In this document: in pieces, positions 1 to 64,000 of the stretch
How positions within the stretch are numbered: position 1 is the first letter of the stretch
How the letters are laid out: each line of letters opens with the position of its first letter
From: Nodosilinea foveolarum
GTDB lineage: Bacteria > Cyanobacteriota > Cyanobacteriia > Phormidesmidales > Phormidesmidaceae
Direction of reading: 5' to 3'
Assembly: GCA_003242035.1 (NCBI GenBank)
Contig: QBMC01000004.1
Location: 1-64,000, forward strand
Length of the DNA stretch: 64,000 bases
Notes under the pieces: generated by a model
What the model was told of the DNA's origin: nothing
Seen by the model: only the letters and a program-made list of their open reading frames with translations
Databases searched by the model: none
Made by a program: the position numbers and the translations under genes

Positions 1-94
1 ATCGGGTTTTCAGTCCCTAACCTATCAAGCTATCTCTGCAAATGAAATAGCCCTGCTTTTCAACCAGTCACTTTAATCTGTCGCCCTCGACGAA

Positions 95-349
95 TTACGT
101 CTTAGGCTGTTCGTCTTCAGGGATATCGCCAGGGGTTTCGACGTACATCTCCGGTTCAATAGCATAGTTGTTGGTTAGACCCTCGTTACTAGTGGTATAG
201 CCGCCTGTAGTTTCCACCTCGCCTTCTTCGTTTTTGGGCGTTGTCTTGTAGTCCTCACCTTCTCGTTCTTTACGGGCGGCGGTTTCTGCTGGGACAATGC
301 CTCTATCGAAGTTGTCTTCATCAACGCCAGCGTCTTTACGGGTAGGCAT
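95..349 (-). CDS. hypothetical acidic low-complexity small protein
   Basis: 84-aa ORF rich in E/T/D/P; no recognised domain; longest plausible ORF at this locus. Confidence 0.5.
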   Translation of the reverse strand: MPTRKDAGVDEDNFDRGIVPAETAARKEREGEDYKTTPKNEEGEVETTGGYTTSNEGLTNNYAIEPEMYVETPGDIPEDEQPKT

Positions 350-516
350 GGTGTTTTCTCTCCTAAATGTTTTTTCATTAAACGGGTATCTGTCAAAAGT
401 AGTATGACGGCGCTAGATATTCTCAACATCTAGCCAAAGAAATAGAGGCGGCAGAGCCGAAACATTTCTTTAGGTAAGAGAAGACAATAGTCGTTAAATA
501 GGCGCTTCGCTAGCGG

Positions 517-1476
517 TTAGCTGCGGTTTTCGGCGTTAATCACGTCTAGGATATCTTGTGCACCTTGCCCTCTCAGTCTGGTGGCTAGTTCGATGCCCAT
601 GCTTTCGGCGTCTTGCGGCGATCCGGTTACGGTGTCTTTGATGAGCTGTTGACCGTCTAAGCTAGCGACAATACCCGTAAGCGTTAGGGTGTCTCCTTCA
701 ATGTCGGTATTGACGCCAATTGGCACCTGACAGCCCCCTTCTAATTCACGCAGGAAAGCTCGTTCTGCGTAGCAGCGCTGAGCGGTGGGTTCGTGCTCCA
801 ATACTTTCAAAAGAGACAAAATATCGTTGTCTTGAGCGCGGCATTCGATACCGAGTGCCCCCTGTCCGACAGCGTGAAGGGAGATTTCTGGTGGGAGAAG
901 TTGGTGGATGCGATCGCTCATATCTAACCGATTCAAACCAGCAGCAGCTAGGACAATGGCATCGTACTCGCCTTCGTCTAGCTTGCGCAGCCGGGTGTTG
1001 ACGTTGCCGCGAATATCCTTAAACTTGAAGTGAGGAAAATGGTGGCGGAGCTGAGCCAATCGTCGTAAAGAGGAGGTGCCGATGACTGCGCCTTCTGGCA
1101 GCGTATCGAGCATTTTGTCTTTGTGCTTTTTATGTACCACCATCGCGTCGGCAGGATCTTCGCGCTCGGTGATGCAGCCTAGCATGAGACCTTCGGGTAG
1201 ATTCGTGGGCAAATCTTTGAGCGAATGCACTGCAAAGTCGATGTCGCCGCTGAGCATGTCGTCTTCTAGCTCTTGGGTAAAGAGACCTTTATCGCCAATT
1301 TTGGAGAGGGCGACATCTAGAATTTTGTCTCCTTGGGTTTCCATCGTAGACACTTCGAAGGTGATGTCTGGGTAATGACGGCTTAGCTCGGCCTGCACCC
1401 AGTGGGTTTGTACCAGGGCGAGCTGACTTTTGCGGGAACCGATGCGAACAGTACGAGTGGCAACGTTGGAAGACAT
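517..1476 (-). CDS. hemC: porphobilinogen deaminase (hydroxymethylbilane synthase)
   Basis: [19 protein letters not shown]-terminus, [34 protein letters not shown], and the GGCQVPIG dipyrromethane cofactor Cys motif. Confidence 0.97.
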
Positions 1477-1553
1477 ACGACGACGGGCATTTGCTATGGT
1501 GATCTAGCTGAAAACAGCGCAAGATCACAAGCCTACCGCAATTAGAGCTTGCT

Positions 1554-3083
1554 TTGAAGCCGCTATCCGGCGTTGTGCCTATGGTTCCGCTAATCCTACT
1601 GTCAACTTGTCCGTCTACCGCTATGGAAGCGCGGACAAACCCCGTTCATACCGGACTTTCGATAGAACGTAACGTTCTGCAAACAAGCGTAAACTTGCCG
1701 CGATACAAAGCACTAGTAAGGTCAGTTTCGCGGGCCGTGCTGGTTTGCGGTTTGTCTGGTGCGGCCTTTAGCGTGACGCTGTTAGCCGGAGTGGATCTGA
1801 GTAAAGTGAGGGCGGGAAATTTTGAAATCAGTTTGCGGGGAGAGGTGGCGATCGCCCAGCAAGTCGATCCCAAAGTTCGCCAAGAGTTCCTTTCCGATCC
1901 GCTGACCACCCAACCTCGCGATCCGCTACTGCCCGTCATTACAGGAAACAGACCCCTCAGGCCGCTAGAGCTTCGAGCGCTCAGAGACAATTTGGATCTG
2001 CTCCACCAGCTAGCCCAGGAGCAGCTTGCCGCCGGTCAAATAGATGAGGCGTTTGCGTCACTGCTCAGAGAAATTCGACTGCGGCGGGTGCTGGGGCCAG
2101 TGGCGGAGTTTAACACGCTCACCCCAGTCGCCGAGCTAGCCTGGGAGCAGCAGCGGTCGTCAGAAGTGCAGTTGCTAACGCTGAGGATGCGCGAGATTTG
2201 GGCGGCGGTTCAGGCCGAGCTTGCCAGTGCTGAGGAAACGAATGCTGAAAATAAGGCTGCTGAAGAGGCAGACACAGAAGCTTCCTTACTTGAGGCGAGC
2301 GCGGAGCCAGATATTGTGGTTTTGAGTGCGATCGCCCAAACGTTCATAGATCTTAGAGACACCGATAATGCAGTTGCGGTCTATCGCCAAATTATTGACT
2401 CGCTGGTAGCTGAAGGCTCAGACCCAACCGCCGTTCAGCGCGGACTTGCGGCCTATCACCTGGACTGGTTTCAGTTTGCTGATGCGGCTGATATTTATCT
2501 GGTGCTGCTGGAATCTGCGAGAGGTCAGGGCAATCAGACTTTAGAGGTTGAGTACTTGGAGCAGCTAGTTTATAGCTATCAGCAGGCGAACTCGCTGGAG
2601 AACGCGGCGCGGGCGCAGACGGATTTGGTTGGGCTGTATCAAGCGATGGGGGAGGAGCAACTGTTGCCGGAGTTGCTCCTGGCGATCGCTCAAAACTATC
2701 GGGCGTTGAATTGGACAAATGACGCGATCGCCTACTACCGCTCGGCCTATAGTGCGGCTCAGCGGTTCGAGCAGTTCAGCATTTCGGCGCAGGTTTTGCA
2801 AGATTTGGGCGGGGTGTATCGGGCGATCGCGCTGACGGACGAGGCGCTGGTGGCCTATAACCTGCTGGTGCCGGTAGAGCGGCAGGCATACAACGATTAC
2901 GGGATTATGAATGCCTACGACGATATTGGCCAGCTAGAGCAGAGCAAGGGCAATTCGGCTGAGGCTTTACAGGCGTTTGAGCAGGCGCTGGCGATCGCCA
3001 ATCGGTTGGGCCTAGACGAAGCCTACTTTATTAATCAGATTGAGTCGATCACGCAGCCGGAGCCAACAGCGCCAGTCCCGTAG
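1554..3083 (+). CDS. TPR-repeat containing protein, possibly exported
   Basis: 509-aa ORF with repeated TPR-like helices (DNAVAVYRQIIDSL, NDAIAYYRSAYSAAQ, AEALQAFEQALAIANRLG); hydrophobic segment near the N-terminus. Confidence 0.7.
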   Translation: MKPLSGVVPMVPLILLSTCPSTAMEARTNPVHTGLSIERNVLQTSVNLPRYKALVRSVSRAVLVCGLSGAAFSVTLLAGVDLSKVRAGNFEISLRGEVAIAQQVDPKVRQEFLSDPLTTQPRDPLLPVITGNRPLRPLELRALRDNLDLLHQLAQEQLAAGQIDEAFASLLREIRLRRVLGPVAEFNTLTPVAELAWEQQRSSEVQLLTLRMREIWAAVQAELASAEETNAENKAAEEADTEASLLEASAEPDIVVLSAIAQTFIDLRDTDNAVAVYRQIIDSLVAEGSDPTAVQRGLAAYHLDWFQFADAADIYLVLLESARGQGNQTLEVEYLEQLVYSYQQANSLENAARAQTDLVGLYQAMGEEQLLPELLLAIAQNYRALNWTNDAIAYYRSAYSAAQRFEQFSISAQVLQDLGGVYRAIALTDEALVAYNLLVPVERQAYNDYGIMNAYDDIGQLEQSKGNSAEALQAFEQALAIANRLGLDEAYFINQIESITQPEPTAPVP

Positions 3084-3098
3084 GATAACCTCACAACT

Positions 3099-3848
3099 TT
3101 ATCGGTTGTAAAAAGCGGGAGAGCCTCGGTAAATGCGATCGCGCTGTACGTGAGAGAGTCTTGACTGGTCTCCTTGAAGCGTGTGATCGTACCCGGTAGC
3201 TTCATCAAGAGAAAAGTCGTCTTCTAGCCCAGCAAAGGGCTGTATAAAGGTGTGGCTAGGGCGGTCGTAGGTGAGCACAGAGCCGTCTTCGATGTTGTAG
3301 ATCCAGCCGTGAAGTTGGACATCGTTACGGTGGAGGTGTGATCGCACAGAAGGATAGGTCTTTAAGTTGTCAATTTGCGTGAGTACATTCTCAGCGACAA
3401 GCGTTGCTAACTTGTCTTTTTCGTCTAGGTGTCCGTAATGATCTTCTACCAGCTCACGCGTCGCCTCAGTATGCTTTAGCCAGTTGTACACCAGCGGCAT
3501 TTTAGCGGCGAGTTCGCCCACCTGCAACAGCCCTTTCATAGCGCCGCAGCCTGTATGTCCGCAGACAACAATATGTTGAATATTCAGTGATTTGACAGCG
3601 TACTCAATGGTTGCGCCCTCGCCGCCGTTAGTCGAGCCGTAGGGCGGAATAATGTTGCCAGCGTTGCGAATGACGAACAAATCGCCTAGTTTAGATTGGG
3701 TCATTAGCTCTGGCTGTACCCGCGAGTCTGAGCAGGTAATGAACAAAACCCGAGGGTGCTGACCGTGCGACAGTTCCTTTAACAGCTCTTTGTGACCAAG
3801 AACGTAACCGCTCTGAAATTCTCGCAGCCCTTTAATAATGTCCTTCAT
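3099..3848 (-). CDS. beta-class carbonic anhydrase
   Basis: CSDSRVQPE and VVCGHTGCGAMKGLL zinc-ligand motifs (C-x-D-x-R ... H-x-x-C) typical of beta-CA. Confidence 0.93.
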   Translation of the reverse strand: MKDIIKGLREFQSGYVLGHKELLKELSHGQHPRVLFITCSDSRVQPELMTQSKLGDLFVIRNAGNIIPPYGSTNGGEGATIEYAVKSLNIQHIVVCGHTGCGAMKGLLQVGELAAKMPLVYNWLKHTEATRELVEDHYGHLDEKDKLATLVAENVLTQIDNLKTYPSVRSHLHRNDVQLHGWIYNIEDGSVLTYDRPSHTFIQPFAGLEDDFSLDEATGYDHTLQGDQSRLSHVQRDRIYRGSPAFYNR

Positions 3849-3942
3849 GGCTTTGTATTCACCTAACGTGCAGGCGTTTCAATGAGGTTATTAGCGCGCT
3901 TTCTCTCAGCGCCTTTTATTAGATTCTCATGTTTGGGCATTT

Positions 3943-5157
3943 TCAAACCGAAGGATTGCTAATCGGAGACATTCTCTTAGCTTCTGTCTCTTCGAGCGCT
4001 TCGCCTAAAATTTGACCAGACGAACGCAAAGCGGGCGTGTTGAAGTCGATAACCGCCTGCTGCTGTGCTTCTTCTTGAGCCGCGATCGCCGCATTCGTCT
4101 CATCCAGCAATTGCCAGACCGCTCGCATCATTTCCTCAGTGCCCTGCCGACTGACTGCCGACACGCGAAACACCTTTTCGCCACCGTTAACTTTTGCTAG
4201 CCGAGCCGCAATCTCATCAACCTCTTCTTCTAGCAGCGCGTCTATTTTATTAATCGCCAATAGCTGAGGCCGCCCAGACAAATCGTGACCGTAGGCCGAC
4301 AGCTCTTGCTGAATCGTTTGGTAGTCAACGACTGGATCAATCGCGGTGCCATCGATCAGGTGCAGTAATAGCTTCGTACGCTCAATGTGGCGCAAAAAGT
4401 CGTGGCCGAGTCCCTGGCCTTGGTGTGCGCCCTCAATTAGTCCGGGAATATCGGCGAAGACAGTGCCGTCGCCGGTAGGCTTTCGGACGACGCCCAGATT
4501 GGGTACTAGCGTAGTAAAGGGATAGTCAGCAATTTTAGGCTTAGCTGAAGAGAGCGTGGAGATCATCGTCGATTTGCCCGCGTTGGGCAGACCAATGATG
4601 CCGACTTCCGCCAGCAGCTTTAGCTCCAGGCGAATGTTGCGAATAGCGCCGGGTGCGCCCGGTTGTGAATGCTCAGGGGCGCGGTTGCGGTTACTCAGAT
4701 AATGCCGATTGCCTAGACCGCCCTTGCCGCCGGGTGCGATCACTAGCTGCTGCCCCGGTTCGGTTAAGTCGCCCAAAAGACTACCCGGCGAATCGGTCGA
4801 GTCATCAGGATTGCTGGCGGTCTTGGGGATGGGCTGGCCAGTCGCTTCATCGACAGTGCCTAAGTCGTAGACCAACGTACCGCAGGGTACTTCAATAATC
4901 AGGTCTTCGCCGTTTGCGCCGGTTCGATTGCTAGGACCGCCTTTGCCGCCGTCTTTAGCTTTAAATCGGTGCGCGTAGCGGAAGTCTAACAGGGTTTGCA
5001 AGTTGCTGTCGGCTACGAGAGTAACTGATCCGCCTTTGCCGCCGGTTCCCCCAGAAGGGCCACCAGCAGGGACAAATTTTTCTCGACGAAAGGCCGTCAG
5101 CCCATCGCCGCCGCTGCCGCCTTCTACTTCAATTTCTGCTTGGTCTATAAATTGCAT
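3943..5157 (-). CDS. obgE: GTPase Obg/CgtA
   Basis: Glycine-rich Obg fold ([25 protein letters not shown]), G1 [10 protein letters not shown]3 [17 protein letters not shown]4 NKID. Confidence 0.96.
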
Positions 5158-5161
5158 GTCC

Positions 5162-5668
5162 CTATTCTACCGTCTCTATACTCACTGGCTTACTATCGGC
5201 GATCGCCGCTCGAACCTTCTGAGCCAATTCGCGGTCTTCTCTATGCTTTGCAGTAATCGAGTTAAAGCGCTGCGGAGTTAGTCCATTTTCGTCGGCCAGC
5301 TCGCTAGCGGTGTTGCAGTAACTGACTAATATCCGCTGCAAGGATACCTGATCTTCTGCGGCAACGTCGGGCATGTTTTCGACTTCGCTGGTTAAACAGC
5401 TTAAGCGATTGTCTACCAAGCTGACCTCGCTGTTGGCGGCGGCTAGCACGTCGCTGGCTTCTTCGTAAGCGGCCTTGCGCAAGGGTTCGATGGCAACTAC
5501 AACGTTCGCGTAGTTAGCGATGTCTTCATCGGTGGTGAGAGTGGCTTCTTGGGCCTGAGCGGGCGATCGCCCCATCGCAGCGACTAGCTGAACCGCGCAA
5601 AGTGACCCTAGTGCGAGCGCTAGCCAAAAGCGAAGGCGATGTTGATATCCAGTGCGGCTTGAAGACAT
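5162..5668 (-). CDS. secreted DUF4168-like hypothetical protein
   Basis: Signal peptide-like N-terminus, then a short helical domain ending [23 protein letters not shown], reminiscent of DUF4168. Confidence 0.6.
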
Positions 5669-5793
5669 AGCAACTCGTGTCTATAGATACAGATGATTTT
5701 TAAAGGCGGTGCTGGTTAAAGTAACCCTCTGCATATTCTAGAGGAGCCGCGACCGCTTACTGAAACTTAGCCGCTAAAAAAACGGTAAAAGGC

Positions 5794-6807
5794 TTAGAAA
5801 CAGCCTGCAATTTCTACCATCTTGGTTTGTAACGTAATTTCATCGGGTGCGCCGCGCTTTAAAGCGAATTCTAAATCGAGGAGTAAGGTAAGCGCTTTTT
5901 CTAGCTGAGCGGGCGATCGCCCTCTAACCTGCTTTTGCAAAATATAAACCCGCTTAGGATTGCTAATCTCAGCCGCTTTCGCAATTACTCGCACATCCCG
6001 CTCGCCTTCCGACTCTAAAAGGCTCACCCAAAGCCAGCGCCGGAACTGCCCGACCAGTGTGGCAACTACCCGCAGCGCGTGCTCATTATTAGCTAACAAA
6101 TCGCTGGCCAAGCTTAGCGCCTGAGCCGTTTTCCCATCAATCAACGCTTCTGAAAGCTGAAAACTGGTTTGCGTACTCACCGTCACCAATCGCGTGACGA
6201 TTTCGGGGGGCAGCGGCTCCGTTTTAACGTTGCCTTTTGCACTCCAATACAGACTCAGTTTTTCTAGCTCGTTGTACAGTCTGCGCGTGTCGCTGCCGAC
6301 AGCATCAGCTAATAGCATCGCCGACTGTGGTTTGAGCTGTAGGCCCACCTCTTGAGCAACCCGCTTGATCTGAGAAAGAATTTGGTCGGTCTGCCAGGGT
6401 GCAATCGAGGCAAATTCCTTAATCTCCGCATACTTCTTTAGGAGCTTGGTGGACTTCAGCCGTCCGTCTGGCTTGTTTGTACTCGTTAATAGCAGTACCG
6501 CTGTGTCTGGCACTAGGGGAAGGGTGCGCGACATTTCGGTCATCACTTCCTCTGAACAGCGCTGGCCTAAAGTCGTGTTGGCTAACAGCACGAACCGTTT
6601 ACCCATGCCAAAAGGCGGCGTCATGGCCTGGTTGAGTGCCTGCATGGGAGCATCGGCGCTTTCTGGGGCAATGCGGTCGTAGTTGAAGCTGGCCCAGTCG
6701 GGATCGAGGGTGCGATCGCGCAGCGAGGCCACCGCTTTCTTAAGACGAAACTCATCATCTCCCCAAAAATAGTAGATCGGCATATCACGTACTCGATAGA
6801 AAGTCAA
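5794..6807 (-). CDS. holA: DNA polymerase III subunit delta
   Basis: MPIYYFWGDDEFRLKKAV start, VLLLTSTNKPDGRLKSTK, DTRRLYNELEKLSLY; typical HolA layout. Start may be the internal Met (MPIYYFWG). Confidence 0.9.
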   Translation of the reverse strand: MTFYRVRDMPIYYFWGDDEFRLKKAVASLRDRTLDPDWASFNYDRIAPESADAPMQALNQAMTPPFGMGKRFVLLANTTLGQRCSEEVMTEMSRTLPLVPDTAVLLLTSTNKPDGRLKSTKLLKKYAEIKEFASIAPWQTDQILSQIKRVAQEVGLQLKPQSAMLLADAVGSDTRRLYNELEKLSLYWSAKGNVKTEPLPPEIVTRLVTVSTQTSFQLSEALIDGKTAQALSLASDLLANNEHALRVVATLVGQFRRWLWVSLLESEGERDVRVIAKAAEISNPKRVYILQKQVRGRSPAQLEKALTLLLDLEFALKRGAPDEITLQTKMVEIAGCF

Positions 6808-6879
6808 CAGTCAATAGTAGATTTTTATTTTCTGAGAAATTATGTTACATTGGTTTACATAAGTCCACAGAGGCTACAT

Positions 6880-7026
6880 ATGACAACTGCAATTTTAGAT
6901 GCTCTCATCGTGATTGCTGGCGTGGCTGCGCTAGCGAGTGGCGCGGCTAGACCCGCTCCCGAAGCTGTTTGCATTCCTGTTCGTAGCGACGATGGCCGCG
7001 ATCGCAGCCGAGAAACCCGCCGCTAG
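6880..7026 (+). CDS. putative 48-aa single-TM micropeptide
   Basis: ATG..TAG ORF translated by hand: MTTAILDALIVIAGVAALASGAARPAPEAVCIPVRSDDGRDRSRETRR; hydrophobic N-terminal helix, cationic tail; followed by a terminator-like hairpin; below the ORF-track size cutoff. Confidence 0.45.
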   Translation: MTTAILDALIVIAGVAALASGAARPAPEAVCIPVRSDDGRDRSRETRR

Positions 7027-7086
7027 CGCGATTTTTTTGACTGTCTAGCGCGAGTTATCTCGCGGTTACTGCAAAGTAATTTTACG

Positions 7087-7120
7087 CAGAGGCGTCCGTT
7101 TTAATTGATGGGCGCTTTTT
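7087..7120 (+). terminator. putative rho-independent terminator after the micropeptide ORF
   Basis: GAGGCGTCC-gttttaattgat-GGGCGCTTTTT: GC stem (with G-T wobble) followed by a T-run. Confidence 0.5.
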
Positions 7121-7273
7121 GTATGTCTGCGGTTTGTCGACCCTTTAGCGATTAAAAACAAAAGACTAAAGATAGAGAAAACCCGCTATGTTTCCATTAT
7201 TTGATAGACTTTCTTCTATATAAGATAAATCACTTCTCTAAGATACTGCGAATAAGAACAGAAGGAAGTCCCC

Positions 7274-8242
7274 GTGATTCATGCAACGCTCCATCAACTC
7301 AAGGTATTCGAAGCGACGGCTCGACATGGGAGTTTTACCCGCGCTGCTGAGGAACTTTACCTGACGCAGCCTACTGTGTCTATTCAGGTAAAGCAGCTAA
7401 CTAAGGCCGTTGGCTTGCCGCTGTTTGAGCAAATTGGTAAGCGGCTGTACTTAACGGAAGCTGGGCAAAAGCTGCTGGCAACCTGCCAGGAAATATTTAA
7501 TGGGCTAGAGCAGTTTGAGATGTCGGTGGCTGATATTAAAGGCATGAAGCAGGGGCAGCTAAAGCTAGCGGTCATCACCACGGCCAAGTATTTTGTGCCT
7601 CGACTGCTGGGGCCTTTTTGTCAGCGCTATCCCGGTATTGATATTTCGCTCAAGGTAACGAACCATCAGCGAATTCAGGAGAGCATGTCCACGAATGAGG
7701 ACGATCTGTACATTATCAGTCAGACGCCTGAGCAGCCGGATTTGACGATTCATCCCTTTTTGGAGAATCCGCTGATTGTATTAGGGCCGACGGGTCATCC
7801 TTTAGCGCATCAGCAAAATGTCCCTATCGACAAGCTGAACGATGAGCAGTTTATTATGCGTGAGCCGGGGTCGGGGACGCGTAAGGCGGTGGAGAAAATT
7901 TTTGGCGATAACGATATAAAGGTGAAGGTGCGGCTGGAGCTAGGGAGCAATGAAGCGATTAAGCAGGCGATCGCCGGAGGTCTCGGCATCTCTGTTCTCT
8001 CACAACACACCATTATTTCTGAAGGCACCACGGGTGAATTTGCCATTCTCGACATTGAAGGCTTTCCGATTGAGCGCCATTGGTACGTAGGCCATTTGGC
8101 TGGAAAGCAGCTTTCGGTGGTGGCTGAAACCTTTTTGAATTATCTCCTCGAAGAAAGTCCAGCCATGGCGAAGAAGCTATTACCAGGATTAGGCGCGGCG
8201 GCGCTAATCGCAGAGCCAGAGAAGGCGATCTCTAAGGCATAG
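7274..8242 (+). CDS. LysR family transcriptional regulator, CbbR/CmpR/RbcR-like
   Basis: LysR HTH N-terminus (LHQLKVFEATARHGSFTRAAEELYLTQPTVSIQVKQLTKAVGLPLFEQIGKRLYLTEAG) and substrate-binding domain; GTG start. Confidence 0.93.
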   Translation: MIHATLHQLKVFEATARHGSFTRAAEELYLTQPTVSIQVKQLTKAVGLPLFEQIGKRLYLTEAGQKLLATCQEIFNGLEQFEMSVADIKGMKQGQLKLAVITTAKYFVPRLLGPFCQRYPGIDISLKVTNHQRIQESMSTNEDDLYIISQTPEQPDLTIHPFLENPLIVLGPTGHPLAHQQNVPIDKLNDEQFIMREPGSGTRKAVEKIFGDNDIKVKVRLELGSNEAIKQAIAGGLGISVLSQHTIISEGTTGEFAILDIEGFPIERHWYVGHLAGKQLSVVAETFLNYLLEESPAMAKKLLPGLGAAALIAEPEKAISKA

Positions 8243-8291
8243 TGCAGCGTCAAATTTGCGCTTGATAGAGCACTTTACGCCTGACTTAAAA

Positions 8292-9278
8292 CTATCCCGC
8301 AGACTGTTTCAGCGCTTCGAGCACTTTGTCGTGAATTTCGCCGTTGCTAACGACAACGCCAGTAGTCGAGAGTCTGGCTGCTTTCGAAAAGTCCAGCTTT
8401 TTACCGTGCATGTCAGTAACGCGTCCGCCTGCTTCTTCTACAACAATTACGCCCGCCGCATGATCCCAAATTTTCTCCTGGTAGCCTGGATACTTGGGAG
8501 ACGGCAGACGCAAATAAAGCACTGCATTGCCTGAGGCGACTGCGCCATATTTGGCCTGAGAGTCCATCCGCATAGAATCGGCGGTGACACCTGCGGCTTT
8601 GGCGATCGCACCCTGCAAACCTTGATCACCATGCCCAGACTCCACGCTTTCGACAAAGCGAAAATGCTCAGCATCCGAAGAATCGGTGACCCTAATGGGT
8701 TCTGGACTGCCACCGTCCAAGGTTTGCATCGTCGCCCCTTCGCCGCGCACGGCTACGAACAATAGCCCGGTTTTATCGCCTAGCGTCAGCGCTGGGCAGG
8801 CTAGCACCCCAACTTTAATTTCGCCGTCTGCAATCAGCGCTAGCGCAACGGCGTATTGGTCTTTGCGCAAAAAGCCTTTGGTGCCGTCAATCGGGTCAAG
8901 CGTCCAGTAGCGGTCGGCGACTTCCCCGTTACCATGATCGATCCACTGGGCGACCTGTTCGGGTGTGGCATCGCCAGTGACCTGTTTTACGTAGTCTGTT
9001 ACCTGCTGTAACTGCTCCGCCATTTCAGGCGTTTTTAGCTCGCCCGCGTCTTCTTCGCCAACGACCGGATCGTGAGGAAAGGACTCGGCTAGCGCTTTAC
9101 AAACGACGGCCTGAGCGCCAAAGTCTGCGACCGTTACGGGAGACTTATCTTTTTTTTCGATAGCTTCTGGCACCATGGTTTGCCGGACTTGCTCGCACAC
9201 TTTAGCTGCCGCCATTGCCGCCGCGATCGCTATTTCCTTTTCCTGCTCAAACGCCATCCGAATTCTCCTCAAAGTCAA
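8292..9278 (-). CDS. 3'(2'),5'-bisphosphate nucleotidase (Hal2/CysQ-type inositol monophosphatase superfamily)
   Basis: KSPVTVADFGAQA, VVGEEDA, WTLDPIDGTKGFLRKDQYAVALALI and WDHAAGVIVVEEAGG motifs. Confidence 0.92.
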   Translation of the reverse strand: MTLRRIRMAFEQEKEIAIAAAMAAAKVCEQVRQTMVPEAIEKKDKSPVTVADFGAQAVVCKALAESFPHDPVVGEEDAGELKTPEMAEQLQQVTDYVKQVTGDATPEQVAQWIDHGNGEVADRYWTLDPIDGTKGFLRKDQYAVALALIADGEIKVGVLACPALTLGDKTGLLFVAVRGEGATMQTLDGGSPEPIRVTDSSDAEHFRFVESVESGHGDQGLQGAIAKAAGVTADSMRMDSQAKYGAVASGNAVLYLRLPSPKYPGYQEKIWDHAAGVIVVEEAGGRVTDMHGKKLDFSKAARLSTTGVVVSNGEIHDKVLEALKQSAG

Positions 9279-9383
9279 AATAATGCTACAGGCAAGGGGC
9301 TACTCTTTCAGTGACCTGGCCCAAGCCCACCACAGTTTACTAGGCGATCGCCCTGCTTCCGGGGACGACTGCTGATGGCTTGC

Positions 9384-10292
9384 TTACAAATCACTCGCCG
9401 CCGCTTCGTCATCAGTCATGCGGTAAACCTGGGTCCAATCTCGAGTGCCCCAGTGTTGGCAGGCAAAAGACGCAACTCTGCTAGCCTTCAGCAGGGCTTC
9501 TTCGAAGGTATGGGTCAGATAAAAGTGGCAAAACGCGCCGTGAAAAATATCGCCAGCCCCCAGTGTGTCTACGGCTTTGATTTGAGGAACCTCTAGCGTT
9601 TTGCGCTCTGCTTCGTCTAGGTACTCGATGGGCTGATGGCCCCGAGTGATAGCGATTTGAGGAACGTCTAAATGGCTCAAGTAAGCGAAGACGCTATCTA
9701 GGGTCTGACAGTCGGGTGGCCAGAAATTAGCCGATGCAACTACGACATCGGCGATCGCTAGCACCGTCTCAAACTGGGGTTTCCAACTGCCTGCATCTAC
9801 CACGACCGGAATCTGTCTAGCTTTGGCCCACTGCGCAATCTGAGCACTGGCGGCCATTTGATGCCCGTCTATCAAAACGACGCTGACGCCTGCTAAAACA
9901 TCGGGTGACTGAGTAGCCTGAACCTGTAGATCTTTGACATCGCGGGCGATCACGGCGCGATCGCCCGTCTCCTTCGACACCACAATAGAAGAAACCGGCG
10001 GCGGCTCCATCCAATTTTCGTCCAGCTCGCAAAGGGTAACGCCCTGTCCGCGTAAATCCTTTCGTAGCAGCGTCGTTAGCGGATGTCCGCCAATCACCGA
10101 CAGGAGTGAAGCCTTATTTCGAGTCGAACCGCCTAGCTGAGCAAACGCAACCGCCGCATTCGTTGCAGGGCCACCCGCGACTAGCAAACTTTGGTCGGCA
10201 ACCACTTTTTCATTCGCGGCGGGCGGGTGGTCGGCCTGATAGAAACAATCGAGCGTGGTGAGTCCAACAAAAAGTCCGTGCTTTTTGGCCAT
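9384..10292 (-). CDS. PfkB family carbohydrate kinase
   Basis: GGPATNAAVAFAQLGG and C-terminal DTLGAGDIFHGAFCHF PfkB signature. Confidence 0.92.
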   Translation of the reverse strand: MAKKHGLFVGLTTLDCFYQADHPPAANEKVVADQSLLVAGGPATNAAVAFAQLGGSTRNKASLLSVIGGHPLTTLLRKDLRGQGVTLCELDENWMEPPPVSSIVVSKETGDRAVIARDVKDLQVQATQSPDVLAGVSVVLIDGHQMAASAQIAQWAKARQIPVVVDAGSWKPQFETVLAIADVVVASANFWPPDCQTLDSVFAYLSHLDVPQIAITRGHQPIEYLDEAERKTLEVPQIKAVDTLGAGDIFHGAFCHFYLTHTFEEALLKASRVASFACQHWGTRDWTQVYRMTDDEAAASDL

Positions 10293-10402
10293 CGTGGTTT
10301 GTGCCTGCGTTTACGTCTGCCTGTGAGATCTCTACCCGCGAGATAGGCGAAAGAGCGATCGCTTGCTACGGTAGGATCTAAATTTCAATATAAAGCCTTG
10401 GG

Positions 10403-11335
10403 TTGCGGATGCCGGTGACAAATTTGACAATAGCGGCGGTGGAAGAAGATAGCTTTGCGTCCGGCATCCTTTATTTAGTGGGTACACCGATTGGCAACTT
10501 GGAGGATATGACCTTTCGAGCGGTTAGAGTGCTCAAAGAGGCAGACATGATTGCGGCTGAAGATACCCGGCATACGGGTAAGCTGCTTCAGCATTTTCAA
10601 ATTGAAACGCCGCAGATTAGCTACCACGACCACAATACGCAGCAGCGGATTCCTCAGCTAATTGAGCGGTTGCAAAAGGGAGCGGCGATCGCCCTAGTCA
10701 CCGACGCTGGAATGCCAGGAATCTCCGATCCGGGCTACGAATTGGTCTGTGCCTGTGTAGCTAAGCAAATTACGGTGGTGCCGATTCCAGGGCCTTCGGC
10801 GGTGGTGACAGCGATCGCGGCTGCGGGATTACCGTGCGATCGCTTTGTCTTCGAAGGCTTTTTGCCCAGCAAAGGCAAGTCTAGAAAAGAACGCATCGAA
10901 GCGCTACGCTCAGAGCCTCGCACCGTAGTTTTGTACGAAAGTCCTCACCGGCTGATCAAGACGCTGACAGAGCTAGGCGCGGTTCTCTCTTTGGCGCGTC
11001 CAATTACGCTAGCGAGGGAGCTGACAAAGCGGTATGAGGAGTTTTGGCGGGGGACGATTGGGGAGGCGCTGGCGCACTATGAGACTGTGGTGCCTAAAGG
11101 TGAGTTTACGGTGGCGATCGCCCCTACTCCGCAAACCGCTACTACTCTCTCAGAAGCTGAAATCATTACCGAGCTAAAAAATCTGATTGCTCAAGGCATC
11201 TCTCGAACAGAAGCCAGTAAAAGAATTGCACAACGCACTACGCTCTCTAAGCGCGACATCTATCAAATCTCGATAGAAGTAGATATCTATAGCGTTCTAC
11301 AAAACAAAAGCGGCAAAGAAGAACTGTTGGACTAA
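10403..11335 (+). CDS. rsmI: 16S rRNA (cytidine(1402)-2'-O)-methyltransferase
   Basis: LYLVGTPIGNLEDMTFRAVRVLKEADMIAAEDTRHTGKLLQHF, VTDAGMPGISDPGYELV, VVLYESPHRL. Confidence 0.96.
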   Translation: MRMPVTNLTIAAVEEDSFASGILYLVGTPIGNLEDMTFRAVRVLKEADMIAAEDTRHTGKLLQHFQIETPQISYHDHNTQQRIPQLIERLQKGAAIALVTDAGMPGISDPGYELVCACVAKQITVVPIPGPSAVVTAIAAAGLPCDRFVFEGFLPSKGKSRKERIEALRSEPRTVVLYESPHRLIKTLTELGAVLSLARPITLARELTKRYEEFWRGTIGEALAHYETVVPKGEFTVAIAPTPQTATTLSEAEIITELKNLIAQGISRTEASKRIAQRTTLSKRDIYQISIEVDIYSVLQNKSGKEELLD

Positions 11336-11639
11336 ATAAACCTAGTTTTAGCTTCACTAACACTTAGAGATTCTGTAAACCATATGACTGACGTACCACT
11401 CATGGTGCGACTTTTGATTAGATTCGTAGAAGATACGACAGGTTAATCGCCACAACTTTCACATGAATCTTGTCAGACAATGCCAGGAGATCGACCCGCT
11501 TTCTTAATCCATACTTAGTCTCTGTCAGTTGCGAATTTCGTAAGATGATGTAGCCTTGTGCAGTTTGTCTTTACTACAGATTCCGAAAACCCGTTAAAAA
11601 AAACAAGTTTTAAGCATTTTTGGCTTTGCCTCAAACACT

Positions 11640-12383
11640 ATGACTCTCAGCGAAAAGACTCATCTGAACCTTATTAGCTCTCCTATGCAGGCAGTTGAAG
11701 CCATTCAGTTAGCAGTTGATAATCTGATTATTTTAGACTTTGACGAAACGCTGTTTTTGCGAAATTCTACTGAAGCATATTTAGATGCTATTTACCCGCG
11801 TCCGCTGGGTGCCGTTTACCTCCTGGCGGCTAAGCTCATTCGCCCCTGGCGGTGGTTACCCGCACATCTGAAAGCAGACACTCTTTCAAAGGATTGGTTG
11901 CTCGTTTTGGGGGCAACGCTGCTGTTTCCCTGGACGCTTTTGGTCTGGCGATTTAAGGCTAAACAACTGGCACAGGCGTATTGGAATCAGCCCTTAGTCG
12001 AGGCGATCGCTCGCAATCCCAAGGCGCGAATAGTGGTTGCCACCTTAGGATTTGACTGCGTGGTCAATCCGCTGCTGAAGCATTTGCCACCGGCGATCGC
12101 GCTAAAAGTCGAGCACGACGCCATTACCTGCCGCTTTTGGCAAGGCGCAGCAGATCGGGCTAAAGGCAAGCTAAAAATGGTATCCGCAGTCGTGGGAAAG
12201 ACTGCGCTGGCTGAAGCGGTGGTTGTGACGGATTCTTTGACCGATGCGCCTTTGCTAACGGCTGCGAAAACGCCTTGCCTAGTCGTGTGGCCAGATGCTA
12301 AGTATGTGCCCGCGATGGCAGAGTTTTTTGGAGCGATCGCGACGCTACGAGCAAAGGCTCAAAAGCCTAGTTGGATTGATTAA
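11640..12383 (+). CDS. HAD superfamily hydrolase-like protein
   Basis: DFDETLFLRNS (HAD motif I-like), C-terminal VVTDSLTDAPLL (motif IV-like). Confidence 0.7.
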   Translation: MTLSEKTHLNLISSPMQAVEAIQLAVDNLIILDFDETLFLRNSTEAYLDAIYPRPLGAVYLLAAKLIRPWRWLPAHLKADTLSKDWLLVLGATLLFPWTLLVWRFKAKQLAQAYWNQPLVEAIARNPKARIVVATLGFDCVVNPLLKHLPPAIALKVEHDAITCRFWQGAADRAKGKLKMVSAVVGKTALAEAVVVTDSLTDAPLLTAAKTPCLVVWPDAKYVPAMAEFFGAIATLRAKAQKPSWID

Positions 12384-12483
12384 AGTGTGCGTTCGATGCG
12401 ACCATGCGATCGCTGTGCATCGCTAACGCAATCATCATAGACGACAGTCACTGTAAGATTCACTCAAAACAACTTGACAAAAA

Positions 12484-12500
12484 GTTCTCTTTTTGAGAAC
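12484..12500. promoter_or_regulatory. inverted repeat, candidate HigA operator
   Basis: GTTCTC-TTTTT-GAGAAC located just downstream of TTGACA (12474-12479) and about 90 bp upstream of the HigB-type toxin ORF. Confidence 0.4.
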
Positions 12501-12590
12501 ATATACATATTATAAATTGAGGTTCTGCTAGCGAATTCGTAAATTCTCAATGCAGATTTATAGGAAAAAATATGAACATCAAAATACTTT

Positions 12591-12893
12591 ATGCAAATCA
12601 TTTCGAGAAAGCAATTAAAGTCTTTTGCTACAAGTCATAGAGATGCTAGCCAAGCTCTAGACGATTGGTACAAATTAGCGAACTCCGCAAAGTGGCAAAA
12701 CTTTAGCGAACTTAGAGAAAAGATCGGAGGTGCAGACGTTGCTGGCAAGTTTACTATTTTCAACATCAAAGGAAATAAGTACCGTTTGATTGTCGATATA
12801 CAGTATCAGAAGCAACTAATCTACGTTAAATATGTTTTAACTCACGATGAATATGACAAAGATGAGTGGAAGCGCGACCCCTACTATAAATAG
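12591..12893 (+). CDS. higB: HigB-type toxin (type II toxin-antitoxin, mRNA interferase)
   Basis: 100-aa MQIISRKQLKSFA...DASQALDDWYKLANSAKWQNFSELREKIGGADVAGKFTIFNIKGNKYRLIVDIQYQKQLIYVKYVLTHDEYDKDEW matches the HigB family pattern. Confidence 0.88.
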   Translation: MQIISRKQLKSFATSHRDASQALDDWYKLANSAKWQNFSELREKIGGADVAGKFTIFNIKGNKYRLIVDIQYQKQLIYVKYVLTHDEYDKDEWKRDPYYK

Positions 12894-13284
12894 AGACTCC
12901 TATCGTGATGTGATTACGACCTACTTACCTTTGCCTATAAGGACAGAGGCAGATAATGAAAGGGCGCTCTCTCAGGTAGAGTGCTTGATGGGTCAAGACT
13001 CGCTAACTGCGGCTGAGGGGGACCTTTTAGACCTGCTAGTTCAACTGATTGAACATTTTGAGGAAGCGCACTACGCCTTTCCTCCTGAGATGCAAAGTAC
13101 GCCCCTGAGCATGCTTAAATTTCTAATGGAAAGCAACGATCTCAAGCAAGTAGACCTGATCGGCATTATCGGATCCAAAGGCGTTGTCTCAGAGGTCATC
13201 AACGGAAAAAGGGGACTTAGTAAAAAGATGGCGATCGCGCTAGGTGAACGGTTCAACGTTGATGCAGGCTTATTTTTAGCATGA
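12847..13284 (+). CDS. higA: HigA-type antitoxin with C-terminal HTH
   Basis: Overlaps the toxin 3' end; HTH region NDLKQVDLIGIIGSKGVVSEVINGKRGLSKKMAIALGERFNV; actual start may be the Met at 12862. Confidence 0.85.
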   Translation: MNMTKMSGSATPTINRDSYRDVITTYLPLPIRTEADNERALSQVECLMGQDSLTAAEGDLLDLLVQLIEHFEEAHYAFPPEMQSTPLSMLKFLMESNDLKQVDLIGIIGSKGVVSEVINGKRGLSKKMAIALGERFNVDAGLFLA

Positions 13285-13438
13285 ACAGTTCCTTATAAAA
13301 AGCATGAACCTTTCCATTTCTTCTGCACAAACGACATTTTCCGAAAGCGCCGCTACGGTCTAGATGCCTCGTTCTAGGTGGACGAATATTCGGTGACTCA
13401 CTCAGCAGTTTCGTACGAAATGCAAAAACCCAAATAAA

Positions 13439-13462
13439 AAAGCAGAGCTAATACCCTGCTTT
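13439..13462 (-). terminator. putative terminator of the atp operon
   Basis: On the minus strand AAAGCAG-ggtattagct-CTGCTTT followed by TTTATTT, about 35 bp downstream of the atpG stop. Confidence 0.6.
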
Positions 13463-13495
13463 CCTATCGAAACCATCACAAATTCGGTCTGAGAG

Positions 13496-14449
13496 TTAGC
13501 CTAGAGCGGCTGCACCACCCACCACTTCCAAAATCTCCTGAGTAATCGCGGCCTGACGCGCTTTGTTGTAAGACAACGTTAGCGACTTCATCAGGTCTTT
13601 GGCGTTTTCGCTGGCGCTGTTCATTGCGGTCATTCGAGACGCGAGTTCGCTAGCTGCCGACTCCTGCATGGCTCTCAAAATTTGGTTGTTGAGATACAGC
13701 GGAAGCAGAGCGTCGAGAATCTGAGCCGGGTCTTGCTCAAAGAGCATGTCCTTAGGAAATTCGGTCATGGCAGCTTCGGGAGCGGCTTCACGCTCAACGG
13801 CCAAACGACCATCGCGGCTAGTGAGACGGAAAATCTCGTCGTCTTGCGCTTCCAAACCTTGAGGGTCTAAAGGCAACAAGGTTTGAGTGACCGGCTTATT
13901 GCTAACCAATGACAAAAAGCGGGTGTAAACTAGCTCGACTCTATCCACAGATTCCGAAAGGAACAAAGACAGTAGTTCGTCGGCAATAGTAGTGGCTTCG
14001 TCCGCTGTAGGAATTTGCTCTAAACCCGTGTATTTCGCTGCGACAGGTGCGCTGCGACGCTCAAAGTACTGGATAGCTTTGCGTCCGACTAGGACGTAAG
14101 TATATTCGAGACCTTCGGCCTGTAGCTCTTTGGCTCGGTTTTCAGCGCGGCGAATGACGTTGGCGTTATAGCCACCACATAGACCGCGATCGCCTGACAC
14201 CACTAACAGCGCTACTTTCTGCGCGTCTCGCTGCTGCAACAGCGGCAGGTCGGTTGTATCTTCAAACTTCAAGCGGCTTTGCAACCCGTAAAGCACCTGA
14301 GCCAAACGGTCAGCAAAGGGGCGAGTCGCATTGACCTGAGCCTGCGCGCGGCGTACCTTTGCAGCGGCTACCAGGCGCATTGCTTCCGTAATTTTTCGCG
14401 TGTTTTTGACCGACTGGATGCGATTGCGAATCTGTTTTAAATTTGCCAT
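13496..14449 (-). CDS. atpG: ATP synthase F1 subunit gamma
   Basis: [36 protein letters not shown] and C-terminal [37 protein letters not shown]. Confidence 0.98.
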
Positions 14450-14518
14450 AATTGGGTTCCTCTTCAGGCCACCAGCAATATCCTAATGATATTTCCAACG
14501 GCCCTAGATAATCATCTC

Positions 14519-16033
14519 CTACGCAGCTTTGAACGCCTGTTTGCTCTCACTAATTGCTTCTTCCAACAGCTTAGTCGCGTCGTCAGTTAGCTTTTGAGTG
14601 TTGTTAATCTCATCTACAAACGCTTTCTTGCTGGTGTTGATGTAGCCAATTAGCTCCTCAACGTAGTCAGCAACTTTATCAACTTCAATGTCGTCGAGCT
14701 TACCGTTGATACCCGCGTAGATAACCGCTACCTGCTCGGGCAAAGAGCGAGGAGAATACTGCTTTTGCTTTAGAATCTCGCGCAAGCGCTGACCGCGAGC
14801 AAGCTGGGCCTGCGTCGCTGGGTCTAAGTCAGAAGCAAACTGAGCAAACGCCTGAAGCTCGTCGAACTGGGCCAGCTCCAGCTTCACCTTACCCGCCACT
14901 TTCTTAATGGCCTTGGTTTGCGCCGCAGAGCCTACTCGGGATACCGAGATACCCGCGTTAATCGCAGGGCGCAGACCAGAGTTGAACAGGTCGGAAGAGA
15001 GGAAGATTTGACCGTCAGTAATCGAAATCACGTTGGTAGGGATGTAAGCCGATACGTCGCCTGCTTGGGTTTCAATAATCGGTAGCGCGGTCATGCTGCC
15101 TTCGCCCAATTCAGGACTGAGTTTAGCGGCCCGCTCTAGCAAACGCGAGTGGAGATAGAACACGTCGCCAGGATAAGCTTCGCGACCGGGCGGACGCTTG
15201 AGCAGCAAGGACATCTGACGATAAGCCTGAGCCTGCTTGGTCAAGTCATCATAGATAACCAGTGTCGCTCTGCCTTTATACATGAAGTACTCAGCGATTG
15301 AAGCGCCCGTGTAAGGAGCTAAGTACTGAAGGGCAGCAGGATAGTTAGCGTTTGCAGCAACGACAACGGTATAGTCCATTGCACCGCGCTCTTCTAGAAC
15401 GCCAATTACTTGAGCAACAGAAGATGCTTTTTGACCAATGGCGACATAGACGCAAACAACGTCCTGGCCTGCCTGGTTAAGAATGGTGTCGATGGCGATC
15501 GCAGTCTTACCCGTCTGACGGTCGCCAATAATTAGCTCGCGCTGACCGCGACCGACCGGAATCATCGCGTCAATCGCGGTAATACCCGTCTGCAAAGGCT
15601 CGTATACCGATTTCCGGTCAATAATGCCAGGCGCAGGAGACTCAATCAGGCGAGTTTCGCTCGTGTTGATTTCGCCCTTCCCATCGAGGGGTTCGCCCAG
15701 CGTATTTACTACGCGGCCCAACATCGCATCGCCCACGGGGACAGCCGCAATCTTGCCGGTAGACTTTACCGTGCTGCCTTCTTGAATGCCTATGCCTGTA
15801 CCCATTAGTACCGCACCGACGTTATCTTCTTCCAGGTTCAGTGCAATGCCTGTCGTGCCATCGTCGAACTCAAGAAGTTCGCCAGCCATCGTGTTGTCCA
15901 GGCCATAGATGCGGGCGATGCCGTCACCAATTTGGAGAACCGTACCAACGCTGTCCGCTTTTACTTCCTGGTCATACTGTTCTATCTGCTGCTGAATAAT
16001 GCTGCTAATTTCATCTGGCTTGATGCTAACCAT
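14519..16033 (-). CDS. atpA: ATP synthase F1 subunit alpha
   Basis: [28 protein letters not shown] Walker A; full-length 504 aa. Confidence 0.99.
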
Positions 16034-16117
16034 GAGGACTCGTACTCACTACCGATATAAACTACAAAAACTTTTAAATGCTCGTTCGTTAAACACTCGT
16101 AAAACAAGAGACGAGGC

Positions 16118-16666
16118 TTAAGACACGCCGAGCTGTAACCCAATGCGGCGAAGCTGTCCGCGAATGCTGGCGTCCAATACCTTAGAGCCAATTTTAACGA
16201 TCACCCCACCAATCAAATCAGGATCGACCGTTGAGGCTAGCTCAACGGACTTCGCCTCAGTCATGTTCTGAACTTTTTGGCGCACCGTTTCTTTTTGCTC
16301 GTCGCTCAGCTCAACGGCGGAAATCACCTCAGCTAGCACCGTCTGCTTCAGCTCGCGCACCAAAGCCTGAAACGATTCAAAGATAGGCTGAACTAGCGCA
16401 ATGCGGCCTTTGTCTACCAGCAGCATCATAAAGTTCTTCATCTGCGGGTTGGCATCGTCGCCTAGCACCTTGTTAATGACGCCTCTTTTCGCTTCTTTGT
16501 CAGCAATCGGATTTGCGAGAAAAGCAGAGAGTTCGTCCGATCCTTTCAACAGGTTCAAGAAGTCGCCTGCTGTCTGACTCAGCTCGTCAACGCTGTTTTT
16601 TGACTGGGCAATAGACAGAAGTGCTTGCGCATAGGGAGCCGCAACCTCTGAAGTAGCAATACTCAT
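16118..16666 (-). CDS. atpH: ATP synthase F1 subunit delta
   Basis: Position in operon and DPDLIGGVIVKIGSKVLDASIRGQLRRI C-terminal motif. Confidence 0.97.
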   Translation of the reverse strand: MSIATSEVAAPYAQALLSIAQSKNSVDELSQTAGDFLNLLKGSDELSAFLANPIADKEAKRGVINKVLGDDANPQMKNFMMLLVDKGRIALVQPIFESFQALVRELKQTVLAEVISAVELSDEQKETVRQKVQNMTEAKSVELASTVDPDLIGGVIVKIGSKVLDASIRGQLRRIGLQLGVS

Positions 16667-16677
16667 TGATAACTCTC

Positions 16678-17202
16678 CTAATCCTTTAGCTGGGCGATGC
16701 TTTGGTCAATTAGCTGGGACTGCTTGCCGTCGTTAAGGACTTGGGGTAGGCGCGATCGCACTTTCTCCATAGCCATTTCAGACACGCGCCGACGCAATTC
16801 CTGCATTACCTTCTCTTGCTGAGAGGTTAAATCTTGAGCCGCAGATGCCTTCAGGCGCTCCACGTCTTTTGCCGACTGATCCAACACTGCTTGACGAGCC
16901 ACTTCTGCATTGGTCTTCGCGTCTGCCCTGATTTTCTCTGCTTCTTTTTTAGCCATTTGCAGCTTTTGCTGTTGCTCAGCCAAAGAAGACGCAGCCTTTT
17001 TCTGCCGCGCCTCCGCCTCTGTAATTGCTTTTTCAATCGCCTCACGACGCTCCTGGAGCTTACTGCCCAAAAAGTCGCGACCGAAGTAAAAAAGGACGCC
17101 AATAATGATGATCAGGTTAATCAGGTTCGTTTCGAGAATGTCGAAATTCAACCCAAATCCTTTTGTTTCAGAGGCCAGCAGCCCCAACGCTTCCGTGAAC
17201 AC
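16678..17202 (-). CDS. atpF: ATP synthase F0 subunit b
   Basis: N-terminal TM ([31 protein letters not shown]) and long coiled coil; operon position. Confidence 0.97.
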
Positions 17203-17244
17203 TTTCGATACCTATACTGCTTCGTCTCTTGCCTTGTCTTGGTG

Positions 17245-17733
17245 TTAGGCCACTGAACCCAGCAGCTTGCCTAGAATCTGATCGCTCAAAGAATCAACTT
17301 TCTGCTCAAGCTGGCTCATCGCCGCTGCTTTTTGCTCGTCTAATTCTTTCTGCACCTGTTCGCGCTGAGCGGCAGCCTCTTGTTGAGCATCCGCCTGTTT
17401 TTGAGACGCAATTTGCTGAGCTTCGGCCTGAGCCTGCTCAATTACGCTACGCGCTGCCTTGCGGGTATCCGCCAAAGACTGCTCGTACTCAGTAGCCAGC
17501 TTCTCAGCTTTTGCCAAACGCTCCTGGGCATTTGCTTTGGTGCTTCTAACGTAAGCGTCGCGCTCGTCGATAGCATTCCCCAAAGGCTTATAAAAGATGG
17601 CATTGAGCACAGCCATCAAGATCAAAAACTGAATGGCCATCAAAGGCAGCGTGGCATCTAGGTCAAATAACCCGCCCGCTTCTTCGGTCGCTTCTACAGC
17701 TTCAACCGCTAGTAATGTCAGTCCCGTCCACAT
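17245..17733 (-). CDS. ATP synthase F0 subunit b'
   Basis: [42 protein letters not shown] plus coiled coil; operon position (atpF2/atpG' in other nomenclatures). Confidence 0.96.
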
Positions 17734-17789
17734 GATGTTTCTCTTAAATCTTGTTATTAACGCCTATTAACGCTCATCTGCACAGCGAA

Positions 17790-17820
17790 GTGGGGCCAAA
17801 GAACATGTCCTTAGCCCCAC
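17790..17820 (-). other. strong intra-operon hairpin directly 3' of atpE
   Basis: Minus strand GTGGGGCTAAGGA-catgt-TCTTTGGCCCCAC: about 13 pairs including wobbles; 9 nt after the atpE stop; no T-run follows. Confidence 0.65.
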
Positions 17821-17828
17821 ACTAGGCG

Positions 17829-18104
<276 letters not shown>

Positions 18105-18285
18105 TCAAAGCTCTTCAGAAAACGTGGCTGTCTTAAATCAGCCGGATTAACTGAGAGCAAATAAGAGTGAGATTAATGAGAGTCTCTATCTCTCAAGTTC
18201 GTATTAATCGAAGACCGCTTAAAAAGTCTCTGATTCAACGCGTCTAAGTCAAAAATAGACTTACAAAAACAAACCTATTGCCTTT

Positions 18286-19017
18286 TTAGTGCCCTTCCAT
18301 TGCTTCACCGATATAGGCAGCGGCTAAGGTCGCAAAAATCAATGCCTGGATTGCGCTAGTGAACAAACCCAGAACCATTACCGGCAAGGGGACAAATAAG
18401 GGGACAAGAAGGACAAGTACGGCAACCACTAGCTCGTCTGCCAGGATGTTTCCAAAAAGTCGGAAGCTGAGCGAGAGCGGCTTGGTGAAGTCCTCAAGAA
18501 TGTTAATCGGTAGCAGGATGGGCGTAGGCTCGATGTACTTGGCAAAGTAGCCTAAGCCGCGCTTGCGGAAACCTGCGTAGAAATAGGCCAGTGAAGTCAA
18601 CAGTGCCAGCGCAACGGTTGTATTAATGTCGTTAGTCGGTGCGGCTAGCTCGCCGCCTGGAATGTGGATCAGCTTCCAGGGAATGAGGGCGCCTGACCAG
18701 TTAGAGACAAAGATGAACAGGAAAAGCGTACCGACGAAAGGCACCCAGGGGCGATATTCTTTCTCACCAATTTGATCCTTAGCTAGGTCGCGAATGAAGT
18801 CTAGCGCGTACTCCATGAAGTTCTGAAGCCCCGATGGAATGCGCTCTATCTTACGGGTTGCTAGAAAAGCAACGCCTATCAGAAGGGCCGATACGAACCA
18901 GGAAACTATGAAGACCTGACCGTGGAGCTTCAATCCGCCGATGTGCCAGTAGTAGTGCTGACCCACTTCTAACTTGGCTAGAAGCGAAGGATTCAAGAGT
19001 TGAAAGGTGTTTAGCAT
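18286..19017 (-). CDS. atpB: ATP synthase F0 subunit a
   Basis: [47 protein letters not shown]-terminus. Confidence 0.98.
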
Positions 19018-19141
19018 CGCCGTTTGGAGTCTCTGTTATGTCTGCGTTGAAACGTTCTACTTCGAGGAACTACATTCAAAAAATGAGCGGTTGAGAACTG
19101 AAGCTGTAGCGATGATTACCGATTTTGGAGAGTCAATCGCT

Positions 19142-19678
19142 TTATGTTCGTCCTGGCTGCGGTAAGGCATACGTCCAAAGGACAAACGTAATGAGCGCTG
19201 CTTTGTAGGTTAGAAAGCCTAGAAAAACAGGCAGTACCGCTAGCTGATTCCACTGAGTGGCTACCACCAGTACGCCAATGAGAATAGCCAATCGTCCGCT
19301 GCTCGACTTAGGATTACTTCGACCGATACGGCCGACACTTCTTGCCAACATCCGCAAATACACCACGCCGGTACAGGCACCCAATAGATAGTTTAGTGCG
19401 ATGTTGAGCGAATAAAAGTACCAGACAAAGCCAAATATTACGAGACTAAAAGCAATCGTTAGCTGAAGTAAGTCTTGCTGTAGCTTGTAATAATCTTCCA
19501 TGGCCGTCTCAGAGGGCGGCGGCAGGATTATTTCAGGCTTGGTCGGCTCTATCTCAAGAACTGATTGCTCAATGTCTGAGGGAGAGTCGGCCGGTACGGT
19601 TGGAGTCTCGATGGGTCCTTGGGCAGATGTTTCTTGAGCGAAAGTCACAGTTGCAGAACGCGGAGAAAAGTTCGTCAA
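19142..19678 (-). CDS. atpI: ATP synthase accessory protein AtpI (Atp1)
   Basis: First gene of the atp operon, multiple TMs, YKLQQDLLQLTIAFSLVIFGFVWYFYSLNIALNYLLGACTGVVYLRML. Confidence 0.85.
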   Translation of the reverse strand: MTNFSPRSATVTFAQETSAQGPIETPTVPADSPSDIEQSVLEIEPTKPEIILPPPSETAMEDYYKLQQDLLQLTIAFSLVIFGFVWYFYSLNIALNYLLGACTGVVYLRMLARSVGRIGRSNPKSSSGRLAILIGVLVVATQWNQLAVLPVFLGFLTYKAALITFVLWTYALPQPGRT

Positions 19679-19776
19679 ACCAGTCGGTTATGGGCAGCGT
19701 TAACTGCGTCAAACCAAGGGCAATCATATCACGGCAATAATACTTATAAAAAAAGTTTTGGCCGCAGTAGCATGGG

Positions 19777-21042
19777 CTACTGCTCGACAGGTGTGAGCAT
19801 AATTAGCTGCTTGGACTGGAGAACTCGCACCCCTTCTAAGTCCAATCCAGTGCCTTCTAATGCGGCAGATACTGTGCGATCGCCCTCACAATTCTGCATA
19901 AACGCAAACTCCTCATCGCTGAGCGAAACCACCTGATAGTCATAGTTGAAGAAGCTTTTGCTAGGCCAACCTTCAATACAGCGATGGCGTTCTGGGATGG
20001 CATTCATCAAGGTCTCGTCATTTTTCCAGTCGGTTTTTTCGAGCGGCGGTCGCGCCACAAAAAATTCGTAATGGGTCAGGTCTGGATCGAGCACTTCGAT
20101 GAGGCGATAGCGATCGCGATCGGACAATTTGGCGGCCCTAGCCATCAAATCTGGCGCAGCCCCAACCAGCCGATTTAAGTCCCAGTACTGCGGATTTGAG
20201 AAACCCACAAAGTCTAATCCTGACGCCTCAACCAAATCGAACAGCGTGTTTACGTTGTAGTCGATCTCTTGTGGATGCACGTACATATCTGCAAAGCATT
20301 CGTCGCGCTTGTTCTCCATAGACCAGCGGGTTTCCTCGCGCTTTCTCAGTCGGTTTTGATCAGGCAGCGTAGAGAATAAGGTGCGGCCTATCTGTACGCC
20401 GTCTTTGTAGTCGCCGCGCTGGTTGCCTTGGAGAAGAGCGATCGCCTCTTGCGTTAGCTGAATCTCGAACCGCCCTAGCTCTGCATAGACGAAAATATGC
20501 AGAATCCCACCGGGCTTCAGCTTTTTAGCCAGCGCCTGAATGCCTCGAATCGGGTCCGGCATGTGGTGCAGTACGCCGACGCAATTGATTAAATCGAACT
20601 CACCCGGCACCTGTTCGACATCATATATAGAGAGATTGTGGAAGGTGACGCGATTTGCGCCGGAGCGCTGGCATCTTTCTGTAGCAACTGCGATCGCCCC
20701 CGCGCTCAAGTCAATCCCAATCACCTCAGCCTCGAAGTTCAAATGCACTAAATACTCCGTGCCTACCCCAGTTCCACAGCCCGCGTCTAGAATTCGAACT
20801 TTATCCGTTTGAGGTCTTCGCCCTGTGCAAAAACTATAGGCAGACGGCCAGTGCCAGCGCCAGTTGTAGCCAGGTGGAGCCTCATCTAGCATCGGCTCTG
20901 GCGGAAAAGGGTAGGTATCGTAAAGCTTGGCGACTGCCGAACTTACTGCTGTCTGAGAATCCGACTTAGCAACAGGACTTACCGCCGCGTCTGCCAGATT
21001 GCGAGCAGGATTAATAGGAGCTATCGAAGAGGGGTCAGCCAT
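19777..21042 (-). CDS. class I SAM-dependent methyltransferase
   Basis: VRILDAGCGTGVGTEYLVHL, EVIGIDLSAGAI, FDLINCVGVLHHMPDP motifs. Confidence 0.9.
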   Translation of the reverse strand: MADPSSIAPINPARNLADAAVSPVAKSDSQTAVSSAVAKLYDTYPFPPEPMLDEAPPGYNWRWHWPSAYSFCTGRRPQTDKVRILDAGCGTGVGTEYLVHLNFEAEVIGIDLSAGAIAVATERCQRSGANRVTFHNLSIYDVEQVPGEFDLINCVGVLHHMPDPIRGIQALAKKLKPGGILHIFVYAELGRFEIQLTQEAIALLQGNQRGDYKDGVQIGRTLFSTLPDQNRLRKREETRWSMENKRDECFADMYVHPQEIDYNVNTLFDLVEASGLDFVGFSNPQYWDLNRLVGAAPDLMARAAKLSDRDRYRLIEVLDPDLTHYEFFVARPPLEKTDWKNDETLMNAIPERHRCIEGWPSKSFFNYDYQVVSLSDEEFAFMQNCEGDRTVSAALEGTGLDLEGVRVLQSKQLIMLTPVEQ

Positions 21043-21352
21043 GCGCGATTATTCTCGACTTAAACTACTTACAAAATATTGATCTTGATCGTCATCTAGA
21101 TCGTCTCACTAGCATCCCTTAGCCAGATGCCTTTGGCGAAACTCAACAAAATCAAACTTTATAAAACTTATCTCTACTCTCAGCAAGCGACAGCATCTTC
21201 TATGATTTCAAAAGAGAACTTTGCTCATTAAGAGAGAACTTTTCACCGGGATCACGACCTTTAGCTCTATCAATACGGTTCTTAACAATCAAGTATTGCC
21301 CTTTCCAAATCGTCCTACTCTGGAAAATACAGCTTTTAGGTAACGAGTCTAA

Positions 21353-24082
<2,730 letters not shown>

Positions 24083-24124
24083 GTCTGCTAGCTCTCTTAG
24101 TCAGTAATCTTTGTGAGTAAGCGA

Positions 24125-24166
24125 CACAGGGAGGATACGCACCCGCTGCATATTCTCCCTGTGCTT
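24125..24166 (+). terminator. hairpin after apcE (attenuator/terminator candidate)
   Basis: CACAGGGAG-gatacgcacccgctgcatatt-CTCCCTGTG stem in the apcE-apcA spacer. Confidence 0.5.
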
Positions 24167-24621
24167 TGCTTCGTCTACCAATCTGTTCTTTCTATCTAAC
24201 CCGTCCTCTGAACCTTCTATTTGTCCGGGTGCGTTCTTCAGACAAAACTGAGGAAAGTTATTACGAAATATTGCTGAAGCGCGAAGAAGGTTAGCAGAAT
24301 ACCGGAAAATATTTACGGAAGGTAGTTGAGCTAAACAAGATTAGCGCTTGCTCGAAGGTTCTTGCAAAAGCAGGACTTTTGGCTGTAGGACTCCGAACTG
24401 AGATCTTGTTTGCTTGCAAGCAGAATTAAAGTTTGAAAAGTTTTTACAGCAGGCCGTCCGTCAGCCGTCATACTATGTCCAAGGGCATATGGCTTAGCGC
24501 CTTATCGCCTATGGGCTATCTTTGAATGTCCTGACTAAAGCTCAACTATTTGATATTTGAAAGCCATGTAAATCCATTGAGTTGGACTTTATCTGGCCTA
24601 TTCTTTCGGAGGAATCCATTA

Positions 24622-25107
24622 ATGAGTATTGTCACGAAGTCAATCGTGAATGCCGACGCTGAGGCCCGTTACCTCAGCCCCGGCGAGCTAGACCGCATCA
24701 AAGGTTTTGTTACCTCTGGCGAACGTCGCGTACGGGTCGCTCAGGTTCTAACTGAGTCTCGCGAGCGCATCGTCAAGCAAGCGGGCGATCAGCTTTTCCA
24801 AAAGCGCCCTGACGTTGTTTCTCCCGGCGGCAACGCATACGGCGAAGAAATGACGGCTACTTGCCTGCGCGACATGGATTACTACTTGCGTCTGATCACT
24901 TACGGCGTAGTTGCAGGCGACGTTGCTCCGATCGAAGAAATCGGTTTGGTGGGTGCGCGTGAAATGTACAACTCTTTGGGCACATCCATTCCTGCAATGG
25001 CTGAGTCTATCCGCTGCATGAAGAGCGTTGCTGGCTCTATGATGTCGGGTGATGATGCGACTGAAGCCGCTGGTTACTTCGACTATGTTATCGGTGGTTT
25101 GCAGTAG
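24622..25107 (+). CDS. apcA: allophycocyanin alpha subunit
   Basis: [30 protein letters not shown]...[22 protein letters not shown]...[10 protein letters not shown]; preceded by AGGA ribosome-binding site; the track ORF starts further upstream at 24550. Confidence 0.99.
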
Positions 25108-25111
25108 ATTC

Positions 25112-25144
25112 AAACCCGGATCTAGTCAAACCCAGATCTAGTTC
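25112..25144. repeat. short tandem duplication in the apcA-apcB spacer
   Basis: tcaaacccGGATCTAG tcaaacccAGATCTAG: two 16-bp units differing by one base. Confidence 0.8.
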
Positions 25145-25180
25145 AATAGCAAAAAAGACCCATCTAAGGAACACACCAAT

Positions 25181-25666
25181 ATGCAAGACGCAATTACTGC
25201 TGTAATTAATGCATCGGACGTTCAAGGTAAGTACCTCGATCAGTCCTCTATGGATAAGCTCAAAGCTTATTTCCAAACGGGTGAGCTGCGCGTTCGTGCG
25301 GCCACTTCTATCAGCGCCAACGCGGCTGAAATCGTGAAGGAAGCAGTAGCTAAATCCCTACTGTACTCTGACATCACCCGTCCGGGTGGCAACATGTACA
25401 CGACTCGTCGCTATGCTGCCTGCATTCGCGACTTGGACTACTACTTGCGCTACTCTACCTACGCTATGTTGGCAGGCGATGCTTCCATTCTCGATGAGCG
25501 CGTGCTCAACGGTTTGAAAGAAACCTACAACTCCTTGGGCGTGCCTGTCGGCGCGACTGTCCAAGCGATTCAAGCGATGAAAGAAGTAACGGCTAGCCTA
25601 GTCGGCGCTGACGCTGGTAAAGAAATGGGCGTTTACTTCGACTACATCTGCTCTGGCCTTAGCTAG
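25181..25666 (+). CDS. apcB: allophycocyanin beta subunit
   Basis: [41 protein letters not shown]...[22 protein letters not shown]. Confidence 0.99.
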
Positions 25667-26288
25667 TCGCAGTTAGTTTGAGTTTCCTGTTTTAAGTGAA
25701 GCTGGCGTTTTTTATGCTCAGCCCTGGTGTTCTAGTTGATGACCAACTAGCCGATGGACTGACTGTAAAAGGCACTACCCGCTTTGCACCTTTTAGGACT
25801 TGTGGTTCGCCGCAGTCCACCTTTTCTGCCTAAAAGTCTGGGATGAGTGTTAGAAAATTGAGGGCTTGTTGGGACTGGCCGTAGGGTCAAAACATCCCTG
25901 AATGGCTTCGGTTAGCTAGCATTGATAGTTCAGACTTTTAGGTAGCATTTAGCAGATATGTTTAGCAGACAATGTCCGGCGAGTAATATTTAGCTGTGGT
26001 GCCTAGCTATACTTTGCTAACTGCTTTCATAGATACTTTGACAACTATCTTTGCCAAATACTTCGACGAATAGACTGTTGTTTGCTCACTGAGCCGATGA
26101 GCGAACGTTAAGTAAGTGAAATTGGGTTAAAGCCGCTCTTTAAGACTGCGAGATTTTAGGACTGACGGGACTTTTTGCCACGCCTGCCCTTTCAGAAAAA
26201 AGCAGATCCGTAAGCTATAAAGACCGATTTTCACGAGCAGTTTTAGACTGTAATCAGATTTTAATTTAGATACCCAAGAGGCCCTACT

Positions 26289-26492
26289 ATGCGAATGTTC
26301 CGAGTGACTGCCTGCGTTCCTAGCCAAACTAGAATTCGAACTCAGCGCGAGCTGCAAAATACTTATTTCACCAAGTTAGTTCCCTACGACAACTGGTTTA
26401 AGGAGCAGCAGCGCATTCAAAAGATGGGCGGTACTATCGTTAAAGTGGAATTGGCGACCGGTCGCAAAGGGGCTAATACAGGTCTAGCATAG
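26289..26492 (+). CDS. apcC: phycobilisome core small linker (L_C 7.8)
   Basis: MRMFRVTACVPSQTRIRTQRELQNTYFTKLVPYDNWFKEQQRIQKMGGTIVKVELATG. Confidence 0.98.
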   Translation: MRMFRVTACVPSQTRIRTQRELQNTYFTKLVPYDNWFKEQQRIQKMGGTIVKVELATGRKGANTGLA

Positions 26493-26517
26493 GCTAACCA
26501 CAGAGAAGAAAACTAGG

Positions 26518-26554
26518 AAAAAAGGGCAGGAAGTTTCAACCTCCTGCCCTTTTT
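26518..26554 (+). terminator. rho-independent terminator of apcC
   Basis: AAAAAGGGCAGGA-agtttcaacc-TCCTGCCCTTTTT perfect GC stem with T-run. Confidence 0.85.
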
Positions 26555-26638
26555 AGTTGGCATCAGGTCAATGCTCATTTAGTAATAGAAGACACAAAGG
26601 CCGCCGCCATCATTTGTGGGCTAAACGCATTGATGAAG

Positions 26639-26857
26639 TTATCTGAGTCCGATCCAGGTGAAAAAATCTTGCCGAGTGATGACCTCTGTGAGCAGTAATG
26701 CTACAAATCCGATCATCGCGAATCGACCGTTTATTCTTTCTGCATATCGGTTCCAGCCGAAGCTAGGATTCTCAGCGGTTGGTGGGGTCTCTACTGCGTC
26801 TGGCCTCGGGGAGGATGGGTTCTCGGCGATCGCCTGTTCGCTCGGGGGATGGGTCAT
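26639..26857 (-). CDS. high light inducible protein / chlorophyll a-b binding family (Hlip)
   Basis: [39 protein letters not shown]: Chl-binding ExxNGRxAMxGF motif in a single TM. Confidence 0.92.
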
Positions 26858-27226
26858 AGGGATGAATGGGTGCTTTTGCTTACTTATCTATATTACTGGT
26901 TTGCATCCCTAGTTTATCTATCAAGCTAGCCTGCTTTACTATCTTTGCCCTGGCATTGACAAGAAGATAGCTAAGAAGACGGCGATCGCCCCTACGAAAA
27001 TTAGTTAATAAAAACTGAGAGATACAAGAAACCTTTTAACTGTTTTGTGGATGGGTTAAATAGCTTGCTATCGTTACTTGCAATTGGAAGTATCCATGCA
27101 GTGCCTTTTTATTTTTTTCAACTTTTGTGTTTATATGTAGTTAGTTTATAGACGTGCTTGTGCTGCTATAGCCGCTATAACCGAAAGCATTCACTATTGT
27201 TTTAGAGTTAATCATCTCAAAGGGCT

Positions 27227-27613
27227 ATGGTTGATAAAAATACGCCGCTGAAGGGGAAAGCGCTTCTTCAAAAGTTCAACGAACTAGGCCCTTTGTCTAA
27301 AGGCGAATTGGCTAAAGGCTGTGGTTACTACACACTGACGAAGGATAACCAAATAAGAGCTAATCTGGCCGACTTTTATAAAGCGCTGCTAGAGGCAAAA
27401 GGTCTCTTCTTAGATCCCGAAGGCTCCAAAGATGGGAGAGGTCGCGAGCCGACCTACCGCGTTGGTATTCATAAAAATGGTCAGATTGTGATTGGGTCTA
27501 CCTATACACAGAAAATGGGTCTTAAACCGGGCGATGAATTTGTTATTAAACTAGGCTATAAACACATTCGATTAGAACAGATTGACGAGTCTAAGAAGGA
27601 CGCTCAAGATTAG
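27227..27613 (+). CDS. cyanobacterial AbrB-like transcriptional regulator (cyAbrB)
   Basis: LKGKALLQKFNELGPLSKGELAKGCGYYT...C-terminal IGSTYTQKMGLKPGDEFVIKLGYKHIRL, characteristic of cyAbrB. Confidence 0.93.
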   Translation: MVDKNTPLKGKALLQKFNELGPLSKGELAKGCGYYTLTKDNQIRANLADFYKALLEAKGLFLDPEGSKDGRGREPTYRVGIHKNGQIVIGSTYTQKMGLKPGDEFVIKLGYKHIRLEQIDESKKDAQD

Positions 27614-27637
27614 CTGGCGCTCTAAGTTTTACTGCCA

Positions 27638-28966
27638 CTACAGGGCTTTTAAGGTAACGAGCGTAACTGGATTGAGCGGAGTGAGGCGAGTGAGGGGGCC
27701 AACCGGAATGGAGCGTGCCACGTTGATTTGCGTGAGGTGATAAGTCCAGTGCGTTGCTACGTCGCTTTGAGTTGCCCAAGCGATCGCCTGAGCCAGATGC
27801 TCGGCAGTGGCCAGTGCCATGACAATTCTAAGGGGCTGAGACTGAGGGGCCTGCTGATGCAGGCTTGATAGCAACGTTAAAATGGGCAACAGATGACCGC
27901 TACTGCCGCCGATGAATACACAGTGGGGATGAGGTAAGTCTTGCAGCGCCGATGGTGCGCTGCCCTGGATAACCTGGATAGGGGCGATCGCCAATCTTCT
28001 AGCATTTTTCTTAATGAGCGCCGCCCCTACCGCCGTTTTTTCGATAGCATACAGGCGAGCGGTGGGGCATAGTCGGCTCAGCTCTATGCTGATCGAACCC
28101 GTGCCTGCGCCGATATCCCAAATCACCTGACCATCGAGCGGGGCTAGCTCGCCTAATATCAACAGCCGGATTTCTTTTTTGGTGATCAGCATGGGGCGAT
28201 CTGGAAAGCCTTGGAATACGGCGTCGGGAAGTCCGATTAACGGTAAGCGATCGCTCAGTGAAGATTGGCCTATAGGCTGATCGAGTTCGTCTGTTGGCTG
28301 TCGGCGCAAGACCACTACGTTAAGCGGCGCGAACGCTTTAGACTGAGCCGCTTCCAGGCTGTACTGAGCGACCCGTTCGGCTGGATCTCCCAGATTTTCG
28401 CAGACCCACATTTGGTAGTGGACAGGCACATCGAGACGGATGATTAGACGAGCGATCGCCCCCGGGGTCATCACGTTATCGGTGAGTAGAGCAATCTTGG
28501 AGTCACCGCGCTTGATAGCTTTGAGTAAAAGCGTCTCGCTGCGCCCATGAACGCTGATCAGGGTGGCGTCTTGCCAGGGCAGCTTGAGTCGGCTAAAGGC
28601 TAGCTGTATGGCGCTGATGTGAGGATGAAAGGTCAGTTGATCGGGTGGAAAATTAGCGAGGAGTAGACGCCCTAAGCCAAAGAAAAGCGGATCGCCAGAG
28701 GTGAGAACGACGATGCGAGTGTGGGGATGAGAGGCATGGCGCGATCGCATGTTCTCAAACGTTTGGCTAAAATTGCCAAGCGGCCAACCTTCCACGGACG
28801 AAGGCGGCTTAAGTAAATAATCAAAAGCCTCTAAATGTCTCGGCCCGCCAACTAATACGGTTGCCGACTCCACCAAGGTACGCACCGTTGGTGACAGGCT
28901 ATCTGCACCGGTTATCCCAATGCCGACCACATGAATTAACGGCAAGTCAGTCATCGCTTCGGCCAT
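27638..28966 (-). CDS. cobL: precorrin-6Y C5,15-methyltransferase (CbiE-CbiT fusion)
   Basis: N-terminal CbiE (VVGIGITGADSLSP, VVLTSGDPLFFGLGR) and C-terminal CbiT (GQVIWDIGAGTGSISIELSRL) domains. Confidence 0.93.
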   Translation of the reverse strand: MAEAMTDLPLIHVVGIGITGADSLSPTVRTLVESATVLVGGPRHLEAFDYLLKPPSSVEGWPLGNFSQTFENMRSRHASHPHTRIVVLTSGDPLFFGLGRLLLANFPPDQLTFHPHISAIQLAFSRLKLPWQDATLISVHGRSETLLLKAIKRGDSKIALLTDNVMTPGAIARLIIRLDVPVHYQMWVCENLGDPAERVAQYSLEAAQSKAFAPLNVVVLRRQPTDELDQPIGQSSLSDRLPLIGLPDAVFQGFPDRPMLITKKEIRLLILGELAPLDGQVIWDIGAGTGSISIELSRLCPTARLYAIEKTAVGAALIKKNARRLAIAPIQVIQGSAPSALQDLPHPHCVFIGGSSGHLLPILTLLSSLHQQAPQSQPLRIVMALATAEHLAQAIAWATQSDVATHWTYHLTQINVARSIPVGPLTRLTPLNPVTLVTLKAL

Positions 28967-29588
28967 TATTTTTTGGGGATGACTGTCTCCAGGCTCCTAT
29001 CATTAGCGCATTTGCGATCGCCGCTGCGACCGCCGAGCCACCTTTACGACCCTCTACCAAAATGTGAGGCACAGATAGCTGAGCCAGCGCTGCTTTAGAC
29101 TCCACAACGTTGATAAAGCCAACGGGTACGCCAACCACCAAAGCGGGTTTCCACTTTTTCTGTCGAATGCCTTCACACAGGGCAAGCAGCGCAGTCGGTG
29201 CATTACCAACGATAAACACTGCCTGCGGTGAGGCCATGGCGCATAGACGCATACCGTAAGCGCTCCGGGTTTGCTCAGGCGGGCATCCAGGCTGCTTCAC
29301 GGCGATGTTGATCTGAGGTTTCCAGGTCTTTTGGCCTACCGTGGCGATGCCTGCGGCCACCATTGAGACATCTGTGACGAGAATAGGAGCCGTGGTGAAT
29401 GCGGTGTAGGCGGCCGTAAACGGGTCGTGGCTAAACTTAACGAGTTGCGTAAACTCGAAGTCAGCAGTGGTATGGATAATTCTTCTGACGACCGCATACT
29501 CTGCTGGTGTGAAGGAGTGAGGGCCTATCTCTCGGTCAATTTGGGCGAAGCTAGCTTCTGTAATTTTATGCTCTTGGTAGGCAGGCAT
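28947..29588 (-). CDS. cobH: precorrin-8X methylmutase
   Basis: AVVRRIIHTTADFEFTQLVKFS, VGNAPTALLALCEGI, VVGVPVGFINVVESKAAL; overlaps cobL by 20 nt. Confidence 0.95.
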   Translation of the reverse strand: MPAYQEHKITEASFAQIDREIGPHSFTPAEYAVVRRIIHTTADFEFTQLVKFSHDPFTAAYTAFTTAPILVTDVSMVAAGIATVGQKTWKPQINIAVKQPGCPPEQTRSAYGMRLCAMASPQAVFIVGNAPTALLALCEGIRQKKWKPALVVGVPVGFINVVESKAALAQLSVPHILVEGRKGGSAVAAAIANALMIGAWRQSSPKNNGRSDD

Positions 29589-29672
29589 ATCTCTATAGTT
29601 TCGGTTACTTTGCGGGAGACGTTCTTAACGGCTGAAGCCTTGGGATGGTCGAGCAAAGTATTTAATATCAAG

Positions 29673-30146
29673 CTAGCTATCAGCTTGGGGATCTGGGGTT
29701 TGCCGATCAGCTTTTTCTTCTAAATAAAACTCACTGACGTTGATGTCATCGACCACAATCGGTTCGTACCGAACGGCTCCTTCGACCGTCACAGAGTCGC
29801 CCACCTCGGGCGCATCACGATCAGTTAGCACCCACAGACTGCCGGTTTCGTCCTGCACCTGATAGAGCCAACCTTCTAAAACAGCGGCTCTTTGGGCGAT
29901 TTTTCCAGAGACGGTAATGGTGTCGTCAACCTGCTCGTCGGTAAGCGAATCAATCGCAGTGGCTGGCTGGGAAGAGAGGCGAAAGGCTGGGAGTCGAGCT
30001 GGGGCTTCTGCTGCGGGAGTTTCTGAGCTGACCTCGGCGACGGTGCATCCGCCCAGCACCGATCCCGCTAGGACGACGCCCAAACCCACACCCGCTAATG
30101 CCGCAGAGCGAGCGCTAAAAAGAGTTATCAGGCGAGTTAGTAGCAT
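29673..30146 (-). CDS. putative lipoprotein, OB-fold-like C-terminal region
   Basis: Signal peptide with lipobox-like VLGGC; TVSGKIAQRAAVLEGWLYQVQDETGSLWVLT beta-rich domain. Confidence 0.6.
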   Translation of the reverse strand: MLLTRLITLFSARSAALAGVGLGVVLAGSVLGGCTVAEVSSETPAAEAPARLPAFRLSSQPATAIDSLTDEQVDDTITVSGKIAQRAAVLEGWLYQVQDETGSLWVLTDRDAPEVGDSVTVEGAVRYEPIVVDDINVSEFYLEEKADRQTPDPQADS

Positions 30147-30371
30147 TTTTAAGATATTTAGCCCTTTAAAATATTGAACAAGCCGTTAGCGCGATCGCAT
30201 CGCCGCTGTATTGGTCGCCATATTACCCGTATAGAGGCATTTTTTCATCCGCTGCTTTGGTAATCTGGTGTCAGTGCTCGAACGCGATCGCCTCGATTAG
30301 CTTCGAGGGGTTAGCACGGGTATTAGCATTTACCGCTCAGACCTATTCGGTTAGTAGAGCATTTTAACATT

Positions 30372-31253
30372 ATGGCCCAAATCCTAGACGGGAAGGCGAT
30401 CGCCAAACAGATTCAAGCCAACCGCGCTGCCGATATCCAAAACTGGCAAACCCAGTATGGCAGACCGCCTGGATTAGCCGTGCTGATGGTGGGTAACAAC
30501 CCGGCGAGCGCGGCTTACGTTCGCGGCAAAGAGCGGGCCTGCGAGCGGCTGGGCATTGCATCTTTGGGTCAGCATTTGCCAGAGGAGACATCGTATGAAG
30601 CAATCGCCCAAGCAATCCTCTCACTCAACCAAAATTCAAACGTAGACGGCATTTTGGTTCAGCTACCGCTCCCCAACCATTTAGATTCGACGGCGCTGCT
30701 GGCGTTAATCGACCCAGACAAAGATGTCGATGGACTGCACCCCACCAATTTGGGCCGACTGGTCAGAGGCGAACCGGGTCTGAGAAGCTGTACGCCTTTT
30801 GGCATTATGCGCTTGCTCGAAGCCTACGATATTTCGCCCACCGGAAAACGCGCCGTCGTGATCGGCCGCAGCATTTTAGTCGGCAAGCCGATCGGGTTAA
30901 TGCTGCTAGCGGCTAACGCAACGCCCACCTTTGCCCATTCCAAAACTCAAAATTTATCAGAACTGACCCGCTCAGCCGATATTCTAGTAGCAGCCATCGG
31001 CATTCCTAACTTTGTGAGCAAGGAAATGGTCAAACCGGGCGCAGTCATTATTGATGTGGGCATCAACCGCATAGAAAATGCTGAAACCGGCAAAGCCCGA
31101 CTCATTGGCGACGTTGATTTTGCGGCGGTCGAACCAATCGCCTCAGCCATTACCCCCGTTCCCGGCGGCGTCGGTGCGATGACCGTGGCCATGCTCTTAG
31201 AAAATACAATTTCTAGCTACTGCGATCGCCTAAACATCACCCCTAACCCCTAA
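30372..31253 (+). CDS. folD: bifunctional methylenetetrahydrofolate dehydrogenase/cyclohydrolase
   Basis: [66 protein letters not shown]. Confidence 0.97.
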
Positions 31254-31298
31254 TCCTTCGCTCTTTCCAACTCATCACTCATCACTCATCACTTCCCC

Positions 31299-32240
31299 AT
31301 GGTGACCACCAACCTCGACACCCCTAACCTCGACAGCGCCGAGACCGTCGCTGCTACCGCGTTCGATCTCAAAACGTATCTGGTCCAACAGGCCCAGCAA
31401 GTCGAGGCGGCACTAGATCGATCTTTGCCGATGCGTTATCCCGAGCAAATCTATGAGGCAATGCGCTACTCGCTGCTAGCTGGTGGCAAACGGCTCAGGC
31501 CGATTCTGTGTTTGGCAACTTGTAAAATGCTAGGCGCATCTGAGAGTGTCGCGATGCCCACTGCTTGCGCGTTAGAAATGGTGCACACCATGTCGCTGAT
31601 TCACGATGACCTGCCTGCGATGGATGATGATGACTACCGCCGTGGCAAGTTGACCAACCACAAGGTATATGGCGAAGATGTGGCGGTTTTGGCGGGTGAT
31701 GGGCTGCTGGCCTACGCCTTTGAATATATTGCGACGCAGACTAAAGGGGCCGCCCCTGAGCAGATTTTGAAGGTGATTGCTCAGCTTGGGAAAGCGGTTG
31801 GTGCAGACGGGTTGGTGGGCGGTCAGATTGTCGATTTGGCTTCGGAAGGCACGCTCGTCAACGAAGAGACGCTGACCTACATTCACATGCACAAGACGGC
31901 GGCGCTGTTAGAAGTTTCGGTGACTTCTGGGGCGATGCTGGCGGGTGCGGATGCGATCGCCATTGAACAGCTCAGCCGATACGCACAGCGCATTGGGCTA
32001 GCCTTTCAAATTGTGGACGATGTGCTCGACATTACATCTACACCTGAAACATTAGGTAAATCGGTGGGGAAAGACGTTGCCGCGCAGAAGGCGACTTATC
32101 CTAGTCTATGGGGATTGGAGGAATCGCAGCAGCGAGCAGAGCAGCTAGTAGTAGAGGCAATCTCAGCCCTTGATGGCTTTGGCGGATCGGCTGAGCCTTT
32201 GAGAGCGATCGCCCAATACATCACCGCCCGCACCCACTGA
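31299..32240 (+). CDS. crtE: geranylgeranyl diphosphate synthase (polyprenyl synthetase)
   Basis: [18 protein letters not shown] and [15 protein letters not shown] aspartate-rich motifs; GGKRLRP. Confidence 0.93.
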
Positions 32241-32289
32241 TCGCACATCACTTTCAAGCTCTTTACTCACGCCGCTCTACCTCAGCCTC

Positions 32290-32745
32290 ATGCACGACTT
32301 CAATCAAATCTTCGACAATCATGTGCTTTGGGTAGCGTTAGTTGCCTGCATCACAGCTCAAATTCTCAAGCTCGTCTTCGAGTTTGCTCAACACCGCTCT
32401 ATCAACCCCAAAGTTTTGGTCGAAACCGGTGGAATGCCTAGCGCTCACTCGGCGCTGGTGACGGCATTAGCCTGTGGGGTCGGACAAACGATTGGTTGGA
32501 ACACACCTGCTTTTGCAGTGACCTCAGTCTTTGCGGTCATTGTTATGTATGACGCGGCGGGCGTTCGGCAAGCCGCTGGCAAGCAGGCCAAAGTCCTCAA
32601 CCAAATTTTAGATGAGCTATTTCAAGAGCATTCCGAATTTAATCAAGATCGGCTAAAAGAGCTGCTGGGTCATACGCCTGTGCAAGTGATTGTTGGCTCC
32701 GCGCTAGGCGTTGTGATTGCCTGGTTAACCGCGCCAGTTGCCTGA
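32290..32745 (+). CDS. divergent PAP2 family protein (DUF212)
   Basis: GGMPSAHSALVTALACGVGQTIGW, VMYDAAGVRQAAGKQAKVLNQI, LKELLGHTPVQVIVG. Confidence 0.92.
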   Translation: MHDFNQIFDNHVLWVALVACITAQILKLVFEFAQHRSINPKVLVETGGMPSAHSALVTALACGVGQTIGWNTPAFAVTSVFAVIVMYDAAGVRQAAGKQAKVLNQILDELFQEHSEFNQDRLKELLGHTPVQVIVGSALGVVIAWLTAPVA

Positions 32746-32772
32746 AGCCGTCAGTGAGGTAGCAAGAATGAT

Positions 32773-33495
32773 CTAAAACCGTGCGACGGCTGGGGTCATC
32801 CGCACGACTTCCTGGGCATCGACTACGATTGCGGTGGTCTGAGCATCGATCAGGCGCTGTAAGGTGGCGGCGGCGCTGTCCGCATCGCTGGTGTAGTCGG
32901 CTAGTAGGTAAGCTTGGCCTCGGTAGACGGCGAGTCCGACAGGCCGCACTACCTGGCTGACAGTATCGGCGATTTCTGGGCGATCGCCATAGTTCACCAA
33001 AACGGCATAGCCCGCGCCCAACCTTAGCGGCTGGTAAATCCCTGCTCCACCCGTCGAGCTACGAACCGATTGGCCTGCTGGCGTCTGGGCCGACGTCTGG
33101 ACGGCATTTTGGGCGGTGGATGAAGGATTCGTTTGAGCAGCACCGTCAGTCGGCTTAGAGACAAAGCTCTCGTAGCCTTCTACCGTAACCATGTAGGTGG
33201 CCCAGGCATTAGCTGTTTCTAAGCTGGTGAAGCCGCCTGCTCTAACTAGCACTTCGTCTAGATACTGGCAAACCAGCACAGTATTATCGGCTGGCAAGGC
33301 GGCGGCAATCTGACGGCGCTCTGTCTCGTTTTCTCCGCGTACCAGCAGCAAATATTCCTGGGCAACAGGCGGTGGACAAGCCGGTAGCCTAGACTGCGCC
33401 ATTGCTCGTATCGGCAACAGCGCTGACCCTATCGTTGAAACCAGCGTGGCAGCACTAACCGAAACGGCCAAAGATAAGCGAGAAAAAGATAGCAT
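32773..33495 (-). CDS. hypothetical exported protein with SPOR-like repeats
   Basis: Signal peptide-like N-terminus; two similar alpha/beta segments (LLVRGENETERRQIAAALP..., YAVLVNYGDRPEIADTVSQVV...). Confidence 0.55.
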   Translation of the reverse strand: MLSFSRLSLAVSVSAATLVSTIGSALLPIRAMAQSRLPACPPPVAQEYLLLVRGENETERRQIAAALPADNTVLVCQYLDEVLVRAGGFTSLETANAWATYMVTVEGYESFVSKPTDGAAQTNPSSTAQNAVQTSAQTPAGQSVRSSTGGAGIYQPLRLGAGYAVLVNYGDRPEIADTVSQVVRPVGLAVYRGQAYLLADYTSDADSAAATLQRLIDAQTTAIVVDAQEVVRMTPAVARF

Positions 33496-33529
33496 ACAAA
33501 ATTTCAGGATTTAGGGTGAGCAGCTCAAA

Positions 33530-33859
33530 TTAGGAGACGACCTCTAGGGACGCTAGGGGATCGGGGATAGCGCTACTAGGGGCTTCGAAAGCGCCTGTGG
33601 CAACATACTCCAAGCGCAGCTTGAGCCAGGTGATAAACGTTTTGTCGGTGGAGACGACAGCGGCTGCGGGCTGCGGACATTTGGCCTTAGTCGCAGATAG
33701 CTCTGGAGTTTCTAGGAAAGCAGGCTGCTTAATTAGCCAGAAGTCGATTTCTTTTTCTTTTGATTGATAATGGCGATAGCGTTCTTGGAGCACTTCGTCG
33801 AGCGGTTCTTCTTCTAATAGAAAGCGCTGACTCGCCGCCACGTAGTAATAAGTTGTCAT
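33530..33859 (-). CDS. ycf54: Ycf54-like Mg-protoporphyrin IX monomethyl ester cyclase subunit
   Basis: TTYYYVAASQRFLLEEEPLDEVLQERYRHYQSKEKEIDFWLIKQPAFLE matches the Ycf54 family start; TFITWLKLRLEYVATGAFEAP. Confidence 0.9.
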   Translation of the reverse strand: MTTYYYVAASQRFLLEEEPLDEVLQERYRHYQSKEKEIDFWLIKQPAFLETPELSATKAKCPQPAAAVVSTDKTFITWLKLRLEYVATGAFEAPSSAIPDPLASLEVVS

Positions 33860-33981
33860 TGTTTTAGTTAAAAGCGTCCAGGCGGGGAAATGCCTGATTA
33901 GATTATCTTACGATGATGCAACCTGCCAAAAGTACTGTGCCACTGTAGTGAATCTGATGCACTGACCTGAACGTGGCGAAG

Positions 33982-36183
33982 CTAGAAGTCTATTCGCCCA
34001 GAAGAGACAGCGCTAAACTCAGGTGCTCTAGTTAATTCAATCGGTTCGAGGGCGTCTTCAATATCGGCTTCCTGCTCAGAGCTGATGTCGGCAGCGTTGA
34101 TGATCGCACCGAGTAATCGGACATCATCGCTTAGCTCTAACTCTTCTATCGCGGTATCGAGCACGGCCTTTTCGGTAATGCCAGGACGGGTCACCAGGAC
34201 GACGCCGTCGGTTTGTTCTTCTAGCAGTAGGGCATCGTCGCAGCGCGTAAGTGAGGGCGTATCGAGAATGACCATATCAAAGCGGGCGCGGGCGTCTTTC
34301 AAGAACTGCTGCATTTCGCTAGATTCGATAATGGCGGCTGGCTGGCGCTGGGGTCCGGGTGAGGCACAAACGTAGAGATTTTCTACGTAGGAAACCATCT
34401 GAAGATTTTCGCCTACATGACCGCTGTAATAGCGCAGCGGCTCTAAAATTGCCTGCGAATGGGCGGGGAGTCCTAAGATTTTAGCTTTAGAGGCCGATCT
34501 TAAGTCGGCTTCGACTAGGAGCGTTCGCCGACCGGCTCTAGCAGAGGCGATCGCCAAATTATAAGCGCTGACGCTTTTGCCCTCTTGCGATCGCGTACTA
34601 GTGAGCACAATCATCCGAGGGCCAATAGCACTTTCTTCTGTACCCACCAGGCGCAGACGGCTCAAGAATCGCTCGTAGCTGGCGTTATAAAGCGAATCGG
34701 GCTGGACTAATACAGGAACAGCATGGGGCGATCGCGTTTTCATCGCCGGAATCATCCCCAGCATCGGCACTTCTTGGGTTTGCAACAGACCTTCTAGCTC
34801 TTCGGCAGTGCGCACGGTGCCATCAAGCATATCTAGTAGATAGACGACACCGCCGCCGACCACTAGCCCGCCTAGCCCCCCAGCGAGCAAAATGACCCAG
34901 GTAGCGGCTTGCTCATTCGGAGCCTGTAGCGTAAACGCAGGCACCGCTACTGATAAACTGGTGACCGTTTCAGCCTGAGCCACCTCAGCATCTACCTGCC
35001 GCGCCCGTAGCTGGTCGTAGAGCGCTCGTCGCCTAACTGCCTCACTCGCTAAGCGATCGCGCTCTAACTGCTTATTAGGCAACGTAGAATATTCCTGCTG
35101 CAAAGACTGCTCCGACTGGCGAATCACCGCTTGCTGGCTCAGAAGGGCTTCTCGCTGCGTATCGAGCGCAACGAGCTGATTAGCCAATGCCGCCCTAGCC
35201 GGATCAAGATTGGTCTGAGCGTTGCCCGGAATAGACGCAACGGCGCCATCCCCCTTCAACACACTATTTGTCCGCTCTTGCAATCGCATCCGGAAGGCAT
35301 CCAAATTGCCTTGCAGCTCTCGCATGGATGGATGCAACTCCTTAAACCCCTGTTCTCGTAGCAGCGCTTGCTGAGTCTCTACATCGTAAATCTGCGCTCT
35401 TAGCTGTGCTACAGACGGATCTGCGCTCAAAGCAGAAGAAGCATAGGCCTCTTGCGGCGACATACCTAGCTGATTTTGAATGCTTTGAATTTGTGCATTA
35501 ATACCCGCCAACGTAATGTCATTAGCTCTTAGCTGCTGCTGACTGCCCGCAATGGCACTGAGCAAGCTGCCATCTATCGCAGATGAAATAGCAGGGCCTT
35601 CGAGCCGGTCATAATTCTCCAGCTCATTCTCAGCCGTTTTTAATTCACTGGCAATCTCGGGTACGCGCCGATTCAGCTCATCGGTAATATTCGTCAGCGT
35701 TTGGCGATTAGTAATTTGGCTGAGCTGAATCATTCCCTCAATTAGCACATTCAGAACCGGCTCTGTCACTTCCGGGTCCGCCCCGATAGTACGCACCGTC
35801 ACCTGCTGGCTAAGCGTCGTAATATCCGCCGTATCACCAGCGGCTACTACAGCAACTTGGGTGTTCTCTCTAATTTGAGCAGGTGTCAGATTGATACCCT
35901 GCTCTTCTAGCTTTCTAGAAACCTCTTGTAACAGAACGCCAGAGAGCAGCGAGTCCTCATTAATCAGCAGCTTGCCCTGGTTTTGCACCTCTCCCGTAAC
36001 GTTGGCAAACACCACCTGTGGCGAATTATCAACCAGGACGCTCTCGGAATAGTATTCTGGCGGCGGCTCTGGCCGAAAGGCCGCCAAACTGGAGATGCCC
36101 AAAATGGACAAAAAGGTAAATAATCCTGGCCACTTATAGCGGTCTAGGGCAAGCAGATAGCGTTTGATAAAGGGGGATGCCAT
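33982..36183 (-). CDS. Wzc/GumC-type polysaccharide co-polymerase with BY-kinase-like ATPase domain
   Basis: N-terminal Wzz-like region with two TMs, coiled coil, C-terminal ATPase (SQEGKSVSAYNLA Walker A-like, TLLVEADLR, FDMVILDTPSL). Confidence 0.88.
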   Translation of the reverse strand: MASPFIKRYLLALDRYKWPGLFTFLSILGISSLAAFRPEPPPEYYSESVLVDNSPQVVFANVTGEVQNQGKLLINEDSLLSGVLLQEVSRKLEEQGINLTPAQIRENTQVAVVAAGDTADITTLSQQVTVRTIGADPEVTEPVLNVLIEGMIQLSQITNRQTLTNITDELNRRVPEIASELKTAENELENYDRLEGPAISSAIDGSLLSAIAGSQQQLRANDITLAGINAQIQSIQNQLGMSPQEAYASSALSADPSVAQLRAQIYDVETQQALLREQGFKELHPSMRELQGNLDAFRMRLQERTNSVLKGDGAVASIPGNAQTNLDPARAALANQLVALDTQREALLSQQAVIRQSEQSLQQEYSTLPNKQLERDRLASEAVRRRALYDQLRARQVDAEVAQAETVTSLSVAVPAFTLQAPNEQAATWVILLAGGLGGLVVGGGVVYLLDMLDGTVRTAEELEGLLQTQEVPMLGMIPAMKTRSPHAVPVLVQPDSLYNASYERFLSRLRLVGTEESAIGPRMIVLTSTRSQEGKSVSAYNLAIASARAGRRTLLVEADLRSASKAKILGLPAHSQAILEPLRYYSGHVGENLQMVSYVENLYVCASPGPQRQPAAIIESSEMQQFLKDARARFDMVILDTPSLTRCDDALLLEEQTDGVVLVTRPGITEKAVLDTAIEELELSDDVRLLGAIINAADISSEQEADIEDALEPIELTRAPEFSAVSSGRIDF

Positions 36184-36262
36184 AAGCTTTAAAGAAAATT
36201 AGTGAAGAAGATTATCGAGTAGAAATAATAGAGAGCTAGAATCGCGACTAAAATTAGCCGGA

Positions 36263-37651
36263 CTACTGAAGCGGCGTGCCATCGAAGAAGGCGTCGTTAA
36301 TGAAGTTGGTAAAGCCAAAAACATCTCGGAAGGGCCGCGTAATGGTTTCTAGCGCATACGATAGCCGACCAATCAGATTTCGTCCGACAACAATCACGTC
36401 GCTATCTTCGAGCGGCGGATTTTGAGTAATGTCGCCGGTAACGGCTCCTTTGGCATCAAGGCCGACGGTAACCGCTCGCCCGGTTTCGGGATCGTAGCGG
36501 ATGAGGGCAACGTCGCCTAAGTTGGCCGTGTCAGGATTGACGCCTAGTAGCGAGACGGCATCGACAAAGGTGCTGCCATTGTTGAGGTTGAGGGTGCCAA
36601 TACCGCTGCGTCCGCCCGCATAGTTGATAAAGCGAACGTTAATGACCGGTTGGGCCAGCGTAGAGCGAGCAACCAAAAAGCGATCATATTCGTCTAATTG
36701 ACTAGGGTCTAGTTCTGGAATGACGACAACATCACCATCTTCTAGGCGCACGTCTGGTAGCGGACCGCCTTCTTTGAGAGGTGTAAACAAATCGACGTTA
36801 ATAGTTTCTTCGCTAAGTATGCCGTTGCGTCTGAACTGTCGCTGCACCTGAATAGCTCGCAGGTCCGATGTGCGGGTGGCTCCACCGGCGGTGAGTAGGG
36901 CAGTCGCAACGCTAGGATCTGGGAGGGGATAAAATCCGGGTCTTTGCACGGAGCCTAAAATGGTGACCTCGACGCCTCTTTGCGCAACGAGCGTCAGATC
37001 AACAGAGGTACTGCTAATGTCTACGTACTGGTTATAGATATTGCGCAACATCGTTTCTGCTTCAGGCAGCGTTTGGCCTTCGAAAGACACCGCACCTTGG
37101 ATGGGCACGACGATGTTTCCCTGTAGGTCGAGCGTGGCCTGAAAGCTTAGATCGGGGTAGCGCTGAACGCTGACGAAAATGCTGTCCCCTGGCCCTAGAT
37201 GATAGTTATCGAAGTCGGCAGGTAGGGTGGCCGGATTGACTTCGGTGGCGCGGGTGCTGGTCAGCGGCTGGGCGTAGCGAGGGCCAGATTGAGGCGGCAA
37301 GCTGGGAATAGAGCCGTCTGGACTAACGCTGTATGGCGGGGCGGCTAGTGGACGGGTTGAAGGCATAACGGGTGCATCAGGCACTGGCGTAGGCGTAATA
37401 TTGGCGTCTCTAAGAACGGGTGCTGGCTGTGAAGTAGGGGCTAGTACGGGAAGGTTCTCTGATGAGTTGCTTGAGGAGGGCGTGTTTTCGGTGCCTTGGG
37501 CAATGAGTGGGGGGAAGGGGGCGATCGCACTGGCAAAGACAGGTTCCGTCAGTCCGCCTCCGGTTCCTAGTCCTATACCGACTAGTCCGGCTAGCCAAAC
37601 AGTTTTTGATAGATATTGGTCAAGACTTTTTAGCGCGTTATTCATAACCAA
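36263..37651 (-). CDS. polysaccharide export outer membrane protein (Wza-like, SLBB domains)
   Basis: YHLGPGDSIFVSVQRYPDLSFQATLDLQGNIVVPIQGAVSFEGQTLPEAE poly-export motif; VTILGSVQRPGFYPL SLBB. Confidence 0.92.
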   Translation of the reverse strand: MVMNNALKSLDQYLSKTVWLAGLVGIGLGTGGGLTEPVFASAIAPFPPLIAQGTENTPSSSNSSENLPVLAPTSQPAPVLRDANITPTPVPDAPVMPSTRPLAAPPYSVSPDGSIPSLPPQSGPRYAQPLTSTRATEVNPATLPADFDNYHLGPGDSIFVSVQRYPDLSFQATLDLQGNIVVPIQGAVSFEGQTLPEAETMLRNIYNQYVDISSTSVDLTLVAQRGVEVTILGSVQRPGFYPLPDPSVATALLTAGGATRTSDLRAIQVQRQFRRNGILSEETINVDLFTPLKEGGPLPDVRLEDGDVVVIPELDPSQLDEYDRFLVARSTLAQPVINVRFINYAGGRSGIGTLNLNNGSTFVDAVSLLGVNPDTANLGDVALIRYDPETGRAVTVGLDAKGAVTGDITQNPPLEDSDVIVVGRNLIGRLSYALETITRPFRDVFGFTNFINDAFFDGTPLQ

Positions 37652-37729
37652 CTTGTAAATAGCATTAGGGATGGGGAGTGTTGTGGAAAGAAGACCCTAT
37701 CGAAATAAAGCAGGAAGATACAGAAAGCG

Positions 37730-38497
37730 TTAAGACGGCTCTGTGTCTAAAAACACGGTGTCTAATAATGTCGCCTGAACGGTTTTGCCCAACGATTCTG
37801 CCATCGCTCGTTGCAAAGAAATATCGCTGAAAGGTTCAATCGGCAGCCACAGGCTAACGGCAACCCAGGGCGTTCTTTGATTGCGCTGCCACTGCGATAT
37901 TTGGTCTGTCCAAAACCAGCTTGCCGGGGAGGGACTGCCGCCAGTGGGCCAAGCGTACCACTGCAAAACGGCGTAGGTTTGGTTTTGGTTCCAGGCCCGG
38001 AAGAAGTCGCTGTTAACCGGGACGGGTTGGGCGCTGTCGGGAGTCTGGTCTGAGGGGCTACGTGAGGCTGAGAAAGATAGCTGCTGGCGACTGTCTATTT
38101 TCCAGCGCTGGGAGCCTTGAATGTCTACCCATTCGACCTCGGGCTGGTCGGCGTACCAAACTTGCGATCTCAGCAATAAAAAAATGTCATCAGGACTTTC
38201 TGGAGCAATCGCCCCTCTAATCTCCGGCTCGGTGGCAAGTTGCTGAATCGACCAGGTTTGGCCGCCCAGCTTAGTCGTGGTTTGCTCCTGCGTTTGCCAG
38301 CCTGGAATCGGCAATCCCTGTTCTTTCACAGCAATCAGCGCCGACTTATTAGGCACGGTGGGATTGTTGACCCAGGGCCAGTCGCCCAGGTAGCGAGGCA
38401 GCGCCCCGATAGCCACAAAAAGGGCCAGAATTGCCACCACTAAAAACGGGACAAAAGACTTTTTTGACGCTTTTTGAGACAAGGTAGGAGAAGACAC
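37730..38497 (-). CDS. cyanoexosortase-associated (EpsI-like) protein
   Basis: N-terminal TM, LPIPGWQTQEQTTTKLGGQTWSIQQLA, located directly downstream of an exosortase. Confidence 0.7.
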   Translation of the reverse strand: MSSPTLSQKASKKSFVPFLVVAILALFVAIGALPRYLGDWPWVNNPTVPNKSALIAVKEQGLPIPGWQTQEQTTTKLGGQTWSIQQLATEPEIRGAIAPESPDDIFLLLRSQVWYADQPEVEWVDIQGSQRWKIDSRQQLSFSASRSPSDQTPDSAQPVPVNSDFFRAWNQNQTYAVLQWYAWPTGGSPSPASWFWTDQISQWQRNQRTPWVAVSLWLPIEPFSDISLQRAMAESLGKTVQATLLDTVFLDTEPS

Positions 38498-38561
38498 AGT
38501 AGGAAAACGCTCCTGAGATGAGCTGAGTGCTTAAGGGTGCTAGCGCCGAGGCTAAAGCGGT

Positions 38562-39539
38562 CTAAAAGAAATCTCGCGGAGGGGGATTACGAGGCAACTG
38601 TTGAGCGCTGGGGTCGGGATGATCGGGTCTGTTTTTTTTAGGTGCATCAGCTAGCGTTGCGCCAGCGCCTTGAACAGCTATATTCAAGCTGCTAGGCACA
38701 TAGTTTTCTAGCAGACTAACAAGGAGAACCAGTAGCCCGAGCATGGCCGCAGAATAGAGGTCGCCGCCCCAGCTATCGTGCAGCCAAGCAAAGGCCGCGT
38801 CCATTTCTGAGCCGTGAAAGAAAGTCAGCGTGGCATTACGCACAATGTTTCCCACCACGCTAACGGCCAAAATGCCTACAAAGAAGAGCGCTGTTCTAAG
38901 CTTTGAGCGGTTGAGTCCTGTCCAGTAGGTCAGAATCAGGCCCATGTATAAACTGGTGAACAGCATTTTGAGTCCGGCGCAGTGAGGCGCAACCTCTACT
39001 AGCTGATTGCCGACTGAAAGATAGATACCGTCTACCTGCACGTCCATGTTTATTTGCAGCAAGATAAACCCGGCCACAGCAGCAATGAAGCCCTGTAGTG
39101 GCAGTATGTAGGGTTCCATTAAATACGGGAGCTGCGTGGGCGTAGAGAGCAGAACGAGTATCCAGGGAAAGACGCTGAGTTTGAACCCAGCCCAGCCTTT
39201 GAGCGACAGCAATAGGCCCGCTAGCAGCAGCGGCAGCGACAGGTTGATCATATCGACTAGGCTGCTGCTGTAAAAGGCGGCGGCGATCGCCAATAAAGGC
39301 AATCCTAGCCAGTGAATTTGATTGGGCAGAGCCTGCCAGCGCGATCGCTTTTCCCACACTAAGTAAGCCGCAAAAGGAATCCCTAGCAGTCCGTGGCTAA
39401 AGTACTCGTGCTGAATGCTGATGGATTTGTCTAGCCAGCCTTCTACCCAGTGCGCCAGCAGCGGCCCGTATAGCAGTGCAACTAGCCCCAGGGTGATCCA
39501 CTCTAAGGGGATTTGTGGTTTGGATTTGAAAGCTAGCAT
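38562..39539 (-). CDS. cyanoexosortase (exosortase/archaeosortase family)
   Basis: Multi-TM; conserved Cys/Arg/His catalytic context VAPHCAGLKMLFTSLYMGLI, VVGNIVRNATLTFFHG, FAWLHDSWGGDLYSAAMLG. Confidence 0.9.
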   Translation of the reverse strand: MLAFKSKPQIPLEWITLGLVALLYGPLLAHWVEGWLDKSISIQHEYFSHGLLGIPFAAYLVWEKRSRWQALPNQIHWLGLPLLAIAAAFYSSSLVDMINLSLPLLLAGLLLSLKGWAGFKLSVFPWILVLLSTPTQLPYLMEPYILPLQGFIAAVAGFILLQINMDVQVDGIYLSVGNQLVEVAPHCAGLKMLFTSLYMGLILTYWTGLNRSKLRTALFFVGILAVSVVGNIVRNATLTFFHGSEMDAAFAWLHDSWGGDLYSAAMLGLLVLLVSLLENYVPSSLNIAVQGAGATLADAPKKNRPDHPDPSAQQLPRNPPPRDFF

Positions 39540-39545
39540 CGTAGG

Positions 39546-40700
39546 TTAAACCGGAGAGGTTAAGGCAAAGTGAATAGCGGCCACGACGCGATCTACCTGC
39601 TCAAGGGTGAGACCGGGGTACATCGGTAAGGATAGAATTTCCTGGCTGAGGGCTTCTGAGTAGGGAAAGTTGCCCGGTTGATGCCCCAGAGAGCTGAAGG
39701 CGGGCTGAAGATGGCAAGGAATGGGGTAGTGAATGCCGGTCTGAATGGCTTGAGCATTCAGCGCTGTCTGTAGAAGATTGCGGTCTATCGGGCAGTCGGC
39801 AGTGACTTTGATGACATATAGGTGATAGACATGTCCTGTTCCGCTGACGTTTGTCATTGGGACGATGCCTTTTTGCGCGAGGGGGGCGATCGCTGCGTCG
39901 TAGTATTGGGCGAGCTGATTGCGGGCTTGGTTCCAGGCTTCCATGTGGGGCAGTTTGAGCTGGAGTACGCCTGCTTGTATCGTATCCAACCGGCTATTAA
40001 CACCGCCCGGATCGGTGTGGAAATATTTACGGGTGGCTCCGTAGTTGCGCAGCGATCGCACCGTTTGCGCCACCGCCTCCTGCGGCGTGACCAACATGCC
40101 GCCATCGCCTAGCCCGCCCAGGTTTTTGCTCGGATAAAAGCTAAAGCCAGCGGCCATGCCAATGCTCCCGGCACGATACCCTTCTCGCTGGGCCAGATGC
40201 GCCTGAGCCGCGTCTTCAAAAATAATCAGGTGGTGCCGCTTGGCTAACGCGATCAGCGCGGTTGGCGAAACCATTTGCCCGTAAAGATGCACCGGCACAA
40301 TCGCTTTAGTTCTAGGCGTGATGGCTCTTTCGGCGGCGTCTAAATCGATCAGCGCCGTCTGCGGGTCGCAATCGACCAAGATAGGCGTTGCGCCCGTTCT
40401 TACGATGCCAATAAGCGTGGCAATAAAGGTATTAGCTGGCAAAATAACTTCGTCGCCAGCGGTGATGCCACAGGCCCGTAAGCCCAGGGCGATCGCATCT
40501 GTTCCACAGCCGACCCCTACGCCATAATCGGTCTGACAAGCCGCTGCAAAGGCCGTCTCAAACTCAGTGACTTTCTGGCCAAGGACGCAGTCTCCTTTTT
40601 CCATCACAGCTTTTACCATCGCCAAAATATCCGCTTTGAGCGGGCGATGTTGCCAGGATAGGTCAACAAAGGGAATCAGTTCGAGCGAGGAAGAAGACAT
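39546..40700 (-). CDS. DegT/DnrJ/EryC1/StrS family PLP-dependent aminotransferase
   Basis: GVGCGTDAIALGLRACGITAGDEVILPANTFIATLIGIVRTGATPILVDCD, EDAAQAHLA, GFSFYPSKNLGGLGDGG. Confidence 0.95.
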   Translation of the reverse strand: MSSSSLELIPFVDLSWQHRPLKADILAMVKAVMEKGDCVLGQKVTEFETAFAAACQTDYGVGVGCGTDAIALGLRACGITAGDEVILPANTFIATLIGIVRTGATPILVDCDPQTALIDLDAAERAITPRTKAIVPVHLYGQMVSPTALIALAKRHHLIIFEDAAQAHLAQREGYRAGSIGMAAGFSFYPSKNLGGLGDGGMLVTPQEAVAQTVRSLRNYGATRKYFHTDPGGVNSRLDTIQAGVLQLKLPHMEAWNQARNQLAQYYDAAIAPLAQKGIVPMTNVSGTGHVYHLYVIKVTADCPIDRNLLQTALNAQAIQTGIHYPIPCHLQPAFSSLGHQPGNFPYSEALSQEILSLPMYPGLTLEQVDRVVAAIHFALTSPV

Positions 40701-40991
40701 ATAAAAGAGATGTTATGAAGGGAAAAGCAAACGATAGATTGAGAGGTACGCTTAAGCCGCCGCTTTTAGTTTGTCTTCAGAGACAAGCCCTTAGATATGG
40801 CTATGTGCCAAAAGGGTAAACGCTCCGTAAAGCTTGCCTAAATTACTTCAACGAGTTTTGATTAGATAGCTCAAGGGTTCCCTTTTAGCGCTACATCGCG
40901 ACAGCCTGCTAAAAAAATAGGCACACATAGATGGCACTATCCAAAAGGCCGCTAAAAACTGCCGAAGACCCGAACCGAAGGCAACTGAACA

Positions 40992-41351
40992 ATGGATTTG
41001 AAGACAGCTTGCGATTTGATTGCGCAGCAGACGCTTCCTGAGCTGGAAACGCAGGATACTTTTTTAGGCCGGTTGCGCCAGGGTTTGCCCCCGATTCCAG
41101 GTCAGGTAACTTCGCTGCTGCTAGCGTTGAAGGTGATACAGGGCAGCTTGCAGGATGCTACGGCGCTGAATAAATCGCTGGCACAGTCTTTGTTTTTGGT
41201 GGCGTATGAGAGTCGTAATTTGTATGAAGTGGGTCGGGCCAATCGAGCCGACTGGCCGCCGCTGTTGGATGAGGATTTGGCTCGAATTGCGATCGCGGCC
41301 TACGCCATTTTTGCGGGGAAACCCCTTCAAAACAACGAAACGAAACGCTAA
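40992..41351 (+). CDS. conserved hypothetical protein
   Basis: 119-aa ORF (MDLKTACDLIAQQTLPELETQDTFLGRLRQGLPPIPGQVTSLLLALKVIQ...) with good coding character; no domain recognised. Confidence 0.65.
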   Translation: MDLKTACDLIAQQTLPELETQDTFLGRLRQGLPPIPGQVTSLLLALKVIQGSLQDATALNKSLAQSLFLVAYESRNLYEVGRANRADWPPLLDEDLARIAIAAYAIFAGKPLQNNETKR

Positions 41352-41424
41352 GAATAAGTAGCCAACACTCGCCCTTACGATTAGAGTACAAGGGGCAGTT
41401 TTACAGCCTGCTATAGAAAACACA

Positions 41425-42282
41425 ATGCCTCCCAAAGTTGCTCGTTCTAAATCGAATAGAAAGCCGAATAGAAGCCGTGCTGCCAAAAACAGTACTCAAG
41501 GTCTGCGACTTTGGATTGGGTTAGCGATTCTTTGTGGACTGGGGTTGGTGGCGTTTGTGCTGCTGCTAAGGCTATTGCTGCCTGTGCTGTTGTTAACTGG
41601 ACTGGTGGCACTGGGCTATTGGATCTGGCGAACGGTTCATCGGCAGCAGCAGCAGCAGCGTCGCCGTCAGACCCGGTTAAATACGCAGTTCTATCAGCTT
41701 CTAAAGCGTCAACAGGGGCGAATCAGCGCCTTGGACTTCGCGATGTTTACCCAAACGGATGGCATCGTCGCTCAAAACTATTTGAACGAGCAGGCGCAGG
41801 CATTTTCGACCTACTGCGAGACGACGATTCAGGGCGATATTATCTACGTTTTTAACCTGGCGGCGATTGATCAACCGACGCATCACGAAACGGCTCAGGC
41901 GGCTTGGGCTGAGCAGGCGCGATCGCAGCGGGCGCAAGTTGAAAGCACCCAGGCGGCTTTGATTAGCGCTCAGCAGATGCGATCGCTCCGGCAACCATCT
42001 CAGAAGAAAACGACTGAAAAACCAATCATTCCTTTACCAGCACCGCCCGATCAGTATCGTGATTTAAGAGCGGAGGTGCGATCGCCCATTGCGCCAAAAC
42101 TTCAGCCAAAACAAATCAAACCAGCGTCCCCAGCATCCACACCCACAGCTCCCATGCCAGCAGAATCTACAGGAGCGCAAAGGCGAAAATCTGCTCAACT
42201 GCCGCTATCCAAATCTCATAGACGAACGCTTCGCAACGATCAAGCCGTGGTGACGATAGACGTTAGCGCCGTCCGTAGCTAG
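41425..42282 (+). CDS. hypothetical membrane-anchored protein with Q/R-rich tract
   Basis: Basic N-terminus, two hydrophobic helices, then RQQQQQRRRQTRLNTQFYQLLKRQQGRISALDFAMFTQTDGIVAQNYLN (winged-helix-like). Confidence 0.65.
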   Translation: MPPKVARSKSNRKPNRSRAAKNSTQGLRLWIGLAILCGLGLVAFVLLLRLLLPVLLLTGLVALGYWIWRTVHRQQQQQRRRQTRLNTQFYQLLKRQQGRISALDFAMFTQTDGIVAQNYLNEQAQAFSTYCETTIQGDIIYVFNLAAIDQPTHHETAQAAWAEQARSQRAQVESTQAALISAQQMRSLRQPSQKKTTEKPIIPLPAPPDQYRDLRAEVRSPIAPKLQPKQIKPASPASTPTAPMPAESTGAQRRKSAQLPLSKSHRRTLRNDQAVVTIDVSAVRS

Positions 42283-42425
42283 ACCGTCTGATTTTGCTGA
42301 TTATTTAGCTAACCGGCTGAAAAAAGCTTTGACAAAGCGACCTTTGTTCTTGAGCATAGGAAAGGTTTGACACAAACCAGACGCATTTATTCAATCTAGA
42401 CGCAATTTTTAGGAGCGCATTCCCT

Positions 42426-42875
42426 GTGGAAAGAAGTTTTATTATGATCAAGCCCGACGGCGTACAGCGGGGACTAGTTGGCAACATCATCAGCCGGTTT
42501 GAGACCAAGGGGTTCACGCTAGTAGGGCTAAAGCAAATGTCGGTCTCGCGCGATTTGGCCGAAGCGCACTACGCCGTCCATAAAGAGCGTCCTTTCTTCA
42601 AAGGCTTGGTGGATTACATTATCTCTGCACCCGTGGTGGCGATGGTCTGGGAAGGCGATGGCGTGATTGCCTCAGCGCGGAAGATTATTGGCGCAACCAA
42701 TCCACTAGAGGCTGAACCCGGCACGATTCGCGGCGATTTGGGCATCACGATTGGTCGCAACATTATTCACGGTTCCGACGCACCTGAGACCGCTAAAGAT
42801 GAGATCGAGCTGTGGTTTGGCGACGGTGGCCTTTGCGACTGGGAACCCACTATGAAGCAGTGGCTGTACGAGTAG
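42426..42875 (+). CDS. ndk: nucleoside diphosphate kinase
   Basis: GTG start; [57 protein letters not shown] active-site motif. Confidence 0.98.
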
Positions 42876-42905
42876 CTTCGTTCAAGTTCATCAAATTTCA
42901 TGCTG

Positions 42906-42940
42906 AAGCCGCTCGATTCTTAGATGAATCGGACGGCTTT
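42906..42940 (+). terminator. putative terminator downstream of ndk
   Basis: AAGCCGctCGATTC-ttagat-GAATCGgaCGGCTTT. Confidence 0.5.
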
Positions 42941-43085
42941 AACTGTTAATAAGAAAGACCTTTGATGCAAGCGTTTGTGGCACAACTGTCAATTGTGTTT
43001 ATGCCTAAGGGTAGTGGCTAAAACCTGACTTAACTGATAGTTTCGTAGCGGCACTTTCTCAGTCTAATATTTTCGTGCAAAGCTC

Positions 43086-46000
43086 ATGTCTGCTCCAATT
43101 CATCGCGCCGTTCTGATTGTGGAAGGCAGCTTAGAAAATCGCGAGCTATATCGACGGTACTTACTGAGCGATACTCCGCAGGAGTGGCCTTGCCATCGCA
43201 CATACGACTACAAAATTACAGCAGCCAGCTCGGGCGTAGAAGGATTGAAGTTATGGCAACAGAACCCGCCAGATGTGCTGCTGCTCGATTGCGATCTGCC
43301 CGATCTTGAGGGGTCAGCATTCATTGCGGCCTTGCCAGAACAGCAGCCACCCTTGCCTATTGTGATGATGGCGGATATAGGACGCGACGCGATCGCCCTC
43401 CAATCCATTCAAGCAGGCGCACAGGATTATCTGATTAAGGAACACCTGACGCCAGAACGGTTGCAGCTCACGCTGAATCGGGTCATGCAAATAACTGAGC
43501 TAGAAGCCGAACTGCACAGCCAGACAGAAAAATGTTGGTTGGATCAAAAACAATCGGCTGGCGCATTGCAAGAGAGCGAGATGCGCTTTCGTCAGCTAGC
43601 GGAAAATATTAATGCCGTTTTGTGGATTAGAGAAGAACCGGAGGGCCGGGTTTATTACGTTAGCGCTGCCTACGAGCGTCTGTGGGGATGGTCGCCGCGA
43701 GAGCTATATGAAGATGGCTCACTTTGGATAACGCATATTCATCCTGATGATCGCGATAGGGCAGTGCAATCTTTTCGGTGCAAAGCCGCCGCTGGTCAAT
43801 TTGATGAAGAGTACCGCATTGTTTTAGATGATGGCACAGTTCGTTGGGTGCGCGATCGCTGCGTCCCAGTGCGAGATGAAGCTGGACAGATCTATAGATT
43901 TACCGGCATTGCTGAAGATATTACCGAGCGGGTGGAAGCAAGAGCAGCCTTACAGCAAAGCGAGGAGTTTAAGAACCGCGTTTTAGAAAGCAGCAGTGAC
44001 TGCATTAAAGTCCTTGATCTGGACGCCAGACTTTTGTATATGAACGCGGGGGGCATGTGTCGGTTGGAAATTGACGACCTGGCTCCCTACTTAAATTCCG
44101 ATTGGCTGGGGTCGTGGCAAGGCGACTATCGACCGGCAGCAGAGGCGGCCTTTGTAGCGGCAAAAGCTGGCGAAGTGGGCAGATTTCGAGGCTTTTATCC
44201 GACGGTTAAAGGCAAGCCTAAGTGGTGGGATGTGGTGCTCTCGCCGATTCGCGATCGCACTGGGCAAGTCACACAAGTTTTATCGACTTCGCGAGATGTG
44301 AGCGATCGCAAGCAGGCCCAGCTCGATTTGCAAGCGCAAACGAAGCTACTACAAGTTATTATCGGCAGCATTGGCGATGGGTTAGTAGCGGTCAATCAGC
44401 AGGGAGAATTTACTCTTTTCAACGAAGCGGCTCAGCGGATGTTCGGGCCACTCTCGAACGACGAATCGCATCAGGACTGGTCAAAAATTTACGGATTGTT
44501 TTTACCCGACCAGCAGACGCTTTTTCCGAGCGAACGGCTACCTTTATTCAGAGCGATGCAGGGAGACGCGGTCACTGAGGAGATTTTTGTTCGGCGTCAC
44601 TCTCATAGCGAAGGGCGATGGATTAGTATTAGCGGCTATCCGTTAGTAGATGAAGACCATGAAGTGAATGGCGGCATTATCGTTTGCCAGGATATTACGC
44701 AACGCAAGCGCACCGAGGAAGAGCTGCAACAGAAGAATGCCATTTTAGATACGATCAATCAATCTGCGCCTACTCCGATTTTTGTTAAAGATCGGCGAGG
44801 CCGGATGATTTATGCCAATCCAGCTACGCTATCTGTTTTGGGTAAACCGGCTGCTGAGGTAATCGGGCGTTACGATAGCGACTTTTACCCGGCGCTCGAA
44901 GAGGCTGCTAGGGTAATTGAAAACGACCAGCGCATCATGGCTTCGGGGCAGACCGAGGTAGTGGAGGAATCTCCAGATGGCATTCGAACTTTTTTGGGAA
45001 CCAAAACCCCTTACCGCAATCAAGCGGGAGAGGTGATTGGGCTGATTAGCATCTCGAATGACATTACCGAGCGGGTGCAAATTGAGTGCGATCGCGAACG
45101 TATTTTGCAGCAGAAACAGGCCGCTCTTGCAGAGTCGGAGCGCGTTAACCGCATTAAAGATGAGTTTTTGGCGGTGCTTTCTCACGAGCTGCGATCGCCT
45201 CTAAACCCGATTTTGGGCTGGGCAAAACTGCTACAAACTCGCCAACTCGACGAAACCAAAACCCGCACCGGCTTAGAAACCATCGAGCGTAATGCCAAAG
45301 CGCAATGTCAGCTCATTGACGATTTGCTTGATATGGCGCGCGTCCTGCGTGGCAAACTGACCCTCAATACCCTCCCGGTCGATTTGTCAGCGGCGGTTGA
45401 AGGCGCAATTGATACGGTGCAGACAGCCGCCGCCGCCAAGTCCATCCAAATCCATACGGCGATTTCTGAGGTGGGACAAGTCTCAGGCGATGCCGTTCGG
45501 CTCCAGCAAATCGTTTGGAACTTACTGACTAACGCCGTTAAATTTACACCCAGCGGCGGGCGCGTCGAGGTTGCCTTAACGCAAGCCAACGGCTTCGCTC
45601 AAATTAGCGTCACAGACACTGGCAAAGGCATTAGCCCAAGCTTTTTACCTCATATTTTTGAGTCATTCCGCCAGCAAGACGCTTCGATCACTCGTCAACA
45701 TGGCGGGCTAGGGCTGGGAATGGCGATTGTTTACCAACTGGTTGAGGCTCACGGCGGCACCATTACCGCCAAAAGTTTAGGCGAGGACAAAGGATCTACG
45801 TTTACCGTCAGGCTGCCTTTGCTGCACAGCTCCTCACCGGCTGAACTAGCCAATCCGCTGACCGCACAGCCGCTAGATCTCGCTGGCATCCGAGCGCTCA
45901 TTATCGACAACGAACCCGATAGCCTCGAACTGCTCTTGATTGTATTGACTCAGGCTGGCGCTGAGGTTTTTACGGCTACCTCTGCGGCTGAATTTATGGC

Positions 46001-46253
46001 GGCTATCGACTCATTTCAGCCGGCTGTGATGGTGAGCGATGTAGGTATGCCAGGAATTGATGGCTATACGTTAATTCAGCAGGTGCGAGCATTATCTTCA
46101 GATCGGGGTAGGCGAGTTCCGGCGATCGCGCTAACGGCCTACGCAAGCGAAGCCGACCGGCAGCAGGCGATTTTAGCAGGCTTTGATAAACACGTGGCCA
46201 AGCCTATAGAACCCGAGCAATTGATAGCGGCGATCGCAGACTTATTGAATTAG
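43086..46253 (+). CDS. hybrid sensor histidine kinase: REC - multiple PAS - HisKA - HATPase_c - REC
   Basis: N-terminal REC (LLLDCDLPDLEG), PAS/PAC segments (ITERVEARAAL, VSDRKQAQLDL, ITQRKRTEEEL, ITERVQIECDR), H-box VLSHELRSPLNPILGW, G boxes DTGKGISPSFLPHIFESF and GGLGLGMAIV, C-terminal REC VSDVGMPGIDGY. Confidence 0.95.
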   Translation: MSAPIHRAVLIVEGSLENRELYRRYLLSDTPQEWPCHRTYDYKITAASSGVEGLKLWQQNPPDVLLLDCDLPDLEGSAFIAALPEQQPPLPIVMMADIGRDAIALQSIQAGAQDYLIKEHLTPERLQLTLNRVMQITELEAELHSQTEKCWLDQKQSAGALQESEMRFRQLAENINAVLWIREEPEGRVYYVSAAYERLWGWSPRELYEDGSLWITHIHPDDRDRAVQSFRCKAAAGQFDEEYRIVLDDGTVRWVRDRCVPVRDEAGQIYRFTGIAEDITERVEARAALQQSEEFKNRVLESSSDCIKVLDLDARLLYMNAGGMCRLEIDDLAPYLNSDWLGSWQGDYRPAAEAAFVAAKAGEVGRFRGFYPTVKGKPKWWDVVLSPIRDRTGQVTQVLSTSRDVSDRKQAQLDLQAQTKLLQVIIGSIGDGLVAVNQQGEFTLFNEAAQRMFGPLSNDESHQDWSKIYGLFLPDQQTLFPSERLPLFRAMQGDAVTEEIFVRRHSHSEGRWISISGYPLVDEDHEVNGGIIVCQDITQRKRTEEELQQKNAILDTINQSAPTPIFVKDRRGRMIYANPATLSVLGKPAAEVIGRYDSDFYPALEEAARVIENDQRIMASGQTEVVEESPDGIRTFLGTKTPYRNQAGEVIGLISISNDITERVQIECDRERILQQKQAALAESERVNRIKDEFLAVLSHELRSPLNPILGWAKLLQTRQLDETKTRTGLETIERNAKAQCQLIDDLLDMARVLRGKLTLNTLPVDLSAAVEGAIDTVQTAAAAKSIQIHTAISEVGQVSGDAVRLQQIVWNLLTNAVKFTPSGGRVEVALTQANGFAQISVTDTGKGISPSFLPHIFESFRQQDASITRQHGGLGLGMAIVYQLVEAHGGTITAKSLGEDKGSTFTVRLPLLHSSSPAELANPLTAQPLDLAGIRALIIDNEPDSLELLLIVLTQAGAEVFTATSAAEFMAAIDSFQPAVMVSDVGMPGIDGYTLIQQVRALSSDRGRRVPAIALTAYASEADRQQAILAGFDKHVAKPIEPEQLIAAIADLLN

Positions 46254-46267
46254 CCATCAGTTGCTCC

Positions 46268-46468
46268 CTACAAATCCATGTTGGCGCGCGCGTCTTTGAC
46301 CGCTGCCATAAAGGAAAGCACAGTCGCTGGAATGCTAATGGCCAGCGTTACGGCAGTTGGCACGGTGCCCCAGTTGGGATCGCCAGAAGATAGCTCGAAC
46401 ATAGAGCCGACAGCAGAGATCGCAGCTAGACAGGCTATTCCTAGATAGGCACCACTTTTTGGGGTCAC
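46268..46468 (-). CDS. small hypothetical membrane protein
   Basis: 66 aa with two hydrophobic segments (YLGIACLAAISAVGSMF, VTLAISIPATVLSFMAAV). Confidence 0.55.
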   Translation of the reverse strand: MTPKSGAYLGIACLAAISAVGSMFELSSGDPNWGTVPTAVTLAISIPATVLSFMAAVKDARANMDL

Positions 46469-46513
46469 TGAATTTTCTCCGGGGTTGAGGACTGCTGTAT
46501 CTAGCTTATCGGG

Positions 46514-47077
46514 CTAGCTTACTTTCTTGACATCTTTGAATTCGAATCCGTGCTTTTTGAGTTCTTGGTTAAGGGCGATCGCATTCTCCACCCTATCCAC
46601 AAACATCACGCCGCTGAGGTGATCCATTTCATGCTGAATGACGCGGGCGACTAAATCATCTACTTTCAGCTTGCGAGGCTTACCGGCCTCGTCTTTAAAG
46701 CTCACTTCAATCGCCGTCGGACGGACAACATCTAGATAAACACCTGGAATACTCAGACAGCCTTCTTGTCCAGTAACCAGCTCGTCGCTGTAGCTAACGA
46801 TCTTAGGATTTACCAGTACCAGCGGTGGCGCAGCCGAATTTTCCGGGTCAGCGTCTACCACTAAAAGCTGTTTGTTCATGCCGACTTGGGGCGCAGCTAA
46901 GCCAATACCATCTTCGCTGTACATGGTCTGCAACATTTGGCGCACCAGTTCGCGCAGGCTATCGTCTACCTTGGCGATCCGTTTGGCTGGCTGACGAAGA
47001 ACGCGATCGCCCAAATAATGAATCGACAGGGGCGGATTCTTCAGCTTTTTCTTTTCAACTTCAATGACAGCGGTCAT
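46514..47077 (-). CDS. def: peptide deformylase
   Basis: GIGLAAPQVG, EGCLSIPG, QHEMDHLSG metal-binding motifs. Confidence 0.98.
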   Translation of the reverse strand: MTAVIEVEKKKLKNPPLSIHYLGDRVLRQPAKRIAKVDDSLRELVRQMLQTMYSEDGIGLAAPQVGMNKQLLVVDADPENSAAPPLVLVNPKIVSYSDELVTGQEGCLSIPGVYLDVVRPTAIEVSFKDEAGKPRKLKVDDLVARVIQHEMDHLSGVMFVDRVENAIALNQELKKHGFEFKDVKKVS

Positions 47078-47325
47078 AGGTGCTCGGAGGAACTAAACGT
47101 TACGAATGAAGGGTTATTTTTATTGTAACAACTCACATTCACTTCGAGTTGATGACCTGGCGGAATACCCGAAGAAACCTATGCAGAAAAGACCGAACCC
47201 GTGCCTAATAGCATCCGTTTTGATATCAACATCCCTTGATACGGGAAAGCTAACAAAGTAAACGGCTCAGCCTGGTATCAGATAGTAGGTAAAGGCGAGC
47301 AGCTACGGAGTTTGACGGCATTCTT

Positions 47326-48234
47326 GTGCTGATGAAATCGCTAACGAAAACGGACTATTTACTGCGCGAAACCCTGCGCGGACTGCGACGCGGCGGCTGG
47401 ATGAACTGGGCAGCGATTAGCACGATGACGGTGCTGCTGTTTTTGTTTGGCGTAAGTTTACAAGCGAGCTGGCAGGTCGAGGGACTGCTCAATCAGTTTG
47501 GATCTCAGCTCGTGATTTCGACTTATTTAGAAAGCGGTGTCGATGCCAGCAGCCTAAGCGGACAGGTGAGCAAGCTTCCCGGCGTTGTGAATGTAGAAGC
47601 CGTGAGTAAAGAGCAGGCTTGGGCTGAGCTAACAGCAGATTTAGGGTTATCGGATGTGTCGAACGCGTCAGCGCAGTTGAAAGGTAATCCGTTAGTGGAT
47701 GAGCTAAAGGTAAAAGCACGGGATGCTCAGGAGGTGCCGCAGCTAGCGGAAACACTAAAAAATATGAGCGGGGTGAATGATGTGCTCTACGTTAGCGAGG
47801 TGATTCAGCAGCTTAGAGAACTCAACCAGGGCTTACGCTGGGTGAGCATGACGGTAGTGAGTTTGCTGAGCCTGACGGCGGTTTCGGTGGTAACGACGAC
47901 CATTCGATTGATTGCGATCGCCCGTCGTCACGAAATAGAAGTTATGCAGCTCGTAGGCGCTACTCGCAACTGGATTTATCTGCCCTTTCTGATTCAGGGA
48001 GCCGCCTTTGGCATCGTCGGGGCTAGCGGCTCCTGGGGACTGCTGCTGCTAGCACAAAAGGCGCTCAAGTCCATCGCGGCTAGCCAACAACCCGCCTTTA
48101 TAGAATTTCTAGTTAACGGACTTCAGCTCACGCCCCGTCAGGGGATCTTGCTGCCGCTAGCACTTGTTGTCTTAGGCACTGGTATTGGACTGGTAGGCAG
48201 CGTTTTAGCCGTGAAAAAAGTTGCCGCTGCGTAG
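47326..48234 (+). CDS. ftsX: cell division ABC-type permease FtsX
   Basis: MNWAAISTMTVLLFLFGVSLQ, IRLIAIARRHEIEVMQLVGATRNWIYLPFLIQGAAFGIVGA. Confidence 0.95.
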   Translation: MLMKSLTKTDYLLRETLRGLRRGGWMNWAAISTMTVLLFLFGVSLQASWQVEGLLNQFGSQLVISTYLESGVDASSLSGQVSKLPGVVNVEAVSKEQAWAELTADLGLSDVSNASAQLKGNPLVDELKVKARDAQEVPQLAETLKNMSGVNDVLYVSEVIQQLRELNQGLRWVSMTVVSLLSLTAVSVVTTTIRLIAIARRHEIEVMQLVGATRNWIYLPFLIQGAAFGIVGASGSWGLLLLAQKALKSIAASQQPAFIEFLVNGLQLTPRQGILLPLALVVLGTGIGLVGSVLAVKKVAAA

Positions 48235-48253
48235 ATCTGTAGAAGACTTAAAA

Positions 48254-48302
48254 CAATACGATTGACCGCAGCAAGCCTTTCTTACTGCGGTCAATCGTAT
48301 TG
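48254..48302 (-). terminator. long perfect hairpin between convergent ftsX and psaC
   Basis: 18-bp perfect stem CAATACGATTGACCGCAG / CTGCGGTCAATCGTATTG with 13-nt loop; on the minus strand it is followed by TTTT, consistent with a psaC terminator. Confidence 0.8.
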
Positions 48303-48323
48303 GCTAAAATAGCTGAGTCTGAG

Positions 48324-48587
<264 letters not shown>

Positions 48588-48969
48588 TTATTATTTCACA
48601 CTCGCCAGTCGTCTGAAATCAGTCGTCTGAAACTGTCTAGCAGATGACGTGCGAACAAGGGTTCTCTAACCTTCTCAAGAGTTTATCTCTCACCCTGTTT
48701 CCATAAACCTTAGGTAAGTAAAAATTTATGGAACGTAATATTGCCGCCTCCTTAGGAGCTAGCAGCGTTGGGTTGATCGCAAGCGTATAGATAGCCAGAG
48801 CAAACAAGAGGGTCACGCTTTCCTATAAGATGATGGGAACTTAAATCGGGGATTGCTTGGTCACAGTCGCAGTAGCTGCTGTTGGCTTGCAGGCTTCGTG
48901 TCCTGCGATCGCATCCACATTTAGGTATTTTTTTGCGCTTTTTGCCGCTGTTTGAAGGTAAGTACAGTA

Positions 48970-49206
48970 ATGAGTGACGATATTTTAGGAAAAGTTCAGA
49001 AGATTGTTTCTGAGCAGTTGGGTGTAGATGAGGCGGAGGTCAAGCCCGAAGCTAGTTTCGCGAACGATTTGGGCGCTGACTCTCTCGACACCGTGGAGCT
49101 GGTGATGGCACTAGAAGAAGAATTTGACATCGAGATTCCAGACGAAGCGGCGGAAAATATCAGCACCGTTCAATCCGCTGTGGACTTCATCAACTCTAAA
49201 AAGTAG
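48970..49206 (+). CDS. acpP: acyl carrier protein
   Basis: [52 protein letters not shown] (phosphopantetheine GADSLD); the track ORF starts upstream at a TTG (48952). Confidence 0.98.
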
Positions 49207-49313
49207 ATAGTCGTTACTTAGGATTTTGCCCGTTGCTCTGTTGACTGAGCTACGTTTGCTCGAACTGCATGGCTTCGGGCAAATTTCTTGATTTATACTA
49301 TTTACAGAAGCGA

Positions 49314-49350
49314 GCGTAAAGCCCACCTCTTTTAAGGGTGGGCTTTACGC
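49314..49350. other. 14-bp perfect hairpin in the acpP-fabF spacer
   Basis: GCGTAAAGCCCACC-tcttttaag-GGTGGGCTTTACGC; acpP terminator or left-end hairpin of a decayed IS200/IS605 element. Confidence 0.7.
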
Positions 49351-49518
49351 CGGTGAGTGATAGCGAACAATCTATGTTCATCAAGCTTCACAGCGATTTA
49401 ATATCATTTTTGGTAGAATCGAGATATCGAGTACAGGCTGAAAACCGCTAGCAGATTAAGACTAATATCACCGGCTAGGAAGGAGTAATGCTCAGAGGGC
49501 AAGGAAAATCCTCTCTAA

Positions 49519-49785
49519 AAACCTAGTTTCCTCATCCGAAACGCAACCCAGACAAGTTCACGTTTTCAGTTCAAATTTGTACGGCGGGGCACGCCGAAAC
49601 AAGCCTGCTTGCAGGTAAACGCTTTTGGAGAGATCGCCCTCTGGGATTTTGTAAATCAGGCTAGATACTCGCTCAATGAGTGGTGTTTCCGGTTTGAAGA
49701 CTGCCAGCAATGGATGCAAAAGATTAAGGCTTCTCGCTGAATTAAGAATCCCATCGGCTTCAGCCGTGGGAGTGTCAAACAGAAA
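49519..49785 (+). pseudogene. probable tnpB (IS200/IS605 OrfB) 3'-terminal remnant with right-end hairpin
   Basis: Hand translation of frame 49519-49737: ...RRGTPKQACLQVNAFGEIALWDFVNQARYSLNEWCFRFEDCQQWMQKIKASR*, followed by GAATCCCATCGGCTTCAGCCGTGGGAGTGTCAA, resembling the conserved RE/omegaRNA 3'-end hairpin of cyanobacterial IS200/IS605 elements. Confidence 0.5.
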
Positions 49786-49830
49786 CGTATTGCTACTCCC
49801 AAACCTGCCCGTAGAACTGTCCGTAGAATT

Positions 49831-51081
49831 ATGGCTGACTCAAATAAGAAGCGTGTTGTAATCACCGGGATGGGTGCGATTACCCCTATTGGTAACACCC
49901 TGACAGACTACTGGCAGGGGCTGATGAACGCTAAAAATGGGATTGGCCCGGTGACGGCTTTTGATGCATCTGCGCACGGGAGCCAGATTGCCGGTGAGGT
50001 AAAGGGCTTCAATCCGCTGGAATATATGGATCGTAAGGATGCTAAGCGGTCGGCGCGGTTTGCTCATTTTGCGATCGCCAGTAGCAAACAGGCCCTGGCC
50101 GACGCCAAGCTAGAAATTACCGACCTCAACGCCGAGCAAATTGGCGTGATGATTGGCACGGGCATTGGCGGCATTCAGGTGATGGAAGAGCAGCAGGAAA
50201 TTTACTTGAGCAAAGGCCCAAGTCGCTGTAGCCCGTTCATGATTCCGATGATGATTGCGAATATGGCGGCAGGCTTAACGGCCATACAGGTCGGCGCAAA
50301 AGGCCCTAACTCCTGTGCGGTAACGGCTTGCGCAGCGGGTTCTAACGCGATTGGCGATGCTTTTCGGCTAGTGCAAAATGGCTATGCTCAGGCCATGATT
50401 TCGGGAGGAACCGAGTCGGCTGTAACGCCGTTAACGTTCGCTGGTTTTTCGTCCATGCGGGCGATGTCTACTCGCAATGACGATCCGACCCGTGCTAGCC
50501 GCCCGTTTGATCGTGATCGCGATGGCTTCGTTTTAGGCGAAGGCTGCGGCATTTTAATTTTGGAAGAGCTAGAACATGCCTTGAGTCGCGGCGCTCGCAT
50601 TTACGCTGAAATGGTGGGCTACGGCATGAGCTGCGATGCCTACCATATGACTGGGATAGCGCCGGGCGGAGAAGGCGCTGTGAGAGCGATTCGGATGGCC
50701 CTCAAAGATGGCGATTTGTTACCAACCGATGTGAGCTACGTAAATGCGCATGGTACAAGCACTCCGGTTAACGATCCTAACGAGACCGCCGCGATTAAAT
50801 CAGTCTTGGGTGACCACGCTTATAAAATTACCGTTAGCTCAACTAAGAGCATGACGGGTCACTTGCTAGGTGGTTCTGGGGGCATCGAAGGCGTAGCGGC
50901 GGTGATGGCCGTGGTGAATGACCAAGTGCCGCCCACCATCAATTTAGAAAATCCTGACCCTGAGTGTGACCTCGATTATGTAGCCCATCAGAGTAGAAAG
51001 CAGCTTGTTAATGTCGCGCTTTCAAATTCGTTTGGCTTCGGCGGTCACAACGTCACGCTGGCCTTTAAGAAGTACCCGTGA
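49831..51081 (+). CDS. fabF: beta-ketoacyl-ACP synthase II
   Basis: KRVVITGMGAITPIGNTLTDYWQGL, active-site TACAAGSNAIGDAF, VNAHGTSTPVND, KSMTGHLLGGSGGIEG. Confidence 0.98.
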   Translation: MADSNKKRVVITGMGAITPIGNTLTDYWQGLMNAKNGIGPVTAFDASAHGSQIAGEVKGFNPLEYMDRKDAKRSARFAHFAIASSKQALADAKLEITDLNAEQIGVMIGTGIGGIQVMEEQQEIYLSKGPSRCSPFMIPMMIANMAAGLTAIQVGAKGPNSCAVTACAAGSNAIGDAFRLVQNGYAQAMISGGTESAVTPLTFAGFSSMRAMSTRNDDPTRASRPFDRDRDGFVLGEGCGILILEELEHALSRGARIYAEMVGYGMSCDAYHMTGIAPGGEGAVRAIRMALKDGDLLPTDVSYVNAHGTSTPVNDPNETAAIKSVLGDHAYKITVSSTKSMTGHLLGGSGGIEGVAAVMAVVNDQVPPTINLENPDPECDLDYVAHQSRKQLVNVALSNSFGFGGHNVTLAFKKYP

Positions 51082-51221
51082 AAAATAGACATCCCCTTTG
51101 ATAGGTATAATGACCTAACAAAACTTCTTAAACATTTGTTTAGGATGGCCTCAACATTTTTTTGAGAGTCATCTAAGTCGCTATTGTTTAAGAATCCGCC
51201 CTCTCAATAAAAAAGAAGACT

Positions 51222-53228
51222 ATGGCTGTTGCAACTCAATCGATTGAAACACTATGTATTAACTCCATTAGATTTCTGGCTATCGATGCTGTTAACAAGT
51301 CGAAGTCTGGACACCCTGGACTGCCGATGGGTGCGGCTCCCATGTCTTTTGTATTGTGGGATAAGTTCATCCGCCACAATCCGAAAAATCCCAAATGGTT
51401 TAACCGTGATCGCTTTGTCCTTTCGGCAGGTCACGGTTGCATGTTGCAATACGCCATGCTCTACCTCACGGGCTACGACAGCGTCAGCATTGACGACATC
51501 AAGCAGTTCCGTCAGTGGGGTTCTTCCACCCCTGGGCACCCCGAAAACTTTGAGACAGCAGGCGTAGAAGTCACCACTGGGCCGCTCGGCCAGGGCATTT
51601 GTAACGCGGTAGGCATCGCAATGGCCGAAGCGCATATGGCAGCTAAGTTTAACAAGCCTGACTGCAAGATCGTAGATCACTACACCTACACCATCACGGG
51701 TGACGGCTGCCATATGGAGGGCATTTCGGGTGAGGCTTGCTCTTTGGCGGGTCATCTGGGCCTGGGCAAACTGATTGCGCTCTACGACGACAACCACATT
51801 TCGATTGATGGCTCTACGGATATTGCTTTTACTGAAGACGTGAGTAAGCGCTTTGAAGCTTACGGCTGGCATGTGCTGCATGTAGAAGAGGGCAATAGCG
51901 ATTTAGATAGTATTGAGAAGGCGATCGCCGAAGCTAAAAAGGTCACCGACAAGCCCACGATGATTAAAGTCACAACCACTATTGGCTATGGTTCGCCTAA
52001 TCGAGCCGGGACTGGCGGCATTCATGGTGCGATGCTCGACGTAGAAGAAACCGAAGCCACTAGAGAAAATCTAGACTGGAAGTACGACCACTTTGAAATC
52101 CCAGAAGACGCCCTAAAGCGCTACCGTCAAGCCATTGACAAAGGCGCTGAAGCCGAGGGCGAGTGGGAAAGCCTGCTTTCTACCTACCGCGATAAATACG
52201 CCGACGAAGCCAAAGAATTCGAGCGGATGCTATCTGGCAAGCTGCCCGACGGTTGGGAAGATGCGCTGCCAACCTACAAGCCAGAAGACAAGGCGCTTGC
52301 CACTCGCAAAAACTCTGAGAAAACACTCAACGCACTAGCCCCAGTTCTACCCGAACTCATTGGAGGTTCCGCTGATCTAACCCACTCAAACCTCACCGAG
52401 CTAGAAATCTCCGGCGACTTTCAAAAAGGCGCTTATGAAAATCGCAATATCCATTTCGGCGTGCGCGAGCACGGTATGGGCGCAATTTGTAACGGTATTG
52501 CTCTCTATGGCGGCGGTCTGATTCCTTACTGCGCCACCTTCCTAGTCTTTACCGACTACATGCGCGGCGCAATTCGCCTGTCTGCGCTTTCCGAAGCAGG
52601 CGTCATCTACGTGATGACTCACGACTCCATCGGTCTAGGTGAAGACGGCCCCACGCACCAGCCGGTAGAAACGGTAGCTTCTTTGCGAGCGATTCCTAAT
52701 CTCTACGTCATCCGTCCCGCCGACGGCAACGAAACGTCCGGTGCGTACAAAATTGCCGTCAGCAAGCGCAACGCGCCCACGTTGATGTGCTTCTCTCGTC
52801 AGGGCCTGCGTAACCTTCCTGGCTCCTCAATTGACGCAGTTGCAAAGGGTGCGTACATCATGTCCGACTCCGACGGCACGCCTGAGCTGATTTTGATTGG
52901 TACAGGTAGCGAAGTGGAGCTTTGCGAAGATGCGGCTGAAAAGCTACGTGGCGAAGGCAAGAAAGTTCGCGTGGTCTCCATGCCTTGTTGGAAGCTGTAC
53001 GAAGAGCAGGACATGGCTTACAAAGAGTCTGTGCTGCCTAAGTCGGTGAAGAAGCGTTTGGTGGTAGAAGCCATGAGCAGCTTCGGCTGGGCTAAGTACT
53101 TTGGCGACGAAGGCGATATGATTGCCGTCGATACCTTTGGGGCTTCGGCTCCGGGCGGCGTCATGATGGAGAAGTTTGGCTACACCATCGACAACGTGGT
53201 GTCTCGGGCGAATGCGCTGCTGAAGTAG
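51222..53228 (+). CDS. tkt: transketolase
   Basis: [79 protein letters not shown]. Confidence 0.99.
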
Positions 53229-53249
53229 TCCGTAATGGGTTAAGTGATT

Positions 53250-53287
53250 AAAGGCCCCTGTCAATACGATGTTGACAGGGGCCTTTT
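53250..53287 (+). terminator. rho-independent terminator of tkt
   Basis: AAAGGCCCCTGTCAA-tacgatg-TTGACAGGGGCCTTTT. Confidence 0.88.
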
Positions 53288-53371
53288 AGCTTTTCGAGTT
53301 GCCTGGTTTTTCGCTTTGCCGATCTGTACGTTTTTGTGGCATAGAGTAAGGCGCGATCGCTCCTAGCACCG

Positions 53372-54901
53372 TTACTCCCAAAAGGGCTGAGCAAATTTTA
53401 CCAGCCAGTCTTTAACCCGATAGGTGGCCTGACAGTCGTCTTCGTTGTAGCGCAAGATGGTGTTTAAGTAGGTGCGATCGCCCGTCGTCAGCCAGTCGTC
53501 ATACCAGCAGATTGACTGCGCCCCATTCGCCTCTTGATCGCGCCACTCAAACCCCATCCATCTAGCCAAATGCTTCAGCGCGTAGCTCTCTACTGGCAGC
53601 GCCACCGCATCTACCACGCGCTTATGAATATCCACAAAGCGCGCGAGCAACTTTTCTACATCCATGCCCGCCATGCCGTACAGTTGGCCCAACCGCCGCA
53701 CCGTCTGGGCCTCATACGGACAAAAGTGATAAATCGGCGAATTTGGATAGCTGTCCACTAGCGCTAAAAACTCAAACCAAGCGGTTTCCTCGTACTCTGG
53801 TGATTCGGCTAATAGCGCGTGAAAGGTCTTTTCTTGGGTGCTGTTATTCACCACCAGCACGCCGTGTAAATAAATTAGATCCTTATCGGGGGCCGCTTCA
53901 ATATCGAAATAGAGTTCAATCTCTGTGGTCGGCAAATCTTGAGGAGACAGCCGGAAAGTATTTGTATGCAGCCGCGCGATCGCCGTCCCCTGCCAATTTG
54001 CCTGCGCCTGAAAAATCATCTTCTCCGTCACCGGCCACTCTACATTCAAATCGCTCGCTAGCTGATACGGCTTAGCCATTGCCAGCGATTCTACTGTCGT
54101 GATTCCCAGCGATTCTAGTACCGGATACCGGGCCATCGTTACGCCTGGTAGCAGAGAAAGATGATTTTGAGCGATCGCTTCCTGGTAGCAATGACTCAGC
54201 CAAGGACACATATCACATCGACTGCGAGAGATAAAAACCTCAGGCGGCTGTGGCAAATTCAAAATACCGCCGCCATCCGTCAAGCAGTCATCCAAAGCAG
54301 CTTGCAACTTCGGTACGTAGCGCTCCAAATCTACCGCGCGACGCTTTTCTTTTAGCTGTAGCCAGCTCGTCTCGGGCCAAACACCCTGCATTTCTGCCAG
54401 CACATACGCACTGTAAGCAGCCACTAGCTGATACTCCGGCTTAGCCTTCTTCCCCATCTTGATATTGAAGGGCACATAGTACCAGTTCCCCAACCAAGAC
54501 TCTCCTTCCTGCCTCATTAGCACATCAGGTCGGCTACGAAAGCGTACTCCCTCCGGACCATCGGCCACCAAAGTGCCCCGATAGATCGTTTCTGCGCCTG
54601 CCTGCATCAGTTGCAGCGTCGCACGAGCGGCGGTATCCCAGTCGTCTCGTTCATGAGTAGGACGGCTCAGCGTTCCAAACTCGGCTAAAATGCGCTGCCG
54701 ATGATCGGCGCTGTCCTGGCGAAGCTTAACGAAATAATCACTGGGCGGATCTTTGAGGGCAGGGTCACCATAGCTGTCCAAATAGACGCGACGACGACAG
54801 CGTTGATAGTGAAACAGCATGTCATCGGTGAACCAGATGAAACGGTGTGTTGGCTCAGCCGTTGAAGACAGAGCAGGAGAATACGATGAGCTAGAAACCA
54901 T
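53372..54901 (-). CDS. TM0106-family RecB-like nuclease / RNase H-like domain protein
   Basis: RFIWFTDDMLFHYQRCRRRVYLDSYGD, Cys motif SRSRCDMCPWLSHC, IELYFDIEAAPDKDLIYLHGVLV, YNEDDCQATYRVKDWL. Confidence 0.85.
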   Translation of the reverse strand: MVSSSSYSPALSSTAEPTHRFIWFTDDMLFHYQRCRRRVYLDSYGDPALKDPPSDYFVKLRQDSADHRQRILAEFGTLSRPTHERDDWDTAARATLQLMQAGAETIYRGTLVADGPEGVRFRSRPDVLMRQEGESWLGNWYYVPFNIKMGKKAKPEYQLVAAYSAYVLAEMQGVWPETSWLQLKEKRRAVDLERYVPKLQAALDDCLTDGGGILNLPQPPEVFISRSRCDMCPWLSHCYQEAIAQNHLSLLPGVTMARYPVLESLGITTVESLAMAKPYQLASDLNVEWPVTEKMIFQAQANWQGTAIARLHTNTFRLSPQDLPTTEIELYFDIEAAPDKDLIYLHGVLVVNNSTQEKTFHALLAESPEYEETAWFEFLALVDSYPNSPIYHFCPYEAQTVRRLGQLYGMAGMDVEKLLARFVDIHKRVVDAVALPVESYALKHLARWMGFEWRDQEANGAQSICWYDDWLTTGDRTYLNTILRYNEDDCQATYRVKDWLVKFAQPFWE

Positions 54902-55071
54902 TGACTAGCATTACTACCGTTGAGAGAATACGCCACCTAGTTAAAAACGCTAGGGTAAAAACGTTAAGAGACTTCAAAATCGATGCTCTTGCTAGCCTAA
55001 CGTAATTCCGGCTCTAGCTGCGGCTTGCCAGCTTTCTTAGTCGTTGCAAACAACGTCAATCTTCGTGCTTG

Positions 55072-55470
55072 CTAAGACTCATTACTATAGACATATCTCA
55101 GCTCTCCGCTCTGACAAATAGAAACCTCTACGGTTTCGTTGGCCACGCAAATGCCGTCAATCTCGTACTGATCGCCATTGACACGCTTCGCTAGAACCTC
55201 GTAAACGTAAAAGGTTTCGCCGTTTATCTCAGTCGTATCGACCGGCGCAGCAGGCCCCATAAACTTAACGGCTGCATCGTCAAAAATGTAGTTGAAGTTA
55301 ATGCTGGTATCGGAGGCTGTCATCGAAAATTCACCGCAGTCGTCCGCGTAGCTGCCCTCAGCATAAAACTCACAGGTAGTCGGCGTTTCGTCGTATCTTA
55401 GCGTTTCGGCAGCGATCGCCCCGGTCGCAGAAAATCCTAGCAACGTAGCTGAAATCAACAGACTTTTCAT
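55072..55470 (-). CDS. hypothetical secreted protein
   Basis: 132 aa, signal peptide MKSLLISATLLGFSATGAIAAET, four or more Cys residues. Confidence 0.55.
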   Translation of the reverse strand: MKSLLISATLLGFSATGAIAAETLRYDETPTTCEFYAEGSYADDCGEFSMTASDTSINFNYIFDDAAVKFMGPAAPVDTTEINGETFYVYEVLAKRVNGDQYEIDGICVANETVEVSICQSGELRYVYSNES

Positions 55471-55559
55471 AGCAGTATCCAGGAATTGAGCTGAGCATAT
55501 CTACAGGGTAATACGCTTCAATTCCGCACAGCAGACACTATCCGTTAGCTTGCAAGGAT

Positions 55560-56693
55560 CTACCGGGTTAGCAGTCCCCCGCTAATTCGCTTCAGCGCCT
55601 TTTGCACGACATCTGCATATTTCAAGTCGCCCGTAAAAACTCGGCCCATCGCTCTAGTTGCAAAAGGATAGTTCAAAATTGTCTTGTAGCTCAGGTGAGG
55701 AGCCATATAGAAAGCCTTGGCCAATCTTGAAGCTAGCCGCATTTCACTACCTAGCTCTGTAGCTATGATCTTTGTGTAGTCAGCTAAAGCTTCGGATTCT
55801 CCGTTCAATGCACGGGAAATGGTCGCTGCCGCCTTCACCCCGGTAAAAATAGAAGGCCGAATCCCCTCCGCCGTAAACGGATCGACTACACAGGCCGCTT
55901 CTCCAGCGAGCAGAGCATTCTGCGTGTGTAACACCTGGTCGCCATCCCACAGACACACCGGATGGCCGTGCTTTTGTTCTGCTGCGCCATCTACACCAAA
56001 CGCCGCTGCGTATTCCACCATCGGCTCTACCAAATCGCGACCCTTGCGCTGATTCGTACAAAACGCGCCGCTGCCAATTGAATAACCGTCGCGTTTGGGA
56101 AAGTTCCAAACATAGCCGTTCTTTAGCAAGCCAAATTCAAAATGGACGATATGGCCGTCTTCCACCGCGACTTTTGGCTCAATCTCAATCGCGCCCGCTA
56201 CAGATGTCTTTCTCTCTTCAAATCCTAGCCATTTGGCCATTGGCCCGCGCCCGCCGTCCGCTGCAATCAGATAAGTCCCTTCAAAAGTATCGCCTTCGCT
56301 GGTGAACACTTGCCAGCGATCGCCCTCGAACTGAATGCAGGTTGCTTTGGTGCGATCGCGCAAAACCGCCCCCTTCGCTTGCGCCTGCTGCACTATGTAA
56401 TGATCAAACTCATTGCGGCGCACCATCCAAATTGGCGTCTCTAAATCTGCTTCAATCGCCTCTTCCAATTTCCAGGTATAGCGCGTACGCGTCACCTTTT
56501 GCGAAATGACTGGCTCAAAATCAAAGTCAAACCACTGCCTAATCTCCGGCGAAACGCCACCGCCACAAGGCTTGTAACGGGGCAACGCGGCTTTCTCTAG
56601 TAGCAGAACGCTGTGCCCCCGCTGGCTTAAATGATAAGCAGCACTTGCGCCCGCAGGCCCTGCGCCTACAATGATGCAGTCGTATCGTGGCAT
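55560..56693 (-). CDS. geranylgeranyl reductase family FAD-dependent oxidoreductase
   Basis: YDCIIVGAGPAGASAAYHLSQRGHSVLLLEKAALPRYKPCGGGVSP, LIAADGGRGPMAKWLG, GEAACVVDPFTAEGI. Confidence 0.9.
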   Translation of the reverse strand: MPRYDCIIVGAGPAGASAAYHLSQRGHSVLLLEKAALPRYKPCGGGVSPEIRQWFDFDFEPVISQKVTRTRYTWKLEEAIEADLETPIWMVRRNEFDHYIVQQAQAKGAVLRDRTKATCIQFEGDRWQVFTSEGDTFEGTYLIAADGGRGPMAKWLGFEERKTSVAGAIEIEPKVAVEDGHIVHFEFGLLKNGYVWNFPKRDGYSIGSGAFCTNQRKGRDLVEPMVEYAAAFGVDGAAEQKHGHPVCLWDGDQVLHTQNALLAGEAACVVDPFTAEGIRPSIFTGVKAAATISRALNGESEALADYTKIIATELGSEMRLASRLAKAFYMAPHLSYKTILNYPFATRAMGRVFTGDLKYADVVQKALKRISGGLLTR

Positions 56694-56726
56694 ATTCGTA
56701 TTAAGGGAAGAACATTTTTAGATTCT

Positions 56727-57353
56727 CTAGTCATGAGATTCAGTCGTTTCGACTTGGGCGATCGCATACCGAGCCGCCGCCAAACTCAGCCTAGCCTGCT
56801 CTAGCGCCGATAACTTATCCCAGTCAGCCTGCCGCACAGAAATCACCGTCGCATCAACCAATTCTTCCGCCCCGCTGCTGCGCATTGCGAACGCCATCGG
56901 GCGAGCCATTACCTGCAAGTCGGCCTCACCAATTGCCGTGACCGTCCCTTTCACGCAGGCAATCATTTGAGCCACCATCGGCTGAGCGCTTTCGGAGAGT
57001 CCCTGAGTAGCCTGTTGAGCTAGCTGCTGAGCGCGATCGCTAATCGCCGCCAACACAGTCTCTGGCAGCCGCGTCGCAAACTTCTGTTTTAGCAATGCCA
57101 AAACATCCACATTCGATCCCGCCCAGATCTGATCGAGTTGCACCGACAGCCCTTGCCACCCGGAGATCGCCTCTTCATCAGAAATTTCTAGCGACTGACC
57201 TGCCGTCTCTAAATCTTCCTCGTAGCTTTGTGTCACTGAACCGGGGAGCCAGGGGTAACTCTGTTCCATCAAAACTGACTGCAACAGCTCAGCCTGCGTC
57301 TTAGACAAATCGGGATTGCCCGGATGGTTATTAGAGGAGGAAGGATTAACCAT
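56727..57353 (-). CDS. hypothetical protein
   Basis: Probable start MVNPSSSNNHPG (track ORF extends to 57428); helical, no recognised domain; ends at AKVETTESHD-type tail. Confidence 0.6.
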   Translation of the reverse strand: MVNPSSSNNHPGNPDLSKTQAELLQSVLMEQSYPWLPGSVTQSYEEDLETAGQSLEISDEEAISGWQGLSVQLDQIWAGSNVDVLALLKQKFATRLPETVLAAISDRAQQLAQQATQGLSESAQPMVAQMIACVKGTVTAIGEADLQVMARPMAFAMRSSGAEELVDATVISVRQADWDKLSALEQARLSLAAARYAIAQVETTESHD

Positions 57354-57479
57354 AGCGTTACGATTGCCTAATAGCAGAATGATGGGTGACTCAAAACAGA
57401 TACAGCGTAAATTTTCTTCGTTCCGCAAGAACGACTACTTTTTCGGCCACGTCTCCAAAAAATATCAGAAAAAGGGTGG

Positions 57480-59195
57480 CTAACTCGATTCGCTCTGACT
57501 TACTACCATAAACTCTAGCCTTGGCCCATCAGCCTTATTGCCAAAGCGAATTTGCGTTCCTGGAGCCAGCGTCACCTCTTGCCGATGTACCCCGCGCCAC
57601 ACGCCGTCTTGCAGATAAAACGTCCCAAATCGCGAGTCATCTTTCAAAAAATAAACGCACTCCAAAACGCCCTCGACTCCGCTTTCTGAGTGCTGACTCA
57701 TCATCCGCCGATGAAAAATCTCGGCATGGCTACTCGACACCCACTGCTCAGAAAGCACCAAATCATTGCTCTGCTGTCGGCCAATCCGCAGCCCGTCGCT
57801 GTCAATTACCCAGGTCTGAGCCGGATCGTCAGCATCCCTCAAAATGGCCTGTTCCTGACGCAGCAAACTGCCCGCGCTCGGATCAAACTGCGTGGTGGTT
57901 TCTAACGATTGCAGTAGCTCCCCGTCAAAATCGGGATGCATGTAGAGCACAGGCAGCGTCCAAGCGGGCTGATTGAAATGGTAAATCGCCAGCAAAGTCT
58001 GACGGGCCACCGCCACCGCTTCGTCAACCGGACGACGCTCGGCCAGCGCCTGCGTAAATACCTGAATAAACCGAATCGCCTCATCATCCGCAATCGAGTC
58101 GCGCATGGCCACCACCGCCGGTAACCCATGATGCAGCAGCACCTCGGCCAAACTACTGCGAGGCAAAGACTCCGTCTGAGTTTGCTCAGGCTGCGCCCCC
58201 CAGCAGGTGTTAAATACGGTCAGCTTCACCCTAGCGCGAACCAGCATCTGAGCCAGCTCCGTCCCGCTGAGCGTATCTTCTGATAGATACAGCAAACCGC
58301 CGTCTGCCCCCGGAACGCCGTGCCCAGAGTAAAAGAAGACGTTGTAGTCGCCATTATCTAATTGGCGCACTAGCTCAGTTGCGCTGGGCTGAAGCAGCAC
58401 GTCTACTCGTCTTTGAGCAGAACGCAAGTTCAAATCGCTGCTGCGCTCTAAAATTTGCTTCAGCAGCTCGGCCTCTTTAGCCAAATGTAGCTGAGAGTTA
58501 GGTCTATTTTCTTCGCCCGGTTTGCCTAGCACCAGCAAAATTTTCAATGACGGGTCTAGCTTACCTAGCTCTAGCTCCTCTACATCGCTGCTCGTCCGGC
58601 TAAACAGAATTTTCTTGCCGTTTAAAGACAGCGCCTGACTACCAGGCTGAGGCTGCATAATCTCCCAGGGCAGCGCGATAATTTCTGGACAGCGAATCTC
58701 TAGTCTCACTCGCAGCGGCAGCTCTCGCCCGGTCGCAATGCCTCTAGAGCGCTCAAAGCTACTTTCTACCGGCCCGCTAAACAGCCAGCGCCACAGGTTA
58801 ATGCCCAAATGCTGCATATAGCGGCTGCTATAGCTTTCTGGCTGGCCGTTCTCGATTTCCTCGGGTACGCTTGCCATCACCGGTTCGATCATTGCCTGCG
58901 CATTTAGCTCGGAGCCTAGCTCTGGCACGATATGCGGAACTTGAGGCAGCCCGCGCAGCGAAAACATGGTTTGCCAACTGTGCCAGGCTTGCGCTAGCTC
59001 CGCATCCCAAGCGCAGTCGTGATGGACATGGCCGCTAAGGTGAGGCGATCGCAACACCCAAATCGCAAACCGATTCTCAATCGGCAGCGCTGGCCTAATT
59101 TGGTCTTCCGGCGGCATTGGCGCAGCCTCTTTGGGGGAGAATCGCTGCAAACTATCGACCACCAGCCACAGACACAAAGTATCCTGGTTAGCCAT
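57480..59195 (-). CDS. CHAT-domain (caspase-like) protein with C-terminal FHA domain
   Basis: CHAT His/Cys dyad context NVFFYSGHGVPGADGG and LTVFNTCWGAQ; FHA core LRIGRQQSNDLVLSEQWVSSSHAEIFHRR...DDSRFGTFYLQDG. Confidence 0.9.
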   Translation of the reverse strand: MANQDTLCLWLVVDSLQRFSPKEAAPMPPEDQIRPALPIENRFAIWVLRSPHLSGHVHHDCAWDAELAQAWHSWQTMFSLRGLPQVPHIVPELGSELNAQAMIEPVMASVPEEIENGQPESYSSRYMQHLGINLWRWLFSGPVESSFERSRGIATGRELPLRVRLEIRCPEIIALPWEIMQPQPGSQALSLNGKKILFSRTSSDVEELELGKLDPSLKILLVLGKPGEENRPNSQLHLAKEAELLKQILERSSDLNLRSAQRRVDVLLQPSATELVRQLDNGDYNVFFYSGHGVPGADGGLLYLSEDTLSGTELAQMLVRARVKLTVFNTCWGAQPEQTQTESLPRSSLAEVLLHHGLPAVVAMRDSIADDEAIRFIQVFTQALAERRPVDEAVAVARQTLLAIYHFNQPAWTLPVLYMHPDFDGELLQSLETTTQFDPSAGSLLRQEQAILRDADDPAQTWVIDSDGLRIGRQQSNDLVLSEQWVSSSHAEIFHRRMMSQHSESGVEGVLECVYFLKDDSRFGTFYLQDGVWRGVHRQEVTLAPGTQIRFGNKADGPRLEFMVVSQSESS

Positions 59196-61795
59196 TAACT
59201 CTCACAGCTCCCACGCTGGTCGGGCGGTAAATTGGGAGCGCCCATAGCAAACTGCTCGACGCTGCGGCTTAAAGCCCAACCCTGATTGCCTGGTGACAAC
59301 AGCGACACACCACCTGGGGCTAGCGGCAAAGCTGCGTCCTCAGTCGATTTAACGGGCGCAGATCCTTCGACTGGCGTTTCAGCGAGGCTATTTCCCGACG
59401 GAATTGTACAGACCTTGAGCTGCACCCATTGCGCAGCGGCGACCGGTTCGAGCGCAACTATTTGAGCGATCGCACCGACGGGTATTGTAAAAGGAACCGC
59501 ATTGGGCAGGCTGCCATCCTCGGGGTTGGGATAAATCAAAATCTGAGTCGCTCCCTCAGTCGGCAAAACATCGCGATCGCTAATGCCCGGTGTTGCGGTA
59601 GCGGTATTTCTGGCCGTATTTCTGGCCGTATTCCTGACCGTGTTACCAGATGTAGGCGCAGAACTCGATGCTCGGCGAATCCGCACATACGCACCTTTAC
59701 TCAGGTCAACTGGAGGGCTAGGTACTGGAGCAGAGGCAGCGCCCGAGCTGATTTCTTCTTCATTTAAGGATTCTAATGCACTCGGAGAACTCGCCACTGG
59801 CGCACTAAAGCGATTAGTCAAGTCGGGAAGGAGGAAATAGAGTAGCCCGCCAGCCCCCGCTAATATCAGTAGGGCAATGCCCCCTTTCAAGACTCCAGAG
59901 GCCGCGTTTGAGGGTTTGGACTTAGGAAACTGTTGGGTCTGTCCCGTTAATGACCGACCGCTATCAGTGTCATCAGCGCCCGCCATCAGTTGAGTCGTAG
60001 CGGTGTCTTCGCTTGGACTGCGGGTAGCTGAATCAGCGGACGCTAGCGAGGCTAAACCCGTCTGAGACCGCGATCGCTTTTTACCCAGCGGCAAACTCGT
60101 CACTGGTACAGCCGCTGTCTCTGCTCCCTGCGCACGAGTGGCCAACTCCCTGGGCACCATGCGCTCCGAAGGCAAGGCAACCCTCACCCCCACTAAACCC
60201 ACTGTTACGTTGTCGTGGCCGTTGTATTTATTCGCAATCTCCACTAGCTGCTGGCCCACAGCCGACACCGAACCCGAGCCGACTACCAGTGGCCTTAGCA
60301 CAGAGGGCCAAAACTGCTCGACGCGATCGCTATCACTCAACCCGTCCGAGCACAGCAAAAACAAACAGTCTTCGTCCATCACAAACCGCTGCACGGTTGG
60401 CCGCAGCGTTTGCGATGGCCCCATTCCCAAAGCCTGAATCAAAGATCCTGAGCCTGGTTGAGTGAGCGCCTCTCGATACAAACCACCGGCTAGTCTCACT
60501 TGCCGAGAAGCCACATCGTCATCTAGCGTTACCTGCTGGCAGTTTTGCTGACTAATACGATAGGCCCGACTGTCGCCCAGATGCGCAATATAAACATCAG
60601 CCCCTTTCATCAGTGCCAGCACTAACGTAGTGCCCATGCGATCGCGAGCCTGTCGCTGCGCCTGATCGTTCTGAGCCGAAATCTCATCGTTAGCGGCGCA
60701 AATAGCCTCTTCTATCGCCAGCGTCAGCGCTGTCGAACTCAGCCCAGGCGCATCTGTCATTAGCAGCGGTTCTAGCTGATTGCGAATCGTCTCGATCGCC
60801 AGCTTAGAAGCAATATCGCCCCCCTGATGTCCGCCAATGCCATCACACACAATCAGCAGTTGAGGACTCGCTGTTGTCTGCTGCGAAGTGACTGACGCTG
60901 TCGCCCCACTTTCCGGGTAGCAGGCATCCTCATTGCGTTTGCGAGTCGGCCCTTGATCGGTATATACGGCTAAGTCGTAGTTCACCGTTTGGCCCTCTGC
61001 GCAGACCGCGATCGCCGCCGAAAGTCGTTCACAAAGCTGCTCTACCGAAAGCTGCTGCCGCTCCAACTGCTCACATAGCCGTTCTAGAAAAGCTCGCACC
61101 GCTTGATTCGCTTTTTCTGCGAGTGATCGCCAGCTCAAACCCAAATCTATCAGCGTTGGCTGCTGCGTTGATTGCCCAGCCAGCTCAGCAGAGGTTGCTC
61201 CCGCCGCTAGCGCCAACAGACGAACAATCGATCCATCCACTCGCAGCAAATTTGCGTCCAGCAGCGTCGCGGCCACCTGTTCTTGAACAAAAGGCTCCCA
61301 AAGCTGAGCAATCTGCCACAACCAGCTAAGCTGGCGCAGCGGTGGCGCACTTTTCCACTGGCTGCTGAGCGTCGGCAGCAGTTCCGGTACATGGCCTGGG
61401 CCAGCCGCTGTATCGGCCTCTACACCCACCGCCAGCGCACTCGACTCCAGCATCGTCACGTAGTCACCATCCGGCGTTTTCATCACCGAATAAACCCTGG
61501 GCACATGCAGCGGATAGGCCGACAAATGCAGATAGGCCGTTAGAAAGGTAGGCAAATCGGGCGGCGATTCTGGAACGAGTCCGGGCTTAGTATCTAGAAA
61601 GGTGCGATCGCGCTTAAGTAAATAGCGCTGATTCACCAGGCTGTTGACCTTCAGCGTAGAGACCAAATCTCCCACGCCCCAAAGATAGTAGTGAGGCAGC
61701 GCACTCTGACAAACCTGGCAGACTAACACGTCCTCAGGATTCACCGTTTTGCAGCTAGGGTTAGGGCAATTAATCACTAAACTTAAATCACTCAA
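59195..61795 (-). CDS. PP2C-family Ser/Thr phosphatase with N-terminal zinc-ribbon/pseudokinase-like region and C-terminal TM plus SH3-like tail
   Basis: CPNPSCKTVNPEDVLVCQVC ribbon; PP2C motifs DQGPTRKRNEDA, LLIVCDGIGGHQGGDIAS, IAHLGDSRAYRI, LLCSDGLSD, GHDNVTVGLV; TM GGIALLILAGAGGLLYFLL. Confidence 0.92.
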   Translation of the reverse strand: MSDLSLVINCPNPSCKTVNPEDVLVCQVCQSALPHYYLWGVGDLVSTLKVNSLVNQRYLLKRDRTFLDTKPGLVPESPPDLPTFLTAYLHLSAYPLHVPRVYSVMKTPDGDYVTMLESSALAVGVEADTAAGPGHVPELLPTLSSQWKSAPPLRQLSWLWQIAQLWEPFVQEQVAATLLDANLLRVDGSIVRLLALAAGATSAELAGQSTQQPTLIDLGLSWRSLAEKANQAVRAFLERLCEQLERQQLSVEQLCERLSAAIAVCAEGQTVNYDLAVYTDQGPTRKRNEDACYPESGATASVTSQQTTASPQLLIVCDGIGGHQGGDIASKLAIETIRNQLEPLLMTDAPGLSSTALTLAIEEAICAANDEISAQNDQAQRQARDRMGTTLVLALMKGADVYIAHLGDSRAYRISQQNCQQVTLDDDVASRQVRLAGGLYREALTQPGSGSLIQALGMGPSQTLRPTVQRFVMDEDCLFLLCSDGLSDSDRVEQFWPSVLRPLVVGSGSVSAVGQQLVEIANKYNGHDNVTVGLVGVRVALPSERMVPRELATRAQGAETAAVPVTSLPLGKKRSRSQTGLASLASADSATRSPSEDTATTQLMAGADDTDSGRSLTGQTQQFPKSKPSNAASGVLKGGIALLILAGAGGLLYFLLPDLTNRFSAPVASSPSALESLNEEEISSGAASAPVPSPPVDLSKGAYVRIRRASSSAPTSGNTVRNTARNTARNTATATPGISDRDVLPTEGATQILIYPNPEDGSLPNAVPFTIPVGAIAQIVALEPVAAAQWVQLKVCTIPSGNSLAETPVEGSAPVKSTEDAALPLAPGGVSLLSPGNQGWALSRSVEQFAMGAPNLPPDQRGSCES
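59604..59644. repeat. 12-bp tandem repeat inside the PP2C gene
   Basis: gtatttctggcc gtatttctggcc gtattcctgacc gtgtt encoding (N-T-A/V-R)n. Confidence 0.9.
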
Positions 61796-61888
61796 CAGCA
61801 GACCCTTAGTACATACCAGCTAGTACATACCAGCGAGCCACTGTCAGAACAACATTTTTCAGAACAACGATTTCAACAGAACTGTCGC

Positions 61889-62230
61889 CTATTTAGACGC
61901 TTCTACAACCCGAGGAAGACCCATGCTGTAGTTCAAAACACGGTTTTCCAGGTTGTAACTAATATCTCCCGACTTTAGCAGGGCGCGGACAAAGTGCTCT
62001 AGATCCGAGCCAATCCGCCTCAGATTATAGTCCGTTAGCGTCTCTCCCTTATAGTCATCAACTAAACGATCAAATTCCTGATTCACCCTTTTAACGGCTT
62101 CGTCTGTCCAGTTAAACTCATTCTCTGGATCAATATCTAGCGTCAGCTTATCTTCACTAGGCACTATCTCGTTATCTTCAATCGTCGCCGCATAAATTAA
62201 GACATGGCGGGTTGTAGACTTTAGCAGCAT
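61889..62230 (-). CDS. ndhM: NAD(P)H-quinone oxidoreductase subunit M
   Basis: MLLKSTTRHVLIYAATIEDNEIVPSEDKLTLDIDPENEFNW...LVDDYKGETLTDYNLRRIGSDLEHFVRALLKSGDISYNLENRVLNYSMGLPR. Confidence 0.96.
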   Translation of the reverse strand: MLLKSTTRHVLIYAATIEDNEIVPSEDKLTLDIDPENEFNWTDEAVKRVNQEFDRLVDDYKGETLTDYNLRRIGSDLEHFVRALLKSGDISYNLENRVLNYSMGLPRVVEASK

Positions 62231-62411
62231 AAATAGACACTCACAAACAGAAATAAGGACAAAAATCGCAAATCAAAAATGACAGGTTCTGTCCATAAAA
62301 ACCTTACCTGCCTATTGTAAGCGTTTAACCTGCGTCCTGTGACGTCGGAAAAGGCAGTGAAAAAACCCGTCCAAACAGTCCTCCTACTGCCTAATTACAC
62401 AGCCAGTCAAA

Positions 62412-63170
62412 TTGTCCTATCTCAAACTTTTACTCATTCGCCATGCTCAGTCCGCAGGCAACGTTCAAAGACGAATGGAAGGTCAAAGTTCCACCTCGCT
62501 AACCGATCTCGGACGACAGCAAGCAAGACAGTTAGCCCGTTTAATCGTGCCAACCGCGCCCAACCGTCCGCTCATGGGTTGGCCAACCCATCTCTACAGC
62601 AGCCCACTCCTACGCGCCCAACAAACCGCTCAACCTTTAATAGATGCGCTCCAGTCCTTAGATCATCAATTTCAAACCATTGTCGATAGTCGTCTTCAGG
62701 AAATTCATCAGGGTATTTTTCAGGGACTCACTTGGTCGGAAGCTCAGGCGCAGTTTCCGGATCTGTGCGCCCACCTCATGTCCAGTCTAGAGTGGCACCC
62801 GGTTCCAGGGGCCGAATCGCCAACAGCCGCTAGCACGCGATCGCACCACTGGCTTCAGCATATCCTTAGCGCTCACTCACCGGGAGACACCGTTTGGGCC
62901 GTTTCCCACGCGGGTATCATGCTGCATTTAATTACCGAAATAATGGGCTGCGTTAGCGAAGCCTCTCCCAAGGAGAATCGCCTCTGGCAGACAGAAATTG
63001 ACCATACGGCAACCTTCGAATTCTGGCTCTCTCAACTTGATCTTAATCACCCGCTAAAGGCATCGCAGCCAGATGCCTTCAGCCCAAAACGATGGATTCT
63101 CAAACGATTCAATCAGGTCGTCTCAGACCCGCTAGCCGTGCCAGCCCAAACAAATTGCCTCGCAGAATAG
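62412..63170 (+). CDS. histidine phosphatase (phosphoglycerate mutase-like) family protein
   Basis: LLLIRHAQSAGNVQRRMEGQSSTSLTDLGRQQARQLA, SSPLLRAQQTAQPL, VSHAGIMLHL. Confidence 0.93.
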   Translation: MSYLKLLLIRHAQSAGNVQRRMEGQSSTSLTDLGRQQARQLARLIVPTAPNRPLMGWPTHLYSSPLLRAQQTAQPLIDALQSLDHQFQTIVDSRLQEIHQGIFQGLTWSEAQAQFPDLCAHLMSSLEWHPVPGAESPTAASTRSHHWLQHILSAHSPGDTVWAVSHAGIMLHLITEIMGCVSEASPKENRLWQTEIDHTATFEFWLSQLDLNHPLKASQPDAFSPKRWILKRFNQVVSDPLAVPAQTNCLAE

Positions 63171-63297
63171 CCTCAATCATCCCCCAAAACGACCGGTCTC
63201 AATTTCAGGTATCCTCTATAGATTAAGGTTCGATACTTATTAACCCCCTTTCGAGACCAAGCCCGTTTGCGGCTACGGGCTGAAACCAGGAGCCAGC

Positions 63298-64000
63298 ATG
63301 ATTAACCCAGCCAGCGAAACCTTTGGGCAAGCTCGACAAGGCAGCGTTGCCGCGATTATTCAAGTGCTCAACGAGCAGCTAGCCGACCATGGCATTCGTA
63401 CCCGCGCTGTGGTAGCCGATGGGATGCTGCAAATTCTATGCGAAGCTGCCGGTGCCAAGCAGCTAGACCAAGAAACAGTGGTCAATCGCGTTCGCCACGT
63501 GCTAGAAACCATCAGCCCTAACCGCATTCGCAAAGTCAAAATCAACAGTCGTACTGTTAAAGAAGAACAGCTCCTCTGGCTCGAAGAAATCAATCGGAAC
63601 CCTGAAAATGCATTGCTGTGGTCTGAAATTATCATCCTCAAGCAGCCTTTTTTTGCCCAGCGGTGGGTGCGCGATCGCAAGCTCAGATCGGCTGGCCCGC
63701 TAATCAAAGACGTCACCGATCCGGAACCCGTCGTCAGCTTCTCCACTATGTTTATCAGTGGACTGGGTCTAATTGCCCTGATTCTGGGGGCCTTGTGGCT
63801 ATTTAGAGAAGATCTTGGTATTGGCAAAACTAACATCGCTGAAAACACTGCGACATCTGCCGAACAGCCTGCGCTCAACCCACCTAATGAAGAAACGCTA
63901 GCTATCGGCGACGCTGACCAAAACCCTGCTGATCGCGCTGCTAACACGACCCCTTCAAATCTGCCTGAATCGGGCGATCGCAACCCACCCACCGCTACCA
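63298..64000 (+). CDS. hypothetical membrane protein, truncated by window end
   Basis: Hand translation MINPASETFGQARQGSVAAIIQVLNEQLADHGIRTRAVVADGMLQILCEAAGAKQLDQETVVNRVRHVLETISPNRIRKVKINSRTVKEEQLLWLEEINR..., TM MFISGLGLIALILGALWLF; open to the window end so absent from the ORF track. Confidence 0.75.
   Translation, partial: MINPASETFGQARQGSVAAIIQVLNEQLADHGIRTRAVVADGMLQILCEAAGAKQLDQETVVNRVRHVLETISPNRIRKVKINSRTVKEEQLLWLEEINRNPENALLWSEIIILKQPFFAQRWVRDRKLRSAGPLIKDVTDPEPVVSFSTMFISGLGLIALILGALWLFREDLGIGKTNIAENTATSAEQPALNPPNEETLAIGDADQNPADRAANTTPSNLPESGDRNPPTAT

Follow-up and report, generated by a model that had tools for sequence, protein, structure and literature searches.

Do a phosphatase gene and an adjacent protease-like gene in Nodosilinea foveolarum belong to one signalling module, and which genes does that module contain? 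We explored this question in a stretch of 64,000 nucleotides (contig QBMC01000004.1, positions 1 to 64,000; hereafter the window) and in the sampled genomes. A sequence-only reading had proposed that a PP2C-type phosphatase (PP2C) and a protein with CHAT and FHA domains (CHAT-FHA) form a translationally coupled pair, in which phosphothreonine, erased by the former, could gate the latter. Both open reading frames were confirmed at the positions first assigned to them (Table 1), with a TTG start for PP2C and an ATG start for CHAT-FHA. The junction reads gagagtTAATGgct, and a single base is common to stop and start (TAATG), as had been noted.

Table 1. Features of the locus, in positions of the window
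Feature	Position	Strand	Basis and remarks
ndhM	61889..62230	minus	Pfam NdhM 1.5e-51; conserved upstream neighbour of PP2C; location marker, no functional part
PP2C-type phosphatase gene, 866 aa, receptor-like	59195..61795	minus	ORF; Pfam PP2C_2 1.3e-16; 30-member alignment
Four-Cys zinc ribbon (C10, C15, C26, C29), N-terminal	61709..61768	minus	at least 90% conserved in orthologue alignment
PP2C catalytic domain (aa 274-536)	60188..60976	minus	phmmer to 5iti/2j82, E ~1e-24
Juxtamembrane Thr motif GQTQQF (aa 618-623)	59927..59944	minus	motif enrichment and position; candidate phosphothreonine ligand
Transmembrane helix (aa ~634-659)	59819..59896	minus	hydropathy 2.43
Predicted extracytoplasmic tail, Cys pair C796, C864	59195..59818	minus	alignment; topology inferred from single transmembrane helix
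CHAT-FHA gene, 571 aa, HetF paralogue	57480..59195	minus	Pfam CHAT and FHA; HetF model; tree; AF2/Foldseek
CHAT caspase-like domain (aa 131-403)	57987..58805	minus	Pfam; alignment
Putative catalytic dyad	H292 58320-58322; C331 58203-58205	minus	alignment of 111 sequences
FHA domain (aa 470-552; R473, S487, H490)	57540..57788	minus	Pfam; Foldseek to FHA structures
Third gene, 208-aa all-helical orphan protein	56727..57353	minus	co-occurrence; AF2

The pairing proved to be conserved outside close relatives. PP2C is upstream of and adjacent to CHAT-FHA in 39 of 67 sampled genomes, and likewise upstream at most of the named loci that have enough sequence on that side; the two genes are unlinked in about 40% of genomes. 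The base overlap was rejected as a conserved feature of the family: it occurs only in the window and in L068-L070, which are its closest relatives, and elsewhere the gap between the two genes is mostly 40-400 bases. The neighbouring ndhM was found in 50 of 80 loci. Matches to conserved promoters at the locus were as numerous as in shuffled sequences; thus, no operon structure was assigned.

The earlier view of a two-gene system had missed a third gene, which lies immediately downstream of the CHAT-FHA gene at about 70 of the 80 loci. Our co-occurrence analysis, based on raw genome counts in which kinship is ignored, showed that this gene is present in 67 of the 68 sampled CHAT-FHA genomes and in 3 of the 224 others (both genes, 67; CHAT-FHA only, 1; third gene only, 3; neither, 221). 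A recheck of the sole exception (G237) at an E of 1 gave no match to the third gene. The two genes adjoin in 50 of 67 genomes, co-occur also when unlinked, and vary jointly in presence within families f6 and f14. Because CHAT-FHA co-occurs best with this third gene, the locus is not a two-gene system, and the third gene, rather than PP2C, is the tightest partner. A conserved, chromosomal module of three genes in many cyanobacteria is well supported. The third protein (AF2 model, pLDDT 84) has no relatives in Pfam, NCBIfam, the plasmid collection or PDB folds. It may be a substrate or regulator of CHAT-FHA, for example an adaptor or inhibitor rather than a protein that is cleaved.

The PP2C of this module is a receptor-like membrane protein, composed in order of a zinc ribbon, a conserved N-terminal domain, the PP2C domain, a linker, one transmembrane helix and an extracytoplasmic tail. 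The zinc ribbon was matched by Pfam DZR in 25 of 30 orthologues, and C796 and C864 of the tail are each at least 90% conserved in the orthologue alignment. The catalytic domain matched solved cyanobacterial PP2C structures, and the PP2C_2 match exceeds its curated cut-off. The motifs are complete as first read (DQGPTRKRNED, DGIGG, SDGL and DNVT), and the metal site is intact, with D290, D318, D484 and D528 invariant in the 30 orthologues. A kinase-like domain at residues 32-272 was rejected (hhalign probability 2%), and Pfam Pkinase had no match in any of the 30 orthologues.

Phosphatases of the Stp1, PstP and PphA type have the catalytic domain and its metal-binding residues in common with the window PP2C, whereas the latter adds the zinc ribbon, the N-terminal domain, a juxtamembrane motif, the transmembrane helix and the Cys-pair tail. 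Its NCBIfam PRK14559/Stp1 matches were under cut-off (score, 154; cut-off, 230). PrpJ (all1731) of Anabaena PCC 7120 is described as a plasma-membrane PP2C needed for heterocyst maturation and as one of "two similar PP2C-type phosphatases". Most of the sampled genomes likewise carry two similar PP2Cs. Both PrpJ and the window protein are cyanobacterial membrane PP2Cs, and the latter is probably a PrpJ orthologue. The literature searched gave no link between PrpJ and any CHAT protease.

In CHAT-FHA, both domains scored above their Pfam cut-offs (CHAT, 8.6e-19, 68.5 bits versus 24; FHA, 3.7e-9, 37.3 bits versus 20.7). The His/Cys dyad is kept, as had been claimed: YSGHG and NTCWGA are present, and H292 and C331 are invariant across 111 sequences. 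The FHA residues GRQQSND, SSSH and FGT were also found as described. Among the 111 sequences, S487 is conserved in 110, H490 in 109 (one row gapped) and R473 in 98; about 10% of orthologues have another residue in place of this Arg. At the position of the Asn in the classical NGT, 13 of the 111 have N, and 96 have Y, F or W. The FHA domain of NBS1 has Tyr at this position and still binds phosphothreonine. The FHA domain of CHAT-FHA may bind phosphothreonine, and the CHAT domain is a putative peptidase.

Structure prediction agreed with active CHAT proteases and FHA domains. The AF2 model of CHAT-FHA (pLDDT 77.5) was matched in Foldseek to Csx29/TPR-CHAT, SAVED-CHAT and separase, as well as to FHA domains; a phmmer search against PDB sequences gave no match, and these relatives were found by fold comparison only. 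The loop just after C331 (residues 332-336) has a pLDDT below 50, and the model is therefore without reliable active-site geometry.

By sequence, the nearest curated family is HetF, a CHAT protease of Anabaena that acts in cell differentiation. However, CHAT-FHA is not HetF itself: it scored 167 bits with the HetF model NF045509 (NCBIfam; cut-off, 1200) over model positions 66-392 only, and the genomes that carry CHAT-FHA have HetF as a gene of its own. In the window's genome, HetF is a distinct gene (G000:C11) with a full-length match of 662.6 bits, itself below the cut-off. The two proteins have the order of CHAT motifs in common (Y-x-GH..., VFN-x-C-x-G) and form sister clades in the CHAT tree. 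HetF is longer and has transmembrane and TPR parts (domain order in PMC8406250), whereas CHAT-FHA has the FHA domain and an N-terminal 120 aa of its own. CHAT-FHA is an ancient paralogue of HetF. HetF is the best-studied cyanobacterial CHAT protease, and its widespread FHA-bearing paralogue appears to be undescribed in the literature searched.

The proposed phosphothreonine gating gained new support from a Thr motif in the cytoplasmic juxtamembrane linker of PP2C. This motif (T-[QKRE]-hydrophobic-hydrophobic; usual forms, KTQVI/KTQLV) lies a median of 16 aa before the transmembrane helix. Defined post hoc, after inspection of the alignment, it was found in the PP2C of 37 of 55 CHAT-FHA genomes, where shuffling would give 5.6. 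In genomes that have no CHAT-FHA it occurred in 2 of 21, and among paralogues in 1 of 12. The motif was commoner when PP2C and CHAT-FHA were linked (25/30) than when they were unlinked (12/25). In one genome (G005), CHAT-FHA is deleted down to an FHA remnant, and the Thr motif is gone too. The window's own motif is a degenerate form, and the PP2C of the closest named relatives, L068 and L069, has no match to the regular expression. The motif is a candidate phosphothreonine ligand of the FHA domain of CHAT-FHA.

Taken as a whole, the gene set looks like a phosphorylation-controlled protein-cutting switch. Our preferred reading, which we hold tentatively, is that of a vertically inherited three-component cyanobacterial module, in which a receptor phosphatase controls a soluble CHAT protease via FHA, with a helical partner. 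A Hanks-type kinase encoded elsewhere would phosphorylate the juxtamembrane Thr, perhaps along with other targets. The phosphothreonine would be bound by FHA, and CHAT-FHA would be recruited to or switched at the membrane; PP2C, tuned by its outer domain, would remove the mark. The activated protease would then cut at a specific site, and the helical protein may be its dedicated substrate or regulator, like Csx30 for Csx29. In Craspase (type III-E CRISPR), the protease Csx29 and its dedicated substrate Csx30 are encoded in one locus (PMC10028731). The module has the CHAT fold in common with Csx29/TPR-CHAT but is without CRISPR, TPR or RNA sensing; its predicted gate is phosphothreonine, and the third protein has no PDB fold match.

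The real functional pair could instead be CHAT-FHA and the helical protein, with PP2C a frequent neighbour at the ndhM locus that has a separate job; we consider this possible but rather doubtful. The presence of the third gene parallels that of CHAT-FHA nearly one to one, many genomes without CHAT-FHA also have PP2C orthologues, and lineages f11 have PP2C still near ndhM but the CHAT-third pair elsewhere. However, PP2C is upstream and co-directional in most lineages, its Thr motif correlates with both the presence and the linkage of CHAT-FHA, and the FHA domain needs a source of phosphothreonine.

It is unlikely that the FHA domain reads other phosphoproteins, such as divisome, transcription or kinase targets, on which PP2C acts, while the Thr motif serves another FHA protein, such as the neighbouring FHA-PrsW protease, or the kinase. 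At 22 of 80 loci, the FHA-PrsW gene is convergent with the module, and in some lineages (L018, L019 and L021) the FHA Arg is replaced, yet PP2C keeps KTQ. Nevertheless, the window's genome carries the module and has no PrsW family member, and the motif tracks the presence of CHAT-FHA.

Abortive infection or cell death, with a toxic CHAT-FHA held off by the third protein until a stress or phage signal acts via PP2C, is improbable: the best fold matches are the CHAT proteases of Craspase and SAVED-CHAT systems, and CHAT-FHA is almost never seen without the third gene, but the PADLOC match is only 20 bits and the locus is single-copy, conserved and chromosomal near ndhM. CHAT-FHA has the caspase-like CHAT/separase fold in common with SAVED-CHAT (PADLOC) and separase, but it has FHA and no SAVED domain and lies outside defence loci. 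No relatives were found on viral contigs, plasmids gave only remote CHAT matches and no copy over the whole CHAT-FHA protein, and no Cas7-11 or SAVED partner occurred in the window neighbourhood or in recurrent neighbour clusters. A defence role is not supported; without viral or plasmid copies, the module resembles core signalling rather than mobile defence.

The module provides two things that CHAT proteases such as HetF usually lack: a candidate input (the receptor phosphatase with its phosphothreonine motif), and in the orphan protein a candidate substrate or partner. It is conceivable, though somewhat unlikely, that it represents a new class, a phosphothreonine-gated bacterial caspase pathway in which a receptor PP2C docks a HetF-paralogous CHAT-FHA at a phosphothreonine site of its own and the orphan protein is cleaved or exerts control. 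If this is right, a caspase-like protease would be gated in bacteria by reversible threonine phosphorylation, in parallel to phospho-controlled separase/caspase signalling. In heterocyst control, the PrpJ arm and the HetF arm would then be joined in one module that is older than heterocysts.

The sequence-only reading had paired a PP2C phosphatase gene with a CHAT-FHA gene, and our ORF and DNA check bore out both coordinates and the TAATG common to them. The CHAT, FHA and PP2C domains each exceeded their curated Pfam cut-offs. The putative CHAT dyad (H292 and C331) was invariant in 111 CHAT-FHA sequences, with the FHA Ser and His near-invariant and the FHA Arg kept in 98; the metal-site Asp residues of PP2C were invariant in 30 orthologues. 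A CHAT-FHA orthologue was found in 68 of 292 sampled genomes of the phylum, excluding four further genomes that match via HetF only. The pairing proved conserved: PP2C was adjacent in 39 of 67 genomes, and in most of the named loci with upstream sequence it precedes CHAT-FHA on the same strand. At one locus (L203, genome G127), an apparent insertion leaves about 10 kb between the two genes on the same strand.

The pair stands, but it is incomplete, as a second constant neighbour had gone unmentioned. Neighbour clustering showed that, in about 70 of 80 loci, CHAT-FHA is immediately followed by a gene of about 208 codons. Its family had no match in Pfam or NCBIfam, and the protein was predicted to be all-helical with good confidence (pLDDT 84), with no significant fold match in PDB. 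The presence of this third gene tracks CHAT-FHA almost one to one (plain genome counts, kinship ignored: 67 both, 1 CHAT-FHA only, 3 third gene only, 221 neither). The two also co-occur when unlinked, and in families where both are patchy. In the sole CHAT-only genome (G237), the third gene was still unmatched on recheck at a loose threshold. In G005, a third-only genome, a short FHA-end remnant persists between the intact PP2C and third genes, so CHAT-FHA has been deleted there.

The closest curated family of CHAT-FHA was HetF, but the score was 167 bits where the cut-off is 1200, and the match was limited to the CHAT part. HetF is a distinct gene in the window's genome (G000:C11, 662.6 bits full-length, likewise under the curated cut-off) and in most CHAT-FHA-bearing genomes. 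In the CHAT-domain tree the two formed separate clades with the same active-site motifs, and the AF2 model of CHAT-FHA (mean pLDDT 77.5) matched Csx29/TPR-CHAT, SAVED-CHAT and separase, plus FHA domains. Thus, CHAT-FHA is an uncharacterised HetF paralogue, in which an FHA domain replaces the TM/TPR part of HetF. One genome (G051, locus L210) had CHAT-FHA and the third gene with no HetF match at E 1e-150; its family, f7, otherwise carries HetF.

The PP2C protein opens with a zinc ribbon and a conserved domain of unknown fold; the PP2C domain follows, then a variable linker and a single TM helix, and the chain ends in a tail predicted to be extracytoplasmic, whose conserved Cys pair is possibly that of a disulfide-bonded or redox sensor domain. 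The region of aa 32-272 is common to the PRK14559 paralogue family. A kinase-like identity of the conserved middle domain was ruled out by profile comparison.

Features of the module and its surroundings
Feature	Position	Remark
PP2C aa 32-272	window 61080-61700	strongly conserved: Q155, W158-Q161, LW motif; fold unknown
PP2C C-terminal tail, predicted extracytoplasmic	window 59195-59818	two highly conserved Cys, rest variable
FHA remnant of CHAT-FHA	L199:3233-3945	genome G005
FHA-PrsW fusion gene	L199:4677-6032; also 21 other loci among L091-L142	convergent with module

Within the linker lies a motif of the form T-[QKRE]-hydrophobic-hydrophobic, usually seen as KTQVIP or KTQLVAP; it precedes the TM helix at a median distance of 16 residues. 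It occurred in 37 of 55 CHAT-FHA genomes against 5.6 expected from shuffled linkers, and in 24 of 52 named loci against 4.5 expected, the species partly overlapping with the former set. By contrast, 2 of 21 genomes lacking CHAT-FHA had the motif, as did 1 of 12 PP2C paralogues. It was gone from the G005 PP2C alongside CHAT-FHA loss, and was commoner where PP2C and CHAT-FHA are linked (25/30 vs 12/25 unlinked). Its hydrophobic residue at +3 agrees with a common FHA ligand preference. The motif is a candidate FHA phospho-docking site, a lead and not proof, because it was spotted before the statistics were run, the window's own copy is degenerate, and three lineages without the FHA Arg retain it.

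A CHAT protease gated by phosphothreonine, with the phosphate erased by PP2C, had been proposed; this interpretation survives in part, widened from two genes to three, and the underlying observation holds. On the favoured reading, the receptor phosphatase would carry the phospho-docking site, the FHA domain of the CHAT protease would read it, and the helical third protein would be a substrate or regulator of the protease; we infer the steps from phosphorylation onward. This arrangement recalls Csx29 with Csx30 (PMC10028731), and also HetF, for which PatU3 is a possible degradation target (review PMC12288457). Anabaena PrpJ (all1731) is reported to be a plasma-membrane PP2C required for heterocyst maturation, and one of two similar PrpJ proteins. 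The PP2C family here likewise has two similar members per genome, and PrpJ is a lead from the literature, as a candidate orthologue.

The module adjoins ndhM in 50 of 80 loci. An FHA fusion to PrsW, an intramembrane metalloprotease, lies directly downstream in 22 of 80 loci; this second FHA-protease beside CHAT-FHA is absent from the window's genome. The module was absent from viral contigs, and plasmids had remote CHAT matches only and zero copies of the third gene. Together with the location beside ndhM, these findings favour a role in core physiology rather than in mobile defence. The module belongs among CHAT protease modules.
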